Part shown: positions 1 through 64,000 of the stretch, piece after piece
Layout of the letters: each line of letters opens with the position of its first letter
Position numbering within the stretch: position 1 is the first letter of the stretch
Source of the DNA: Natrinema halophilum
Lineage (GTDB): Archaea > Halobacteriota > Halobacteria > Halobacteriales > Natrialbaceae
NCBI RefSeq assembly: GCF_013402815.2
Contig: NZ_CP084880.1
Location: forward strand, 124,001-188,000
Reading direction: 5' to 3'
Length of the DNA: 64,000 bases
Program-made: the position numbers and the translations under genes
The notes under the pieces: model-generated
The model's input: only the letters and a program-made list of their open reading frames with translations
Told to the model about the DNA's origin: nothing
The model's database searches: none

Positions 1-573
1 GGTGAGGCCATCGGCGTCGTCCTCGACGACGAGCAATCGGATATCGGACATATCCCCGCCTTCCTCGATCGCGTAAACCATGTGGTAGTTAGCGTATGTC
101 GAGTTCGTCGCGAACCCTTTGACTCCGTTGACCTCCCAGCCGCCGTCGACGCGAGAAGCCGTCGTATCGAACTCCGCGAAACTGGTCCCTTCCTTCAACA
201 CTTCGGGTTCGGTCGCATAGAACCCGAAGACGTCTCCGTTTTCGGCGACCTGCTCCGTGAAGTACGCATGTTGCTCCTCGGTCCCGATCTCTTTGATCGT
301 CGCCAGCGCGACGGAGTGCGTACCAAAACTGTGAGCAGTGTTCGCACAGGCTCGCGCGAACTCCTCTAACACCTCCAGAAAGAGACGGTAATCGCCGCCA
401 GGTCCGGCATCGTATCCTCCGTAGTCCGTTCCACCTCCGAGGGCAAGCAAACCCTTCTCGTGGAGCAGTTCGAAGTTCTCCGCGGGGAATTCGCCTTCCT
501 GATCGACTGCAACAGAGCGCTCTTTGAGCACTTCCCCACACTCATCAACTTTCTGTCGTAAGTTTTCCTCCAT
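1..573 (-). CDS. Acyl-CoA dehydrogenase, C-terminus beyond the window edge
   Basis: The reverse strand is open from an ATG at 573 to base 1, giving 191 residues. The N-terminal alpha-helical domain is followed by the start of the beta domain (FGFYATEP, then VKGFATNSTYANYH), the arrangement of FAD-dependent acyl-CoA dehydrogenases that introduce an alpha,beta double bond into acyl-CoAs. About half of the usual 380-400 residues is visible, so the catalytic base cannot be checked. It is transcribed away from the MFS gene; the 232-base gap must hold both promoters. The neighbouring enoyl-CoA hydratases would take its product, which fits a beta-oxidation-like role. Confidence 0.85.
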   Translation of the reverse strand, partial: MEENLRQKVDECGEVLKERSVAVDQEGEFPAENFELLHEKGLLALGGGTDYGGYDAGPGGDYRLFLEVLEEFARACANTAHSFGTHSVALATIKEIGTEEQHAYFTEQVAENGDVFGFYATEPEVLKEGTSFAEFDTTASRVDGGWEVNGVKGFATNSTYANYHMVYAIEEGGDMSDIRLLVVEDDADGLT

Positions 574-805
574 ATAGAACACCCCCGCAAATCAAGGACA
601 AATAATTTTCGAATTCCATGTCAAACAATATCATTCAGGAGTCGGCCCCCAACACGTCCACGAACCGTCAGCCGTAACGTCGGTGTCCGCCACCGATCAT
701 CTGAACTCGATTCATCCCACCCAGTTTCGCACCGATGACGGATTGTCCTGTGACCACTTACACAAGCGTTATATCATGACATACTGAATTTGCTGGCGGC
801 ACCTG

Positions 806-2029
806 ATGAGTGTACAAAAATTGTCTAGCAGGCGACAGGTTAGCTTCGTGCTCGCCTTGGCGGAACTGCTGACTATGTCACTCTGGTTCAGCGCCACGGC
901 GGCGGCACCAGAACTGGCGGCTATGTGGGAATTGACCCCAGGCGAAACCGCGTGGCTCACTATCGCCGTCCAACTGGGTTTCGTGGTTGGAGCACTTCTG
1001 TCGACCCTTTTCACCCTCTCTGACGTCTTTAAACCACAACATCTGTTCGCCGGTTCTGCGTTCTTCGGAGCCGGCGTCACGGTGATCATTGCTGGGTTCG
1101 TAAGTAGCGCAGTACCGGCCATCATCCTCCGGTTCCTCACAGGAATGGCATTGGCAGGCGTGTATCCACCTGGAATGAAGATCATGGCCGGCTGGTTCCA
1201 GGAAAGACGCGGATTTGCCGTGAGTGTATTGATTGGATCTTTGACACTCGGTTCTGCGCTCCCGTTTTTCCTCAGGGGATTCGGCGGCGTCGGGCGACCG
1301 GAGGTCGTCCTCTACGGCGCCGCAGCCATGGCAGTCGTTGGGGGGTTGCTCGCACTACTCCTCGAATCGGGACCGCACCAGGCGCCCGCAGCACCGTTTG
1401 ACCCGCGTGCCATTGGACGGATCGTCAAGGAGCGGGGAACGATGCTCGCGAACGGTGGATATTTCGGCCATATGCTCGAGTTGTACGCCGTATGGACCTG
1501 GATTCCTGCATATCTGACGGCGAGCTTTGCCGCGAACGGGAACGTCGACAAGACGTCCCAATTCGTGTCGTTTCTCGCGTTCGCCACAATCGCCGTCGGC
1601 AGTGTCGGCGCCATCGTCGCAGGATGGGCGGCCGACAGGGTAGGGCGGACGGCGGTCACGAGCGCGAGCATGGCGATCAGCGGAACAGCCTGTCTCGCTG
1701 CAGGATTCCTCTTCCACAGTTCGGTATTCGTTCTCATCCCGTTCCTCTTGATCTGGGGCTTCGCCATCGTAGCCGACTCTGCCCAGTTTTCCGTCTGCAT
1801 CACCGAACTCACGGACAAACGGTACGTCGGTTCGGCGTTGACGTTCCAGACTGCGATCGGGTTCTTGCTCACGACTGTGACGATTCAACTCACACCGATT
1901 GTAGCCGACGTCGTCGGGTGGCAGTGGGCGTTCGCCCCGCTGGCCATTGGACCAGCATTTGGCATCCTCTCGATGCTGTACCTGCGGATAACGCCGGAAG
2001 CGCTCCAACTCGCCGGCGGCCGAAAGTAG
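806..2029 (+). CDS. MFS transporter, 407 aa
   Basis: A 407-residue membrane protein with about twelve hydrophobic segments. After segment 2 comes the loop LFTLSDVFKPQHL, at the place of the MFS motif A loop, and in the second half a clearer motif A-like loop, AGWAADRVGR. Length and layout match the major facilitator superfamily. The ATG at 806 sits about 30 bases after an AT-rich stretch. It heads the forward set of catabolic genes (enoyl-CoA hydratase, AtuA pair), so import of the substrate acid is the likely role. Specificity cannot be read from sequence; export is the alternative. Confidence 0.85.
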   Translation: MSVQKLSSRRQVSFVLALAELLTMSLWFSATAAAPELAAMWELTPGETAWLTIAVQLGFVVGALLSTLFTLSDVFKPQHLFAGSAFFGAGVTVIIAGFVSSAVPAIILRFLTGMALAGVYPPGMKIMAGWFQERRGFAVSVLIGSLTLGSALPFFLRGFGGVGRPEVVLYGAAAMAVVGGLLALLLESGPHQAPAAPFDPRAIGRIVKERGTMLANGGYFGHMLELYAVWTWIPAYLTASFAANGNVDKTSQFVSFLAFATIAVGSVGAIVAGWAADRVGRTAVTSASMAISGTACLAAGFLFHSSVFVLIPFLLIWGFAIVADSAQFSVCITELTDKRYVGSALTFQTAIGFLLTTVTIQLTPIVADVVGWQWAFAPLAIGPAFGILSMLYLRITPEALQLAGGRK

Positions 2030-2176
2030 GGCTGCCGCCTCGCCATTTCCCGCGAGACATCCGCGCGTAATCGGCGGAAATGGAAAGCGAGCTAAACCTT
2101 TTTACCCACTCATTCCGATATAACGCCACAGCCGAGCATAGACAACCATTAACATGGAAGTAACATCTCGAACTAC

Positions 2177-2983
2177 ATGACCGAAGAGACGAACGCGATC
2201 GAAACTGGCAACGACCACCTCAGCGTCGAGCAGTCAGATGACGGGTACGTCGTATGGGCGACGCTCAATCGCCCCGAATCGCACAACGCGTTATCGATGC
2301 AGATTCGTGAGGGACTGCTCCGCACTGCCCGGGCGATCGACGACTCACCAGTGCGCGTGCTCGTGATCCGCGGAGCAGGCGGTACGTTCTGCTCCGGCGG
2401 AGATCTCGACTCGATGGGCGAGAAGACAAAGGCGACCGACTATCAACAAGATCTGTCACTGGCCGACCTCGCTTCGGCCTTCGCCGACTTGAGCGCGCTC
2501 ACAGTCGCCGCCGTCGAAGGGTACTGTCTGGCTGGCGGTCTCGGTCTGGCGTCGTCGTGTGACTTCGTCGTCGCCGACGAGGAGGCGACTTTCGGCACGC
2601 CGGAGATGAACACCGGGCTATTTCCGATGCAGGCCATGGCCGCGATCATGCGAGTGGTCGACACTCGGAAAGGCCTCCAGATGCTGTTCACCGGCGAACC
2701 CGTCGACGCCGCAACAGCCGAGAAAATCGGCCTCGTGACCGAGTTGTTCGAAAGTGGTGACTTCGAATCGGCAGTTCGCGAGTACGTGTCGACCCTCGCC
2801 AACAACAACCCAGTCGCTATTGAGATGGGAAAGCGGGCGTTCTACACGCAACGTGACATGGATTACGACGCCGCCCTTGAATATCTACGTGACGCATTCG
2901 CAGTGCTCGTCGTCAGCGACGAGGCGCGCGAGGGGATCCAGGCGTTCAGAGACGACCGCGATCCTGCATGGGCAAACAGATGA
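2177..2983 (+). CDS. Enoyl-CoA hydratase/isomerase family protein
   Basis: 268 residues with the crotonase fold. The first oxyanion-hole segment is GAGGTFCSGGDLDSM (about residues 74-88) and the second is CLAGGLGLASSCDF (about 117-130), followed by FGTPEMNTGLFP. In mitochondrial-type hydratases a Glu stands soon after the second GG; here that position appears to be Leu/Gly, so another acyl-CoA reaction of the superfamily (isomerase, hydrolase, lyase) is possible. The stop overlaps the next start (ATGA at 2980-2983), so it is translationally coupled to the AtuA-type gene. Confidence 0.88.
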   Translation: MTEETNAIETGNDHLSVEQSDDGYVVWATLNRPESHNALSMQIREGLLRTARAIDDSPVRVLVIRGAGGTFCSGGDLDSMGEKTKATDYQQDLSLADLASAFADLSALTVAAVEGYCLAGGLGLASSCDFVVADEEATFGTPEMNTGLFPMQAMAAIMRVVDTRKGLQMLFTGEPVDAATAEKIGLVTELFESGDFESAVREYVSTLANNNPVAIEMGKRAFYTQRDMDYDAALEYLRDAFAVLVVSDEAREGIQAFRDDRDPAWANR

Positions 2984-4314
2984 CGGTGAAAATCGCGAAT
3001 GCATCCGGTTTCTGGGGAGATAACCCGGACGCACCCGAATCGATGCTCGAGAACTGTACCGGCTTGGACTATCTCACGTTCGACTACCTGGCCGAGGTGA
3101 CGATGACGGTCCTGGCTCGCCAGCAGGAGTCGGATCCGTCGTTGGGGTACGCTCGGGATTTTCCGCGCCTCCTGGCGGACATCCTCCCGACAGCGCTTGA
3201 CGATGACGTGACAATAGTCGCGAACGCGGGCGGACTTAACCCGTCTGCGTGTCGTGATGCAATTCTCGACATCGCAGCCGAGCAGGGCCTCTCGGTACGC
3301 ATCGGAACGGTCTCGAACGACGACTTCCGCGACGACATCGACTCGTTCGACGACCTCCGTCACATGATCACCGATGAACCGCTCCCCAGTGATGCGGACG
3401 TCACGGCCGCCAACGCATACTTCGGTGCCTACCCCATCGCCAGCGCACTCGATGACGGTGCAGATGTCGTTGTCACTGGCCGCGTAATCGACGCAGCAAC
3501 CGTCATGGGCCCACTCATCCACGAATACGGCTGGGAGCCAGCAGACCACGACGAGTTGGCCAGGGGGATGATAGCTGGTCACGTAATCGAGTGTGGTGCC
3601 CAGGCGACCGGCGGTAATTACATGGGCGATTGGCGTGACGTGGACTTCGAAACTATCGGCTTTCCCGTAGTCGCTGTCGAACCCGACGGGGTGGCAGAAA
3701 TCACGAAGCCGGACGGAACCGGCGGCAAGGTAACGCGAGGGACGATTGCAGAACAGCTCCTGTACGAAGTCGGCGATCCGGCGGCGTACACCGGTCCCGA
3801 CGTAACCGCAGATTTTCAGCACGTCGAACTCGCAAACGTCGGTCCCGACCAAGTACGTATGACAGGCATAACTGGCAAACCGCCAACTGATACGTACAAA
3901 GCAAGTCTCCATTACAAGGACGGCTGGAGAGTCCGAGGCGCTCGTGTGTATGCGAGTCCGAATGCAGGAGAGAAAGCCCAACGGGCCATCGAATACATGA
4001 AACACATCCCTGAGAAGGCAGATATCGAATATCACCGGATGGAAGCTGAACGGATCGGGATGAACGCACTCCACGACGGAATGGCAGCAATGACGAACCC
4101 GGAGGAAGTCGTCGCCAGCGTTAGTATCGAGACACCGACCCGCCAGGACGCGCGTGAGTTCGCCTCGCGCACCATCGCGCTCGGCCTCGGCGGACCGCCG
4201 GCATCAGCGCCCCTCACCCCAGGTCGACCGAAACCACGACCGGTTTTTCGGTATCATCCCGTACTCGTTCCGAAATCCGAATTCGATCCGGAAACGGAGG
4301 TCGTGTCGGCGTGA
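2980..4314 (+). CDS. AtuA-type protein (DUF1446), acyclic terpene utilisation family
   Basis: 444 residues from the ATG at 2980. An in-frame ATG 12 bases upstream exists, but 2980 gives the ATGA overlap with the hydratase. The glycine-rich start (ASGFWGDNP), IVANAGGLNP, VVTGRVIDAATVMGPL and HVIECGAQATGGNY are features of the AtuA/DUF1446 family, found in acyclic terpene and branched-acid catabolism and of uncertain biochemical role. It lacks the C-terminal ferredoxin-like domain of longer family members; that domain is encoded by the next, overlapping gene. The split pair next to a hydratase argues for work on a CoA-bound branched or isoprenoid acid. Confidence 0.85.
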   Translation: MTVKIANASGFWGDNPDAPESMLENCTGLDYLTFDYLAEVTMTVLARQQESDPSLGYARDFPRLLADILPTALDDDVTIVANAGGLNPSACRDAILDIAAEQGLSVRIGTVSNDDFRDDIDSFDDLRHMITDEPLPSDADVTAANAYFGAYPIASALDDGADVVVTGRVIDAATVMGPLIHEYGWEPADHDELARGMIAGHVIECGAQATGGNYMGDWRDVDFETIGFPVVAVEPDGVAEITKPDGTGGKVTRGTIAEQLLYEVGDPAAYTGPDVTADFQHVELANVGPDQVRMTGITGKPPTDTYKASLHYKDGWRVRGARVYASPNAGEKAQRAIEYMKHIPEKADIEYHRMEAERIGMNALHDGMAAMTNPEEVVASVSIETPTRQDAREFASRTIALGLGGPPASAPLTPGRPKPRPVFRYHPVLVPKSEFDPETEVVSA

Positions 4315-4649
4315 AACTCGCCGACATCGCTCACGGTCGATCGGGTGATAAGGGTGACTGTGCTAACATCGGCATTGTCGCGTACGATGACGATGACTTC
4401 GCATTTCTCCGATCCTTCCTGACCGAAGAACTGGTAGCCGACGTATTCGAAACGTTCTTGCAGCATCCGGAGTCGTCTTCAGTCGACCGGTTTGTACTTC
4501 CCGAACTCGGAGGCCTGAACTTCGTGCTCTACGGCTCGCTGGACGGCGGAGCCAGCGAATCGCTCCGAACCGATGTCCAAGGAAAAACATTTGCTGCGAT
4601 GCTATTGAGAGTAGATATAACTGAGCCGTACGCCACATTCGACGGATAA
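4311..4649 (+). CDS. AtuA-like ferredoxin-fold domain protein
   Basis: 112 residues starting at GTG 4311, whose codon overlaps the stop of the AtuA-type gene (GTGA). The start ADIAHGRSGDKGDCANIGI and the segment LGGLNFVLYGSLDGG are typical of the small AtuA-like domain that in many bacteria is fused to the C-terminus of AtuA. Here it is a separate polypeptide, presumably the partner subunit of the preceding protein. The gene ends the forward cluster; an AT-rich stretch with poly-T follows at about 4725-4750. Confidence 0.85.
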   Translation: MKLADIAHGRSGDKGDCANIGIVAYDDDDFAFLRSFLTEELVADVFETFLQHPESSSVDRFVLPELGGLNFVLYGSLDGGASESLRTDVQGKTFAAMLLRVDITEPYATFDG

Positions 4650-4901
4650 TTGTTTCTAACCCCCCGAAATTCTGATTTGAATCCCAAAATACATCCTGAA
4701 ACTACCGCAAGTTACAATTTTCTAAATTAATAATTACATATTTAATTTGTAAGGAATTCTCGTTGACTGAGTGAGACAGTGATGGGAAACACAAATGGCC
4801 TACCGGATACCACATAGCCACAGGCCTGAAAGAGACAATTCTACTGGATATTGGTATCTCTTACCAAAGCTTTATCGCCGATAAAACGTTGCTGTTTGCA
4901 T

Positions 4902-5684
4902 ATGTCACAAAAGACTCCGGACGAACCGCGGTCGATCAAGGCAATCCAGACAACCGGGAAAATAATAAACGCGCTAGAGAGCCAGAACGGAGCGGGTGTG
5001 ACAGAACTTGCCAATCTTCTGAACGTTAGCAAAGGGACTATTCACACCCATCTAAACACACTGCGCCGAGATGGGTTCGTGACCAAGGACGAACAGACGT
5101 ACTATCTCAGTCTCCAATTTCTAAAGCTCGGTGAGAGTGCGAGGCAACGGTACGACTTCTCCGACATCCTGTCTCGAGAGGTCGAAGAACTGGCTAACGA
5201 TTTGGACGTCAGAGCGCAGGTGCTCGTCAGTGAAGGCGGGAAAGGTGTGTGCCTGTATGTCAGTTCGGGACCAAACGCAATGAAACAGTCGCTCACTACC
5301 GGTGAATTCGACCATCTCCACTACACCGCAGCCGGGAAGGCCATCTTGGCGCACTTACCGGAGGAAAGAGTTTCCGACATCCTCGACCAGCATGGGCTTC
5401 CCGCACCAACGGAGAACACGATTACCGATCGGGACAAATTGTTCGAAGATCTAGAGAAGACACGCCAACGCGGATACTCCGTCAATCGCGAAGAGAAAAT
5501 CCCAGGCCTGGTCGGCATCGGAGTACCGTTCAGGAACAAGGATGGCTGTGTCCTCGCCTCCATCAGTGTCGCTGTTCCGTCGTCCGAAGTGACCGGCACG
5601 AATCGCGAAACAGAGATTGCAAACCGCGTCCGCCAGTGTAAAAACAAGGCAGAGGTCAATCTACGGCTCAGCAGCAGACGATAA
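4902..5684 (+). CDS. IclR family transcriptional regulator
   Basis: 260 residues from ATG 4902; the frame is open upstream to 4851, but the IclR fold begins after 4902. An N-terminal winged helix (GVTELANLLNVSKGTIHTHL) is followed by the IclR effector domain with HYTAAGKAILAHLPEE and RGYSVNREEKIPGLVGIGVP. Such proteins sense aromatic or aliphatic acids and control adjacent catabolic operons. Its position between the AtuA genes and the SDR/dehydrogenase cluster makes it the probable local regulator. Confidence 0.92.
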   Translation: MSQKTPDEPRSIKAIQTTGKIINALESQNGAGVTELANLLNVSKGTIHTHLNTLRRDGFVTKDEQTYYLSLQFLKLGESARQRYDFSDILSREVEELANDLDVRAQVLVSEGGKGVCLYVSSGPNAMKQSLTTGEFDHLHYTAAGKAILAHLPEERVSDILDQHGLPAPTENTITDRDKLFEDLEKTRQRGYSVNREEKIPGLVGIGVPFRNKDGCVLASISVAVPSSEVTGTNRETEIANRVRQCKNKAEVNLRLSSRR

Positions 5685-5934
5685 TTAGGCCAGCATCACC
5701 ACCCAACGTTTTCACCCGTCAAATACCGCACCGATTCCGGCATTACCACGAGTCGAATCATCTGGCATGCTCAGGAAGAAAACTCAGATGCTACCTATGA
5801 TGGGGAATGTTCTTCGCTCGGCGGTTCTGCACGCGCTGTGAGTGACAATTATCACGGTGTATTCCACAAGACGACCTGCTCTTCGACGACTGAACGCCTG
5901 TTACTGGCTAGTCAGATCTGACCTAGCGGTGAAC

Positions 5935-6720
5935 TTAATCGATCCACTGCCACTCCTTACCCCCGTCGACGTCGATACAGGCCCCATTGACGAAGCTGGC
6001 TTCCTCAGATGCGAGAAACGTCACGACGTTCGCGATCTCTTCGGGTTCACAGATCCGGCCCTGGGGGAAAACGTCAGGGACTTGCTCTTCGACGTCCTCG
6101 ATCGGGAGATCATACTGCTCGGCGACTGTCGCAGTGAATTCGTCCCACCGATCGGTTCGAACTGGCCCCGGATTCACGGCGTTGATCCGGACGTCCGCCC
6201 CGTACTGTTTCGCGATCGCGCGGGTGAAGACGATATCAGCCGCGTTGGTCATTCCACTGGTCAAAAAGTCCGGCTGCGGGTAAATACCACCGGTGCCGAT
6301 GACGTTGACAATGGCGCCGTTGCTCTCGACGAGATGTGGGAGTGCTGCCTTCGTGCTCCGGACGTAGCCCATCAATTTCAGATCGATCGCCTGAGACCAA
6401 TCATCCTCGCTCAGTTGCTCTAACTGGCCCGGAGGGGAACTACCTGCGTTGTTGACCAGGACGTCCAGCCGGCCGTAGTGATCGATCACGTCCGCGATGA
6501 ACTGTTTCGGCCCTGCAACCGTGCTTAGATCGGCAGATATCGGGTGACAGGCGACGCACTCGTCCTCGATCTCGGCAGCGGCCTCCTCGAGGGCATCCGT
6601 CCTTCGAGCGCACAACGCGATGTCGGCGCCTGCTCGTGCAAAGCGCTCGGCTGTGGCTTTGCCGATCCCTTTGCTCCCACCCGTTATCGCGACGACACGT
6701 CCGTCTAATGCGTACGACAT
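5935..6720 (-). CDS. SDR family oxidoreductase with altered active site
   Basis: 261 residues from ATG 6720 (alternatives at 6735 and 6774 add non-homologous residues). The Rossmann motif GGSKGIGKA (about residues 14-22), NNAG and VNPGPVRTDRW identify a short-chain dehydrogenase. The expected YxxxK is absent: the corresponding stretch reads PDFLTSGMTNAA, with neither Tyr nor Lys in place. Some SDR subgroups have this layout and may act on CoA thioesters or lack classical dehydrogenase chemistry. It is divergent from the E1-alpha gene, leaving a 160-base intergenic region for two promoters. Confidence 0.85.
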   Translation of the reverse strand: MSYALDGRVVAITGGSKGIGKATAERFARAGADIALCARRTDALEEAAAEIEDECVACHPISADLSTVAGPKQFIADVIDHYGRLDVLVNNAGSSPPGQLEQLSEDDWSQAIDLKLMGYVRSTKAALPHLVESNGAIVNVIGTGGIYPQPDFLTSGMTNAADIVFTRAIAKQYGADVRINAVNPGPVRTDRWDEFTATVAEQYDLPIEDVEEQVPDVFPQGRICEPEEIANVVTFLASEEASFVNGACIDVDGGKEWQWID

Positions 6721-6882
6721 AGCGGATCCTCGCATGCGGTGATTGTAAATGTATGTAGATGTTACTGGTCTCACAAATGACGTAGATCATACGGCTGTTG
6801 GATGGGGATCAGCTTCGAACCGGTCGCCGTTTCGAATCATCCGGACGGCAGTTATTTACTGATTCCTTTCTAACGGTTGGGT

Positions 6883-8016
6883 ATGTCCACATGGAGCGAA
6901 GTTACTCCTTTGGAGGACTTCCGCCAGATACTGACGAAGGACGGAACGCTGCAGAGAGAACCGCCAGACCTCGACGAAGAGATACTTCTTGAGGCCTATA
7001 TCACGTTCATCAAGACCAGGAAATTCGACGAGAAGCGGATGCGGATGCAACGCCGTGGAGAGGTCCATCACGCGTCACGGACGCTCGGCGAGGAAGCGGT
7101 GGCGATCGGTTCGGCCATCGCGATGGAGCCCGACGACTGGTCGTTCCCGTCGTATCGCCAAACGGGCGCTCTTCTGTACTGGGGGGTGCCGATGGCGGGC
7201 ATGTTCGCAGGGTCGCTGGGTGCCGAACCGGAGACCATCGACGAATACCTGTCAGTCGACGCCAATCCTTCGGTGAACGTCGTCTCGACCGGCCCGCCGC
7301 TGACGGTGAACGTGACCAACGCCGTCGGCAGCGGTATGGTCGACGCCCTGAGCGGAAGCGACAAAGTCACGCTCACCTTCCTCGGCGACGGCTCAACCAG
7401 CCAGGGAGACTTCCACGACGCGATGAATTTCGCCGGCGTGTTCGACGTGCCGACCGTGATCATCTGTCAGAATAACCAATGGGCCATTTCAGTTCCGCGT
7501 TATCGCCAAACCGGCTCAGAGACGATCGCACAGAAGGGAGAAGCGTACGGCATTCCCCACGAACGAGTCGACGGGAACGATATATTCGCCGTCTACGAGA
7601 CGGTCCAGGAAGCAGTCGACCATGCCAGGGACGGTGGCGGACCGACCTTCATCGAGGCAGTCACCTATCGTCGGCGGGAACACAACACATCCGACGATGA
7701 GCGAGTTTACCGCGACAACGACGAGATGCGCGAATACTGGGAAGAACGCGATCCACTCGACAGATTCGAGAAATATCTAGAAAGGGAAGGTATGCTCGAC
7801 GAAGACCGGAAGGCGGAGATCGAACAGGCAGTCGAACAGGAGATAACGGAAGCGCTCGAACTGGCTCGCGAAGTCCCGACGAGTGACCCCCAACGGATGT
7901 TCGACAGCCACATCCGCGGCGACTCTTGGAACATGCGCCAACAGCGCGCCGAACTCTCCGCAGAACTCGATGGACGGAATCCGTTCGTCGACGTCCAGGA
8001 GGGTGATCACGAATGA
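6883..8016 (+). CDS. 2-oxoacid dehydrogenase E1 alpha subunit (TPP-dependent)
   Basis: 377 residues from ATG 6883 (a TTG two codons earlier is open). The thiamine diphosphate motif begins GDGSTSQGDFHDAMNF at about residue 168 and ends with NN near 196. HHASRTLGEEAVAIG lies near the N-terminus, and the phosphorylation-loop region contains RRREHNTSDD. E1 alpha decarboxylates a 2-oxoacid and, with E1 beta, transfers the acyl group to the lipoyl arm of E2. Overlap with E1 beta is ATGA. In Halobacteria such complexes mostly serve branched-chain 2-oxoacids; the substrate here is inferred from the neighbours. Confidence 0.92.
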   Translation: MSTWSEVTPLEDFRQILTKDGTLQREPPDLDEEILLEAYITFIKTRKFDEKRMRMQRRGEVHHASRTLGEEAVAIGSAIAMEPDDWSFPSYRQTGALLYWGVPMAGMFAGSLGAEPETIDEYLSVDANPSVNVVSTGPPLTVNVTNAVGSGMVDALSGSDKVTLTFLGDGSTSQGDFHDAMNFAGVFDVPTVIICQNNQWAISVPRYRQTGSETIAQKGEAYGIPHERVDGNDIFAVYETVQEAVDHARDGGGPTFIEAVTYRRREHNTSDDERVYRDNDEMREYWEERDPLDRFEKYLEREGMLDEDRKAEIEQAVEQEITEALELAREVPTSDPQRMFDSHIRGDSWNMRQQRAELSAELDGRNPFVDVQEGDHE

Positions 8017-9017
8017 GCGAGCCTCAGGAAGTCGGCAAATCACACGAAAATCTGAACATCATCAGCGCGGTCAACCAGACGCTCTATCAGGAGATGAGCC
8101 GAGATGACGACGTTCGGCTGCTCGGCTACGACATCGGCCCGATCGGCGGCGTCTTTCGGGCGACTGATGGCCTGGTCGAAGAGTTCGGCCAGGACCGCGT
8201 CGTCGACACACCGCTGTCCGAGAACGGCATCCTCGGCGTGGCGGCCGGCATGGCGATGCGCGGCGAACGGGTCGTTCCAGAGATCCAGTTCATGGGTTTT
8301 CTCTACCCCGCGTTCGGGCAGTTCATGTACGTCGTGGCGAAAGCTCACAAGCGATCCGGCGGCAGCATCGATCTCCCGATGACGATTCGGCTGCCCTACG
8401 GTGGCGGCATTCAGGCCGTGCCCTTCCACTCAGAATCGACCGAGACGTACCTGATCCACACGCCCGGTATACGGGTAGTTTGTCCGAGTACGCCGTACCA
8501 AACGAAGGGACTGCTCGCCGCGAGCATCCGGTGTGACGACCCCGTGGTCTTCATGGAACCGAAGGCCATCTACCGTGAACAGACCGAACCTGTCCCGGAA
8601 AAGTCCTACACATTGCCCCTCGACGAGGCCCGCGTTGTCAGCGAGGGAAGTGACGTCACTGTGCTTACCTGGGGTGCTATGGTCAATCACGCAATCACGG
8701 CGGCTGAGAACGTCGACGCCGACGTGGAACTTATCGATCTGCGTGCACTCTCGCCAATCGACTACGAGACGATATTAAACTCCGTACGGAAGACGGGACG
8801 CTGCGTCGTGTTACACGAGGCCCGACGCACACTAGGATTGGGCTCGGAACTCTCGGCCCGAATCAACGAGCACGCGATCGACTGTCTGAAAGCGCCGATC
8901 AAGCGGGCAACCGGATTCGACATCCACTACCCGGGTTACCGGATAGAAGACGACTATTTGCCCGACTCGACGCGTGCCGAGTGTGCCATTGAAGCAGTAA
9001 TGGACTATGAGTACTGA
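8013..9017 (+). CDS. 2-oxoacid dehydrogenase E1 beta subunit
   Basis: 334 residues. The segment ENGILGVAAGMAMRGERVVP, then FMGFLYPAFGQFM, and the C-terminal transketolase-like domain with VDADVELIDLRALSPID are typical of E1 beta. The start overlaps the E1 alpha stop by four bases. It forms the alpha2beta2 thiamine enzyme with the preceding product. Confidence 0.93.
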   Translation: MSEPQEVGKSHENLNIISAVNQTLYQEMSRDDDVRLLGYDIGPIGGVFRATDGLVEEFGQDRVVDTPLSENGILGVAAGMAMRGERVVPEIQFMGFLYPAFGQFMYVVAKAHKRSGGSIDLPMTIRLPYGGGIQAVPFHSESTETYLIHTPGIRVVCPSTPYQTKGLLAASIRCDDPVVFMEPKAIYREQTEPVPEKSYTLPLDEARVVSEGSDVTVLTWGAMVNHAITAAENVDADVELIDLRALSPIDYETILNSVRKTGRCVVLHEARRTLGLGSELSARINEHAIDCLKAPIKRATGFDIHYPGYRIEDDYLPDSTRAECAIEAVMDYEY

Positions 9018-9076
9018 TCCGAAATATGCTCGTCTGAATAGTTTCCAAACGCACATGACCCCCCGATACGAGAACC

Positions 9077-10435
9077 ATGACTGAATTCAAATTCCGCCTT
9101 CCTGACGTCGGCGAAGGCATCACGGAAGCAGAAATCGCTAACTGGAACGCCGAACTCGGTGACGAGGTCGAAACGGACGACCTCCTGCTCGAGATCGAGA
9201 CAGACAAGGCGCTCGTCGAGATAACGTCCCCCTGCCCGGGGGAGATCACTGAAATCCGGTTCAAGGCCGGTGAAACCGCGAATGTCGGCGACGTGATCGC
9301 CGTCATTGAAACTGAGAACCCTCCAGAACAGATCGGGCACGAGGACCAGGATGTGGGGGGACAATCCGCCGACGATGCAGCAGGTGACACCGCTACAGAC
9401 GCTGCCGGAACCGGTGCAAATCCAGGCACGACGGCCGAAGGTGCCGCCGCCCAGCAGGCATCCGCCGATAACGAGCCGGTCGCTAGAACGGCTGACGAAG
9501 GAACAGACAACGAGTCTGGTGTCGACGGTCGAGTATTCGCCGCGCCGCACACCCGTCGGTTCGCGCGGGAAAACGACGTCGACCTGACGGCGGTGAGCGG
9601 GACGGGCCCCGGCGGTCGCGTCACAAGGGGCGACGTCGAAGCGCACCTGCAGCAAGACAGCTCTACCGCCGAGGTTCAATCGGATACCGTCGGCGGGACG
9701 GACGACCCGGCACCCGCCTCTTCATCCGAAGACGTGGTCCGGACCCCGATGCGCGGCTTGCGCAAGACAATCGCTGATAACATGGCGGAGTCGAAGTCGA
9801 AAATTCCCCATGTATCGTCGGGGTACATGGCCAACGCGAGCGAATTCATGTCGCTCAAAGACCGACTCGACGACCGGTACGACACCCGAATCACGTACAC
9901 AGCACTGATGGTGAAGGCTGTAATCCCCGCGTTACAGGAATTCCCCGAGCTGAATGCCTCCATCGATGATGAAGCAGGCGAAATCGTCGAGAAGCACTAC
10001 TACAACATCGGCGTCGCCACGCACACAGAGGATGGTCTCATCGTGCCCGTGATCCACGACGCCGACGAGAAGTCGATCGTCGAGATCGCCAGGGAACTCG
10101 AAACGGTCGTCGAATCGGCCCGGGAACGATCGCTGGACACCTCGGACATCACGGATGGAACGTTCACTATCACGAACACCGGGAGCCACAGGGGACACGG
10201 TCGAAGCACATTCGGCACGCCGATCATCAACTATCCCCAAACCGCGATACTCGGGATGAACGCCATCCGCAACGAAGCCGTCCCGGTCAACGACACGGAT
10301 GTCGAAGTTCAAAAGTGCCTCCCACTGACGGTCTCGTACGATCACCGGCTTATCGACGGTGTGACCGGTGCCGAGTTCATGTCCTACGTCATCGAAAACG
10401 TCGAGAACAAGGACGTCTTCCTGTCTCGACTGTAA
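9077..10435 (+). CDS. Dihydrolipoamide acyltransferase (E2)
   Basis: 452 residues in three parts. The lipoyl domain (1-80) has the lysine of EIETDKALVEI at about residue 44. A long acidic Ala/Thr/Gly linker leads to a peripheral subunit-binding domain (AAPHTRRFAREN... VSGTGPGGRVTRGDV, about 154-190). The catalytic domain follows, with the HxxxDG motif in SYDHRLIDGVTG near 420-430. It transfers the acyl group from lipoate to CoA. The gene lies 59 bases after E1 beta. No E3 gene is in the window, so the complex must borrow one from elsewhere. Confidence 0.93.
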   Translation: MTEFKFRLPDVGEGITEAEIANWNAELGDEVETDDLLLEIETDKALVEITSPCPGEITEIRFKAGETANVGDVIAVIETENPPEQIGHEDQDVGGQSADDAAGDTATDAAGTGANPGTTAEGAAAQQASADNEPVARTADEGTDNESGVDGRVFAAPHTRRFARENDVDLTAVSGTGPGGRVTRGDVEAHLQQDSSTAEVQSDTVGGTDDPAPASSSEDVVRTPMRGLRKTIADNMAESKSKIPHVSSGYMANASEFMSLKDRLDDRYDTRITYTALMVKAVIPALQEFPELNASIDDEAGEIVEKHYYNIGVATHTEDGLIVPVIHDADEKSIVEIARELETVVESARERSLDTSDITDGTFTITNTGSHRGHGRSTFGTPIINYPQTAILGMNAIRNEAVPVNDTDVEVQKCLPLTVSYDHRLIDGVTGAEFMSYVIENVENKDVFLSRL

Positions 10436-10526
10436 GCCCAGCACCGACACCGATCTTAGCGGGCTACTGCGTCTGCAGGCGAAGATAGTTATTTATCGAT
10501 GGCCTGTGACCCATGAATCGTTACCG

Positions 10527-11330
10527 ATGGTTGGTACAGATTTCGAGACCGTCCGCTGGTCGTTCGATCGCGACTCGGGGATCGGTCGACTCGTCATTGA
10601 CCGGCCGGAAAAGCACAACGCGATCTCCGAGCAAGTCGCCGAGGAACTGGGTGCCGGCCTCGACGCGTTCGAGGCAGTCGACGAGGACGCCGACCAGGCG
10701 ATCGTCCGGGCAGTCATCATCGAAGGCGCCGGCGAGGCGTCGTTCTCCTCCGGAGCCGACATTTCTGAGTTCCCCGACGTCGATCCCGCGCAGTCCGAAC
10801 TGCCACGGATCTGGGATGACGCGATACAGCAGTTCGCCCCGCCAGTGATCGCGAAGATTGACGGCATCTGCTTCGCTGGTGGGTTCGAGATCGCGCTCGC
10901 GTCGGACTTTCGCATCGCAAGTCGCCGGAGCACGTTCGCGATGAAAGAGAGCAACATCGGGATCTATCCCGGTGCAGGCGGGACTCAACGCCTCTCGCTC
11001 TTGGTTGGGCCGAGCAGGGCGAAGGAACTCTGTATGACGGCCGAGGAGATTTCCGGCGAGCAGGCTCTCGAGGAGGGGATCGTCGACTACGTATATCCCG
11101 CAGACAGGCTGGAAGCAGAGGTTCGCCAGTTCGCCGAACAGATCGCCGATCGCCCGCCGCTGGCCGTTCGGGCGATCAAGGATGTCGTCGACAACTCACT
11201 GGAAACCGGGCTTGCCGAGGGACGAAAGTACGAATTCCGCCGCAACCGTCTCCTGTTCGCATCCAAAGATGCCGATATCGGGATCGAAGCCTTCCTCGAG
11301 GGCAGGGAACCCGAGTGGCGCGGTGAATGA
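10527..11330 (+). CDS. Enoyl-CoA hydratase
   Basis: 267 residues from ATG 10527; the frame is open further upstream, but the crotonase fold begins here. Motifs are EGAGEASFSSGADISEF for the first oxyanion-hole segment, CFAGGFEIALASDF with a Glu after GGF, and IGIYPGAGGTQRL holding the second oxyanion/active-site region. PGAGGTQRL is the classical hydratase signature, so true hydration of a 2-enoyl-CoA is more likely than for the paralogue at 2177. It follows E2 by 91 bases on the same strand. Confidence 0.9.
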   Translation: MVGTDFETVRWSFDRDSGIGRLVIDRPEKHNAISEQVAEELGAGLDAFEAVDEDADQAIVRAVIIEGAGEASFSSGADISEFPDVDPAQSELPRIWDDAIQQFAPPVIAKIDGICFAGGFEIALASDFRIASRRSTFAMKESNIGIYPGAGGTQRLSLLVGPSRAKELCMTAEEISGEQALEEGIVDYVYPADRLEAEVRQFAEQIADRPPLAVRAIKDVVDNSLETGLAEGRKYEFRRNRLLFASKDADIGIEAFLEGREPEWRGE

Positions 11331-11484
11331 CCCGTCTGCATCCGTAAGCCTCTGATCGAAGCGTCGGGGTGCCCTCGATGTCGATGGCTCCGAACAGCCT
11401 GCAGTGAAGCACAGCCGACCCTCCTGGGAACGTTCGGCTACGAAGGACGCGAACAGAATAGACAGCGATTTCTGAGGGCGCGTC

Positions 11485-12894
11485 TCAGTTGTCTCGAACT
11501 ATTTCGCGGAGTTCGTCGGACTTCGCGCGGTGATTTTCGGGAAGTTCTGGCCCGCCACGGCCGACGATTTCCCGGTGAGTGCCGCCGTCGTACTCTTCAC
11601 GAAAGAGGCCGCGGCGCTGCAGTTCGGGAATCAGGAAGTCGACGACGTCCTGAATAGTCCCCGGGGAGTCCGCCTGCGTAATCATGAAGCCGTCTGCCCC
11701 CGCATCTCGCCACGGGAGAAGTTCGTCGACGACCTGTTGTGGGGTGCCGACCGGAGTGGGACTTCCATTGCCGATGCCATAGCGTTTGCCGGCTTCGCGG
11801 AGGGTCCAGTCTTCATCGGCACCGAGTTGCGCGAACGCGTCGAACAGGCCAACGGTCCCATCTGCGCTATTGCTGATGCCTTCGCGGATATTATCGATAG
11901 GTTCGTCGAGGTCGTGTTGCAAGAAGTCGTAATTCATGTGCTCCGACATCTTTGCGAGCGACGCCTCGGGGTCGATCAGGTCGTAGACGGTCTCGTACTT
12001 GGCCTGTGCCTCTCGTTCTGTCGGCGCCACGAACGGCACGATACCGAGCAGGAGTTTGATGTCGTCACGGCTCCGGCCGTTTTTCTTCGCTTCCGTGGTA
12101 ATGCGGTCGACGTAGGACTCCATGCCATCAGGACTGAACTGGCGGGTGAATGCGACTTCAGCGTGTTTGGCCGCGAACGCGACGCCACGATCAGACTGCC
12201 CGGCCTGGTAGAGCACGGGCGTTCCCTGGGGGAGCGGTTCGACCTGGGGATAGGCCTCCGAGTCGAAGTATTCTCCATGATGAATGACCTTGTGAACCTT
12301 CTCGGGGTCGGCGTACTGATGAGGGGATACGTCCGGTTGGCCCGCGACGATCGCACCGTCCTCCCAGGCGTGCTCCCAGTACTTGTAACACAGGTCCATG
12401 TACTCTTCAGCCCTGTCGTATCGCTCGTCGTGCGCTGTGGGTTCCTTGCCGATCGTTTCGACCATCGTCGGGTTGGCAGAGGTGACGATGTTCCACGCGA
12501 ACCGCCCGTTGGTGAGGTGATCGAGCGTTCCCAGCCGACGCGCGGCGATAAATGGATGGAAAAGCTCCGTGGGGAAGGTTGCGGCGAGACCGATGTCATC
12601 GGTGACGTCGGCCATGGCGGCGATGACCGGAAGCGGGTCGTTTACTGGCCACTGTATGCCGTGATAGGTTGCTCTGTCAAGGCCACTTTCATAGGAAAGA
12701 GATGTTCGGGCGAACCCGTCTGCGAAGAACACAGCGTCAAGTTTCCCCCGTTCCGCGGTGCGAGCGATTTCTTTCCAGTACTCCAGATCTTTGTACTGTA
12801 GCGATCGATCACGCGGATGGGTCCACTGCGTGTCTGTATGAGACGACTTCGTGTTCATCCAGAATCCGACAATATGGAGTGGCTCGTCGGCCAT
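11485..12894 (-). CDS. LLM-class flavin monooxygenase, NtaA/SnaA/SoxA type
   Basis: 469 residues from ATG 12894; an upstream in-frame ATG at 12939 adds 15 residues. The protein has the luciferase-like TIM barrel of the NtaA/SnaA/DszA group: LDAVFFADG, GLAATFPTELFHPFIAAR, FAWNIVTSANP, YQAGQSDRG and the C-terminal GTPQQVVDELLPW. These FMNH2-dependent monooxygenases oxidise nitrilotriacetate, sulfones, alkanesulfonates or similar compounds and need reduced flavin from a separate reductase; a candidate (14409-15014) lies 1.5 kb away. The gene converges on the hydratase. Confidence 0.9.
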   Translation of the reverse strand: MADEPLHIVGFWMNTKSSHTDTQWTHPRDRSLQYKDLEYWKEIARTAERGKLDAVFFADGFARTSLSYESGLDRATYHGIQWPVNDPLPVIAAMADVTDDIGLAATFPTELFHPFIAARRLGTLDHLTNGRFAWNIVTSANPTMVETIGKEPTAHDERYDRAEEYMDLCYKYWEHAWEDGAIVAGQPDVSPHQYADPEKVHKVIHHGEYFDSEAYPQVEPLPQGTPVLYQAGQSDRGVAFAAKHAEVAFTRQFSPDGMESYVDRITTEAKKNGRSRDDIKLLLGIVPFVAPTEREAQAKYETVYDLIDPEASLAKMSEHMNYDFLQHDLDEPIDNIREGISNSADGTVGLFDAFAQLGADEDWTLREAGKRYGIGNGSPTPVGTPQQVVDELLPWRDAGADGFMITQADSPGTIQDVVDFLIPELQRRGLFREEYDGGTHREIVGRGGPELPENHRAKSDELREIVRDN

Positions 12895-13161
12895 ACCCGG
12901 AAGGTTCCTTTCATACTCTAATAAAGATTGGGGGATCAAAAAACCGGGTAATCCGGGCGCTGTTGGACCTGACAGTGTCGATTCGTTTGAGATGGATCTC
13001 GGCTGCCGAGTGCGGCAGACGCGACATCAGTCGGGAAAACAGCGTGAATGGGCCCCATTGACCCGCAGGACGGCTCAACGAGTCGCCGATAGCTCGCAAC
13101 CGCTATGGATTGGACCTTGTTATCAAGTTGGCATCATCTGTCTGGCGGGTCGTTGGCTGCT

Positions 13162-13581
13162 TTACAGTCCCCAGGCAGTCTCGGCTGACGCCCCGCTCGT
13201 CTTGTATTGGCCGCGTGCGAGGGCGACGACCTCGTCGTCGGCCGTCACCGTGACGTCTACCGTCGCAGTGCTGTCCCCGTTACGCTGGACGGTTCCTTCA
13301 GCGTACAGGTCATCAAGTGCGGGCGCGACATAGTCGATCCGGAGATCGACCGTCGGCGTCAGGCCAAAGTCGTTGGCAGATGAGACAGCCCAGTATCCGA
13401 CAATATCGGCGATCGAGGCGGTGAGCCCCCCGTGGGAGATCAACCGGTTGTTCACGCCAGAGTTGCGCTCGGTCAGCGGGATGTGGCCGCGGGCGTATCC
13501 GTCATCGGCTTCGAGGAGTTCGAAGCCGATCAGTTCGTAGTACGGTGGTTCGGATTCTCCTATTAATTTTGAGACATCCAT
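13162..13581 (-). CDS. PaaI-type hotdog thioesterase
   Basis: 139 residues from ATG 13581. The frame is open to 13851, but the hotdog domain begins at the chosen start. The core shows GHIPLTERNSGVNNRLISHGG followed by LTASIADIVGYWAV, and a C-terminal strand pair ending GQYKTSG. PaaI-family enzymes hydrolyse acyl-CoA thioesters and often prevent CoA from being trapped in catabolic pathways, which suits the neighbouring acyl-CoA genes. Asn/Gly in the GVNN..HGG segment are the expected active-site positions. Confidence 0.85.
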   Translation of the reverse strand: MDVSKLIGESEPPYYELIGFELLEADDGYARGHIPLTERNSGVNNRLISHGGLTASIADIVGYWAVSSANDFGLTPTVDLRIDYVAPALDDLYAEGTVQRNGDSTATVDVTVTADDEVVALARGQYKTSGASAETAWGL

Positions 13582-14408
13582 ACCGCCATACACGCCTACT
13601 GGCCCCTTAAACCCACCTTCAGCGTAATGACCATCGCGATTCCTGACACACCGAACTACGCACTGAATTCGACGTCTGTCGCTTGTCGGAAGATGCCGTT
13701 CTCGGAGAGGCCAATGGTACTGAGGGTTCTTTTCTCGGTAAAATCTGGCCACATCGATAGCGCGAGCAGCCTCGTCAGCACCGGCGACTACGCACTCACT
13801 CGCCACCTCGAGTACGTCAGTGATCAACAGCTCTGGGATGGGAACCGCCACGGTCTTTCAAGGCAACTGCCGGATAGAACCGAGCCCACATGGACTTGCA
13901 AACGGGTCGCCGTCTCCGCGGCGAATCCCCGCGAGGAAGCCGAGACACTGAGACTTGTCACCGTCAGGCCCGCGCATGTCGGCGCGTTCGAATGCGATAG
14001 CGATCACCCGTGAAACGCACCATCCAAGCACTTCGCCAACCAGACCGTTGGTTCCGACCTTATGGAAAATTCAAGGCTAAAACCCCGCCCTTCAGGACGG
14101 GGGGATGGCAACTTTCGAGATACCTCGATGCGGCGAGAGCTGCCGTCACTGATGCGACAGTGGCCCTCGCAGGTATTGACGTGGACCTCTTCGTCGGCGT
14201 ATCACCGTCACGGTGGATGCCGCAGCCAAAGTTGATCAATCGGCAGGCGGTCGAGCAAACGTAAATGGATTTGATCTAGCGGCCCAGTCTGCTATCATCA
14301 TACATTCTGACATACATACAATATTACTACACGAGCCGCAACTAGGCTCTCAGGGAACACTTTTTGTGTTTCGGATAAATGACCTACATGACTATCCCGG
14401 TGAACTAA
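13582..14408. other. Gap without a convincing gene
   Basis: Open frames exist on both strands (for example 13627-14013 forward) but none resembles a known family and they overlap one another. The reverse stretch about 13640-13851 reads protein-like in part (VLEVASECVVAGADEAARA) and could be an eroded gene. A GC hairpin at 14083-14102 is the only clear structure. The AT-rich 14280-14405 presumably carries the promoter of the FMN reductase. Confidence 0.5.
14083..14102. repeat. GC-rich hairpin, possible IS200/IS605 or TnpB-element end
   Basis: ccccgccc and its near-complement around a TTCA loop form a stable stem with one mismatch, preceded by CTAAAA. Hairpins of this kind (ccccgccctt..gacgggg) are common at the right ends of haloarchaeal IS200/IS605-type elements. 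No tnpB or tnpA reading frame adjoins it, so it would be a solitary remnant; a transcription terminator is an alternative. Confidence 0.4.
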
Positions 14409-15014
14409 ATGACAACTGTACTTGGTATCGTGGGAAGTCCGCTGGAACAGTCCAAAACGCAAACCGCCGTCGAGGTAGCACTCGAGGCTATTACCGAGAA
14501 TAGTGAAATCAAAGCAGATCTCCTCTCGTTATCGGAATATGATATGGTCACCGCAGACGGACGTATGCTAGAAGACTACACCGGTGATACCGCGCAAGCC
14601 CTCAACCAGATTGTCGAGAGCGATGCCTACATCATCGGTACGCCAGTGTATCGAGCAGCATATTCCGGACTTCTCAAAAATCTCTTCGATATGATCCCAC
14701 GTGGTCAGTGGCAAGCTGACGTAGCGCCTTTGGAAAACAGCGCTGTCGGACTGATCGCCACTGGCGCAACGGCCCATCACTATCTGAGCATCGATACCAC
14801 GCTCAGGCCGATTATGGCATTCTTTGGTGCTCATTGCGTTGGAGGAGGGGTCTACATGTATTCGGACCACTTTGACGAAGATATTGACGGGGAGTATATG
14901 ATCGTCGACACCGAAATGGAAAACCGGCTCCAGACCTTGGGGCTCGCGACCGCCGACCTCGCTGATGCAGTTGCGAGCAGCGAAGCACTGAGCGAAATCG
15001 GACCCCAACTTTGA
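14409..15014 (+). CDS. NADPH-dependent FMN reductase family protein
   Basis: 201 residues with a flavodoxin-like fold: LGIVGSPLEQSKT at the N-terminus binds the flavin phosphate, and IIGTPVYRAAYSGLLKNLFD is the signature of the SsuE/ArsH-type reductases. These make FMNH2 for two-component monooxygenases. The most plausible client in the window is the NtaA-type enzyme at 11485-12894; the LLM proteins at 60-64 kb are others. The gene has its own AT-rich upstream region. Confidence 0.9.
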   Translation: MTTVLGIVGSPLEQSKTQTAVEVALEAITENSEIKADLLSLSEYDMVTADGRMLEDYTGDTAQALNQIVESDAYIIGTPVYRAAYSGLLKNLFDMIPRGQWQADVAPLENSAVGLIATGATAHHYLSIDTTLRPIMAFFGAHCVGGGVYMYSDHFDEDIDGEYMIVDTEMENRLQTLGLATADLADAVASSEALSEIGPQL

Positions 15015-15069
15015 GCGAGTCATAGAAAGCGTCACGGACGAAGCAACAGGGTACGGAACGTTAGCGCGG

Positions 15070-15102
15070 TTTGAGAAGTGAGCAGGTCGTAGAGTTAGTT
15101 TG
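15070..15102 (+). repeat. Dispersed 33-base repeat, copy 1
   Basis: This stretch and 45411-45443 match at 28 of 33 positions in the same orientation (core agcaggtYgtagagttaSttt). In both places it follows a protein gene by 50-60 bases and is otherwise unexplained. It may be the edge of a decayed mobile element or a fragment of a lost gene on the reverse strand (reading ..TLRPAHFSN / ..TLQPACFSN). Confidence 0.5.
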
Positions 15103-15170
15103 AAGTGATGCCCATAGCCCTGCTCAGCTAGAGCTACGCAACGGAATTTGATGAATGTTGGGAGCGTGAG

Positions 15171-15204
15171 CGGACGGCGACGCTCGTTAGGGGGTCGCCG
15201 TCCG
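15171..15204. repeat. Perfect 11-bp inverted repeat
   Basis: cggacggcgac and its exact complement are separated by 12 bases. It stands between the FMN reductase and the three-hairpin repeat and may be a terminator stem or part of a decayed insertion element; there is no T-run after it on either strand. Confidence 0.55.
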
Positions 15205-15320
15205 GCTCCACGCGACAAGTGCTTCGCTTCGAGAGATACAAGCGATTCTTCGCTTATTCGGCGTTGAATCCGCTCATCAATCGATCTGGCACTGAGTACA
15301 CCAGATTGCTAACAGTAATT

Positions 15321-15405
15321 CAGACCCGCCGGCATCCACGAGAGTTACACTCTCGTGCGGCCCATCGGAACGCTTTGCGTTCTGAGGACGGCGAAGCCGC
15401 CGCGG
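15321..15405 (+). repeat. Three-hairpin repeat element, copy 1
   Basis: Three consecutive stem-loops: cacgagag..ctctcgtg, gaacgc-TTT-gcgttc, and ggc-GAA-gcc. A copy with about 85 percent identity lies at 47128-47212, where the stems are kept but the TTT and GAA loops are exchanged between stems 2 and 3. Preserved pairing with altered loops points to a structured nucleic acid rather than a coding sequence. It may be the end of an IS200/IS605-type element or a non-coding RNA. Confidence 0.6.
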
Positions 15406-15642
15406 GTCGCGGTTGACGAAACGCTGTCAGGATTAACGGCGATCGATCGTGGATGTCCGCTGCAGTAGATCTCGACACGAAACTCATTCTCGATGTCGCG
15501 CTCTTTGGATGGCGAGGTACTCGTCTAGATCATTCACCAATCATACGTATGCTACTCGTGCTTGCAGGGAACAGTTGTTGAGACAACGATTGATCTATCT
15601 TCCTCCACACGATACTCCGGAGAGGTGATTTCGTGTCATTTC

Positions 15643-16917
15643 TCAATCGTCCTTTGTGGGCTTAAGGGCCACCAGTCCGGCGGGGCCGACAACGAACGTT
15701 CGGCCGGCCGCGATGACTGGTGACGAGTACTCCACTGCGTGAACGGATGAGATTCGCCAGTTTTCACGGTCTGGGCCGAGAAAGCCGCCGGTCTCCCTGT
15801 GGAAGACACGGACATCGCCAGTCACAACGAGTACATCCTCGTCAGTCACGACCGGGGCGGCTGTACCCTCGCTCGGGAGATGGGCTTGCCAGGTCGTCTC
15901 GCCGGTCTCGGAATCTAGTTCATGGAGGTCGTCTGCGCTGACGTAGATATCACCGTTGGCAGCCGTTGTCGCTCCAGCGCGACTATGGAGGTTGCGCCGC
16001 CAGCGGACCTCACCTGAGTGATCGACCGCAACGGTCTCTTGCCAACCGGTCTGAATGACGCCGTCTTGATCGATGACTGACGCGGCGTACGGTGTATCGA
16101 CAGAGACACGCCAGCGCTCTTCGCCGGATTGGGGGTCGAATTTCACGAGGGCGTTCTTGTCAGGGACATACACGCCATCCGCGCTGACGGCGGGCGCGAC
16201 CTGCGTCGCGGTGAAATCCCCCAGCTTGTACTCGTCGTATATGAGCGGGTCGAGTGACTGGCGCCACCGCTCGGTGCCATCAGGTGCAAGTCGAACGCAT
16301 GCGGTTGCGCTCCGAGCGTACATGTCGCCTTCAGCAACGGTAACGCCGTACGTCCGCCTGTTACCGACGCGGATTGTCCCGATGACCTCGCCGTCGGCAA
16401 GCGAGAGGACAGTTACCGACGCAGGTACCGGGTCTGGGGCGTCGCTGGTCCGGACGACGCGCGTCGGGACGTAGAGACGATTCCGACCTCGGTCAATGGC
16501 CGGCGCGCCGGAGATTTCGCTGTCAAGGCGTCGCTCCCACTGCTCGTCACCGCCGGGCGTGACTGCGACCACCCGCCGGTCGGCAGCAAAATACACGACA
16601 CCATCCTGGACGACGGGCGGCGTGTACGGCCAGCCACCCGAGGTGAGAATATCGTAGTCTCCAGCTTCAGGTGCGCCGCTTGCGACGCGATTCGCGTTCG
16701 CCGGACCGTTTCCGTACGAGAGCCAGTCGCCGTCGTGGAACGGTGCTGGATCTGAGTTGTCACTCAAGGCACTACACCCGGCAAGCGCACTCACCGTCGT
16801 GGTTCCGACGGCCGCGAGGACCGCTCGACGTGACGTGTGGAATCGTGATGAATCTGCTCGTGGCGGCTCTGACCGCACAGGATCACCCTGCGTGGAGGAG
16901 GGATTAGCGGAGAACAC
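15643..16917 (-). CDS. Secreted PQQ-type beta-propeller lipoprotein
   Basis: 424 residues. The twin-arginine signal SRRAVLAAVGTTT is followed by the lipobox ALAGC near residue 48, so the protein is exported by Tat and lipid-anchored. The rest is a beta-propeller of PQQ-like repeats (DGVVYFAADRRVVAV, GVYVPDKNALVKFD, GDIYVSADDLHELDSETGET). Such haloarchaeal proteins are common and mostly uncharacterised; cofactor binding cannot be inferred. A truncated relative lies at 35095-35586. Confidence 0.88.
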   Translation of the reverse strand: MFSANPSSTQGDPVRSEPPRADSSRFHTSRRAVLAAVGTTTVSALAGCSALSDNSDPAPFHDGDWLSYGNGPANANRVASGAPEAGDYDILTSGGWPYTPPVVQDGVVYFAADRRVVAVTPGGDEQWERRLDSEISGAPAIDRGRNRLYVPTRVVRTSDAPDPVPASVTVLSLADGEVIGTIRVGNRRTYGVTVAEGDMYARSATACVRLAPDGTERWRQSLDPLIYDEYKLGDFTATQVAPAVSADGVYVPDKNALVKFDPQSGEERWRVSVDTPYAASVIDQDGVIQTGWQETVAVDHSGEVRWRRNLHSRAGATTAANGDIYVSADDLHELDSETGETTWQAHLPSEGTAAPVVTDEDVLVVTGDVRVFHRETGGFLGPDRENWRISSVHAVEYSSPVIAAGRTFVVGPAGLVALKPTKDD

Positions 16918-17645
16918 TGTTCTCGGATTCAGCCAGTTATGACAAGTGTCTTGTGACTTATTGATGCTCGATTCGTGGTTGCCGTAACTGCTTTCGGTTG
17001 CTCTTGCAAGCCAGAAAGCGCCCTCATTTTCGCCTGCGTGAATCCATATTCAGCAATCATCGTTAGTCTCCGTGAGCGTTCTTCAGCACCTTCGCTGTTG
17101 TACCGCCGCTGGGTCGAAGGTATTTCTACGCTGTCTGTCGGTTACTCCAACTGAAGAGGGTCTGCAACGCCGCTGCCGGAAGGCCCGGATAGGCGTGGTG
17201 GTAGCTGCGTATATGTTTCTCTGCGGTGAATTTCACAACCAGACCTGTCGCTCGAGGCAACTTTGAGAGCGGTGGTAGAAAACCACCGCCTACCAGATTG
17301 ATATCATGTATCTGTACTATCTGTGTAACCAATAAAGTACTGCTGACTGACTGGATTCTCAGCTGTATCACAACTTATCTCGAGAAAGTTAGATGGTTTT
17401 GGTTGATGTATAGAATGGTCGTATCGATCCATTCGGTTTTCTCTCGAAGTCAGGGACAATCCCTTTTCATATGATGTGGAGATTTATTCCAGTGGCTGCG
17501 ACGACGTCGTCTGCATGAGACCCTCGACTCTCGGAAGTCACGATTTCAAGCAAGATTCTGTACTGCTCGGGATCAGACTCCACAGGATCAGTGCAGATGA
17601 TATCTTATCTCGACACAACATGCAAGGCTAGAGTAGATTCTCGGT
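16918..17645. other. Gap without a convincing gene
   Basis: Short frames on both strands here have no recognisable family and no coding bias. No repeat or RNA gene was identified. The stretch marks the change from catabolic genes to the plasmid-like region. Confidence 0.5.
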
Positions 17646-17837
17646 TTAGCGCCAGTTTTGGAGATTGACGAATCCCTCACCGCTCGCTGCGATCCACATT
17701 TCCTTCGCCCTCCGTTCGCTCACGTTGTACAGTACGTACTCGTCGGGATAGTCGTCGTTCTCGACCAGGACATCGTCGACCTGACTTTCGTCGAGCGAAA
17801 CCCAGTCGAAGGTTCCGAGACTGTCAGAGGAATTCAT
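17646..17837 (-). CDS. Small acidic hypothetical protein (63 aa)
   Basis: Begins MNSSDSLGTFDWVSLDESQ and ends with an aromatic stretch. It is strongly acidic and its ATG overlaps the stop of the preceding broken gene (ATGA). It is the last of three small coupled genes read leftwards from 18408. I do not recognise it; the overlap and haloarchaeal composition support coding. Confidence 0.6.
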   Translation of the reverse strand: MNSSDSLGTFDWVSLDESQVDDVLVENDDYPDEYVLYNVSERRAKEMWIAASGEGFVNLQNWR

Positions 17838-18217
17838 GCCGACGCACCCCTATTGTCGTCGTTAAACGCATCCGGCAGCGGATCACCGGCGTCACCGGTG
17901 TTCATCGCTGCAAGTCGGGCTGCTAACGATCCATCCGTTGTTGGGTCCCGAATTTTGTTCTCGTTGATGTGCGTCCAAACGACCTCGTACCAGATATCAT
18001 CTCCGAAAAAGTCCGCACTCTCGTCGATACTGTGGTCGCGCTCGCAGAACAGTCGCTCAAGTCGGTTCGCATCGCGTCACCATTTGCGCGGGTACGTGAA
18101 CACACTCGACTGTTCCGTATAGTCGCGGGTATCGGTCGGGAACGACGGTCAACCGGGGTCTTCGGGGTCGATACCACCGAAATCTGCGAATATCGTCGAT
18201 TCGAGTGTCTTGCTCAT
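17834..18217 (-). pseudogene. Small plasmid-type protein with two in-frame stops
   Basis: One frame of 128 codons runs from an ATG that overlaps the upstream stop (TAATG) to a stop that overlaps the next ATG, so the gene boundaries are intact. Codons 23 and 48 or so are TGA. The reading is coherent on both sides: ESTIFADFGGIDPEDPG, TDTRDYTEQSSVFTYPRKW, then CERDHSIDESADFFGDDIWY. Point decay of a real gene is likely. I do not recognise its function. Confidence 0.65.
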
Positions 18218-18408
18218 TAGTCGGTTCCTCCATCCGTTGCGACTGGACGGGCGTCGGTGGACGGAGCCGACGGTACCTCGTCGGCAGTCGCTTCGTGGAC
18301 GCGCTCGAGCAATTCATCGACAGACAGATTACACTTCGAGTGTTTGCGGTACAACGCCACCACACGTGACGTTGTGAGGTTGTCACGGGCGCGGTCCTGG
18401 ACAGTCAA
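18217..18408 (-). CDS. Small hypothetical protein (63 aa)
   Basis: Begins MTVQDRARDNLTTSRVVALY and contains a helical middle (NLSVDELLERVHEA) followed by a disordered Thr/Asp-rich tail. It is the first of three coupled small genes and starts 28 bases from the nearest TTACTGGAAA repeat, so those repeats could be its operator. Function unknown. Confidence 0.6.
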   Translation of the reverse strand: MTVQDRARDNLTTSRVVALYRKHSKCNLSVDELLERVHEATADEVPSAPSTDARPVATDGGTD

Positions 18409-18435
18409 GCCGAAGTCCGAGGTTCAGCAGTGGAT

Positions 18436-18555
18436 TTACTGGAAATACTGGAATCCCGTGGTCTTCCCTCTCGTTTCCAGCTAGCTAAGATCACCACGAA
18501 TTACTGGAAACAATGGGGTAGGTCGATCACTAGTGAGTTATGGCTTTACTGGAAA
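18436..18555 (+). repeat. TTACTGGAAA iteron-like repeats
   Basis: The 10-mer ttactggaaa occurs at 18436, 18501 and 18546, with an extra tactggaa at 18446 and an inverted tttccag at 18474. A related ttcactggaa (reverse strand) stands at 20016-20025, upstream of the ParA-like gene. Spaced direct repeats beside a partition gene pair are typical of centromere sites or plasmid iterons; an operator for the 18408 gene is an alternative. Confidence 0.55.
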
Positions 18556-18647
18556 GAGGGGATGATTGCCCCTGTGGAGAATTTGCTAGAAACACTGCTG
18601 GCACACTTTGAAAATCGAATATCACCAGTCGGAATTTTGTGGAAAAC

Positions 18648-19142
18648 TCATTTGAGAGTACCAAACCCTTCCTTTTCCATCAATTCAGCAACAGTATCTG
18701 GGTGTCGAAACGCAGCGAGAAGAGCAAATTCTCGAGCATCCGTTTTTGAGACCTCGTTCACTCCGAGGTGTTCAGCTAAATCATTCCGGAACTCGGCCTC
18801 ATGATCCGCAACTTTGTCACGGACATGGAGTTCGAGACGTGTATCGCGTTCATCGCCAACATTACTCCGTCGAATGAAGTATGGGTACGACTCTGCAGAG
18901 TCCGATTGTGCCGACTCTTTTTGAGGTGCTGGTTTTGTTGATGTTCGGTGTGACGAATTATTGGTATCAGAGAATTCACTATCTTTGTTAGTTGGTGTAG
19001 ATTGTATAGAAGCTGACCCTTCTGAATCTTCATCAGCGTCGACCGGTGATTGTGAAATTCCCGCCGAGGATTCGTTTTCACTATCCTCGCTATCATTCCC
19101 ACCAAAATCGAGATTCCCAGAGCCAGATTTAAAGTTGCTCAT
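18648..19142 (-). CDS. Putative partition partner protein (ParA-linked), 164 aa
   Basis: The first 90 residues are acidic, Ser/Asp-rich and probably disordered. The C-terminal part (PYFIRRSNVGDERDTRLELH, then helices ending LMEKEGFGTLK) looks like a small DNA-binding domain. The start overlaps the stop of the ParA-like gene (ATGA). Position directly after parA and before the iteron-like repeats is the normal place of a centromere-binding adaptor, which is the only basis for the functional guess. Confidence 0.65.
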   Translation of the reverse strand: MSNFKSGSGNLDFGGNDSEDSENESSAGISQSPVDADEDSEGSASIQSTPTNKDSEFSDTNNSSHRTSTKPAPQKESAQSDSAESYPYFIRRSNVGDERDTRLELHVRDKVADHEAEFRNDLAEHLGVNEVSKTDAREFALLAAFRHPDTVAELMEKEGFGTLK

Positions 19143-19951
19143 GCAGTCGACACCTCCGCAGTGTCCTCCTGGAGATTGATTATCCTCTTTTCAGAATCCT
19201 GAATATCAAGTTCCAAGACTGGGTCAACGTCAGCACCGAATGTGTCGGTTGCGATGAACCAGGCGAGTTCGTAGAGGTTCCGTAGTGTCTCAATCTCCCT
19301 ATCGCGAACTCGTCGTTGGCCAGGCTCACTTACCATCTGACCGTCTTTTTTGTAGGTCTTCCACCGTTCTTCGACCACCTTGAACGCCGATCCTCTAGCT
19401 TCCCACATTGCATCCATGAGGCTTTCTCGGTTCGCGATGGTGACTGGCGTGGCAAATGCCTCCGTATTCTCGAATTGCTGCTGGTACTGTTGGTGGGCAT
19501 TTGTTTGACCAACGCCCGAGGGAACAACGCAAGACAACCCAATATCGATATCTAACTGTTTCCCCATATTCCCGACGAGTTCCTCGAGGCCTTCTAAGCT
19601 CAGATTCCCTTTTCCGGCTGGTTTGACAGGGGCAACGAGTGTCCGTAATGCAAATATCGCATTATAGAGAAGGTCTTCTGCCCGTGCATTCGGATCGATA
19701 AGAACGGCATCGTACTCTTCTTGCAATTCATGCGTATTCCAGAGAGGTTCGTACAGGAGTTCGAACCGTGGATACTCGTCACGATTCATGTTTCGCATCC
19801 CTGTTTCGTAAGAAATCTTTTGCTCTAGATTCGAAGTGAAATCACCGAACATATCGTGACTCGGTATTATGTCCACTCCTTCGGCTGTTGGTTCGATCAA
19901 ATCGTGAAAATCTCCGTCCGGCATGCCGAGGTTCATCTGAACTATCTCCAT
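19139..19951 (-). CDS. ParA-family protein lacking the P-loop
   Basis: 270 residues. VDIIPSHDMFGDFTSNLEQ, the Walker B-like AVLIDPNARAEDLL (Asp at about 86) and VAPVKPAGKGNLSLEGLEEL are those of haloarchaeal ParA partition ATPases. The deviant Walker A motif (KGGxGKT) that belongs some 60-70 residues upstream is missing; a TAA stands in frame just before the ATG and the remaining bases belong to the divergent promoter. It is therefore either an N-terminally deleted ParA that cannot bind ATP or a naturally short non-ATPase relative. Confidence 0.75.
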   Translation of the reverse strand: MEIVQMNLGMPDGDFHDLIEPTAEGVDIIPSHDMFGDFTSNLEQKISYETGMRNMNRDEYPRFELLYEPLWNTHELQEEYDAVLIDPNARAEDLLYNAIFALRTLVAPVKPAGKGNLSLEGLEELVGNMGKQLDIDIGLSCVVPSGVGQTNAHQQYQQQFENTEAFATPVTIANRESLMDAMWEARGSAFKVVEERWKTYKKDGQMVSEPGQRRVRDREIETLRNLYELAWFIATDTFGADVDPVLELDIQDSEKRIINLQEDTAEVSTA

Positions 19952-20054
19952 TTGATCGAATTAGATGACTACACTGCAGGGAGAGGCATGTGATGGATGT
20001 GTGAGCCAGAAAAGGTTCCAGTGAATTGACCAGCGATAGACTTTTAGATACTTG

Positions 20055-20068
20055 CTACATATATGTAG
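20055..20068. promoter_or_regulatory. Palindromic operator before the HTH gene
   Basis: The perfect 14-base palindrome ctacatatatgtag ends seven bases before the ATG at 20076, with a TATA-like tttagata about 28 bases before the start. That layout suits a leaderless transcript shut off by its own product. Confidence 0.5.
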
Positions 20069-20075
20069 TAAGACG

Positions 20076-20666
20076 ATGCCCCACCAGCCAACTGTCTCTG
20101 AAGAAACCGAGTTCGATGGTCTGCCTCGTCGGCTACCCGATCAGAAGGCAGTCCTCATCGGACGCGTCGTTGGCGACGGTGAATTCAGTGGGTTGGCAGC
20201 CTACTACATTCACGGTCGCGGAAGTATCCTGCTCGGTCAGTATACGTCTCGAGAATTCATGCCGGAGTACGCAATCGAGTGTAAGTGTCGATTGATGTCG
20301 GCCTGCGTTCGAGAATTCAGTACTGCCAACGCAGAGACTGAACTCTCGAGTGTGGGGAAAGCACTTCTGCAGGCGTGGCACTTCGGCGATTTAACCACAC
20401 TCAGTCATAAGCAAGCCCACGTCTACGCGCTCCGAGAAAAAGCAGGCTTCGGTCGGGACGAGACAGCTGCAATCCTCAATATTTCACCGAGCACTGTCGA
20501 TACGCATCTCCAACGTGCAACGGAGAAGCTAACCGCAGCAGAGAATTTGGTGCAGTTCGTTCGTGTGGATTCGGAGGAACTCGCTGATGCCAATCCAGAC
20601 TTCCTCGAGGAGGCGGGCGTCGGCGATGATGAGAACAGTTCAAACAATATCACACACCTGTCGTAG
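20076..20666 (+). CDS. Sigma-70 region 4-like HTH protein
   Basis: 196 residues from ATG 20076; a TTG eight codons earlier is open but lies inside the promoter. Residues about 115-165 form a helix-turn-helix of the sigma-4/LuxR kind: LSHKQAHVYALREKAGFGRD, then ETAAILNISPSTVDTHLQRA. The N-terminal half (VVGDGEFSGLAAYYIHGRGS) is unassigned. It is divergent from the ParA-like gene, 125 bases apart, and probably regulates one or both. Confidence 0.75.
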   Translation: MPHQPTVSEETEFDGLPRRLPDQKAVLIGRVVGDGEFSGLAAYYIHGRGSILLGQYTSREFMPEYAIECKCRLMSACVREFSTANAETELSSVGKALLQAWHFGDLTTLSHKQAHVYALREKAGFGRDETAAILNISPSTVDTHLQRATEKLTAAENLVQFVRVDSEELADANPDFLEEAGVGDDENSSNNITHLS

Positions 20667-20766
20667 CAGTCGAAAACATGCTGGATGAGTTGCTTTGGTT
20701 AATTTGTCATGACACGGATGGCGCGTCACAACATCTATATTTGCGAAGAGCGAATAGCTAGTAAAG

Positions 20767-21075
20767 ATGGCGACAAACAATGATAAGATCCAGTTCCGAG
20801 GAAGTGCTGAGAAGGAGGCCACACAAATTGTCGATCAAATGCGGCTTGGTGGGATTAATATCAGCGAGCTTGCGCGACAGGGACTCCAAGAAAAGCTTCG
20901 GGAAACGCTTTCTGATGAGGAGAAGATAACTCTTCATCGGCGATACAAGGAAGGTGAACTTCCTGAGGAAGTAGCGAGGATCCTTCTTGGTGATTCCTTA
21001 GAAGATATCGAGCGAGAGCAGAAAGCCTTCGAAGAGGCTTCAGAGCTTGATACGTCCGGTGTCTTCCAAGAGTAA
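20767..21075 (+). CDS. Probable antitoxin partner of a PIN-domain protein
   Basis: 102 residues. The first half (FRGSAEKEATQIVDQM, ISELARQGLQEKL) resembles a strand followed by two helices, as in ribbon-helix-helix antitoxins. The acidic C-terminus (LPEEVARILLGD, then Glu-rich helix) would suit toxin wrapping. The stop is two bases before the PIN gene. TATA-like tctatattt lies about 28 bases before the ATG, suggesting a leaderless transcript. Assignment rests on gene order, size and partner. Confidence 0.65.
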   Translation: MATNNDKIQFRGSAEKEATQIVDQMRLGGINISELARQGLQEKLRETLSDEEKITLHRRYKEGELPEEVARILLGDSLEDIEREQKAFEEASELDTSGVFQE

Positions 21076-21077
21076 GG

Positions 21078-21689
21078 ATGGTGGATGATGATATACGCCA
21101 CCCTGTTATCGTCGATACAGACGCTTTGATTGCTGTTGCGAATACAAGCCTCTGGTCGCGTATCACAGCGACTCTGAACGTAACAACGACCAATGTCTGT
21201 TATCATGAACTCAAGCGCCATGTTCGAGAGAATTCCGAGTATGCGCCAGAAGGGACTCAGGAGCGGTGGCTCCACGATGGGAGTAAGACGGCGCTCGAAC
21301 CGTTCGACGATGATGAAAATACCTCGTTCACAGCAGTTCCGTGTGTACCACGGCCCCACGGAGAGGATGGTGGAGAAACATCGGTGCAAACAGAGGTTCA
21401 CCAACATCTGGAGTTGTACAGATTCGCGATTTTGATGGATAAACACGGGCGGCGGTCTATCAACCGTGTTTTCGATGGGGCTGAAGAGACGACTGGGAAA
21501 GCGGTGGCACCGACGTTTTTGCTCTATCTGCTACTGGATGCGGGTGAATGTTCCGTAGAAGAGTTTTGCCAGGCCTGTGGTGAAATGCTTCGAGGAGAAG
21601 GCTGGACCGGATATGTAGCTATCCAGGCCGCCTGGGAAGCGATCCCGGTCGATTGCTCGCAGTATCTCTCGAACGATTTGCTTCCGTGA
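21078..21689 (+). CDS. PIN-like nuclease, toxin candidate
   Basis: 203 residues. VIVDTDALIAVA puts Asp13/Asp15 at the end of strand 1, YHELKRH supplies a Glu near 44, PHGEDGGETS carries a Glu/Asp cluster near 96-100, and AILMDKHGRRS an Asp near 121. This is the order of acidic residues in PIN ribonucleases. It is about 70 residues longer than ordinary VapC toxins, with an extra C-terminal helical part (LLYLLLDAGECSVEEFCQ). It begins two bases after the putative antitoxin. Confidence 0.7.
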   Translation: MVDDDIRHPVIVDTDALIAVANTSLWSRITATLNVTTTNVCYHELKRHVRENSEYAPEGTQERWLHDGSKTALEPFDDDENTSFTAVPCVPRPHGEDGGETSVQTEVHQHLELYRFAILMDKHGRRSINRVFDGAEETTGKAVAPTFLLYLLLDAGECSVEEFCQACGEMLRGEGWTGYVAIQAAWEAIPVDCSQYLSNDLLP

Positions 21690-21821
21690 CTGGTGGCACA
21701 GAGGATTTTCGCATTGCACTACCCGATATTTCTCTGAGACAGTTACTGTCGACGACGATCACCTGCTGAAAGCGATCAAGGAGATGACCTCGAGAATATC
21801 GGTCACAGTCACGGCGAGACA

Positions 21822-22949
21822 GTGGTCGCGAGCAATCACGAGTTCGCCGGCGACGGCGAGGATGGCGATATCGGGGAGTTCATCCTCGAGCACCTGGACG
21901 AGACGATAATCCTCGACGGTGAGGTCTACTCACTGCAGTCCGAGATCGGTATCGAACCGGGTGACGCTGAGCTCGTCATCAGGACGACGTCGTCAGATCG
22001 GGTTCGTCTCCGTGTCGACCACGACGACGTCGACGCGGCATTCCGAATCGGGAATTGGCACGACGGAATCTTGACGTGTGTCCTCGAGAACCTCGAGGTC
22101 GATTTGAACGGCCACGACGCGGGGGTCGGTCGCTTTTTCGTCGACGATTATCTCGACGTCTTGGACGTCAGGCTGCGAGGCCGTCGCGATCGACACCAGC
22201 AGAAGGGGGACAAGTTCAGCTATCTCAGTTGTATCACGTCCGAGGACGGGGTTGGGGTGCATCGACGGGTGTGTCTCCCGAACGGCGACACCTGGATGGG
22301 CGATGACGAGAACGGTCATGCGATCGGGATCGCTGCTGATCCGCCTCACGTCGGGACGCAACTCTGGGTCAGTTGCCACGTTGTAGAACACTGGGACAAT
22401 GGGTTCTATATCAGGAACTCACCCGATGGTGTGAACGTCCTTTTGTCGCCTCGAGCAGAGAACCGCGGTCGGTCCAATATTCGACTGGGTGCTCGTGATG
22501 TGGCGATCGAGCCGACGTCCATCTGGGATTTGGCCTCCGATCACGAGCACTATCCCGAGGGTGTTGGTGATGGGCAGGGAGCGTTTGGGACGCTCCTCTC
22601 GAGTGACGGTGATGGAGCGATGTTCATCGGTAGGAAGGCAGTTTCTCGAACGGGGCGGAACGATCTCGTTCGGACGTGGGGTGACGCCGGTCGGTTCACG
22701 ATGATCGGCATGGAGATCATCAACGAAACCGATCAGTGGTCAATTCGGGCCAGTGTGGGGGAGGATGGTGATGATAAGGCGATTGCGCGGATTCAGGACT
22801 GTACGATTCGGGAGAAGAGTGATACGGCGGTTCGAGGCGCGGCGGTCTGTTCCTGGCGCGATCACCTGATCCTCGAGGGGGTGAGTTACGTGAACGAAGG
22901 GGAAACGCAGTCGCTTGGGAATACTTGTTTCAATCTCGTTCTGGATTGA
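21822..22949 (+). CDS. Right-handed beta-helix protein, possibly 5'-truncated
   Basis: About 375 residues from the GTG at 21822. The frame is open back to about 21737 without an ATG and reads plausibly there, so the true start may be upstream or lost. Short repeated strands (GILTCVLENLEVDLNG, FYIRNSPDGVNVLLSPRAEN, ARIQDCTIREKSDTAVRGAA) fit a pectate-lyase-like parallel beta-helix, a family often encoded on haloarchaeal plasmids and proviruses. No signal peptide is visible and the substrate is unknown. Confidence 0.7.
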   Translation: MVASNHEFAGDGEDGDIGEFILEHLDETIILDGEVYSLQSEIGIEPGDAELVIRTTSSDRVRLRVDHDDVDAAFRIGNWHDGILTCVLENLEVDLNGHDAGVGRFFVDDYLDVLDVRLRGRRDRHQQKGDKFSYLSCITSEDGVGVHRRVCLPNGDTWMGDDENGHAIGIAADPPHVGTQLWVSCHVVEHWDNGFYIRNSPDGVNVLLSPRAENRGRSNIRLGARDVAIEPTSIWDLASDHEHYPEGVGDGQGAFGTLLSSDGDGAMFIGRKAVSRTGRNDLVRTWGDAGRFTMIGMEIINETDQWSIRASVGEDGDDKAIARIQDCTIREKSDTAVRGAAVCSWRDHLILEGVSYVNEGETQSLGNTCFNLVLD

Positions 22950-23082
22950 AATTTGAGCAGGCAACTGCCGATGTTCCCGGGAAAGTCATTGCTACAGAGA
23001 GAAAACCCAGGATATCTTAGTATTTACAAGAGGCGAGTTTCATATTAAGACGATCCAGAGCTTCTTGGCTCCTAATTTAGAA

Positions 23083-23256
23083 TTACCCGACGACCTCTCC
23101 CGGCCGAACATCATACTCGATGAAGCGATCAGCGGCCAACTGCCACGCCCATTGCGATAGCTCTAGATCCACGGCTTCGTAGTGAACTGAGAACTCAGTC
23201 AGTGCGACGGCAATCAGGAGATTTTCCTGTCGATCGGTGAGTTGCGACGCCAGCAT
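23083..23256 (-). CDS. Small conserved-looking protein (57 aa)
   Basis: Begins MLASQLTDRQENLLIAVALT and ends YDVRPGEVVG, with a hydrophobic-acidic helical pattern (LELSQWAWQLAADRFIEYD) typical of real haloarchaeal proteins. It stands alone between the beta-helix gene and a repeat-bearing gap. Function unknown. Confidence 0.55.
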   Translation of the reverse strand: MLASQLTDRQENLLIAVALTEFSVHYEAVDLELSQWAWQLAADRFIEYDVRPGEVVG

Positions 23257-23689
23257 TGGCCGCAGCTTAGTATTTGAATTATCGTCCTAGAAGAACGCCG
23301 ACAAAGGCTGGCATCGAGTTCTTTGGTGGGTGGTGTATACTCAGAGAGAGCTGAGATCGGGCAACTATATGGCTATTAACTTCACGCTGAACCGATCTCA
23401 AGTTGGTTAGGTCTGAATGTCTTGAAGTCGATTATATGAGTATCGACCCGACCCTATCGCCGCCCATCCCTTAAAGGGCATTCATCATCAACCTATTGGC
23501 CAATCGAATCCAATTAACTGGAGAGCGTTCCAACACTCCAGTTCTTTCACGACTCTCTCCAAAGGATTCAGCAACGGACCAATCAGGGTTACCCTGTGGT
23601 ATGAACCCTTTTCCACACGTGAAATCGGAAATCGGAAGTTTCGGAATCCGCCCTCGAACAGTTAACATCCGAGACAGTCCAATACGAGC
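23257..23689. other. Gap with a 9-bp inverted repeat
   Basis: tgagatcgg at 23352-23360 and ccgatctca at 23392-23400 form an inverted repeat around a 31-base AT-rich spacer. Otherwise only short uncharacteristic frames are present. Confidence 0.45.
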
Positions 23690-24406
23690 ATGGGTAGGAA
23701 TACAGACGTCGTACAGTCGATCGACCAAATTCCCGACCTTCCATCCCTCGAGGAAGGTATCACACTCCTGGAATCATCCTCGCGAGGTGCGTTCCACGCA
23801 CTCGTCGTCGACCATCTGCTTCTCGAGCGACCGGGGACGGCGTGGTGGATTGACACGCATGACCACGCACAGACCGCCCCGCTCGCAGACGTCACACCGA
23901 GTCGGCGCGTCCTTAGGAACATCCAGATCGCTCGCGCCTTTACGGCGTATCAGCACTACACGTTGTGCTCGAGGCTTCTGGAGGATTCCGACTACGGTGT
24001 GCTTGCGAGTGTCGACCGGAACGACGTCGGCCTGATCGTGGTGCCGGCGGTGGATGGCCTCTATCGCGACGACGATCTGGACGGAACTGAGGCTGAGAGG
24101 ATGGTCGTGTCGGCGCTGGCTCGATTGGCAACTGCGGCTCGGTGCTATGAGTGTCCGGTGCTGATCTCGAAAGCTCACGATGACGAGTTCACGGCGCCAG
24201 TCGACAACCTCGTCGACGAGCGGATTCAGTGTCTCGAGACCGACGAGGGTGCTCGATTCATTGGTAGGGAGTTCGAGTCGTTGGTCTATCCGGTCGGCAA
24301 CGGGATGGTTCAGACGACGCTCGCGTTCTGGAAGCAAATACTCGAGGCCCGTGAGCCCGCGTATCCGACGCCGCTCACTGCAGGATCGATCCGGGAGGTG
24401 GCATAG
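23690..24406 (+). CDS. RecA/RadA-like protein without Walker A motif
   Basis: 238 residues. TAWWIDTHDHAQTAPLADV, VLRNIQIARAFTAYQHYTLC and VGLIVVPAVDGLYRDDD follow the order of the RecA/RadA core after its P-loop, and ETDEGARFIGREFESLVYP resembles the late strands. The GxxGxGKT segment is not present; the N-terminus (SLEEGITLLESSSRGAFHAL) takes its place. Proteins of this kind are frequent on haloarchaeal plasmids and have no established activity. It abuts the next gene with no gap. Confidence 0.65.
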   Translation: MGRNTDVVQSIDQIPDLPSLEEGITLLESSSRGAFHALVVDHLLLERPGTAWWIDTHDHAQTAPLADVTPSRRVLRNIQIARAFTAYQHYTLCSRLLEDSDYGVLASVDRNDVGLIVVPAVDGLYRDDDLDGTEAERMVVSALARLATAARCYECPVLISKAHDDEFTAPVDNLVDERIQCLETDEGARFIGREFESLVYPVGNGMVQTTLAFWKQILEAREPAYPTPLTAGSIREVA

Positions 24407-24652
24407 ATGGGAAAGACGAATCCCACTTATCGCGATCAGTTGCGCCGGCTTGAGGAGGACTGGCAACCGTTCCGGCAGGCGCTGCGCGTGCAGTACCAGG
24501 AGGAGTTCGATCAGTTGTTTGATGATGCGCGGCAGTTCGCGGATGCAGCCGGGATTCAGAATGAAAGGAGGGTGATGGAGCCGTTTCTTGTGTCGGTGCT
24601 GTTAGCTCAGGAGTGTCGGATTCGGGAGTTAGAAGGGTCTCTCGAGGAGTAG
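24407..24652 (+). CDS. Small partner of the RecA-like protein (81 aa)
   Basis: The ATG follows the TAG of the RecA-like gene directly. The sequence (YRDQLRRLEEDWQPFRQALR, then two more amphipathic helices) is predicted all-helical. Co-occurrence with the RecA-like gene is usual in haloarchaea, so a shared role is likely though undefined. Confidence 0.65.
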   Translation: MGKTNPTYRDQLRRLEEDWQPFRQALRVQYQEEFDQLFDDARQFADAAGIQNERRVMEPFLVSVLLAQECRIRELEGSLEE

Positions 24653-24939
24653 ATCAGCGAGGAAGTGGGCTTATTATACCAAAGGACGTGAAAAGACGTT
24701 CATATGGATGATTGGGATGAGAAAATAAATCGAAAAATCCACACTCAAACCTTGTCATGAGCAGGAGTCAAGTATGGACTATTGCGAGGGGTAGAACCAC
24801 CGTTACCTTCTGCTCAGCATCCGCCGTTACGGTCAGCAATGATGCGGACAAAAACCGCCGAAGTATGAGAGCGACGTCGAAGCCAACGACATCATAGAAG
24901 CACCAAACACCGACTCAAAAATCCCGGCAACGGTGGAAT

Positions 24940-25368
24940 TCAAATGTGATCTGACAAATCATCCACCTTCGCGCAGAGGTCGAGAAATGAATCGAGAAGC
25001 GGTGGACAATCTGAATAAACCACCACCCCACTGCAAGGATCATATTCTGCAAGGTTTGCCTCTTCCAACTTCCGGATATCTGAATGATGTAATTTAGATC
25101 TGAGGCTGGAAACTCTCTGATCACTTACTTTTGCTGGAGCTTTTTCTTGTTTCAGTGCTGTTATCTGTCTCGCAAGAGATTCGACATCAGAGGATTTTCT
25201 TTCTCTCAGTATGTACAGTAAATACCTTCTATTCTGACTAGAAATTGTATATAGAAGAGCATCTAATTTTATTCTGCCACCTCCGTTTCGAACCGGTTTC
25301 TTGATTTTGCTTTCTTTGTACTGGCAGTTAGTATCATCTCGTCGAGTACTAGGTTCGTCATCCGACAT
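24940..25368 (-). CDS. DUF7344-type winged-helix protein
   Basis: 142 residues. KLDALLYTISSQNRRYLLYI, then a SLRSKLHHSDIRKLEEANL..YDPCSGVVVY segment, is the pattern of the haloarchaeal DUF7344 winged-helix domain found in many small regulators. The basic N-terminus is unstructured. It is lower in GC than its neighbours, suggesting separate acquisition. Confidence 0.75.
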   Translation of the reverse strand: MSDDEPSTRRDDTNCQYKESKIKKPVRNGGGRIKLDALLYTISSQNRRYLLYILRERKSSDVESLARQITALKQEKAPAKVSDQRVSSLRSKLHHSDIRKLEEANLAEYDPCSGVVVYSDCPPLLDSFLDLCAKVDDLSDHI

Positions 25369-25477
25369 GTATCAGATTACTATTGATGGAAGGATATAAC
25401 TTGTGGGACGATAACACCATCCATATTAAAATATTCTGAAATGTTTCTAAGGAAGGTGGTGAAATCTTAGGAAAATA

Positions 25478-25741
25478 TCACGAAGGATTTTCACATTCGG
25501 ATTTGGCTCCTGTTACCGTTAGTACTTCGACTTCATTGTTATTGTAGACTGTGACCGTGTACTCTAAATATTGAAATTGTATAGAATCATTTTCAGAAAA
25601 TGATTCGACTACTCTGTCCAATGCATCAGTATCTATTACATCATGAAGTGGCGGATGAAGATCGGTAGGGGCTGTTCCTTCTTTGTCTGCGATCGATCCT
25701 ACAACAGCAATTGTCGGACTATTTAGTTCGTTACCTGTCAT
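25478..25741 (-). CDS. HalOD1 output-domain protein
   Basis: 87 residues. LHPPLHDVIDTDALDRVVES followed by IQFQYLEYTVTVYNNNEVEV is the HalOD1 output domain, a haloarchaeal module thought to act in signal-transduction outputs. It forms a likely regulatory pair with the DUF7344-type gene downstream on the same strand. Confidence 0.82.
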   Translation of the reverse strand: MTGNELNSPTIAVVGSIADKEGTAPTDLHPPLHDVIDTDALDRVVESFSENDSIQFQYLEYTVTVYNNNEVEVLTVTGAKSECENPS

Positions 25742-25858
25742 TGATCTCCCCTAGTGACTGATGTGATGTTGTACATTAGGTGGCCACTCGCATGGGCAAT
25801 AAATCACTATTATTCTCGCTTCGGCCTCGGCTTTTGAATCTAATCCACCAGAGCTCGC

Positions 25859-26287
25859 TCACAGCACTATCCAATCCAGTATCCTCTCTTTCGCTTTTTG
25901 GATCTGTTTGCACTCTGCGACATCAGGATCGTCACCGTCAGGGTGGCCATTCTCTCCCTGCGATTCCCAGTTATCGCACGCGGTCACCAATTGCTCATCA
26001 TCTCGCGTTTCGAGGTCGCAGTGGCAGGCCACAACGTCGAAGTCGTCGAGATAGTCGGACTTGTGCGGGATGTTCGGATCGTTCGCGTAGTGCTGGCTGG
26101 CTGTTTCGATCTGGCCATCGGCCTTCCCCTAGTGCTTGAGTTGCTCGCCTATGCTCTCGAACGCCTGCGTGTGGCTGACGGAGAGGTTCCCGGGATATGG
26201 TTCGCGGTCGGCCGGATCGCTCCGATTGTAGCCGTCGGGCCACTCCAGGAGAATATCGTTGTTGGTGTACTGCTGGCTACTCATCAT
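25859..26287 (-). pseudogene. Plasmid-type protein with one in-frame stop
   Basis: 143 codons in one frame, starting ATGATG at 26287 and overlapping the end of the upstream winged-helix gene. Codon 53 is TAG (26129-26131). The text before it (DILLEWPDGYNRSDPADREP) and after it (ASQHYANDPNIPHKSDYLDD, then DFDVVACHCDLETRD) belongs together and resembles a protein family common on haloarchaeal plasmids. The stop looks like a recent nonsense change. The antisense frame at 25898-26449 is a shadow. Confidence 0.65.
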
Positions 26288-26543
26288 CGGACTCCTCGCG
26301 AGGATCATCAACGAGCTCGTACAGGCCGAGATCGAGCAAATTCTCCACGTGGCTGTGTTCCTCGAGTCGGGCGAGGCGTTGCTGGACATACCCCCGCGAG
26401 TAGCCGTCGAGGTCCTCTTCTAATCTCGCGCGCACATAACGTGGCGTGACGCGCCCTTCTTCGAGGTATTCGAGGATCTGTTCATCGACTGCTCGTAAAT
26501 CGTCGGCTGTTAGCACGTACCCATTTTGGATTGTCGCACCCAC
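26277..26543 (-). CDS. Winged-helix regulator (88 aa)
   Basis: Chosen start is GTG 26543; the longer frame begins with TTG at 26582 inside the operator-like repeats. QILEYLEEGRVTPRYVRARL followed by YSRGYVQQRLARLEEHSHVE is a compact winged-helix domain typical of haloarchaeal repressors. Divergent from the 26736 cassette, with repeated TTGTAAGCTT sites in between. Confidence 0.7.
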   Translation of the reverse strand: MGATIQNGYVLTADDLRAVDEQILEYLEEGRVTPRYVRARLEEDLDGYSRGYVQQRLARLEEHSHVENLLDLGLYELVDDPREESDDE

Positions 26544-26565
26544 ATATGTACCGATGAAAGCCAGC

Positions 26566-26622
26566 GTTGTAAACTCTATCAATGTAAGCTTACAATTATA
26601 CTGTTCATAAGGAAGCTTACAA
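26566..26622. promoter_or_regulatory. Repeated operator-like sites between divergent genes
   Basis: aagcttacaa occurs at 26586-26595 and 26613-26622 (27 bases apart), the first inside the palindrome gtaagcttac, and an inverted relative gttgtaaac at 26566-26574. A TATA-like ctttatac lies at about 26628. The arrangement suggests co-operative binding by the winged-helix protein encoded to the left. Confidence 0.5.
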
Positions 26623-26735
26623 CGTAATCTTTATACTAGTGGTTGTTAGACTTTGATGTAGAGACACAGGATGGTCGGGAAAACTGATTCTCGGCCGGGT
26701 GTTGGAGCACCCGACCTGTGTCCTGTACCAGGACA

Positions 26736-27116
26736 ATGTCGACTACGACTCCATCAACAGAAGAAGTTTCGGATAGAGCAGCACAGACCGACGATGTCGT
26801 CCTCGAGCGTCGCTCGTGGAACGACGGCTACGTCGGCGAGGACAACGAAGGCCGACACCACCACGTCGACCGAAAGCTCGAACGCGTCGTCGTCACGAAA
26901 TCCCGAGCCAACCGCGACGACTCCGGCGCCGTGCCAGTATTCTCACTTGAAGGCCCGACCCTCCACACCGATGCCATCGAACTCGGCCCGATGGGCGAAG
27001 GGGGCGAAGACCTCCAGCGCTGGACCCAGTTCATCGACCAGGAGTGTGGCGGGTGGGCTGACCGACCAGTCTCCGCAGCTGACCAGGCACAGGACGTCCT
27101 CGAGGAGGAACTCTAA
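26736..27116 (+). CDS. Cassette gene 1: hypothetical protein (126 aa)
   Basis: From ATG 26736. The stretch VVLERRSWNDGYVGEDNEGR and a His-rich turn (HHHVDRKLERVVV) are followed by an acidic C-terminus (RWTQFIDQECGGWADRP). It opens a run of four overlapping small genes read rightwards. Unrecognised. Confidence 0.65.
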   Translation: MSTTTPSTEEVSDRAAQTDDVVLERRSWNDGYVGEDNEGRHHHVDRKLERVVVTKSRANRDDSGAVPVFSLEGPTLHTDAIELGPMGEGGEDLQRWTQFIDQECGGWADRPVSAADQAQDVLEEEL

Positions 27117-27118
27117 CG

Positions 27119-27295
27119 ATGTCGGCCAGAGACCGACACCAGAGCCTCCGTAGCGAACAGCTCGATCGGGAAGCAGAGCGCCAAACCCGCCTCCTCGCAG
27201 ACGCGAAGGCAGTCGCCAGGCCAGAGCCCGACGATCCTACTCCCACGACGACTGACACTCCGACCTCTGACTCAAACTCGGAGGTCGAAGCATGA
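27119..27295 (+). CDS. Cassette gene 2: 58-aa basic/acidic peptide
   Basis: Starts MSARDRHQSLRSEQLDREAE two bases after the previous stop and ends with an ATGA overlap into the next gene. The first half is a charged helix, the second a Pro/Thr/Asp tail. Tight coupling on both sides is the evidence that it is translated. Confidence 0.6.
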   Translation: MSARDRHQSLRSEQLDREAERQTRLLADAKAVARPEPDDPTPTTTDTPTSDSNSEVEA

Positions 27296-27480
27296 CGTCC
27301 GGACCCGAGCACCCGGTCCGTGTCCGTCTCGAGGAGGTACTCGCTGACGTGTGGATGCTCAACGGCGAGATAATCGAGCCGCTGTCGCTCGAGCCGGCGA
27401 TTCGGAATATCGAGGAGACGATCGAGGTGTACAAACGGATCGAAGCAGATGACGCCTACTCCACGGAGGGCGACCAATGA
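27292..27480 (+). CDS. Cassette gene 3: hypothetical protein (62 aa)
   Basis: RVRLEEVLADVWMLNGEIIE followed by an amphipathic helix (AIRNIEETIEVYKRIEADD). Overlaps both neighbours by ATGA. Unrecognised. Confidence 0.62.
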   Translation: MTSGPEHPVRVRLEEVLADVWMLNGEIIEPLSLEPAIRNIEETIEVYKRIEADDAYSTEGDQ

Positions 27481-27869
27481 CGGACTCCGCTGGCTGGCTA
27501 GCGTCAGTCTGTGACGGCGCTCTCGAATCCCTGGACACCCAACCAAAGCCGACTGAGACCCATCATCGGTATCTCCTCGAGCAGCAGTTCGAGGGCGCAC
27601 GCATCACGACAGGCGAGAGCGTCCCTTGCTACGACTGCGGAGGTCACCTCCACGAAGGACGTCCGGTAAGCGCCCGCGCCTGTCGGTACTCCGACGAGCC
27701 CACCTACACGATCGCGGCCGTCTACTGTGCCGGCTGCGCACCCACCAATCTGACGGAGACTGCGCACGGTCGCAGGGACGGCCTCCTCGAGGCCAACCTT
27801 GGGCTCGCGATGGCCAGGCAGACGCACTGGACGATCCTCGTCGATCCGACAGTCGTGGCCACTGCCTGA
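27477..27869 (+). CDS. Cassette gene 4: zinc-motif protein (130 aa)
   Basis: CYDCGG near residue 51 and CAGC near 84 supply a possible four-cysteine zinc site, with RYSDEPTYTIAAVYCAGC linking. It is the last of the overlapping cassette. The C-terminal hydrophobic segment (HWTILVDPTVVATA) may be a strand. Haloarchaeal plasmids carry similar zinc-ribbon proteins of unknown function. Confidence 0.65.
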   Translation: MTDSAGWLASVCDGALESLDTQPKPTETHHRYLLEQQFEGARITTGESVPCYDCGGHLHEGRPVSARACRYSDEPTYTIAAVYCAGCAPTNLTETAHGRRDGLLEANLGLAMARQTHWTILVDPTVVATA

Positions 27870-28070
27870 GCACCACTCAACAGTCCAGCCTCCCTGAACG
27901 GTGCTCCCTTCACGAACGGCCAGTCTCCAGTGGCTACGTCGCCAGCAGTCGCCCCACTTTCGAGACGGGCACAGTCCCCGTCGCGATAGCGACAGCGCCG
28001 TGATCACCGGTCTGTTGCCGAGTTCGAGCTCCGTTCTGGCGAACGATCTTCGACTTTCCCCATTTCACCG

Positions 28071-28919
28071 ATGACACCCAACAGTTCCGACAGTGACGCA
28101 TCGATCAAAGACCACCTCCAGCAGCTCGAGGCTCGTATCGACGATCTCGAGAGCGAGAACGAGTCCCTTCGAGAGACCGTCACAGAACAGAGCGACCAGA
28201 TCGAAGCACAACAAGAGCAGATCGAGACTCTCGAGGAAGAGAACACACGACTGGAAGCAGTCACCCAGGCCGCCCTGAAGAAAGCCGATGCGAACAAAGA
28301 CCGCATCGCCGAACTACAAACGAGAGAACTCGAGAAAGGTGCGCATCTCCTCGCCGATCACGTCGACCCAGACTCGCTTGCGGATGGCGTCGACCGCCTC
28401 GAGCGATTCACCAAAGAAGACGATACGTACATGCGTATCCCCGACTCTGATGATCCACTCGATCGGGGTGGCTCAGTCACACTGTCCCACGGCGATCTCT
28501 TGCCGATTCAGCAACTCGCACAGATGGACGACGATATGCTCCGGTCGGCGACGAACTCACTGCCGTCTCGATTGGCCGCGAAACTCTGGAAGGCACGGAC
28601 TGATCCAAGCGTCGGCGACGATCCGTGGCAAGAGGGCTGCAAGGGCGTCCGCGAGTACGTCAAGGCCAGCGATATGAAACACTGGATCCGGCGGCAAGAA
28701 ACGGGTGTGAGTGATGCCTACGCAAAGAAACTCGTCTCGAGGACGATCGACGCCTTGCTCGAACTCTCGAAGAATCGCTTGGCGATCCGCAAGCAGACCG
28801 AACGCAAGAACGGACTGCCGTACACGGAGCGACGGGTGTTGCTGAAGTCTGATGCATCGATCCCAGGGGAGACCGCTGAATCGGCTGATTCACCAGAGAC
28901 GGCTGGCGTCCACGGATAG
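28071..28919 (+). CDS. Coiled-coil DNA-binding-like protein (282 aa)
   Basis: Residues 10-85 are a regular coiled coil (LQQLEARIDDLESENESLRE and onward). The C-terminal half (LSHGDLLPIQQLAQMDDDML, DAYAKKLVSRTIDALLELS) is helical with basic patches (RKQTERKNGLPYTERRVLLK) and ends in an acidic tail. The layout suggests a dimeric DNA-binding protein, a type encoded near replication or partition modules of haloarchaeal plasmids. It follows the four-gene cassette by 200 bases. Confidence 0.65.
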   Translation: MTPNSSDSDASIKDHLQQLEARIDDLESENESLRETVTEQSDQIEAQQEQIETLEEENTRLEAVTQAALKKADANKDRIAELQTRELEKGAHLLADHVDPDSLADGVDRLERFTKEDDTYMRIPDSDDPLDRGGSVTLSHGDLLPIQQLAQMDDDMLRSATNSLPSRLAAKLWKARTDPSVGDDPWQEGCKGVREYVKASDMKHWIRRQETGVSDAYAKKLVSRTIDALLELSKNRLAIRKQTERKNGLPYTERRVLLKSDASIPGETAESADSPETAGVHG

Positions 28920-29463
28920 GACTGGCCACAGGGAGCGACTACCGCCCAACCGGGATCATTCAGGTCTACGAAACATCTGATCCACCGCGCTTGTGACTGT
29001 TTGCACGGTCTCGTTAGTTGCTGGTCTCTCGTTCGATCGGTCGACGTCGGTCCTTACTCGAGACGTGGGTTGGAGTGTTCCCCGAGGACATCAGGTGTCT
29101 CTCGGGTGGAATGGATGCCTCATTCAAGATTGTTGTGGGCAAATTCGGTTCGCAAACAGGCGGTGAGTCTCAATTTATTTGGTCTTTCTCCACCCTCAAC
29201 CAACTCGCGTATTTCCCATACTGCGATGTTTCACATGTGAGACGTTCGTTCAGGTGCGACACATTGTCTGCTGGATACCTAGAAAGGCAATCGTGTGATC
29301 TCTGAAAGTGACGAACAAGAATCCCTGAAAATTTACCAAGGAACAAGAGAATATCATGCACGTACCGTCCGTGTCTACGTTCGTCACCGAGTCACACGTC
29401 TCGTCCATGTATATGAATGAAGGACAGGGTCGTTTATTCTACTGTATCATATTCCGGATTCAA

Positions 29464-29558
29464 AGATTGATTTCAACCTTACTTCTTTATACTAACCACA
29501 AGTATTAGTATATGCCCTAATTGGTCCAGACAAGCATCAAAAGGGTTGAAATTAATCT
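29464..29558. repeat. Inverted repeat, 17-base arms
   Basis: agattgatttcaacctt (29464-29480) and agggttgaaattaatct (29542-29558) are complementary at 15 of 17 positions, with a 61-base spacer. The pair may be ends of a very small MITE-like element or a regulatory site. Confidence 0.5.
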
Positions 29559-29691
29559 TCCTTTCCCCCTTCAAAATCTCTTTCAAGGAAAAGAAATAGC
29601 TAAAGCCATGCCGATTACTGAGAAATCAATCACAGCAGTGAATGGTATTCAGTACACGCCGTGAGTGAGATTTAAGGGAGGGGTGCCGAGA

Positions 29692-29753
29692 TCGGGTGAT
29701 CGGTGGTGACTTCACGTGATCGGGTGATCGACAGTGACTTCACGTGATCGGGT
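29692..29753 (+). repeat. Tandem 28-base repeat, 2.2 copies
   Basis: Two units of 28 bases (29692-29719, 29720-29747) differ only around ggtggtgac/gacagtgac and both end ttcacgtga; a third begins tcgggt and breaks off. Each carries tgatcg and the near-palindrome tcacgtga. Confidence 0.7.
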
Positions 29754-30179
29754 CTGATCTCGGAACCGGAATAGCGAGGGTGTATGTCTCGGAGGTGATC
29801 GTGAGTGGGTCTACGACCAGTTCCTTTCCCCCTCGCCAACTAAGTGTAGAATCGAGGATTATATAACTCTGTTGATACGTTTCCCTCAGCTATAAATTAA
29901 AAAATTTGGATGATATCAAAATATGTTTCCGAATTGACTATATGCAACATGAAATTCTCCTCATGATGTTTTAAGGGGAGATGACTGGAATTCGACCTGG
30001 ATGACTAATCATTGAAAATTCAACTACTATGCCAGTATGAATTGCAATACCAATCTAATATTTTAGAAACAGTAATCTCAGTCGAGAATTAGAACCAAAA
30101 CCAGATATTCGATCGATTTCTACAGCCAGTCGCATCTCAATCTGCGATAACTAGACAGCCGACTGAAAATATGATGTTG

Positions 30180-30494
30180 TTATGAAATGACATTTTCTTG
30201 GGTTTTTGTTGTATCAGGCCCAGTGTCAATATACATGTATGTTGGAGGTTCAACGACAAATTCTGCACTGGTTGGATCGTTGTCTTCGGCCCAAACACCA
30301 CCATACTGTTTCGTTAGCGTGTGACCGAGGTACAACCCAATCCTTGACTCGGGACTGGAAATTCCTTTCTCGCCTTTTCCAAAGATTTGCTCTTTCTGCA
30401 AGGCAAGAAGGTGAGTAAACCGACCTTCACCGCTCCCACAGTGAAGTACGATTTCAATTTCATCGACAACCTTGACAGGATCAACAGAAAACAC
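30180..30494 (-). pseudogene. Histidine kinase ATPase-domain fragment
   Basis: The frame reads EQIFGKGEKGISSPESRIGL and LYLGHTLTKQYGGVWAEDND, which match the G1 and G2 boxes of a HATPase_c domain in haloarchaeal sensor kinases. The N box, the H box and the sensor domains are missing, and the glycines of G2 are altered (ESRIGLYL). It is a C-terminal remnant of a kinase. Confidence 0.6.
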
Positions 30495-30545
30495 AGTATG
30501 TTGGAATGACGATAGTTCTATTCATTTGCATCCTATTTTGGGCCC

Positions 30546-31658
30546 ATGAAGCGGAGCCATCTTCTCACTGCCCTTGCTGTAGCTACCCTCGTTGTCCTCG
30601 CGGGATGTGGCGGGTTCATTGGTGACGACGCCACGTCGGGCCCGGCATCCGACTCGCCGAACGAGACACAGGATGGACTCTCAGCGAGTCCAAATGGGAC
30701 GGTATCAGTCCATTTCATTAACGTCGGCCAAGGGACAAGTACGCTGATCGTTGGACCGACGAACGAGACCATGCTCATCGATTCAGGGGATTGGACTGAT
30801 GACGGCGAACACGTACTCTCGTATCTTCAAAAACACAATATCAACCGAATCGACCACCTCGTCACAACACACGCCGATGCAGACCACATCGGTGGCCACG
30901 ATGCCATTATCGAGTACTTCGAGACACAAGGCGAGGGCATCGGTGCAGTATACGACCCTGGGATCACCTCGAGTTCCCAAATCTCCCAGGAGTACCTCGA
31001 TGCGATCGACCAGCACAACGTGACACTGTACGAAACACGAGCAGGTGATCAAATCCCGATCGACGGGGCCCAAACCGATGTGCGTGCACCACCTGCGGAG
31101 TATCTCGCAAGCGGCGATCGAAATGAGAACAGTATCGTCGTCCAACTCGAGTTCGGCCACTCGAGCTTCCTCATCCCCGGGGATGGAGAAACAGCCAGTG
31201 AACAGTACCTCGTCGACGAGTACGGGTCGGAACTAAACGCGACTGTCTTGAGTGCTGGCCATCACGGCAGTCAATCGAGTTCGGGAACGAGTTCCTCGAC
31301 GCCACCCAGCCGCGCATCGCCGTCATTTCGAGCTCGTATGACTCTCAGTACGGCCACCCCCACGACGACGTCCTCGAGCGGTTTTCTCAGCGGTCGATTC
31401 GGACCTACTGGACAGCCACCCATGGAAATACTCGATTGACAAGCAACGGGTCCGCCATCACGATCGCAACCCAGTACGATGCTCCAACTGCGCCCCTCGA
31501 GATTCGAGACGGGGACTCAGTTGAACCAGGTTCTGACGTCCCGGTGCAGGTCCGTACAGTGATCCCGATGAACGGGACGGCAACCGATCTAACAGATCCT
31601 GATGGAGAAGAAAGCACGTTGTCGGTCGCGACGATCCACGAGGATGCTGCAGGGAACG
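30546..31658 (+). pseudogene. MBL-fold lipoprotein hydrolase (ComEC-like), frameshifted
   Basis: A lipoprotein signal (VVLAGCGG, Cys about 21) precedes a metallo-beta-lactamase domain with FINVGQGTSTLIV, THADADHIGGHD (metal ligands near 109-114) and LSAGHHGSQSSS. At about 31280 the frame shifts: the expected continuation NEFLDATQPRIAVISSSYDS, then YGHPHDDVLERF, lies in the next frame and runs on to an ..ATIHEDAAGNV end. The downstream end meets a perfect palindrome. Intact relatives resemble the soluble nuclease-like domain of competence protein ComEC. Confidence 0.78.
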
Positions 31659-31694
31659 TTGAGCTACCCACGACTTCAGTCGTGGGTAGCTCAA
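31659..31694. repeat. Perfect 17-bp palindrome between convergent genes
   Basis: ttgagctacccacgact and its exact complement are separated by two bases. It contains the stop codon of the CoA-binding gene and lies at the 3' end of the broken MBL gene. It could be a bidirectional terminator or the hairpin end of an IS200/IS605-type element; similar ..cccacgact/agtcgtggg.. stems are frequent in haloarchaeal genomes. Confidence 0.7.
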
Positions 31695-32107
31695 GCCGAG
31701 GCGATCAGTCGCTGATGTTCGGGTTTCATACATCGATCTTGGACGACGCGCAGGCCGGCCGCTTCGGCTCGAGCAACGGCCTCGTCGTCGTGAATGCCGA
31801 GTTGGAGCCAGATGACCTCGACGTCGTCACGGGCCAGGGCTTCGTCGACAACCCCGGAAACCTCAGAACTCGGTCGAAAGACGTCCACAATGTCGATTTC
31901 CTCCTCGACGTCCGAGAGCGTATCGTAGGAAGGCTGGCCCAGAACGTCGTCCACTGTGGGATTGACTGGGATAATTTCGTATCCCTGTGCCTGGAGATAT
32001 TTCGGAATTTTGTGGGCATCCTTGCCAGGCGTCGACGAGCAACCGACGACGGCGACCGTATTTTCGTCGAGTATGTTCCGGACTTCGGCATCTGTTTCAA
32101 CGGGCAT
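31691..32107 (-). CDS. CoA-binding domain protein
   Basis: 138 residues from ATG 32107. VAVVGCSSTPGKDAHKIPKY and YEIIPVNPTVDDVLGQPSY, then IDIVDVFRPSSEV and VIWLQLGIHDDEAV, match the YccU-type CoA-binding Rossmann domain. The stand-alone domain is widespread in archaea; its role is unclear. Converges on the MBL pseudogene. Confidence 0.9.
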   Translation of the reverse strand: MPVETDAEVRNILDENTVAVVGCSSTPGKDAHKIPKYLQAQGYEIIPVNPTVDDVLGQPSYDTLSDVEEEIDIVDVFRPSSEVSGVVDEALARDDVEVIWLQLGIHDDEAVARAEAAGLRVVQDRCMKPEHQRLIASA

Positions 32108-32761
32108 ACCATTAGTAGAACTTCGGACAAGAAAAGGCCACCGTTGCGTTCGATTCCGCTTCCCAGCGACCCCCGCGACGCTCAATGTGGGTGATACTCG
32201 TTTCACCCTTCCGTTTCTCTCACTGGTGATAAACTGGTCGACTGGCAACTCGAGCTGCCGGACTCCATCCGAACTATTTCACAGATACCCCGTCGGTGGA
32301 ACTGGAGCGCAAGCTGGTCTGATTCGAGAAGTGAACGGGGCCGTAGTACGAGGTCGAATCTGACGCTCGCAGATGTTTTCAGCGAGTGCCGTGGTGTCGA
32401 TTTTGAAGGTCGGGGGCTAGAACGGACGGCGACGCCATTCGGAGCGGTGGCCGACTCCCTTCGTGCGGTCGAATGGTTTGGTGTCAATTGATATCTCGAA
32501 CTGGCAACGAGGAGAGAACGCGACGGAGAACCGGCTGTGACTCCGAGACACGCGTATCGATTTGCCCAGTCAGTCGGTCTTCCGGGCGTCGAATGGGGTC
32601 ACTTTCACCTTCGGAGAGATCGCCGTAGATGGTGACTGAATCGAGGACGGACGGAAGATCCTCGAGATGTTGCTGATGAGGATTTGATTGCTGTCAAAAA
32701 GTCATAGTCGCGTTCGTGGACGGAATCCACAGAGAAAGTCAGTTGACGCGGCCAAGACGTA
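32108..32761. other. Gap without a convincing gene
   Basis: A forward frame at about 32210-32490 reads partly protein-like (GDKLVDWQLELPDSIR) but has no start and no known family. It is probably eroded coding sequence. Confidence 0.4.
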
Positions 32762-33444
32762 TTAGACGTCGAGTGCTTCTGCAAGATCGTAGAGCGATTT
32801 GACGGTCAGATCAGGATTTCCTGCGACTGTCTCCCAGGGTCAGCCCTTCCGGTCGACCCACGCACCCTGCATACCGGCGTGTTTTGCACCCATGACGTCG
32901 TACCAGCCAGCGGTCACGTGGAAGATCTCGTTGATCAGTGTCCCAGTTCTCGTGGCCGCGTGGCGATACAGTTCCGCAGCGGGCTTGAACGTCTCCACCT
33001 CGTCGGCGCTGATTGAATCCTCGAGAAGGTCGCCGATCCCGGCATGAGCGATCATCGACGACAGCATGTCAGGATCACCGTTCGAGACGACGTAACAGTC
33101 GTAGCCAGCCTCCTAAAGTCGATCGATACCGTCACGAACGTCGTCGAAGACCTCGAACTCGTGGTAGATTCCCAGTACGTCGTGGCGTTCCTCTTCCGTA
33201 TATCGATATCGAACACGTCCAGAGCGTACTGAAGCGCGTCACGGTTCATCTCGTAGAATGGCTGGTAGGCGTCGATTTGGTTCGCCACGAGCGTGTATTC
33301 GAGCGATCGGAGCCGCCAGAGGGTCGACACTGGTTCTGGGTCGCCAACGTGGTCGGCGAGGGCCTGGACGGCGGCGTCGATGTCGACGATGGTGCTGTAC
33401 TAGTCGAACGTGATCGTCATGACACGGTCGAAATTGAACGTCAT
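32762..33444 (-). pseudogene. Haloacid dehalogenase type II, decayed
   Basis: Read leftwards from ATG 33444: MTFNFDRVMTITFD, a stop, YSTIVDIDAAVQALADHVGD, then YEMNRDALQYALDVFDIDI. A frameshift near 33195 leads to YHEFEVFDDVRDGIDRL, a second stop and YDCYVVSNGDPDMLSSMIAH. A third stop near 32838 follows WVDRKG. The order is that of the intact paralogue at 56245-56931. At least one frameshift and three stops show it is dead. Confidence 0.85.
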
Positions 33445-33917
33445 ACGTCTGTTACGTGGAGCGGAGACACAGTAGTTGTCGCGTGATCGTCTCATCCCCT
33501 GATCTGTATTCGCCAATTCCCCTCCGAACACGGGTGACGAGAACGGGTCACGTCGCGATCACAGTCCGTACGTTCGAGCCCATCTCGTTCTACCGGCCCG
33601 GCTCGAGTCTGGAGAGGACGCGGTCGAACTTTGCGCTGCCGTTCGGGTCGGGTGCTCGTTCGACCGACTGCAGGCGCTCGTGGGCGAAGAATTCGATGCG
33701 ATGTCGTCCACGAGCCATGGGGCGTACCAACTGCGACCGTGTCCGACGTCGTCACCGAACACTACGGAAAACAGCTCGACAAGTACGACCGTGTGCTCGC
33801 CTCCTGTGAGAACGCGAAACTGAGGAGGGGAATTCTGCGACAGGACACGTATGACAACGCATACTCGGAGGTCGTGAAACCCTCGTAACAATGGTCGTCA
33901 AAATGTGAGACCGCCGG
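33445..33917. other. Eroded, unrecognised sequence
   Basis: Forward frames read FDRLQALVGEEFDAMSSTSH and then, in another frame, SDVVTEHYGKQLDKYDRVLA up to a stop at 33888. This looks like a frameshifted gene end, but I cannot name the family. Confidence 0.4.
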
Positions 33918-34400
33918 TTACTGGGCGAACCGATCCTCGTAATCGTTGCGGATGAAGTACCGAACCCAGTTGCCGTACGTTCGGTCGGCCGGGTGATCGG
34001 CGATCTGTTCGTAGCGAATCGTTCCCTCCTCGTCGATGACGTAGACGGCTGCGATGCCTGTGAGGCCGTGTCTCGTCTCCTCGGTGCCGCTGTACTGGTC
34101 GGCGACCTCCCCATCGGGATCTGCCTGCAATTGGATCTCGATGTCGTACTGGTCGCGCATTTCGGTCACCCGCTCCAGCGGATCGGTCACGACTGGCAGA
34201 ATGTCGACGTTGTCGTTGAACCAGAGGTCGTAGGCAACCTCGCTGAACGTCTGGAGCTGTTCGGCACAGAAGCTACACCAGTGACCGCGGATAATGATGA
34301 CGACGGCGGGGCCGTCATCGAGTCGGTCCCAGAGCGATACCTCGCCGCCGCCGGTGCTCGGTAGCGTGAAGTCTGGCGCATGTTCTCCTTCTAATCCCAT
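33918..34400 (-). CDS. Peroxiredoxin (AhpC/TSA family)
   Basis: 160 residues with a thioredoxin fold: APDFTLPSTGGGEVSLWD, then VVIIIRGHWCSFC, with cysteines at about 42 and 45, and VVTDPLERVTEMRDQYDIEI. Length and motif fit a peroxiredoxin-like thiol peroxidase; a Cys at the second position of the CxxC is less common than the usual T/PxxxC. GIAAVYVIDEEGTIRYEQI is the substrate-side loop. Stands alone. Confidence 0.87.
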   Translation of the reverse strand: MGLEGEHAPDFTLPSTGGGEVSLWDRLDDGPAVVIIIRGHWCSFCAEQLQTFSEVAYDLWFNDNVDILPVVTDPLERVTEMRDQYDIEIQLQADPDGEVADQYSGTEETRHGLTGIAAVYVIDEEGTIRYEQIADHPADRTYGNWVRYFIRNDYEDRFAQ

Positions 34401-34758
34401 ATCCCGTCGAAACCCCCCAGGTAGATATGACTGTGGGAATAGGTAGTTTGTAACATGGCCGTGTTGTCATGGAATTCGGCCCACCAACAAGGGTACGTTT
34501 CACCTTCGGTTCTCTTCACTGAGTGTCCTCGAACCACCTTCTCTCGAGGATATCTCCGGCTAATCGAATCCTCACATAGCATCACGGAAACCGTTCGTTC
34601 GAAACAACAATCGACCAACGGCTTTTGTATTCGGAGATCTCCCATGACTGTCGGCGGAGAAGGCTCGTCGTTTCGGGTGGCCGGTAGTGTAACCGTAGCA
34701 CACGTCCGGTTATGATTTGTACCGGTGGTGCCCCTAGAACCGATATAAGGGAGCAATC

Positions 34759-34887
34759 ATGCCCGACTGCCGATCATGTGGGTGGTTTGTCACACCCAGA
34801 TTCGCACGAATGTTCGGAAACAACGACCACGAAGTCTACGGCTGTCGCCAGTGTTTACCAGTAGACGCCCTTCTCGATGGTGGTTAG
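34759..34887 (+). CDS. DUF7563-like zinc-finger peptide (42 aa)
   Basis: MPDCRSCGWFVTPRFARMFG with CRSC and a second pair (CRQC) near residue 31 forms a minimal four-cysteine zinc site. Size, position of the cysteine pairs and the aromatic FV between them match the small DUF7563 family of haloarchaea as I recall it. Overlaps the start of an integrase remnant. Confidence 0.55.
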   Translation: MPDCRSCGWFVTPRFARMFGNNDHEVYGCRQCLPVDALLDGG

Positions 34888-35100
34888 GTGGGGTGACGTC
34901 GACCTCGAGCGTGGCCGGCTCGAAGCGTACGGAAAATCTCGCGAGTACGAGGAGGCCCCGTTTCCCGACAGTGCCCACAGCGTACTTGAGTGGTGGTACG
35001 ACTATCTCGAGGCTGCTGACCGACTCAGGGTTGACGCAGAAATCGTCCCTGAGCGGGAGTGGTCTCACGGCGATGCCAACGGCGTGTGTCAGTATCGATC
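34877..35100 (+). pseudogene. Tyrosine integrase fragment
   Basis: The start VVRWGDVDLERGRLEAYGKS followed by REYEEAPFPDSAHSVLEWW is the N-terminal part of the catalytic domain in haloarchaeal XerC/D-type integrases (LRWxDVDLxxGxLxVxGKS). The catalytic Arg/His/Tyr segments that should follow are absent; downstream text is unrelated. It is a remnant of an integrated element. Confidence 0.6.
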
Positions 35101-35586
35101 CACGTCTTCTGGTGAGCGACCGCTAATCGAGGTTTGTGATCGCGAAACCATCGTTGCGCTCGCCATGACGCTCGAGATCAAAAACGCCAGCCCGTACGTT
35201 GGTTTGCGTCGAGTAGTTCCAGAGTTCCGTGCCCGTCGCTGCATCGATCGCGTGGAATTTGTAATCGTTCGTCCCGAGGGAGAGTGACACCGTTCGCGTA
35301 CGCGGGCGTCGTCCATATCGAACCAGATCCCCCTCCAGGAGTGGCATTCTCCTTCTCCCTTGGCATCCCCAGTGATTTGCCAACCATCGTCGTCGGCATC
35401 GAAACCACTGCCGATAGCCCCTGATCCATCGCCACCACTCCCATTAGCGTTGAATACCTGATCAGTCGTGACTTCCCTGATTCCAGTATCCGTTTCCTGG
35501 ATCGCAGGCTGAGGGAAAGGGGCATTCGCGGCTGCGGCTGACGTAGGTATCGCTCCCATCACGAGTATCGCAGCTAATACTATCAC
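35095..35586 (-). pseudogene. Secreted PQQ-type beta-propeller protein, truncated
   Basis: A Sec-type signal peptide (LAAILVMGAIPTSAAAANAP) leads to PAIQETDTGIREVTTDQVFN. After a frameshift near 35260-35280 comes LGTNDYKFHAIDAATGTELW, then NYSTQTNV, a PQQ-like repeat. Sequence ends abruptly near the integrase remnant. Intact relative: 15643-16917. Confidence 0.65.
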
Positions 35587-35624
35587 AGCTGCGAAATTTC
35601 AAATTTGACGAAATTTACTTACTG

Positions 35625-36857
35625 TCATCGCCGAGCCGAATCGGTGAGCGTCAACTCCATGGTCGTCGTGCCGGCCTGCTCGACGCGTAGCGAGACGGCA
35701 AACGGGTAGTCGTCGGCCACGCAGGCCGTCTGTGTCTGATCCGCGTCGTCAGGTCGCAGCGTAAATTCGGTGCAGGTGACGCCGTTGAAGGTCGTCTCCC
35801 CCGCCACCTCGACAGTCGCCGTGCTCCAGTCGATGGTGTCCTGATTGGGGAACTGGCTACGCTGGACGGTGAAGCTGTTGCCGGTGGAGAGATCGCCCAT
35901 CTCGGCGACCCGAAGTGGACTCCGGGCGACCGAGAAGGCGTCGAAGGTGAGCTGCCGGGCAGCGGCGTCGTAGATCGTTTCATGAGTCCCCGAAAACGTC
36001 TGCGTCGTGGTCTCGCCGTCCACCTCCGAGGTGACCTCGACCGTCACGTCGTCGCCGTCGACCGCCGTGACCCGCCACGTCTCAGTGGACTCGCGGGTCC
36101 CGTCGTTCGTCCGGAAGAGCGTCTCGAAGGTGTAGGATTCTCCTTCCGAGAACTCGTACCGTGGGATATCGACGACGTCGCTCGACTCGCCGATGTCGGC
36201 GACCTCGAGCAGGCGGGCCAGCTTCTCGGACGCGTTCGCGCTCTCGACGTCCGTCGGCGGGGCAGTGCCGCCGCCCCCCTGCGGTTCGCCCACGATCACC
36301 ATGCCCGCCATGCCGCGATCCTCGTGGGGTTTGCAGAAGTAGTTCCAGACGCCCTCGACGTCGAAGACGAAGTTGAACCCCGTGCCTGGCTCGCCGCTGC
36401 TGGCGAATTCGGAACTGAACGGCGTCTCGACGCCCTCGGGGATGCGGTTCGGCTTGTCGTACTGTGGGTGATAGACCGTCACAGTGTGGTCGGTCTCCTC
36501 GAAGTTCCAGAAGACGGTCCCGCCGGGCTCCAGCCAGACGACTGCCGGCGTGAAGACGTACCGGCCGGCGCCCTGGTCCTCCTCGAGGACCGTCGCGCGG
36601 ACCTCGGCACTGGACTGGAGGTCGTCGGGACCGCCGAGGATGTCGGCGCCGGGCGGGGTGGAATTCGGCGTCTCCGTCGCCTCGGGCGTGTCCCCGGACG
36701 AGGTCGAACCGCCGCCGTCAGACGAATCGTCGCTGCCGTCGCCACTGCTGCAGCCCGCCAGCACGCCGGCCGTCGCCACCGTCGCGCTGGTCAACAGCAC
36801 GCGCCGCCTGGTCACTCGTCCCGTTCCGTCGTTGCCGCCGTCGGCCGGACTGTCCAT
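35625..36857 (-). CDS. Cupredoxin (halocyanin-like) Tat lipoprotein
   Basis: 410 residues. VTRRRVLLTSATVATAGVLA followed by GC is a twin-arginine signal with lipobox (Cys about 36). Residues about 90-190 form a plastocyanin-like domain with copper ligands in EETDHTVTVYHP and in the WNYFCKPHEDRGMAG loop (Cys, His, Met). The remaining 220 residues are a beta-rich domain of unknown kind (YEFSEGESYTFETLFRTND). It probably carries electrons at the outer face of the membrane. The long forward frame opposite (35982-36983) is a GC-driven shadow. Confidence 0.87.
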   Translation of the reverse strand: MDSPADGGNDGTGRVTRRRVLLTSATVATAGVLAGCSSGDGSDDSSDGGGSTSSGDTPEATETPNSTPPGADILGGPDDLQSSAEVRATVLEEDQGAGRYVFTPAVVWLEPGGTVFWNFEETDHTVTVYHPQYDKPNRIPEGVETPFSSEFASSGEPGTGFNFVFDVEGVWNYFCKPHEDRGMAGMVIVGEPQGGGGTAPPTDVESANASEKLARLLEVADIGESSDVVDIPRYEFSEGESYTFETLFRTNDGTRESTETWRVTAVDGDDVTVEVTSEVDGETTTQTFSGTHETIYDAAARQLTFDAFSVARSPLRVAEMGDLSTGNSFTVQRSQFPNQDTIDWSTATVEVAGETTFNGVTCTEFTLRPDDADQTQTACVADDYPFAVSLRVEQAGTTTMELTLTDSARR

Positions 36858-36979
36858 GGACGTGCCAGCGGGCCGAGGAACGTGAATCCTGACGCGACGT
36901 ACCTAGCGAGCACCGCGCTGTCGCTCACTCACTGCGCCGTCATCTCCCGGGTGTCGATAGTACTCTCTCGCGGCCGGGC

Positions 36980-37050
36980 CTAGTATCCTGCCCGATAGGC
37001 AGTCTCCAGAACCTCGCGCTGTCGGGCCGTCAGCTCCTCGACCGGCAGAC
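36980..37050 (-). pseudogene. HTH-10 (bacterio-opsin activator type) domain fragment
   Basis: LPVEELTARQREVLETAYRA, then GY and a stop, is the first helix of the HTH-10 domain that ends many haloarchaeal regulators (LTxRQxEVLExAYxxGYF). Only about 23 codons remain. Confidence 0.55.
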
Positions 37051-37267
37051 GGTGAAGGAATTATGGACGTTCTTCGTCAAGCCGACTCGAGAATATCGAA
37101 TCCTCCTAAGTAGCCCATTGACCTACACAGTCTGCTACACCATTGGTCCGTTGGGTAATACTGGTCTAGGCCAAGCGAAGGGACTACCGCCGTTGAGATG
37201 CTCCGGTGGGATTTTGTCTGCGCCGACAGGCGTGCAGCGTGCAGCAGCGTGCGCGGTGTCATACACC

Positions 37268-37558
37268 GTGGCAGATCCCAATCCTCGCGACAACACGAGT
37301 GCCGACTACGAAAAGTTCGAGCAAGCGCGGCTCGCTCAGGACCGTGACGCCGCCAGCATCGCAACGGGGGACGTCGACGATACGACGGCCCACAATCTGG
37401 TCAGTGAGCTCGTCGACACGAACATCGTCACACCCATTCCCGAGAACCAAGTCCTCGTCCACGAGCCGAGCAGCACTGCCTTCGACTCGACCAGCCAGTT
37501 GGCCGTCTTCCACCGGGGCTGGACGGCTGCCCGCGACGCCGACGCGGAGGACGAGTGA
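37268..37558 (+). CDS. Plasmid-type hypothetical protein (96 aa)
   Basis: From GTG 37268 (VADPNPRDNTSADYEKFEQA). The middle (DDTTAHNLVSELVDTNIVTP) and the end (LAVFHRGWTAARDADAEDE) have the look of small proteins encoded in runs on haloarchaeal plasmids. Its stop overlaps the next ATG. Function unknown. Confidence 0.6.
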   Translation: MADPNPRDNTSADYEKFEQARLAQDRDAASIATGDVDDTTAHNLVSELVDTNIVTPIPENQVLVHEPSSTAFDSTSQLAVFHRGWTAARDADAEDE

Positions 37559-37929
37559 TGCAGCAAACGCACGTTGGGTGTGTGCCTTCTGTACGCCCCG
37601 CACGGCACCGAGACTGGCGAGGCGCATATCTGGGGCAAAACGAGCGGGTAACCCACCCGATCTGTGTCGACTACTCCATTCAGACGCGGCCGGAACCCAA
37701 CGAGCGCGACCACCACGCCTGCGACGGCTGCGGTCTCGTCGTCGACGAGCTCGTAGCACTGACGCGGTTCCAGGTAGAACTCGGTGATCTCGAAAGCCCG
37801 TTGCAGTTGTGCGAGCGGTGTAGCCCGGGTGGACTGACGACGTACTGGACGCGCGACCTCGAGGAGCATCTCGTCGCGACGCCAGCGGAGTGGCTCAAAT
37901 ACCCTTTATTAGTTCCCTGTAAACTGTAA
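37555..37929 (+). pseudogene. DUF7558-like zinc protein with frameshifted N-terminus
   Basis: The C-terminal part is coherent: RPEPNERDHHACDGCGLVVD, then ALTRFQVELGDLESPLQLCE and RDLEEHLVATPAEWL, with CDGC/CERC as a probable zinc site. The N-terminal 30 codons are garbled, while a better match (CAFCTPRTAPRLA) lies in another frame, suggesting small indels near 37580-37640. Family name is from memory. Confidence 0.5.
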
Positions 37930-37942
37930 TCAAGAATGGCCT

Positions 37943-38218
37943 GTGTCACGCACCCTACACCGTGCCGACGACGACATCGTCCAAGACTTCCTCTGGATTG
38001 CAGATCTCCTCGAGGAGCCACAGCCGGCCCAGCTGTACGCGTATCTCGCTCAGGACGACGAGTCGACCGTCCGATCGGAGGAATTGTTGTTCTCGTGTGC
38101 GCGACCAGTCTCCGTAGCACCGATCGCTCCGCTCGATACCAGTACGCCCGTTCCCGCGATGTATTGTCTTTTACTCACAATCAAACACACAAGTACGTCG
38201 GCAAAGTTCGGTTTGTAG
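37943..38218 (+). pseudogene. Winged-helix regulator fragment
   Basis: DDDIVQDFLWIADLLEEPQP and AQLYAYLAQDDESTVRSEEL match the N-terminus of a common haloarchaeal winged-helix regulator, but the recognition helix that should follow is absent and the sequence becomes unrelated after about residue 48. Confidence 0.5.
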
Positions 38219-38286
38219 GCAAGCGAAGGGGCCGTCAGTAGGCCCGCGGCTACAATCCGCTCACTTATGCCGGACTCGTCCGCTCA

Positions 38287-39009
38287 TCACCGGATGCTTG
38301 CGTAGAGACGGTGGAGACGCCGTCGGTGATAGAGGATCGTGATCGCGACGAGAAATAGGACCGTTGCGATTTCGTACCCGTACCGCCCAACTGCCAAGAC
38401 CAACGAGGAACCGCTGGCACCGCCTGCGAGCAGCGGGGCGAGTACCGGTCCGACGCACGCCGGACACGCAGCGGCTCCGATAACGCCCCCGATCGTCGAC
38501 CGGGCGAGTTCGAGGAGCGCATCGTAGACGAGATAGGCCAGCGCGGCCAGTCCGATCGCTTGGTACGGAACGATCGTTAACGCGATCCGCTCTCCGGTAT
38601 ACATCAGTACCGGGCTCCAACCCAGCGACCGACCCCAGGTGATCGCGATCCCGTTCGGTCCGGTTATCTGTTCCATGAGCGGCGTACTCGATTGAAGTAA
38701 CCCCGAGAGGTAGAACAGCACCAGCAGATACGCCGCGACAACGACTGCGGCGAAAATTCGAAAGCGACGCTGTGCTGGGGTGGGTTGCGTGTGCCAGACG
38801 ACCCAGACAGAGGCAGTACTCCAGATAAATGGGATCAAAAAGAGTGTAATTCGGTGTCCCGTCTCCCCAGTGGCGTACGCGAACGAGAGTCCGGCGATCA
38901 CCTGAACCGCAAATAGCAGGTTCAACCACGTGCTCGCCACCACAAACCGTTCGAGAGCGTCACCGTTGAACACAGATTTCGCCATCGCTTTCGGATCCGT
39001 CGTGCTCAC
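38287..39009 (-). CDS. DUF7546-like membrane protein (240 aa)
   Basis: About seven hydrophobic segments, with AACPACVGPVLAPLLAGGAS between two of them (a CPxC motif near residue 185) and a basic C-terminus (YHRRRLHRLYASIR). I recall this as DUF7546, seen near copper/YHS genes in haloarchaea. A cupredoxin lies 1.4 kb to the left and a YHS domain 1 kb to the right, so a metal- or redox-linked role is possible. Confidence 0.75.
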   Translation of the reverse strand: MSTTDPKAMAKSVFNGDALERFVVASTWLNLLFAVQVIAGLSFAYATGETGHRITLFLIPFIWSTASVWVVWHTQPTPAQRRFRIFAAVVVAAYLLVLFYLSGLLQSSTPLMEQITGPNGIAITWGRSLGWSPVLMYTGERIALTIVPYQAIGLAALAYLVYDALLELARSTIGGVIGAAACPACVGPVLAPLLAGGASGSSLVLAVGRYGYEIATVLFLVAITILYHRRRLHRLYASIR

Positions 39010-39181
39010 AAACGTATCCTGGACTCGGGACCGTTAAAAGCTCCCTGACTGCTACGTGTGAGATGTATTCCAAGTCAGTACCTTTCGGAACGGCACTCCT
39101 CTATGGAATCCCCAGACTGCGAGAGGATAGCGTCGCTCTAATGGTGAAAGCGAAGCGGAGAGAGAGTGTGTGTGAGTGAAT

Positions 39182-39734
39182 ATGCCTAAGACACTCTTCC
39201 GGTTCGTGAAACAAGCGGCGTCGCTAGTCCAAAAGCACTATGCTGTCAGCCAACGGGGGTGGTGAGTCAGTCGGCAGGCTACGGATTCGCCGACTGGAAG
39301 CATCTCACGCTCCATTTTTTCTCCGCGTTCACATGGGCCGGCGTACATGCCGTTTGCGTGGGCGCTCCTCATCACGTTCATGGGATACGTCGGCCTTCGC
39401 TTGGCCGGCGAGTACGGGACGGCAGCGACGTATTTCGGACCAGCGATATTCGCGTTCGTCACGGAGAGCGGCTACGAGTTACTTGCGAGCCAGGGTGGTG
39501 GATGGACGTATCTGACAGCCCCGCTGGGCTGGATCGGGCACGCGCCTCTGTTCATCGTCGTCGCGGAGGCGGTTATGTTCGCCTCAAGTTATTATTGGGG
39601 TGAGAAGGAACGCGCTCGTCGGCGGCATCGGCATCGGCATCGGAATCGGCATCGGCATCAGTATCGCCTGTACGATCAACGCCAGCTACGTCGGGATCTA
39701 CTATCTCTTCGTGGTCATCGGTTCGTTGGGATAA
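39182..39734 (+). pseudogene. Membrane protein broken by frameshifts
   Basis: The reading changes frame twice or three times: MPKTLFRFVKQAASLVQKHY, then GYGFADWKHLTLHFFSAFTW, then WALLITFMGYVGLRLAGEYG and FVTESGYELLASQGGGWTYL. It ends SIACTINASYVGIYYLFVVI and a TAA. The last segment carries a Gly-Ile run encoded by ggcatc repeats. I do not recognise the family; several hydrophobic segments indicate a membrane protein. Confidence 0.6.
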
Positions 39735-39797
39735 TGCAGCCCCGACAGGGACGCCGGTGATCACACCGGCGTCGCCGTGGATTCCAGTCGCTCCTTG

Positions 39798-40140
39798 AAG
39801 AAGACGTGTTCCTTATACGTTCTACCTCAACATCACCGCGTTCGCACTCTCCGGATTTCTCCACTACGTCTACCGTCGTGGGCTCGGAGTGGCCGGTCAG
39901 TACCGCGACCCAGTCTGTGGGATGCGGATCGACGACAGCGGCCCGAGCGTCACCCACGACAGTGAGATGTACTACTTCTGTTCGAACCGATGCAAGCAGT
40001 CGTTCGAGACAAATCCGATCGCGTTCTCGTATAAACAGCCACAGACCGCCAAGGGAGGGGCGTCTGAGAGTCACGACCACTACTTGTCTCCTGGTACACC
40101 GAATCGACAAAGACTCCGGCCAGACTGTACCGTAACCTAA
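39798..40140 (+). pseudogene. YHS-domain protein, C-terminal remnant of a permease-YHS fusion
   Basis: The frame opens after a TGA without an ATG: a hydrophobic segment (FYLNITAFALSGFLHYVYRR) continues into YRDPVCGMRIDDSGPSVTHD and EMYYFCSNRCKQSF, a YHS domain with CGM and CxxxC metal-binding cysteines. A GTG at 39889 could still start the domain alone (83 aa). The layout suggests the end of a transport permease fused to YHS, whose front half is lost. Confidence 0.65.
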
Positions 40141-40238
40141 TCCATTATGCTGATTGACACAATGTGTAGAATGAAGGTTTGTATAGAAATTATCGTAGTG
40201 AATGGTGATTGCTGTTGCCCAACCAACATAGGTTTTAG

Positions 40239-41072
40239 CTACTGATCAGTACCCTTCCAGGTAACAGTCCGCCCCCAGGTGGTTGCCTTGCCCCAGAGGC
40301 CAGAGCGCATACATTCCAGTTCGACGATCTGGGAGTTGTCCACAAACAGATTGATCTCGGGGCCGAAGTTCTTGATGTACCACTCGAACATCTCGGGACC
40401 CGGCGCCTCGAACACGAGATTCTCGATCCCGAGTTCGTTCGCGATCTGGTAGGCGACGTCGGTTCGCCACTCAGTCACCTCCTCAGTGATGCCTTCGGCT
40501 TCGACCATCAGTAACTCGGCGCCGGCATCTAAGTGGCGACGGCCCTCCTCGATGGCCTGCTCGGGGTCCTGTTGGCCCTGCTCCTCGAGAATCTCGGGAT
40601 CGGTAGCGCCGCCTGCTCCGAACTGGACATTGATCTCCGGTTTTGGATCGATTTCGTAGTCATTTGCCACGACTTCAGTCATCCGTACCATGTCGTCGGT
40701 TCCAATCGCGAGGAAACCACTCGAAAGCTCTACAATATCGAACCCGAGCCGTTCGGCCTCCTCGAAGTACTGCTCGACCTTGTCGTTATCGCGGATAAGG
40801 ACATTCTCGACGAACCCGCCCGTGGACACCTTGACGTCGTACTCGTGACAGACGTCGATTAGCTCCGTCACGGCCTCCTCCGGCATCAGGGCGAACGAGC
40901 CGCCGCTAAACTTGTAGATGTCGACGTACTGCCCCATCGTCTCGAGGATGTCGCGGAGTTCGCGGGGCCCCATGGGATCGTAATACGGTCCCCGAATCTC
41001 CGTGATACCTTTCTCCCGGGGCTTCTCTTCGCGCTCGTTGTGATGCAGGAACTCGAACGTGCGGTCGACCAT
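40239..41072 (-). CDS. ComA-like phosphosulfolactate synthase family protein
   Basis: 277 residues forming a TIM-barrel: GQYVDIYKFSGGSFALMPEE, VKVSTGGFVENVLIRDND, FDIVELSSGFLAI, DAGAELLMVEAEGITEEV and VFEAPGPEMFEWYIKNFG. In methanogens the family adds sulfite to phosphoenolpyruvate on the way to coenzyme M. Halobacteria do not make coenzyme M, so this paralogue must have another role, perhaps C-S bond chemistry or a related C-C lyase. A second family member is at 63006-63821. It stands next to a dead MmgE/PrpD gene. Confidence 0.85.
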   Translation of the reverse strand: MVDRTFEFLHHNEREEKPREKGITEIRGPYYDPMGPRELRDILETMGQYVDIYKFSGGSFALMPEEAVTELIDVCHEYDVKVSTGGFVENVLIRDNDKVEQYFEEAERLGFDIVELSSGFLAIGTDDMVRMTEVVANDYEIDPKPEINVQFGAGGATDPEILEEQGQQDPEQAIEEGRRHLDAGAELLMVEAEGITEEVTEWRTDVAYQIANELGIENLVFEAPGPEMFEWYIKNFGPEINLFVDNSQIVELECMRSGLWGKATTWGRTVTWKGTDQ

Positions 41073-41251
41073 AATCCGGTAGCAGCTTCGGTGTCTGTAT
41101 TCTTAGTGCGGGGGGCAATGATCAGGTTGATCTGAATATGAGGGATGTCTACGGAAAACTTAGCGACGCGGATAGACCGTTTAGCGGGACTCAACGGACG
41201 GGAAAACGGCCTCCGTCAACAAGTTAACGAGGTCGTCAACGGTATGCGACT

Positions 41252-42055
41252 CTAGCTTCCTGACCGTCGCAACGGCATCGTCCCGACGATCTTCGTCGAG
41301 GTGAGTGCCAGAGCCGTGTCGTGGAATTTGGACTCGATCTGATCCCAGCTCATCGGGTTCGTCGGATGGCCTTGGAAGGCGTCCGTCTCGACTACGTGGG
41401 TAGTGCCGTCCTCGAGTTCGACCGTCACGCGAGCAGGCATCTCCCCGGCTTCGAACCGTTCAGTAACTGCCTCGTCCTCCTCGACGGTGACGTGCCGAGG
41501 GAGGTACTGGATGTCATCACGGTTGATACGTTCCGGTTCGTACTGGCCGTTGCCCATTTCACGGTCGAGAAGTGCTGCCGCCAGCATATATGGAGGCGAA
41601 TGGTCGGCTTGTGCCTTCGTCTCAACCGTGTGGCGATCACCCTCGCCACCACCGATGATGAGCTTCGCGCCGGCGAACGTCTCTAGGTCGACAAGTTCGA
41701 CGTCGCTCCCATTGAGATTCTCCTGTTCGGCCAGTTCGATGATGCCCTCGACAGCAAACTGGGCGTACGTGTCCGCAACGTATCGCTTCGTCATGACGTC
41801 ATGGATGCGGGTGCAGCTTGGGTCTAGATCGACCTCGAACTAGCCGCTGATCACCTGTTTCCACCCCTTCTGTCCCTCGAAGAGGTTCTTGGGTCCCTCC
41901 ATACCATCGCTGGCCAACAAGGACGCGTAGACGGCGTTGCGGGCGGCAGTGGCCGACGCGATACCCTTCCACTCGTTAATGCCACCCGTGCGGGTTACGC
42001 GGAGGGCGTTGTGGGTGGTTCCGGCGATGCCGATGGCGTCCCTAATTGTTTCGAC
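41252..42055 (-). pseudogene. MmgE/PrpD family protein, truncated and stopped
   Basis: TIRDAIGIAGTTHNALRVTR and GINEWKGIASATAARNAVYA followed by GWKQVISG, a TAG, then SCTRIHDVMTKRYVADTYAQ and VTVELEDGTTHVVETDAFQG are the middle and C-terminal parts of MmgE/PrpD (2-methylcitrate dehydratase fold). The N-terminal half is missing; at about 42045-42060 the sequence passes into an SDR fragment of opposite strand. A dead gene created by rearrangement. Confidence 0.75.
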
Positions 42056-42058
42056 GTC

Positions 42059-42259
42059 GAACTCGATTTCCGCGTCAACGCGATCGCCCCGTTTCTCATC
42101 GACGTGGCAGGGAATCGCGAAGCGATTCCTGATGCCGACTTCTCGGAGTGGACGGCCCCCGAGGCCATCGTCGATGACGTGCTCCACCTGCTTTCGAATG
42201 AGGCCGTGACGGGGCAGATCGTCCAAATGGCCGGCGGCCAGCCCGAGATGGTAGCCTAA
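42059..42259 (+). pseudogene. SDR C-terminal fragment
   Basis: FRVNAIAPFLIDVAGNREAI, then FSEWTAPEAIVDDVLHLLSN and VTGQIVQMAGGQPEMVA, is the last third of a short-chain dehydrogenase. The cofactor and active-site parts are missing. The stop overlaps the DoxX ATG (TAATG), a relic of operon structure. Confidence 0.7.
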
Positions 42260-42678
42260 TGGCGCTGGAGACTACAGCTGGCGGCCTCCCCTTCCTGGTC
42301 GGCCGTCTCGTCTTCGGTCTGCTGCTCGGGTTCATGGGCCTGAGTCACTTCACGGACCTCGACGGGATGAGTGGCTCCGCCAAGGCCAAGGGCGTTCCAG
42401 ACCTGCAGTTTGCCGTTATCGTGTCCAGCCTCATGCTCATCGTGGGTGGGCTTACCATCGCACTCGGCGTCTACCCACTTCCCGGGGCAGTGGTGATCGC
42501 GCTATTCTTCTAGGGCGTGACGCCGGTCATGCGCGGCTTCTGGACGGTCGACGACCCCGAACAACGCCAGTCCGAGATGACGGACTTCCTGAAGAACGCT
42601 ACGCTCTTTGGCGCTGCGCTCGTACTCGTCGCACTCAGTGGAACCGCCTGGCCGTACGCGCTCAACATCGGCCTCTGA
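42259..42678 (+). pseudogene. DoxX family membrane protein with in-frame TAG
   Basis: One frame of 140 codons: GRLVFGLLLGFMGLSHFTDL, FAVIVSSLMLIVGGLTIALG, LPGAVVIALFF, a TAG at 42511-42513, then VTPVMRGFWTVDDPEQRQSE and LFGAALVLVALSGTAWPYAL. It is the four-helix DoxX fold, complete apart from the nonsense codon. Readthrough is possible but decay is likelier given the surroundings. Confidence 0.7.
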
Positions 42679-42679
42679 G

Positions 42680-43549
42680 ATGTCCACCATGACCACGCCA
42701 TCGAATACTGACACGCTCCCGCAGGAGACACGTATCGGTCGAACTGCACTCCGTGTCAACGACCTCGACGAGCTGACCGAGTTCTACCGAACCGTCGTTG
42801 GCCTTAGTGTGCTCGAAGAATCCGAAACACGTTCCGTTCTCGGTGATGCGGACAACCCGCTGCTCGTCTTGGAGGGTGACGCAGACGCACCGACACGGCA
42901 CCGGTCGGGTGCCGGGCTCTACCACACCGCCTTCAGAGTGCCTTCGCGGGCGGCGCTCGGTGATGCGCTGGCTCGGATACGGACCCACTGGCACCTCGGC
43001 GGCGCGTCCGACCACTGGGTTAGCGAGGCCCTGTACCTCACTGACCCGGAAGGGAATGGGATCGAAATTTACCGCGACTTCCCACGCGACGAGTGGCCCC
43101 GCAGCGACGACGGCCGTGTTCGGATCAGTACAGAGCCGCTTGACCTCGACAGCATCGAAGCCGTGGCCACGGGCGACACGCAGGCCCCTCCCGAAACGGA
43201 TATCGGACACATCCATCTTGAAGTCTCTTCGCTGGACACGTTCAGGGACTTCTACGTGGACACCCTCGGGTTCGACCTGCAAACGACCGTGCCTGCCGCA
43301 GCGTTCGTGTCCGCGGGTGGATATCACCACCATATCGGCGCGAATACCTGGCAGCACCGAACAGCCCCTGTCAATGGGCGTGGGCTGTCGTGGTTCGAGG
43401 TGATTGTCCCGGATCAGGACGCTCTCACTGCTGTGCAATCGCGACTGGAAAGCCGAGAGATTCTAGTAAGCGAGACGGATGGCGGTTTCATCATCCACGA
43501 CCCCGACGAGATCGAGGTTCGAATTCGGATCGATCCGTCTGCGCTGTAA
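42680..43549 (+). CDS. Two-domain VOC (glyoxalase/extradiol dioxygenase) protein
   Basis: 289 residues from ATG 42680, two bases after the DoxX frame. Domain 1: IGRTALRVNDLDELTEFYRT and LYLTDPEGNGIEIYRD. Domain 2: IGHIHLEVSSLDTFRDFYVD and a His-rich GGYHHHIGANTW, ending HDPDEIEVRIRID. The double betaalphabetabetabeta module resembles catechol-2,3-dioxygenase CatE of bacilli, a non-haem metal enzyme. Several metal ligands (His, Glu) are in place. The only intact member of a former SDR-DoxX-VOC operon. Confidence 0.88.
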   Translation: MSTMTTPSNTDTLPQETRIGRTALRVNDLDELTEFYRTVVGLSVLEESETRSVLGDADNPLLVLEGDADAPTRHRSGAGLYHTAFRVPSRAALGDALARIRTHWHLGGASDHWVSEALYLTDPEGNGIEIYRDFPRDEWPRSDDGRVRISTEPLDLDSIEAVATGDTQAPPETDIGHIHLEVSSLDTFRDFYVDTLGFDLQTTVPAAAFVSAGGYHHHIGANTWQHRTAPVNGRGLSWFEVIVPDQDALTAVQSRLESREILVSETDGGFIIHDPDEIEVRIRIDPSAL

Positions 43550-43728
43550 TCTGGACGAAGACGGCACTGTTGTCGTGGAACGGGAGTCTCCGCTCTTCGG
43601 TAACCGACCACGGGTCGGGGAGACCGTGGCTTTTCTTGTTCCCGCAGTCTATTCTGATAGCACTCCACGCGAGGCGAATTCGCGGGATGGGGTTGGGTGA
43701 TTTACAGAACGTCCCGACTTAGACAGGC

Positions 43729-44088
43729 TCACCTTCCGAACAGCCGGTTGTTGGGTTGAGTCCGGTAATTCACCGATTCAACGTCTCCGGCAGCGTATTT
43801 CGCCAACGCTCGCCACGCCACATTCACACTCGCATTCCGGTCAGCATGGTCTTGCTGAACCTCACACGAATCATTCGTACACCGGAATCGTCTCCCTTAA
43901 CGGTAGCCACGGTGTCCACAGCACGAACACGACTTCGAGTTGTAGAGCGACTCAACAGTCTCACACGGAATCTGGTTCCACGTTGCTTTGTAACGAACGT
44001 GTTGCTCAAACTTGTGGAACGGCAGTTTGTGCAAGCGTCGGTTCATGTACGTGCCGTACTTGAGAGGCCCCATCCTCACAGAGGGCAA
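43729..44088 (-). pseudogene. tnpB: TnpB (IS1341-type) C-terminal fragment
   Basis: Reads HKLPFHKFEQHVRYKATWNQ, then SKSCSCCGHRGYR, a TAA, GRRFRCTNDSCEVQQDHADR and ASVNVAWRALAKYAAGD: the zinc finger and the final RuvC Asp (HADRNAS) of TnpB. The N-terminal domain and the first two RuvC residues are missing. Remnant of an IS200/IS605-superfamily element. Confidence 0.75.
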
Positions 44089-44296
44089 GTAAGCGAGCGC
44101 GTAGGATGAGGGTATTCATCAGAATTCACTAGAAGTAGGACAAACACGATTGATCTCGAGTTCGAGACGTATCGTGTATCACAAATTGATAAGCTCCCCG
44201 ATACGTGTGAAAACTGGGGAGAGCACAGATGAATGCGGTGTTTATAGGTGCAGAATGGAGTCGTATACCATCCGGTTCGGCTGTGTTACACCTGTT

Positions 44297-44716
44297 CTAC
44301 GAGTCTTCGATAGCGTCAGCGATGCGCCCGAGCGCACGCGTTTGGTCGCGCATCTCGTCACGAAGCTGTCGGACTTCCTGAACGAGTTCCTCGTTGCCGA
44401 CCTCTTCGCCGCGACCGTCAGGACCACCGGAACCGCCACCCATGCCTGGTGGGCCGCCACCGCCACCCATGCCTGGTGGGCCGCCACCGCCACCCATCAT
44501 GCCACCCATCATCTGCGCCATCGGGTTTCCGCCGCCCATCATGCCACCCATTCCACCGCCGAACGGGCTTTGGGGCTGCTCGCCGTCACCGTCTTCACCG
44601 CCTTCTTGGCGCATTTCTTCGACGCGCTCTCGGAAGGACGGTCCGTCGGATCCATCTTGGTCATCCGCAGCACCGTGGGTCTGTTCGTTGCTGCCGTCAG
44701 TATCGTTGTCAGACAC
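44297..44716 (-). CDS. Gly/Met/Pro-rich acidic protein (139 aa)
   Basis: Acidic start (SDNDTDGSNEQTHGAADDQD), a helix (SFRERVEEMRQEGGEDGDGE), then GGGMGGMMGGGNPMAQMMGG and a duplicated GGGGGPPGMG encoded by two identical 27-base units (44439-44492). It ends with a coiled helix (LVQEVRQLRDEMRDQTRALG). No known domain. It is divergent from a membrane protein gene 140 bases away. Confidence 0.7.
   Translation of the reverse strand: MSDNDTDGSNEQTHGAADDQDGSDGPSFRERVEEMRQEGGEDGDGEQPQSPFGGGMGGMMGGGNPMAQMMGGMMGGGGGPPGMGGGGGPPGMGGGSGGPDGRGEEVGNEELVQEVRQLRDEMRDQTRALGRIADAIEDS
44439..44492 (+). repeat. Tandem 27-base repeat inside a coding region
   Basis: Two identical copies (44439-44465 and 44466-44492) each encode nine residues of the Gly/Pro/Met segment of the protein at 44297-44716. 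Copy number could vary without changing the frame. Confidence 0.75.
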
Positions 44717-44856
44717 ACTTCTGATTCACGGCTTCTATCGCAAAAGAGTGGCGACTGATAACGGCTCTCAGTAAAAACCTGGATACCAGGCAGAGGAGCT
44801 AACGAGCGGTAAACATAAAACAGAAAGTGCTTGGGTTCTGCGAAGAAAGTTGTGGC

Positions 44857-45363
44857 ATGCCCACTTCTCTATCGTCTCGCTCGTCAGTCGCCGATTTGGA
44901 CAGGCGAACGTTCGCTTGTTTGATGGGCAGTATCGTCGCGCTCGGCCTGGCTTTACAGTCGTTCTTATTGATGAAAACGACAGCGTGGACGATCGAACTG
45001 GAACGAATTGCGGCTTTGTTGCCAGTTGTGGTTGGTACCCTCGCATACGCGCGAAACCGACCAGATGCGGCGACCTGGGAAATTGGTGTTGTCGCGGTAT
45101 GGGGGTATCTCGCCCAGTGGTTTGTGGATTTCGTCTGGTTCATTATCGGGCCTGCGTTTGCGGGAGAGGTTTCGGTCTCAGCCATACTGCTGTCCGGCGC
45201 TGCTGAGCTCCGCACGGCGGAACTGTTGCGCTATCTCGGAATGATCGCCGTCTTTGCTGCATTGTACGCCACAGCGGCGTCTCGTCGCGAAAAACCAGTC
45301 GTTAGCGCGATTACGTTACTCGCCGTTCCAGTCGTGGTGATAGTCATCTATTCGATAATATAG
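44857..45363 (+). CDS. Membrane protein (about 168 aa)
   Basis: ATG 44857 preferred over GTG 44827. Five hydrophobic stretches: FACLMGSIVALGLALQSFLL, IAALLPVVVGTLAYA, WGYLAQWFVDFVWFIIGPAF, LGMIAVFAALYATAA and ITLLAVPVVVIVIYSII. No known family recognised. Possibly linked to the divergent Gly/Met-rich protein. Confidence 0.65.
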   Translation: MPTSLSSRSSVADLDRRTFACLMGSIVALGLALQSFLLMKTTAWTIELERIAALLPVVVGTLAYARNRPDAATWEIGVVAVWGYLAQWFVDFVWFIIGPAFAGEVSVSAILLSGAAELRTAELLRYLGMIAVFAALYATAASRREKPVVSAITLLAVPVVVIVIYSII

Positions 45364-45410
45364 CTCCGCTCAACATCTTGGGACGCCCAGACACGATCTA
45401 GTTAGGCCAG

Positions 45411-45443
45411 TTCGAGAAGCAAGCAGGTTGTAGAGTTACTTTG
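45411..45443 (+). repeat. Dispersed 33-base repeat, copy 2
   Basis: Matches 15070-15102 at 28 of 33 positions. It follows the membrane protein gene by about 50 bases and precedes a decayed membrane gene. Confidence 0.5.
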
Positions 45444-45489
45444 GCTATGTCGCTCGTGAACCGCCTCGAGGCTTGACTTCGAGGCACTC

Positions 45490-46050
45490 GGCCTCCTCCG
45501 CCTGTAGACGTGGACGGGGATCGAAATGGCTTCGACCTGCTCAACAAAGCCGGGTTCACGATCCTCGGCATCATCTTCTTCGGACTCGTGATTCGGTCGA
45601 TTGACGACATCTCCAACGGGAGAACTGTACTTCGCGCCGTCGGCAGTGTGATTCTGTTGTTCCTGCCCGGCGTGTAGTACTATGCGGCCTGGCGGCTCCC
45701 GCACGTCGAGAAGGCATCGTTTCCATTGTGGTCGATCACCTCGTGGTTGGATTGATCGCCGCCCTCGTACCGTCAACGCGCCGTACAATCGACATTTCGC
45801 TTGTTGCCCCTTCGGTGCTCTGTTTGCAGACGGAATCATCCGCATCGTCGACCCCGACATCAGCATTTCGCCATCCGTTGGCGGCAGGACGCTCATACTC
45901 ATCGGTAGTGTGATTGCTGGGCTCGGTGCGACCGGGCAGAACCCCTCAATCGGCGTATTTGGGAACGTTCATACCGTGATTGCCGGTGTCGTTCTCGTGA
46001 TTTTTAATCTCGGATCCGTTTCCCGTCCTGAGATCATCTCCCGTCTCTAG
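45490..46050 (+). pseudogene. Decayed multi-pass membrane protein
   Basis: A frame without start reads DGDRNGFDLLNKAGF and TILGIIFFGLVIRSIDDISN, RAVGSVILLFLPGV, a stop and YYAAWRLPHVEKASFPLW. Later parts switch frame (LFADGIIRIVDPDISISPSV, then IGSVIAGLGATGQNPSIGVF and SVSRPEIISRL). Several frameshifts and stops; family not recognised. Confidence 0.6.
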
Positions 46051-46183
46051 TGGAGCGACCGGGAAATCTCCACGGCACCATGTATCATGGTAACAACCGG
46101 TTATCCGACCGTTCAGCAGTAGCACAAAAGCCCGTTTTAGCTTCCACAAGACACCTTACCCGAACGCACGTCGATCACGATCG

Positions 46184-46864
46184 ATGCGGCGCAGAAAATT
46201 CCTGAGCGCTGGCACGGCCGCCCTCGGTGCGGTTCTCGCCGGTTGCACGGGCATGTTACAGAGCGAACCGTCGAACGAAGACGACGAACCTCACTCTGAC
46301 CCAGACGGGTCAGACCCGAACCAGAACGATCCTGGTGGCGATGAGACAGATCCAGGGTTTGAGGCGCCGACGACCGTGCAGAACGGCTCGTTCGAGAACG
46401 ACCTCGACGGCTGGATGATCGGGAAAGATCTCCCCGTGAAGCCGGGTGACTCGTCCGGCAAGATCGACCACGGTGTAAAAACCGTTACGAGGAACGCCTC
46501 AGACGGGAATGCATCGACCCAGTTCTATTTAGACGGGAGCGCCGACGACGGAACGATCTGGGTCGCCCAGACGGTCGATCTCTCGGATGCCAACTCTGTG
46601 CTCTTCGACGTGCATAGCGAGCAGAAGTCGTTCAACATCCTCACGGAGGTCGCGTTCTACGCCGGGCCGAAAGCCTCGGATGAACTCGTCGAAACGGACT
46701 TCGACCGGAGCAACGACGTCGAGAATCACTCCGGCTGGAAGACGTTTCGCTACGACGTAAGCGACGTCGACGGAGCCGCGACCGTTGCGATCGGAATGAA
46801 TATTATCTGGGAGACGGGCGTGAAACGCATGTACGACAACGTCAGGCTCGAGACGTCTGAGTGA
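46184..46864 (+). CDS. Tat-exported lipoprotein with a jelly-roll-like domain
   Basis: 226 residues. MRRRKFLSAGTAALGAVLAG, then C, is a twin-arginine signal with lipobox (Cys 21). An acidic linker (SDPDGSDPNQNDPGGDETDP) separates it from a beta-rich domain: TVQNGSFENDLDGWMIG resembles the start of carbohydrate-binding jelly-roll domains, and VAQTVDLSDANSVLFDVHSE and VAIGMNIIWETGVKRMYDNV fit the later strands. Ligand unknown. Confidence 0.72.
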   Translation: MRRRKFLSAGTAALGAVLAGCTGMLQSEPSNEDDEPHSDPDGSDPNQNDPGGDETDPGFEAPTTVQNGSFENDLDGWMIGKDLPVKPGDSSGKIDHGVKTVTRNASDGNASTQFYLDGSADDGTIWVAQTVDLSDANSVLFDVHSEQKSFNILTEVAFYAGPKASDELVETDFDRSNDVENHSGWKTFRYDVSDVDGAATVAIGMNIIWETGVKRMYDNVRLETSE

Positions 46865-47681
46865 CCCGCACGAAACTGGGCCAACCAACATCAGCGGATG
46901 TTGGCGGCCATTCGTTCGGTTGTGACTCGAGTCTCGGTCCCGAATTGCGGCTCTTTTCCCCGATCGCTATTATACGCCGAAGCCCATTGCACTCATAGCG
47001 GCACTCCGTGGGCTAATCTGCTGGGCGTGTTCGCTTCAGAAGTCGCGAGCAATTCTTCGCACTTTTAGCGACGGACGCACGCATCACATAATCTGGCAGT
47101 ACGTACATCGGCTGGCTGCCAGCGTACCAGACCCACTGACGTCCACGAGAGTTACACTCTCGTGTGGCCCATCAAAACGCGAAGCGTTCTGAGGACGGCT
47201 TTGCCGTCGCGGCCCAGTATTGATGTTATTCCTGACAATATCGATGGGGATTGGAATTGTGCATGTATTACAATTTCCTCGACTAGAGGGTGATTCTCGA
47301 TATCGCAGTCATCGGTCGGTGGGGACGAATCCAGTTGCTGTTTTCGTTTACCGATTGGCCGCGGAATCGACCCCATCTGGGCCGTATCTCTCGTCGGTGG
47401 AGACGGCCGTCTGACTTCCCACTCTCGAAGAGGACTGACCGGGTCAGTTCGGTTACAACGACCAAGACCTGATTGAGAAGGGATTCATTCCAGCAAAATG
47501 CGTGTCGGCCGCTTCCAAAACTCGTGGAAGAGCTGTCGATCGACTGTCAGCAGGTGTTTTGTGTGGTCTGTGCATTACTACAACATCTAGTACCTATACT
47601 AATCAATACCATTATAAATATCGGCGGAAATGCGAAACTAGACGGTGACGACAGTCCATCAACGTCATACGAGGTGACATC
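46865..47681. other. Gap holding a repeat element, no convincing gene
   Basis: Apart from the three-hairpin repeat (47128-47212) nothing is assigned. Frames such as 47152-47376 overlap on both strands without family resemblance. It lies just beyond the right end of the TnpB-element RNA region and may contain older element debris. Confidence 0.45.
47128..47212 (+). repeat. Three-hairpin repeat element, copy 2
   Basis: cacgagag..ctctcgtg, aacgc-GAA-gcgtt and ggc-TTT-gcc follow one another as in copy 1 (15321-15405), with loops of the last two stems exchanged and paired changes such as the ggcgaagcc/ggctttgcc stem ends. Flanking sequence differs, so the similarity is confined to the element. 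Confidence 0.6.
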
Positions 47682-47749
47682 CCCCCGTCGTAAACGGAGC
47701 GGGATCGAAGATCCCTCAGGCAGTCGGGCAGAGCCCGACGACGACGGGG
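47682..47749 (-). ncRNA. omegaRNA-like structured region at the tnpB 3' side
   Basis: An outer stem (ccccgtcgt at 47683-47691 with acgacgggg at 47741-47749) encloses two hairpins, gggatc-gaa-gatccc (47701-47715) and gtcggg-cagag-cccgac (47723-47739). It lies 33-100 bases beyond the tnpB stop, where the guide RNA of TnpB elements overlaps the element's right end. Sequence to the left of 47682 would be the guide. Assignment is by position and fold; no expression is shown. Confidence 0.5.
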
Positions 47750-47781
47750 CTTCCCGTACCGCAGGTGGGATATTTGCTGGT

Positions 47782-49029
47782 TTACGACACGGCTTGTTCT
47801 CTCGTGTGAAACATCCCGCTCTCGCGGTCGAACAAGTGTACCGACGGCTGTGCCACACAGCCGTTACTCCTATCCTCACCGTGAGGACTCGGAGTTATCT
47901 TCTGTCGCATATTCTCTGCCCCGTTGCAATCCGCGTTTCCGACTAACCCGCACGACGAGCAGACGTACAACCCACGATGTTTGCGGTTGGACTTCGTGTC
48001 GTCACCACACTTCGAGCAGGTCTTTGAGGTGTCCCACTCGTTCTCCTTCGACACCTCAACACCACGTTTTTCGCCTTTGTATTCGAGGTACTGGTAGATG
48101 CGGTCGAACGCCCACGTATGGAGTTTCTTGTTTCCCGTCTTCCCCCAGTCCGACTCTCGCACGTCTTCGGGCCAACTCACTGCGAGCGTTCCAACATCGC
48201 GTTCGATGCACTCTGTGATGATGGTGTCTGCAAGCGTGGTAGAAGTGTGTCTCACGGTCTGTGAGTTTGCGACGCGCCCACATTGACTTCTCAGACGGGC
48301 CGTTCTCACCTTCCGTGTCGTACTCGGCACGTTTGAAGTAGTGTTTGTCCTGCTTGAGTGAGTTGCCGGGATACAGGACGTACTCGTCAGGGAACGCGAC
48401 CGTGGCGATATTCGTGATACCGAGGTCAATACCAGCCACTTCGTCGCCTGCTGAGTCGTTCGTTTCGAGACTGACTTTGCAGACAAAGTGTAGTTCCCAC
48501 TCGTCGCCGTTCCAGACCGCGCGAACGTTCTGTACTTTATTGACTTCTGTAAGGTCTACGTCGGGACGAGTCTGGTACTCACAGAGGATGAAGTCCGAGA
48601 AGTGTTCTTTGAGGTTCTTCCCCTTCCTGAGTCTGACTCGATTGTTCCGGGGTCGTGTTTGAACCCGTCTGCTTTGAACGTGATCGTGGAACGTGGTCGT
48701 TCGTCGCCGTGTTTGCGGTAGCCGGGTGGATTCGCCTTGTCGTCTTTGTGTCGCAGGTCGAACCATGACTGGAAAGCGTCAGAAAGTTCTTCGATGACTT
48801 TTTGACTGGATTGTGCATTCAAGTCTTTCCAGCACGCTTGGTTCTTCATATACGATTTGAGCGGACCTTCGTCTGGGATTTCACCAGTTGCGTCCCATAC
48901 GCGGTCGGCTGTCCAGCGTGCGACGTTCCAGATTTTCGAGGCGGAATCTCCGAGCGAGTCAAGGCCATCGCAGACCTGCCGGTGGTTCTGAATGGAACCA
49001 ACGTAGGTACGAGTGGCCTGAATCGCCAT
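47782..49029 (-). pseudogene. tnpB: TnpB (IS1341-type), full length but two frameshifts
   Basis: About 415 codons. N-terminal part: ATRTYVGSIQNHRQVCDGLD to SWFDLRHKDDKANPPGYRKH. A frameshift near 48650 leads to NNRVRLRKGKNLKEHFSDF and the first RuvC motif GDEVAGIDLGITNIATV (catalytic Asp). A second near 48235 leads to LADTIITECIERDVGTLAVS, the zinc finger CSKCGDD..CSSCG and the final NADCNGAENM. All catalytic segments are readable; only frame is lost. No TnpA neighbour. Left flank (47682-47749) holds a structured RNA-like region. Confidence 0.85.
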
Positions 49030-49083
49030 ACATAGCCTATGTAGGTAGAGTTACTTAGTGCTACGGATTAGCGTTGAATATCC

Positions 49084-49157
49084 ACCATGCCATCGACGGT
49101 GGGTTGTGTGGGACGTGTCGGATTCACTCCTGCCGTAAACGGCGGGATTCTCTCCTT
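49084..49157 (+). repeat. Probable TnpB-element end fragment
   Basis: ccatgccatcgacggtggg at 49084-49102 is nearly the same as ccataccatagacggtggg at 53871-53889. Further on, cctgccgtaaacggcggg (49131-49148) is a GC hairpin like the outer stem end cgtcgtaaacgg at the 47.7 kb element. No coding remnant is attached. Confidence 0.4.
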
Positions 49158-49417
49158 GAGGAAAGATAGACCCGCACTGGCGCGATCTCATGCGGGACCT
49201 GTCCTGATCGATGTCGTCACCCGGAGACGAGAGGCGATCTATTCACGGTGTGTTGGACTACCAGCGACGGACACACTGCGAACCGCCTCGAGGGCAAGTC
49301 GTTCGAGAATCTCCGATTCGCCTGATCACGGAAATCGAAAATTTCCGGACGATCCCAAGGCACTCGTTCTGCTCCGCCTGTAGAGACCCGACGAGGCGGC
49401 AGGAAGGATCGACTGGT

Positions 49418-51925
49418 TTAGTCGTCCCCGGGAACGGAGGGTTCGGGTGGAGTGTCGGGATCGTTCGGCAGGGAGGGGCCGTAGTGAGCCCACACGGAGA
49501 GCATGCTCGGGAGGACGAATACGGCAACGATGAAGGATGCGGTCATCGCGAGCACGACTAGCGTCCCGAAATTCCGAAGTTGCGGGTGAGGGTGTAAGAG
49601 GAGCGCACTGAACGCACCGGCAGAGGTGAGCGTACTTCCGAGCAATGCGCCACCCGTGCCGGTCGTGGCCTCGACCAGCGCTGCCTGGACAGAGCGCCCA
49701 CGGTCACGTTCCCTGGCGAAGCGGTCGCTAATGTGGATGTTGTAGTCGATACCGATACCGATGACCAGACTCAAAAGGAGGGCCGTCAGTACCGTCAGCG
49801 GGACGGCGAACAGCCACATGCCACCGATGACCAGCGCCGATACGAGCACGATCGGCACGGCCGTTACGGCCCCGAGGGAGGCGCTGCCGATGAGCAGCCT
49901 GTAGACTACCGTCAACAGAACGCCGACCGCTACAAGCGCCACGATCAGCGTCTGAAGGATGCTGTCAGCAGTCTGGGACAGTTTAGCTTCTCTGAGCGTG
50001 CCGGACCCGACCGCCACTGCCGACATGCCATCAACCCCGTCGGCCGCGGTGGCGATTGTTCGCATACCGTCGGCCCGGTCAGCAATTGTGATGTCGGATT
50101 CGACCGGGACGACCACGCGTACCGAGTGGTACTCGCCATCATCGCGGTCGATAACCCGGCTAGTCCGGTCCGGCGCGGCGGTGTACAGCGCGTCGTACAC
50201 CGCCTCGACGTTCTGGTCTGGAACACCGTCACCGTCAGTATCGGCAGCCGCCAGCGTTTCGGCGAACGCTTCGTCTTCAGCGGCAACCTCCGCCATCACG
50301 GTCAGCGGTGACGTCACCGGGACAGTGCCACCTTGTCGGTAGACGACTGCGGAATCGGCAGCAGAATCGTGAGCGGTTTGAACGCTTTCGAGAGCCGCCG
50401 AGGAGGTCACATCCCCTTCTATGAGTACGCTCGACCGGCTCCGGGCGTCTTCGTCGGCGGCCCGGTAATGGTCGTTCACGTAGGTTCGTTGTTTCGACTC
50501 CTCGGAGACCTCCCAGGCGAGCGGCCCAGGGAGATTCTGTTTCCACTCTGCGACGTCGCTGTCGCCATGCTGGACCGACTGCCGGTCGAGGTCCGTCCAG
50601 GCGACCGCACCAGCCGATCCGACCACGAGCGCGAAGACGATTACGACGGGCGCGCCGCGCTTGGCGAGCGACGCGCCACTCGACAGCAGCGGCTTGATCC
50701 GTCCGGTCTTTCCGAGTGGTTGGTTCTGCCGGTCGAGGCCGAACCTCTCGAGGAACCGATCGATCGTGACCTTCAGCGCGGGTACCAGGGTCAGCGAAAT
50801 CACGAACGTCGAGAGGACCCCGAGCGAGATTGCGTACGCGAGTTGTCTGATGGACGTGACGTCGTTGGTGACGTTGGACATGAACCCGACCATCGCAGTC
50901 AGGGTCACCAGTCCGAGCGCGGTCGTAACCGAGGAAAGCCCGCGAACCATCGGTTCTCGGATCGCCCCGTCGCCGCGTTGTTCGCGGTAGCGCATGAACA
51001 CGTGGAGACCGTAATCGACGCTCAGACCGACGATGAGTACTGGGCCGACGATCAGCGATATACCGGCTGGAATGCGTAGCCACCCGAGGATACCGAACAT
51101 CCACACTACCGAAAGGATGACACCGGTAAAGCCGACGAGGACATCAACGAGATCGCGATAGGAGAACGCGAGGACGAGGAGTATCATCAAGAGTGCAGCA
51201 GGGACGATGAGCATCATCGTGTTCTGGAGGTACTCGTCCGTCCTCGCGTCGCTCGCATGCTCGCCTGTAGTAAAGTACTCGGGGCCGTCTCGCTTGGAGG
51301 CGATTTCGTAGAGGGCGGTGGTCGCCGCAGACCGAGTGTCGTCGTCAGCCAACGGGAAGACCATCCGGTGGCTTTCGGCTGTCGCCGTCCCGGGCTCGTA
51401 ATCTTCTGGTAACAGCGCCATTGCGGACGAACCTTCGATGAGCGTCTGCCTGACGTGGCGCTCGACTTCCGGCTCGCTTGCGGCCTCGAGCGCCGCAATC
51501 TGCTCGTCGATCCTCGCGTCCGGATCTCCTGCTACTCGCTTGGCAATGAGGTTAGCGACGCCAAGAACTTCCCGGTCACCGAGAGCGGCCGCGACTGATT
51601 CGTTCTCTCGGGCCGTCCGCTGGAAGCGCAACGAGTCTAGCAACGCCCTTTTCGAGAGAGCGGTGTCCTCTGTGCGGACGTAGACGGCAACCTGGCTGGT
51701 GTCAGCACCCGTCGATCCGTTTTCGTCCCCGTAGCTGTCCTGTACGTACTCCATTTTCTGGGCAACACGGGTGTCGCCCCCGGTGTCGCTGGCGTCGCTT
51801 CCGTCGCCAACCTGGAGCTGAGTCGTCCCCGCACCGATACCAGCTGTAAGAACCAACAGAAGAGCGAGCACTATTAGATTGTGTTCGGTAATGAACCTGT
51901 AGATTCTCCGGAGCGCGTCGTTCAT
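49418..51925 (-). CDS. RND/MMPL-family exporter (835 aa)
   Basis: Twelve predicted membrane segments in two repeats, each with a large external domain after segment 1. Signatures: LLMILLVLAFSYRDLVDVLV, VGLSVDYGLHVFMRYREQRG in repeat 1 and LSLVIGIGIDYNIHISDRFA in repeat 2, the GxxxDY segments of the MMPL/HAE3 group. A strongly acidic external loop (VEWKQNLPG-like, DTDGDGVPDQNVEAVYDALY) is typical of haloarchaea. It probably exports hydrophobic or lipid substrates by ion antiport. Downstream 3' neighbour is gene-free. Confidence 0.92.
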   Translation of the reverse strand: MNDALRRIYRFITEHNLIVLALLLVLTAGIGAGTTQLQVGDGSDASDTGGDTRVAQKMEYVQDSYGDENGSTGADTSQVAVYVRTEDTALSKRALLDSLRFQRTARENESVAAALGDREVLGVANLIAKRVAGDPDARIDEQIAALEAASEPEVERHVRQTLIEGSSAMALLPEDYEPGTATAESHRMVFPLADDDTRSAATTALYEIASKRDGPEYFTTGEHASDARTDEYLQNTMMLIVPAALLMILLVLAFSYRDLVDVLVGFTGVILSVVWMFGILGWLRIPAGISLIVGPVLIVGLSVDYGLHVFMRYREQRGDGAIREPMVRGLSSVTTALGLVTLTAMVGFMSNVTNDVTSIRQLAYAISLGVLSTFVISLTLVPALKVTIDRFLERFGLDRQNQPLGKTGRIKPLLSSGASLAKRGAPVVIVFALVVGSAGAVAWTDLDRQSVQHGDSDVAEWKQNLPGPLAWEVSEESKQRTYVNDHYRAADEDARSRSSVLIEGDVTSSAALESVQTAHDSAADSAVVYRQGGTVPVTSPLTVMAEVAAEDEAFAETLAAADTDGDGVPDQNVEAVYDALYTAAPDRTSRVIDRDDGEYHSVRVVVPVESDITIADRADGMRTIATAADGVDGMSAVAVGSGTLREAKLSQTADSILQTLIVALVAVGVLLTVVYRLLIGSASLGAVTAVPIVLVSALVIGGMWLFAVPLTVLTALLLSLVIGIGIDYNIHISDRFARERDRGRSVQAALVEATTGTGGALLGSTLTSAGAFSALLLHPHPQLRNFGTLVVLAMTASFIVAVFVLPSMLSVWAHYGPSLPNDPDTPPEPSVPGDD

Positions 51926-52461
51926 CGATCGGCCCTCCTGTGACCTTTCGTTCGGCGACAGTCAATTCTGGTTCGATACGCACGATCAGTCGCTGTGGTT
52001 GGAGTCATTGAAGCGGATCACTCAAACGGAGGGTCATTCGAGACCCACATAAGTATTATAGAATATTTGATATATTACCAGAACCGTTTCAAAATCGAGA
52101 TTGAGCGATACAACATCCGATAGAGTGAATTTGCGAGCCATCGAACCGCGGCAGCCAATATCTACCCATCTCCCTCAAAGCGCATTTTGAAAATACGTTG
52201 TTACTTCCGGCACGCAGCAGCCGTTCTGCGTCGGGCGCGGTTGGAACGAGTAACCAAGAAAGTGGGGCCATCGGTCAGCGAACGACGCCACGTTACGCAA
52301 TCGGTCGTGAGATCCTCATCGGGAGACGGAGGACCATTTTCGGTGAACGAATCACGACATCTCCGAAAATCGGATGGTGCGAACGGCCGACTACATCGGA
52401 GAAGGCGTCAGATCGAACTGCTCGAGCGAGCCCTTCGGCCACGGTCGGGATTGTCGAGTTA
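51926..52461. other. Gap without a gene
   Basis: Only short frames, mostly antisense to one another. AT-rich 52040-52100 (ttgatatattacc) is the likely promoter region of the exporter's upstream side. Confidence 0.5.
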
Positions 52462-53718
52462 CTACCGCTTGACGGTGAAATCGACGCCGTAACTCGTGTA
52501 AGCATTGTTCCCATATCCCTCGCGGTTCCACGGGTATTCGTCGGGATCAACTTCCTTCTTTTCGGTTCCCGGGTCAGAAGTGCGAGATGGCTGTGACCGA
52601 CCGTGTTCGTCAGTGGCTCGCGAGACGAGATAGTGATCGCCGGCCGGCAAATCGAGTACACATCGGAACAGCCGCCACACACCTGGCCCCTCGTCGGGCG
52701 AAACGAACCGCGCCTCGTGCCAAGTGTCACCATCGTCGGCGGACAGGTGGACCGATTCGACTCGGTCGTCACCAGCCCACGCTACGCCAATGATCTCGAT
52801 ATTCCCATCCGGCCCCGGTTCGACCGACGAGTTATCGGTCGGGTAACCGATGAGCGACATCACGTTTTGATCGTACAGGTAGGGACTGGCCACCGCATCG
52901 CCAGTGAATTGCTCCCAGGTGTCAAATTCCGCCAGGTCGTCGTGCTCGGTCGCCTCGCGATCCGGATCGAACTTCATCCGATAGAAATCCTGCTGCCAGT
53001 GGGTGTACTGCTCCCACTTCTCACCGGCCAGCATACGGTCCATCACGCGAAGTTCCTCTACCCATTTGACGCTGTTGACGCCATACCAGCCAGGGACGAT
53101 AATCCGGACCGGAAAGCCGTGATCTGGCGGAAGCGGTTCGTCGTTCATCTCGTACGCCAACAAACAGTCGTTCTGCACTTTCGACATTGGTAGCGAGCGT
53201 GCGAAAACGTCGGCATCATCGTTGGGGGCGTCACCCCCAATAGCGGCCAGCCACGACCCTTCGTCGGTCTCGGCGCCATGGTCTTCCAGGATGGCTGAAA
53301 GTGGTGTTCCGGTCCAGCGTGCCGTACCCGCGCTGTTGTACTCCCACTGAAGATACCGTTCGGGTTCGTCGTTGACTGACGAAAAGTACGTTCGACCGTT
53401 GCCTGCACACACCATGGTGTGGGTAGTCGTGGTAGTAGGGTAGTCTTCGCGGAGTTCGTCCATCGATAGTTCGGTGGGTTCGTCGACGGCACCGGTAAGC
53501 GATATAGACCATTCGTCTGCATCGATGTCAGGTACGGGATGATGATTGAGGACATAAAACTCCTCGATGGGTGTCTCGACAGTAGTATACGTCGATCGAT
53601 CTTTCGGTCCCGCACCTACTGACTCGCCATCTGAAGGAACGATGTCAAGTTCTGGATACTGCTCGTGAATCCGATCCTGAAACTTATTTTCTACGCCTGT
53701 ATCGGTGTTATCAGGCAT
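52462..53718 (-). CDS. Sulfite oxidase-type molybdopterin protein
   Basis: 418 residues, soluble, no export signal. The molybdenum domain has the Cys of HTMVCAGNGR (about 104), WTGTPLSAILEDHGA, YEMNDEPLPPDHGFPVRIIV, and the conserved VPGWYGVNSVKWV. A C-terminal Mo-co dimerisation domain follows (IIGVAWAGDDRVESVHLSAD, then VSRATDEHGRSQP). No haem domain, as in SorA/YedY-like and plant sulfite oxidases. It oxidises sulfite to sulfate in the family's best-known members. Relevant to a possible sulfonate pathway at 56-64 kb. Confidence 0.92.
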   Translation of the reverse strand: MPDNTDTGVENKFQDRIHEQYPELDIVPSDGESVGAGPKDRSTYTTVETPIEEFYVLNHHPVPDIDADEWSISLTGAVDEPTELSMDELREDYPTTTTTHTMVCAGNGRTYFSSVNDEPERYLQWEYNSAGTARWTGTPLSAILEDHGAETDEGSWLAAIGGDAPNDDADVFARSLPMSKVQNDCLLAYEMNDEPLPPDHGFPVRIIVPGWYGVNSVKWVEELRVMDRMLAGEKWEQYTHWQQDFYRMKFDPDREATEHDDLAEFDTWEQFTGDAVASPYLYDQNVMSLIGYPTDNSSVEPGPDGNIEIIGVAWAGDDRVESVHLSADDGDTWHEARFVSPDEGPGVWRLFRCVLDLPAGDHYLVSRATDEHGRSQPSRTSDPGTEKKEVDPDEYPWNREGYGNNAYTSYGVDFTVKR

Positions 53719-53870
53719 ACACTAGTGTTCTGACGAGATGATAGAAAAGCTTCCCGTTCGTCGACGCCACAAACGGTAGTCGTGGATCAGTGCTGGCACG
53801 GATCAGTCAGTATCCGGGTGTTATCTCTCCTACTCTTTCTTGCAAGAGGCACTGGTCGACAGAGACATCT

Positions 53871-53890
53871 CCATACCATAGACGGTGGGG
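53871..53890 (-). repeat. TnpB-element 3'-end motif
   Basis: ccataccatagacggtgggg is nearly repeated at 49084-49102. It lies about 650 bases beyond the stop of the TnpB fragment at 54544-54867, on the side where the element should end. Confidence 0.4.
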
Positions 53891-54543
53891 TTCCTAACGC
53901 ATGGAGTTCTCTCATTCGTCGCTGGCAGAGGGACCCGACTCTCGAAACGCCGTGAGCGTCACCCGGTTCCGAAACTCCGACCTCGAAGTCGCATCGTCTA
54001 TTCTGAAGATGAGGCAGGGTTGGTCGACGCTCGTCGGTGTGCAGTCTTCCCAGTGGTTTCGGACCGGACCCCAGTTCTTTTGCGGTTACCGTGCCAGTGA
54101 TAGCGCACAGGTAGTGTACATCCTGCACCCGGACACCACGATTTTCTCCATGAAATATAGTATAATATATTAACAGGTGTGACTTGCACACGCGAACCGA
54201 AGTGGTTTTAGCAACCATGTGGAACATTCGCACGGCCGGTGCACTGCCGGTCGGCAGGGAATGCAGGACCTTCAACGGTCTACGTACCCCCCATCCTGCC
54301 AGGTCCCTCGTTCAGCCCCCTCATCCACTGATTCCTTACAGAATGATCAACATCCGAGTTGTGGACTACGGACCGCCAGTCTGGCGACCCGGTCGGAAGG
54401 ATGTCTGTAAACAGGGGGAAAGGTTCCCATTCGTCACGATCCTCGAACCCATCAGACAGATCAGCACTTATCCGCCCAAAATGGCTGATTGAACGGCAAT
54501 ATTCGATCCAGGCTGGATGGTTTTCCCACCGCAGATCGCCATC

Positions 54544-54867
54544 TTATACATGGAATCTGACGACTGCGTTCCAGGCCCTGTCAACTGTACACTCCTACGA
54601 GGAACACTCCTGTTCACGGACCCACAGCGGCTTCTCAGTCGAAATGCCACACGTCGCACACTCCTCGGTCGTGCCAGCCGGATTGATGGCCACGAAGTGC
54701 ATCCCGTCACGTTCGCACTTGTACACGAACATCTGGAGGAACGTTCCCCATGCCCCACCGTTCCGGTTCCGAGGGTTTCCGTTGAGTTCGATCAAGCCTT
54801 TCGCGTCAAAATCGTCGACTGCGACGTGGTCGTACTCCCGCGTGTAGTAGTTCGAGAGTTTGTACAA
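54544..54867 (-). pseudogene. tnpB: TnpB (IS1341-type) C-terminal fragment
   Basis: YDHVAVDDFDAKGLIELNGN, GAWGTFLQMFVYKCERDGMH and AINPAGTTEECATCGISTEK are the second RuvC segment and the zinc finger of TnpB; after a TAG, ECTVDRAWNAVVRF gives the last RuvC Asp. The catalytic Glu of the usual V(V/I)VEDxD reads VDDFD here. N-terminal half missing. Confidence 0.8.
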
Positions 54868-54950
54868 GAAGTCGCGATGGTTTCGCCTCGAATTGGTGTT
54901 TCACTCGTCAACGCGACGGCGTGTTTCTCGTAGTTGGTGCAAAATTTCGT

Positions 54951-55373
54951 TTACTTTGTTATCACCGTTACAGGAGTGTCCGAATTCAATAACACAGATT
55001 GTGTAACGCTACCGAATAAGGCTTTGCCGGCAGGTGATCGTTTCCGACCACCCATAACGATCCGGTCAGCGTCGATTTCGTTGGCAACAATGACAATCGC
55101 TTCTGCTGGGTTCGCATGCCTTCGTTGCACCTCCACGGTGATCTCTGCATCTTCTAATACGTCTCTTACCCGCTTAAGACTCGAGGGAAAATTTTCTTCG
55201 TCATACCACTCGTCAGACGTTACGACTGCCTCGTTCCGGACTTCCATTTCTTCTTCAACGTTCAGAATCGTAGCGTGTACAGTTTCTGCTGCTTCGGGTA
55301 ATGAGGTGACGACCTCTGCTGCAGCAGCTGAACGTTCCTCGTCAGAGTCGATCGGTAGTAATACTCGGAACAC
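54951..55373 (-). CDS. Universal stress protein (UspA family)
   Basis: 140 residues with one Usp domain: FRVLLPIDSDEERSAAAAEV, then an alpha/beta core, and the ATP-binding GGRKRSPAGKALFGSVTQSV (GxxG-9x-G(S/T) pattern) before VTVITK. Haloarchaea have many paralogues; a stress-linked or regulatory role is usual and the partner is unknown. AT-rich flanks. Confidence 0.92.
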   Translation of the reverse strand: MFRVLLPIDSDEERSAAAAEVVTSLPEAAETVHATILNVEEEMEVRNEAVVTSDEWYDEENFPSSLKRVRDVLEDAEITVEVQRRHANPAEAIVIVANEIDADRIVMGGRKRSPAGKALFGSVTQSVLLNSDTPVTVITK

Positions 55374-56244
55374 AATCTCGAAATTGTTGTGAAAAGAGAA
55401 AAGGTTTTCCGCCCATTATTCAACATTTATACCATTTTATACTGTATATGTCCGTTCGATTATTAATATTGTGGCATACGTATAGTGTGGACGGCGGTGA
55501 TTGCTCTACTAGTCCCAGAACGAAAGCGATCACCACGGATTTCTACGTGAGACACTAAAAGTAGTTGCTGCGCATGGTTAGGGGAGAAACCACTCTTTGT
55601 TGCGGTATCGCTCGACGGGGGCGGGTTGTCGGCCAATCCTACTCGAGAGAGTGCAGTCAGATAGCCGTCGAAATCGACGAGAAACACAGTACCGGTGAAA
55701 ACGTGACTCACGGACGATTGGTCGAGAAACGCAGCGGTTAGATCAGTGATTCGGCGACTGAAGGCTGCGACGTCGAAAATCGGAATCGAGTCGATGTCTC
55801 TTGTAGTATCCCCCAAATCCGTTCGCTATTGATCCTGCCGGCGGACACATTAGTTGTGATCCCTGACGACTTCGCCGTCCTCTGAAAATCCCGCTGCGGA
55901 TGTGGGACACGGGAGCGAATTGTTCGTGAACGACTGCGGGGCTAGAACGGTGACAGCTACCCGACGTACTCGTTGCCGGATTTTTCGATCAGGCTGTTCG
56001 ACGTCGCCTGTGCGAAGAATCGACCGTGTCACTCGTAGCGAACGGTCGGTCGCGTATCACCATTTACTCACGGTCAAGCGATGTACAAATTTCGTCATGC
56101 AGCTCTCGCTGAGTCGGGCTGCGAGCGACGTAGCTACCTCATCACTCCGATTTGCTTGTTTCGCAATATAGTTTCTCGAGGTGCTGCGGTACCGACAGAA
56201 ATCGTGTTAACGTATCAAACTGAAAGTGACGGTGAGACAGAATC
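55374..56244. other. Gap with a doubtful frame
   Basis: A reverse frame at 55463-55816 (TTG start; DIDSIPIFDVAAFSRRITDL, then VFTGTVFLVDFDGYLTALSR) might be a small protein or decayed sequence; I do not recognise it. Nothing else is supported between UspA and the dehalogenase. Confidence 0.35.
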
Positions 56245-56931
56245 CTATTTGGCAGAAAGTATATCGGCTATTTCGTCGAAATCACGCACCTCACTGTCGA
56301 TCTCACCGTCAAATGGGCGCAATCCTTGCGGTTGGTCCTTCCTGTTGACCCAGATACCTTGCATTCCCGCGTGCATTGCACCCTGAACATCATACCACGC
56401 CGCACTACAGTGAACGATGTTCTCTGGATACTCGCCTGTACGCCGTGCCGCATATTTGTAAAGGCGAGAATGGGGTTTGTACGTCTTTATTTCATCAGCA
56501 CTGATAACGTCGGTCAAAACGTGGTCAATTTCCGCATTCTCGACCATTGAATCCAGAACGTCGTGATCTCCGTTCGAAAGAATATAGAGGTCGTACCCCA
56601 TGTCGCTCAGCCGTTCCATTCCGGCTCGAACATCGTCAAACGGGTCCAAGCGATGATATATACTGCCAATCTGGTCCAGATCCTCATCAGTATAGGGGAC
56701 GTCGAGCATCTCGAAAACGTATCGAAGCGCCTGTTTGTTTATTTCTTCATGGGGGACGTAGCCGATAAAGTTAGCCAAGGGCCGAAACCTGCTTATCTGT
56801 GTTCGCCACAACTGAGATGTGAGTTCCGGATCCTCTACGTACTCCGCTAAGACGCTACTTACGTCGACGTCAACTATAGTACTAAATGAATCAAACATAA
56901 CCGTATCTACACGTCCACTATCGACTGTCAT
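56245..56931 (-). CDS. Haloacid dehalogenase, type II
   Basis: 228 residues from ATG 56931. HAD motif I VMFDSFSTIVDVD (nucleophile Asp near 14), motif II YILSNGD, motif III Lys in KTYKPHSRLYKY, motif IV near HCSAAWYDVQGAMHAGMQG and WVNRKDQP. These fit L-2-haloacid dehalogenases, which hydrolyse 2-haloalkanoates; other phosphatase-like activities are possible. The last gene of the leftward 56-64 kb set. A dead paralogue lies at 32762-33444. Confidence 0.88.
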   Translation of the reverse strand: MTVDSGRVDTVMFDSFSTIVDVDVSSVLAEYVEDPELTSQLWRTQISRFRPLANFIGYVPHEEINKQALRYVFEMLDVPYTDEDLDQIGSIYHRLDPFDDVRAGMERLSDMGYDLYILSNGDHDVLDSMVENAEIDHVLTDVISADEIKTYKPHSRLYKYAARRTGEYPENIVHCSAAWYDVQGAMHAGMQGIWVNRKDQPQGLRPFDGEIDSEVRDFDEIADILSAK

Positions 56932-57156
56932 ACAAGAACCCCATCTGTACACACGGTAATAAATACCACCTTCCGGTACATCGTAGCCTATAGTGAAATT
57001 TTAGAGAACGGCTCTGATAGCAGTAGGCAACAACACTCAACGTCTTGTTCAATAGCGTATTCGAACGAACACCGCTGTAATATTTGATCTTCTCACCAGT
57101 TCGATCACAAACAGAGCCGCTGACGGACTGACCTCAAGAAACGAATATGTCGATAG

Positions 57157-59121
57157 TTAATTAGCAGATATATACTTTCTCGCCTTTCCGATAGGTGTTG
57201 GTGTGATTATCAAGTACAATATCACGATGGCAATCGATCCTCCCAGAGAGAGTAATTGACTGGGATAAATCATCGTAACAATCCCGACGGCGAAAAGCAG
57301 GACCCGAATACCGGACATATATTTCCCGTCGATATCAGACCACATGTTATCATAGTTGATGGCGTACACGACGCCACACGCTCCGATGAAAATGAACAAT
57401 CCGATGGTGATTTTCTGAACTGGCGTACCAGTGATAACCTCGGGTCGGAAGATAAAAGAATAGGGTAATATGAATAGGGACGCAGATATTTTCATCGCCT
57501 CGAAACCGGTTTTCCAGAAGTCGCTGTTCGCGATTCCAGTTGTGACGGCGACTGAGGTGGCAATTGGGGGTGTGATCGCTGCCAGAATCGCAGAGTAGAA
57601 CACGAAAAAGTGAGCAGCCATCTCCGGCACTCCCAACTGATTGATCAAGGTGGGAGCGATGAGTGTTGCAACGATAAGATATGCTGCCACCGTAGGCATC
57701 CCCATACCGAGGACAATACATATGACCATAGCCAAAATCGAAGCAGACAGCAAGAATCCACCAGAAACACCCATTATTGCGAGGGACAAGGAACCGGGCA
57801 CGCCGGTTACTAATAGAATGTCGACCACGCCATTAATTGCTGCAAGAATAATCGCGATAGGAATAAGCGTTTCCGCAGCAACGACGAGACCATCTTTGAG
57901 ATCTATAGCCGCAATCTTCGCGTTTTCTGCAATTCCAGAAAGTGATTTCGAAGACGGTTTCGCGATCCGAACGAGGGAGCCCGAGATCATCAACGCGATA
58001 GAAGAGTAGAGTGCAGCTGACAGAACGGTCCACTGTGCGATCCCGAGGAAGTAAACAAGTAGGGCGAAGGGGAAGAGAAACTGCGCACTCTCGATCATGA
58101 GCGTCCGCTTCGATTTTGGTTCCACAGATTCAGTAGAGACATCTGACTGGGATATCTGAGGAACGGAAATGAAGTGAACGGAGATTGCGATCGTCCCGAC
58201 GAGAATTAGTCCAGGCACAAATCCAGCAGCGATCACTTCTAAATAGGACACTGATAGAATCGCTGCAATGACGAAGGCCGTCGCTCCCATTATTGGGGGA
58301 AGAACTTGCCCCGCGGTAGAGGCGACTGATTCGATACCCGCTGCAGTCTCAGATTTCATGCCGTTCTTTTTCATCAATGGAATCGTCACTGCACCAGTCA
58401 TCGCAGAGTTGGCCGCTGTACTTCCATTGATCATCCCCATAATCATGCTAGCGACTACGGCAGACTGCGCTACGCCGGATTTTATGTGCTTAGACACAGT
58501 GAGGGAAAAACGGATCATCAAATCGAACGCTCCGTACCCCTCCAAAAGGCCTGCAAACAAAATGAATAGTGCGATCCAGGCAGCCGTCAAACGCGTTAGG
58601 AATCCGAAGAAACCCTCAATATCGAGGACCAGAAGCTGTACCATCCGACCGAGTGGGATACCGCCGTGCCCCAGAATACCAGGGATGTAGTTTCCATAAA
58701 GACCGTATACTAAGCCAGCAAGAATTATCATAACGAAGTTCCATCCGTACGCCCGATAGACGAAATATATCGCTGCCGGAACGAATATTTTCGCCATAGT
58801 TAGCTCATGGCTGAGAGCATAGCCGACTCGAACCGTATAGAGGACAGTAAAGTTGTCAAACATGTATATACATACTCCGACCACAGCAACTCCAGATATG
58901 GCGAGTAGTACAACATCTACTACGTTATTCTCCTCTAGTGCATCGCTCAACTCGCTAAGGAAAAAAAGGAAAAAGACCGCGCCAAGAAATGCAACACCTA
59001 CTTTTGCTCGCGCTGTGCTCTGGGTGAAGGCATAGTAAAGTAGCCCAATCCAAAAGACAACAGCTGCTATAGAAAATGTTGTCTCAACACCCTTTGATAA
59101 ACTAGTCATTCTCTTGTTCAT
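57157..59121 (-). CDS. TRAP transporter fused permease (TAXI-type)
   Basis: 654 residues, about 16-18 membrane segments, the fused 4TM-12TM form of DctQ/DctM used with TAXI binding proteins. Diagnostic segments: YVLYGLYGNYIPGILGHGGI region, LEGYGAFDLMIRFSLTVSKH, GMINGSTAANSAMTGAVTIP, TAGQVLPPIMGATAFVIAAI and VLGMGMPTVAAYLIVATLIA. It drives uptake of an organic acid with the ion gradient. Starts 33 bases after the TAXI gene. A second in-frame ATG lies four codons later. Confidence 0.93.
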   Translation of the reverse strand: MNKRMTSLSKGVETTFSIAAVVFWIGLLYYAFTQSTARAKVGVAFLGAVFFLFFLSELSDALEENNVVDVVLLAISGVAVVGVCIYMFDNFTVLYTVRVGYALSHELTMAKIFVPAAIYFVYRAYGWNFVMIILAGLVYGLYGNYIPGILGHGGIPLGRMVQLLVLDIEGFFGFLTRLTAAWIALFILFAGLLEGYGAFDLMIRFSLTVSKHIKSGVAQSAVVASMIMGMINGSTAANSAMTGAVTIPLMKKNGMKSETAAGIESVASTAGQVLPPIMGATAFVIAAILSVSYLEVIAAGFVPGLILVGTIAISVHFISVPQISQSDVSTESVEPKSKRTLMIESAQFLFPFALLVYFLGIAQWTVLSAALYSSIALMISGSLVRIAKPSSKSLSGIAENAKIAAIDLKDGLVVAAETLIPIAIILAAINGVVDILLVTGVPGSLSLAIMGVSGGFLLSASILAMVICIVLGMGMPTVAAYLIVATLIAPTLINQLGVPEMAAHFFVFYSAILAAITPPIATSVAVTTGIANSDFWKTGFEAMKISASLFILPYSFIFRPEVITGTPVQKITIGLFIFIGACGVVYAINYDNMWSDIDGKYMSGIRVLLFAVGIVTMIYPSQLLSLGGSIAIVILYLIITPTPIGKARKYISAN

Positions 59122-59154
59122 TTTAAATCTTCTATATGCGAGTGGGATTAAGAG

Positions 59155-60207
59155 TTAGTCTTTCTGGGTCTCTTCGCCAACTTCGAGAGAGTCATCCCAG
59201 GCATCATTTTCCTTCAGGTAATTCGCAACTCCACGATGAACTGGTTGGTCCTGAAGGTACCCAGCTTTGAGGCCACCGGGTTCCGTGAATTCCGAGAAGT
59301 TCGAGTCGGCCTCCAAGATATAATCGTTGTGTTCAACAGCGACTCGCGCAATCTCTTGGATCTTATCTTCCGAGACATACCCTCCGAATCTGAATTGGTA
59401 TGCCTGTAGCCAAGCAGGTAAGCTGTCATAGCCGAGATCGTTGTTGAAATCAAACGAACTGGGCTCGACCGTTGTATATGGAACGCCCGGCGTGTCTTTG
59501 ATCGCCTGCTCCCAACTATCAGTTCCCTGGATGCCTTTCAATTCAACTCGGGAGTCGACTTGTTTCACCCATCCTGGGAGGCCTTTCCGATTAATGCCGT
59601 AGATAAATAGCGCGTCGACCCGGCCTTCCTCCAGTGCGCCGGGGACGTCGCTCCGGCTCATCTGGAGCTTCGAAATATCCTCCCAGAGGCCAGCCGATTT
59701 AAGCACTGCGTCTACTGGGGGTCGGACACCCACTCCCGGTGGATTGAGGTAGACATTCTTCCCTTTCAGATCGTCAATCGTTTCGATGTCCGTATCTTTG
59801 CGCGCAAGGGGGAACATCTGTACAGTAAGATACTGGAATCCCTGCTGCGGAACGTCCTCTACAGACTGGTCTTCGAAAGGACCAGTTCCAGCATACGCGT
59901 CAGGTGCTGAGAAGTTATCGTAGCCACCGCCGTCGGTTTGTCCTCTGTCAAACAGACGGAAATTAGCAGGTCCGGCTCCTGGGGTTTGGGTCGTGTTTAT
60001 CTGAACAGAGTCACTGTATTCGTTCAGTGCTCGCTTGATTGCTTGCCCCGCAGCCATCGTTGCTGATCCTTGTGTGGAACAGCCTAGCGTGATTTCTCCG
60101 TCATCTGATGATTGGTTGTTCCCGGTACAACCGGCGATACCGACAGCAACTGCACTCGCTGAAGTTTTCAGAATTGTACGTCTATCGAAATTGCCACTGT
60201 GGGCCAT
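59155..60207 (-). CDS. TAXI-family TRAP solute-binding lipoprotein
   Basis: 350 residues. DRRTILKTSASAVAVGIAGC is a twin-arginine-like signal with lipobox (Cys about 27). The mature part (LGCSTQGSATMAAGQAIKRA, TQTPGAGPANFRLFDRGQTD, LKGKNVYLNPPGVGVRPPVD, SRSDVPGALEEGRVDALFIY) is the TAXI class of substrate-binding proteins, which feed fused TRAP permeases. Ligand unknown; usual ones are carboxylates or glutamate-like acids. Confidence 0.93.
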   Translation of the reverse strand: MAHSGNFDRRTILKTSASAVAVGIAGCTGNNQSSDDGEITLGCSTQGSATMAAGQAIKRALNEYSDSVQINTTQTPGAGPANFRLFDRGQTDGGGYDNFSAPDAYAGTGPFEDQSVEDVPQQGFQYLTVQMFPLARKDTDIETIDDLKGKNVYLNPPGVGVRPPVDAVLKSAGLWEDISKLQMSRSDVPGALEEGRVDALFIYGINRKGLPGWVKQVDSRVELKGIQGTDSWEQAIKDTPGVPYTTVEPSSFDFNNDLGYDSLPAWLQAYQFRFGGYVSEDKIQEIARVAVEHNDYILEADSNFSEFTEPGGLKAGYLQDQPVHRGVANYLKENDAWDDSLEVGEETQKD

Positions 60208-60373
60208 ATTAACCCTCCTCTCGCATAACCAAATAAAGATTATGTATATTTACTGTGAGATACTGGATGTGATTGAGTTTCTTACCGATCCACGTGACTT
60301 TAGGAGACCTGTGATGATCGTAGATGATTCGGTTTACCGATATCCGTTAGTAATATACAAGCCGGGCGGATTC

Positions 60374-61393
60374 TTAGAGGCTAGACAATACATCAGAACC
60401 CATCTTCTCGATGAAGCGTCGTTGAATATCGGGCTCAGTAGCCATCAAAACACCATCTGCGCCAATCTGTTCCAGTTCTCGGATTTGGGTGATGCATTCA
60501 CTGGGCGTTCCGACAATGGCAAACCGGTCTGCGAAAAATCCAGAGAGGCCTAACTCGCTGATAATTTCATCGTTAGCAGTGTTCTTGTCGTGATAGCCAC
60601 TGTGTGATTTGTACTCTGCCATAAACGATTCAATCTGATCTCTATACGAATCTGGAATTGTTTTTCTATTGGACGGGATCTTCAATGAAACGTTAGCGTA
60701 GTTCGCTAATGAGGTCTCTATTTCTGCTATCGCTGCCGATCGATCATCTGCCACGTTTGCTCGGACCTTTACCCATTTCTCGATATCAGCCGGGTCCCGG
60801 CCAACGTTCTCTGCAGCGGTAGTAATCCGGCTTATAGAATCGCGTACCAGGTCCGGGTGCGGCCCGTTAAAGATCACACCGTCCGCAATCTCTCCAGCGA
60901 GTCGCTGCATCTTCGGCCCTTCTGCAGCCATGATGATTGGGACAGTGAAACCCTCGTGCTCGTGGCGCACCCAATCTAAGGCATAAGTGGACCCGTCATA
61001 TTCCACCTCTTTCCCCCGACAGAGTGAACGGATTGTCGATACTGCATCCTCTATCTCCGAAAGCGTGGCTGGAGTTTTTCCTACCGAATCTACTGCGCTG
61101 TGGCCCGTACCGATCCCTAAAACGGCACCTCTATCAGCGAGTTCGGCTATCGAACAAATACCGCCTGCTGTTACGGCGGGATGTCTGGTAACTGGATTCG
61201 TCACCATCGGTCCGGGGACGAGATCTTCCGTGTTGTTTGCTACGAGAGCCAAACTAGAGTATATATCCCGAAACAACAACTGTGAGTCCGTAAGTCCGAA
61301 TAGGTCGAAACCGATCGCTTCGCTTCGCTGTGCATCTGCGAGCATCTTCTCTGGCGAACCGTTGTGCCAGAAGTAGTGCATTCCGATTTTCAT
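60374..61393 (-). CDS. LLM-class F420/flavin-dependent oxidoreductase
   Basis: 339 residues with a luciferase-like TIM barrel: GMHYFWHNGSPEKMLADAQR, FDLFGLTDSQLLFRDIYSSL, LVPGPMVTNPVTRHPAVTAG, LGIGTGHSAVDSVGKTPATL and PIIMAAEGPKMQRLAGEIAD. The MER/F420-type pattern suits coenzyme F420, which haloarchaea make, although FMN use cannot be excluded. It could be a monooxygenase or a hydride-transfer enzyme. Partner of the partial gene at the window edge. Confidence 0.88.
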   Translation of the reverse strand: MKIGMHYFWHNGSPEKMLADAQRSEAIGFDLFGLTDSQLLFRDIYSSLALVANNTEDLVPGPMVTNPVTRHPAVTAGGICSIAELADRGAVLGIGTGHSAVDSVGKTPATLSEIEDAVSTIRSLCRGKEVEYDGSTYALDWVRHEHEGFTVPIIMAAEGPKMQRLAGEIADGVIFNGPHPDLVRDSISRITTAAENVGRDPADIEKWVKVRANVADDRSAAIAEIETSLANYANVSLKIPSNRKTIPDSYRDQIESFMAEYKSHSGYHDKNTANDEIISELGLSGFFADRFAIVGTPSECITQIRELEQIGADGVLMATEPDIQRRFIEKMGSDVLSSL

Positions 61394-61496
61394 ATGTGAT
61401 TGGATTTTATCGTGCTGATGTTACCGCCCGACGACTAGTGTCGAATGTGTCGGCAGATGAAAAAGCAAAATCGAGGAAATCCTCTGCTGTTATTCT

Positions 61497-62906
61497 TCAG
61501 TTTCCAACGACTATGGATCGCGTCTGAAGATATGCATCAAGCCCCTGACGCGAATGTTCCTTTCCGATACCACTTTGTTTTAGCCCACCAAACGGCAATT
61601 CGTTACGTTCGATCTGTCTAGCATTGATCCAGGTGTAGCCGGCTTCGAGTTCTTCTGCAACTCGCTTGCCCTTTGAGATATCACGGGTCCAAACGCTGGA
61701 GCCGAGACCATAGATCGTGTCATTTGCACGCTCAATCGCATCATCAAGGTCGCTGAACGTATAAATCGGAAGAACGGGCCCGAAGCACTCTTCGTTGGAG
61801 ATTTTTGCTTCCTCGCTCACGTCCTCGAGTAACGTTGGTTCGTAGAAATAACCGGTTTCGTGCTCTTCGGATCTTCCACCACCCGTCAGCACCGTTGCGC
61901 CACGGCTTACGGCATCGTCGACGAATTCGTCCATTTCGTCGGCTAACCAATCTGCGTGCAGTGGGCCAATCATCGCGTCGTCAAGGCCGTTTCCAAGGGC
62001 CAGCCCTTCGACTTTCGACTCAAGTTCGTCGACGAACGATTCGGCGATCGACTCATGAACGAACAGTCTCTTGATGGCGAGGCAAGCCTGGCCATTGTTA
62101 AAGAATCGCCCCACCGAAGCCGCTCGGACTGCGTCATCAAACTCAGCGTCTTCGCAGACGATCATCGGATCTGACCCGCCCAGCTCGAGGGTGACTGGCT
62201 TTAACGTACTTGCTGCAGATCGCATAACGGTTCGTCCAGCGTCGGTCGACCCGGTGAATCCGACTTTCTTGATGTCATCATGCTCTACGATCGCGTTTCC
62301 GACAGTACTTCCATCGCCAGTGACGATGTTGATTGCTCCGGCCGGTAGCCCAGCTGATTCCATCAGCTCCGTTACGCGGATAGTCGTGAGTGGAGTCGTC
62401 GATGCTGGCTTTATTACCATTGTATTCCCGGCAGCAAGTCCCGGAGCGATCTTATTTCCAAAGAGGGATATAGGGAAGTTCCACGGAGTGATGCCACCAC
62501 AGACACCGTATGGTTCTTTTACGACGATTCCTGTTTCCCCGTGGGCAAGCGAGGTCTGTTCTCCCCGAATATCACGCGCGAGCCCAGCATTGTACCGCAG
62601 TGTCCGGATAAACTGCTGTAATTCAAGCTTCGATTCGCGGACTGGTTTTCCCTGCTCTTTCGTAAGGAGAACGGCCAGATCATCAATTTCAGATTCGATG
62701 CGGTCGGCTGCCGCTGAGAGCGTAGCACCTCGATCGATTGCATCGGTCTCGGACCACTCTTCGAACGTATCCCACGCTGCTTCGACAGCGGTATCGACGT
62801 CTTCCACCGTTCCTTTCGGGGTAGTGTCAACAATTTCTTCCGTCGCTGGATTTACTACAGAGATCGTACTGTCTCTATCACTCACTACGCTGCCATTGAT
62901 CAACAT
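61497..62906 (-). CDS. Aldehyde dehydrogenase (succinate-semialdehyde type)
   Basis: 469 residues. PYGVCGGITPWNFPISLFGN (cofactor/oxyanion region), KVGFTGSTDAGRTVM, LELGGSDPMIVCEDAEFDDA (general-base Glu) and FFNNGQACLAIKRLFVHES (nucleophilic Cys about 275) are complete. Closest in pattern to succinate-semialdehyde/aliphatic aldehyde dehydrogenases using NAD(P). It would oxidise an aldehyde released by the neighbouring LLM enzymes. Confidence 0.93.
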   Translation of the reverse strand: MLINGSVVSDRDSTISVVNPATEEIVDTTPKGTVEDVDTAVEAAWDTFEEWSETDAIDRGATLSAAADRIESEIDDLAVLLTKEQGKPVRESKLELQQFIRTLRYNAGLARDIRGEQTSLAHGETGIVVKEPYGVCGGITPWNFPISLFGNKIAPGLAAGNTMVIKPASTTPLTTIRVTELMESAGLPAGAINIVTGDGSTVGNAIVEHDDIKKVGFTGSTDAGRTVMRSAASTLKPVTLELGGSDPMIVCEDAEFDDAVRAASVGRFFNNGQACLAIKRLFVHESIAESFVDELESKVEGLALGNGLDDAMIGPLHADWLADEMDEFVDDAVSRGATVLTGGGRSEEHETGYFYEPTLLEDVSEEAKISNEECFGPVLPIYTFSDLDDAIERANDTIYGLGSSVWTRDISKGKRVAEELEAGYTWINARQIERNELPFGGLKQSGIGKEHSRQGLDAYLQTRSIVVGN

Positions 62907-63005
62907 ATAGCAAGAAAAACGAACTAAGCCGTCTTATAGGTTATGGTTGGTATCGATAAAACTGATCTGTGAGATATGATGGAGGGTCCTACAGGGCGGA
63001 CTTAC

Positions 63006-63821
63006 TCACAGAGAGTGTGGGCCGATACCACGGCGCTGTTGTTCGATTAGCAAAACATGGTTCGGATTGACGTTCCCGAGATTTACATCCGTACCAATAT
63101 TCTCGACAAACCAACCGGATACCTCCATCACTTCAGCAAAACTCCCCAATGGCACTTCGAAGAGGACTTTTTCTTTTCCAACTGTGTCAAGAATTGTGTG
63201 GATCTTTTCTACGTACCCATCGTCAACCGACTCGTTCCGTCCGGAAATCGCCGATTCAACCTCTTCCATCTCGTAAATCACAATATCAGCACCGGCGTCG
63301 AGACAGGCAGTCATTTCGTCGATGACGGCATCCGATTTGAGGCTTTCACCATCCGTTTCGGAAGCCTTTTTTCCAATCTCTGCATGGACGTGAAGTCCAT
63401 TTCTTGCGGCGTCAGCGATCAAATCTGTCTTTTTCTCGATCGTCATATCGATCGCTGTCGAAGAGACTTCCACACCTGGACAGCCTGCGGCTGTAACGGC
63501 CTCGAAGAACTCCGCTTCTTGCCCATCAGCGACGGCAGCCTCGAGGAAATTGCCGCCAGTAAACGCGATGATATCGTTCTGATCGAGCAACGCAAGTTTT
63601 TCCGACATTACGTCTGGTTGTTGGAACGGAAACGATGACCAGACGATCTTGTACCAGTCGATCCACTCGCCAGCTACCTCGATTAAATCTTCCAGTCCGT
63701 TTTTTCCACCGACGTTAAACGGGCCATCCCCGATCACCATCGTCAACCCAGTTTGTCGTGGTTTCGTTTCCCGCTCGTCTATCATGAAGTCAAAACGGCT
63801 ATCTAGACTATGTTCTGCCAT
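63006..63821 (-). CDS. ComA-like phosphosulfolactate synthase family protein
   Basis: 271 residues, TIM-barrel: MVIGDGPFNVGGKNGLEDLI, EWIDWYKIVWSSFPFQQPDV, IIAFTGGNFLEAAVADGQEA, CPGVEVSSTAIDMTIEKKTD and VLFEVPLGSFAEVMEVSGWF. It belongs to the same family as 40239-41072 but the two differ greatly. In methanogens the enzyme forms phosphosulfolactate from PEP and sulfite; the reverse would release sulfite. The biological reaction here is unknown. Confidence 0.8.
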   Translation of the reverse strand: MAEHSLDSRFDFMIDERETKPRQTGLTMVIGDGPFNVGGKNGLEDLIEVAGEWIDWYKIVWSSFPFQQPDVMSEKLALLDQNDIIAFTGGNFLEAAVADGQEAEFFEAVTAAGCPGVEVSSTAIDMTIEKKTDLIADAARNGLHVHAEIGKKASETDGESLKSDAVIDEMTACLDAGADIVIYEMEEVESAISGRNESVDDGYVEKIHTILDTVGKEKVLFEVPLGSFAEVMEVSGWFVENIGTDVNLGNVNPNHVLLIEQQRRGIGPHSL

Positions 63822-63922
63822 AGTAATCCATCAAACCACATTTACTTATATCTAACTCTAAGGTACACCTGTTCGGGTTGGCTTGCCTGGTCGTTTTCGA
63901 GTGTTGCTCATACCGCTGGCCG

Positions 63923-64000
63923 TTAGACGTGTGGCAAAACCTCGTCTCCGAGCAGTCGGAGTGACTCCATCGTTCGTTCGTGGGAGAGACCTGGCCACTG
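63923..64000 (-). CDS. LLM-class oxidoreductase, C-terminal end only
   Basis: The 25 last codons are present: SHERTMESLRLLGDEVLPHV and a TAA. The ending xSLxLxGxEVLPHV is highly typical of luciferase-like MER-type enzymes. The rest lies beyond the window. It is upstream of the ComA-like gene on the same strand, so the cluster continues. Confidence 0.65.
   Translation of the reverse strand, partial: QWPGLSHERTMESLRLLGDEVLPHV

Follow-up and report, generated by a model that had tools for sequence, protein, structure and literature searches.

A hairpin-rich repeat in a 64,000-nucleotide stretch of Natrinema halophilum DNA (hereafter the window) raises the question of whether it encodes an RNA, marks the end of an element or is a mobile unit in its own right. 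A sequence-only reading had described two copies, at 15321-15405 and 47128-47212, as a three-hairpin unit of about 85 percent identity. Both copies are present and share 84% identity. Their stem-2 and stem-3 loops are exchanged as claimed, with TTT/GAA in copy 1 and GAA/TTT in copy 2, but the loops vary freely in all relatives and the swap is thus no signal. Translation of the flanks places the array within interrupted IS6-family transposase genes (Pfam DDE_Tnp_IS240). Uninterrupted IS6 copies read GACCCGCCGAC-GGC-NNN-GCC-GTCGCGGGTC, with the codons DPPTA.PSRVA. The third stem (about 15388-15403) is host IS6 sequence because these uninterrupted copies already have it. The repeat consists therefore of stems 1 and 2 only, and the net insert is 56 bp. 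A third, decayed copy on the minus strand had been overlooked. The features of the window are as follows.

15334 to 15389, plus strand: element copy 1 (covariance model 74 bits, E 9.6e-17; empty-site comparison)
15337 to 15357, plus strand: stem 1 of copy 1
15365 to 15385, plus strand: stem 2 of copy 1
15060 to 15520, plus strand: decayed IS6-family transposase gene broken by copy 1 (blastn with intact IS6 aligns 15060-15331 and 15387-15520)
47141 to 47196, plus strand: element copy 2 (covariance model 74.1 bits, E 9.1e-17)
46962 to 47649, plus strand: decayed IS6-family transposase gene broken by copy 2 (tblastn and blastn with intact IS6)
55880 to 55935, minus strand: decayed element copy 3 (IS6 homology breaks at 55879/55936; 56-bp insert ending ..AGAGGAC)
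55571 to 56055, minus strand: decayed IS6-family transposase gene broken by copy 3 (blastn with intact IS6 copies)

All three IS6 remnants in the window are broken at the same IS6 nucleotide, as placed by blastn with intact IS6 (15331/15387, 47141/47194 and 55879/55936). The remnant around copy 3 is strongly decayed, and its element scores below the covariance-model cut-off. The E values of about 1e-16 for copies 1 and 2 come from a model that had both among its 12 training sequences. RNA folding gave z-scores of -5.0 and -3.6 for copies 1 and 2, with equally good folds in 0 of 200 shuffles. The genome comprises three contigs, of which the 425-kb contig C2 carries the window, and contains nine covariance-model matches. 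A TnpB (OrfB_IS605) fragment at 48230-48490 on the minus strand is roughly 1 kb away from copy 2, on the opposite strand, and shows no sign of a link to the element.

The unit spans 54-60 bp and follows the order GTYC-stem1-GCRGCCCATC-stem2-GAGGAC, with variants of the linker and a free stem-1 loop. Stem 2 is usually AGAACGC-NNN-GCGTTCT or AGAAATC-NNN-GATTTCT, and the ends GTYC...GGAC are complementary over about 4 bp. The stems are maintained through compensating changes, which supports the selection on folded structure that had been suggested from the two copies. Among 92 distinct sequences, aligned by fitting to the covariance model, 17 of 18 stem pairs show double-sided changes and 98.3% of cells pair; the variation of the outer stem-2 helix is under-sampled here, as most named loci were retrieved with a pattern that fixes it. 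The covariation score was reached by none of 500 shuffles, and slid controls pair in 34-49% of cells. An earlier alignment of 12 elements gave the same covariation picture. Four-hairpin versions of 106-107 bp share the IS6 insertion nucleotide of the two-hairpin form (L103, L104, L111 and L113), and may be composites, ancestors or the equivalent of SMR-A, a small mobile repeat of Haloquadratum walsbyi.

Strong covariation and a recurrent position within IS6 could also point to a functional RNA of the IS6 gene, such as a small RNA, an omega-RNA-like scaffold, an intron or a translational bypass signal. We consider this highly improbable. The unit is missing from intact IS6 genes and turns up in either orientation in unrelated genes, at IS ends and between genes, and no Rfam family matches within the window. 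The unit is not the unrecognised element end that was initially proposed, and a small RNA is unlikely; what inserts into many hosts is a complete two-hairpin mini-element. Any structural role had been made dependent on covariation among further copies and on copies beyond protein-coding genes; covariation is present, and many copies lie outside genes.

The element inserts whole and without target duplication at CGRC|GNCG, and one nucleotide accepts either orientation. Across 49 non-redundant site clusters, the base at -1 is C in 45 and the base at +1 is G in all 49. Comparison with empty IS6 and fibrillarin sites gives a net insert equal to the element. No target is duplicated, for the right end reads GGAC at GAC, GGC and CAC targets alike; a duplicated GACG target was ruled out by the GGC targets, where the right end still reads GGAC. 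Opposite orientations were found at one IS605-end nucleotide (L072 versus L099), and at L215 two elements lie head to head, the second placed at the end of the first. A preference for palindromic or hairpin targets was not found in the 49 site clusters (median percentile 0.45, KS p 0.53). Several single hosts are nonetheless palindromic, with insertions into palindromes near IS605/PATE-type ends at L070, L098, L099, L175-L177 and L200.

A near-palindromic target centred on CG, CG in both junctions, the lack of duplication and the use of both orientations at one site might also be produced by conservative site-specific recombination of double-stranded DNA. An IS607-like serine recombinase with a 2-bp CG crossover would recombine a circle joined as GGA-CG-TYC with the central CG of CGR-CG-NCG, the double-stranded sequence to be cut being GGACGTCC, and a single-strand (Y1) transposase gene would be unnecessary. 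This route appears unlikely, as the mechanics of double-stranded DNA make a 56-bp circle very improbable and the strong conservation of two hairpins would be unneeded. A survey covering Y1 genes tied no recombinase gene to the element.

The hosts are diverse. At L070 the unit lies in the left-end palindrome of a TnpB, and at L200 in that of a complete IS605 element with tnpA and tnpB; further copies occupy PATE-like ends, other positions in IS6, intergenic DNA and cellular genes. The suggestion that copies might border tnpB genes thus holds at L070 and L200, but several other kinds of host are used as well. On a maximum-likelihood tree of 50 IS6 genes, built with the insert removed, insert presence requires 17 changes, as it does when labels are shuffled, and at least 10 changes are imposed by supported branches. 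Because the insert is scattered on the tree like a shuffled label, the element has entered or left the IS6 hotspot on many occasions. Part of the scatter could stem from recombination between IS6 copies. A single ancestral insertion in IS6, with at least 10 changes forced, is unsupported by the tree. The fibrillarin gene retains an intact 120-bp site in 27 of 29 genomes of the genus, and carries a 54-bp element in two.

Insertions within protein genes include copies of 54, 57 or 60 bp that are in frame. The hosts of in-frame copies are the following.

TrpB: L281 and L285
TsaD: L332
Fibrillarin: L109, L115 and L248
MinD/ParA-type ATPase: L323
NAD(P)H-hydrate dehydratase: L271
ABC ATPase: L280
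Histidine kinase: L239 and L256
PEBP-like protein: L264
UvrD/PD-(D/E)XK protein: L297
Long open reading frame without assignment: L107 and L112
TnpB: several

Most in-frame hosts were confirmed by Pfam, and the encoded peptide usually ends AAHQN....SED. Cellular-gene insertions mostly have lengths divisible by three. The frame is kept in 11 of 14 such insertions compared with 6 of 33 elsewhere (Fisher p 1.6e-4), with classes set by hand, TnpB hosts omitted and a one-base correction that brings L271 and L332 to 57 bp. The reading frame is broken at L288, L289 and L309. The in-frame peptides are presumably translated, and their hosts presumably essential in these species. Splicing or bypass is unneeded because the cellular-gene copies are open in frame, which also speaks against the functional RNA considered above. 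An intron or bypass element is rejected on the basis of these open copies and of the absence of the unit from intact IS6.

The element is widespread among haloarchaea. The covariance-model search of haloarchaeal genomes that the sequence-only reading had proposed returned matches at E up to 0.01 in 119 of 125 Natrialbaceae genomes, and at E up to 1e-4 in 134 of 155 genomes sampled across the class. Among the 80 matches listed in named genome contigs, all belong to haloarchaea or to MAGs so labelled, one being labelled only Euryarchaeota. A Haloquadratum MAG carries the element (L246). Matches also occur in 23 plasmid records, which are haloarchaeal by organism name and mostly have no annotated feature under the match. 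None of the viral contigs matches the exact stem-2 pattern.

The most probable explanation, to which we assign a probability of roughly 0.7, is a non-autonomous REPIN/SMR-A-like haloarchaeal mobile mini-element that is moved in trans, probably via single-stranded DNA. The element encodes no enzyme. We infer single-stranded transposition in trans from the size, the conserved hairpins, the precise ends and the lack of duplication, and movement itself is read from sequence comparison. The strand left single during replication would fold into two hairpins. These would be recognised by a trans-acting transposase, most probably a single-strand HUH/Y1 enzyme (IS200/IS605 or RAYT), which would cut after GGAC and paste after the CGRC of a new target. 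Insertion into IS6 or IS605 hosts would disrupt the host element, whereas in cellular genes mostly in-frame insertions would survive. The right side of the target is conserved and near-palindromic, a feature that IS605-type single-strand insertion would not predict and that counts against it.

Y1 transposases are common in Natrialbaceae, yet of the 20 listed genomes of this family that lack any Y1 gene, 18 contain matches to the element. The data thus lend no support to a need for a Y1 gene in the same genome. An autonomous version was not found among 80 element loci, nor was a transposase linked to the element across these and 31 Y1 loci. Scanning the 31 Y1 loci recovered a strong match near the Y1 gene at L200 and L215, the L200 copy having inserted into the end palindrome of the IS605 element. 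In the genome of the window a single Y1 transposase was found (L097, G000:C1:3443176-3443484), and it may be inactive because of an in-frame TAG.

The element could alternatively be a terminal-only PATE, in which the left and right ends of a core-deleted IS200/IS605 element are fused and mobilised by its TnpA. IS605-derived examples of 52 bp are known from Haloquadratum (PMC3119063), and the similar size and two-palindrome layout fit this idea. PATEs have no inverted terminal repeats though, in contrast to GTYC...GGAC here, and none of the 80 loci holds an IS605 element bounded by the two hairpins. At the 31 Y1 loci all model matches were to whole two-hairpin copies, and the copy at L200 is an insertion in a left-end palindrome. 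We regard an origin as a terminal-only PATE as improbable.

The mini-element moved in trans that we favour resembles several known families. SMR-A (HqIRS42/43/55 of Haloquadratum walsbyi; Dyall-Smith et al. 2011, PMC3119063) is about 110 bp long, has prominent inverted terminal repeats and was described as 'enigmatic' in its mobilisation. Both are haloarchaeal, lack a transposase, and have inverted ends and no target duplication. Many SMR-A insertions lie in near-terminal palindromes of IS605 elements or PATEs (PMC3119063), and such cases occur here too, without enrichment over the 49 clusters. The 106-107 bp four-hairpin form is close to the SMR-A length of about 110 bp (PMC3119063). The common form, compared with SMR-A by description only (PMC3119063), differs in its 54-60 bp and its very short (about 4-bp) complementary ends. 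Unlike that of SMR-A (PMC3119063), its host range takes in IS6 genes and, through in-frame insertions, cellular protein genes.

CGTC-tagged REPs (Di Nocera et al. 2013, PMC3733652) likewise are short palindromes that carry CGTC as an unpaired tag on the outside and form inverted dimers; they are sometimes intragenic and have no dedicated transposase. The outer ends of our element, counting the flanking C or G, read CGTYC on the left and GGACG on the right, i.e. CGTCC on the other strand. CGTC-tagged REPs were reported from bacteria however, where they reach far higher copy numbers (PMC3733652). The families CGTC-1 to -4 have an 8-9 bp stem starting with AT pairs and a CCA tail (PMC3733652), neither of which is found here; stem 2 on the tag strand is CTCAGAACGC, and no CCA tail follows. 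REPINs (Bertels and Rainey 2011, PMC3116915) share two inverted hairpins with outer tags, and movement in trans through single-stranded DNA has been proposed for them. REPINs have GTAG-type tags and rely on RAYT genes, whereas no RAYT gene is tied to the element here.

Rickettsia palindromic elements (RPEs; review PMC10969869) are palindromic mobile DNA found in frame in unrelated cellular genes, and those inserted in cellular genes are translated. RPEs are about 150 bp and bacterial (PMC10969869), in contrast to the 54-60 bp archaeal unit with its CGRC|GNCG target and its additional mobile-element hosts. The element appears to behave like SMR-A, CGTC-tagged REPs and RPEs, and we do not claim strict membership in any one. 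A broader proposition, for which we see even odds, is an archaeal family, spanning the class, of two-hairpin elements that are site-specific and lack a transposase. Such a family would parasitise IS6 and IS605 and repeatedly place translated peptides of 18-20 residues within essential proteins (TsaD, fibrillarin, TrpB), as an archaeal counterpart of RPEs with enzyme and chemistry not yet known. A two-copy oddity has become a defined, widespread archaeal mobile element. As its ends, target and structure are defined, the way in which small mobile repeats of haloarchaea are mobilised, so far 'enigmatic', is now testable. The in-frame copies would provide natural examples of mobile DNA read as protein within archaeal enzymes that are presumably essential.

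Additional observations concern the wider sequence context of the element. An IS6 remnant (L169) has its 5' palindrome joined straight to the central palindrome via one element, as expected of recombination between two element copies in one IS6. Genome G055 contains about 50 element copies inside a longer repeated host, with at least 90 bp of common flank on each side (L180-L194). Intergenic copies from several genera lie near the recurrent motif gggactgaaaggggc (L238, L242, L254, L259, L284, L151 and L172). The element also recurs at TGGC|GGTGCC, or close to it, within another dispersed repeat (L100-L102, L153, L232, L245, L246, L252 and L299), a host that spans several genera including the Haloquadratum MAG.
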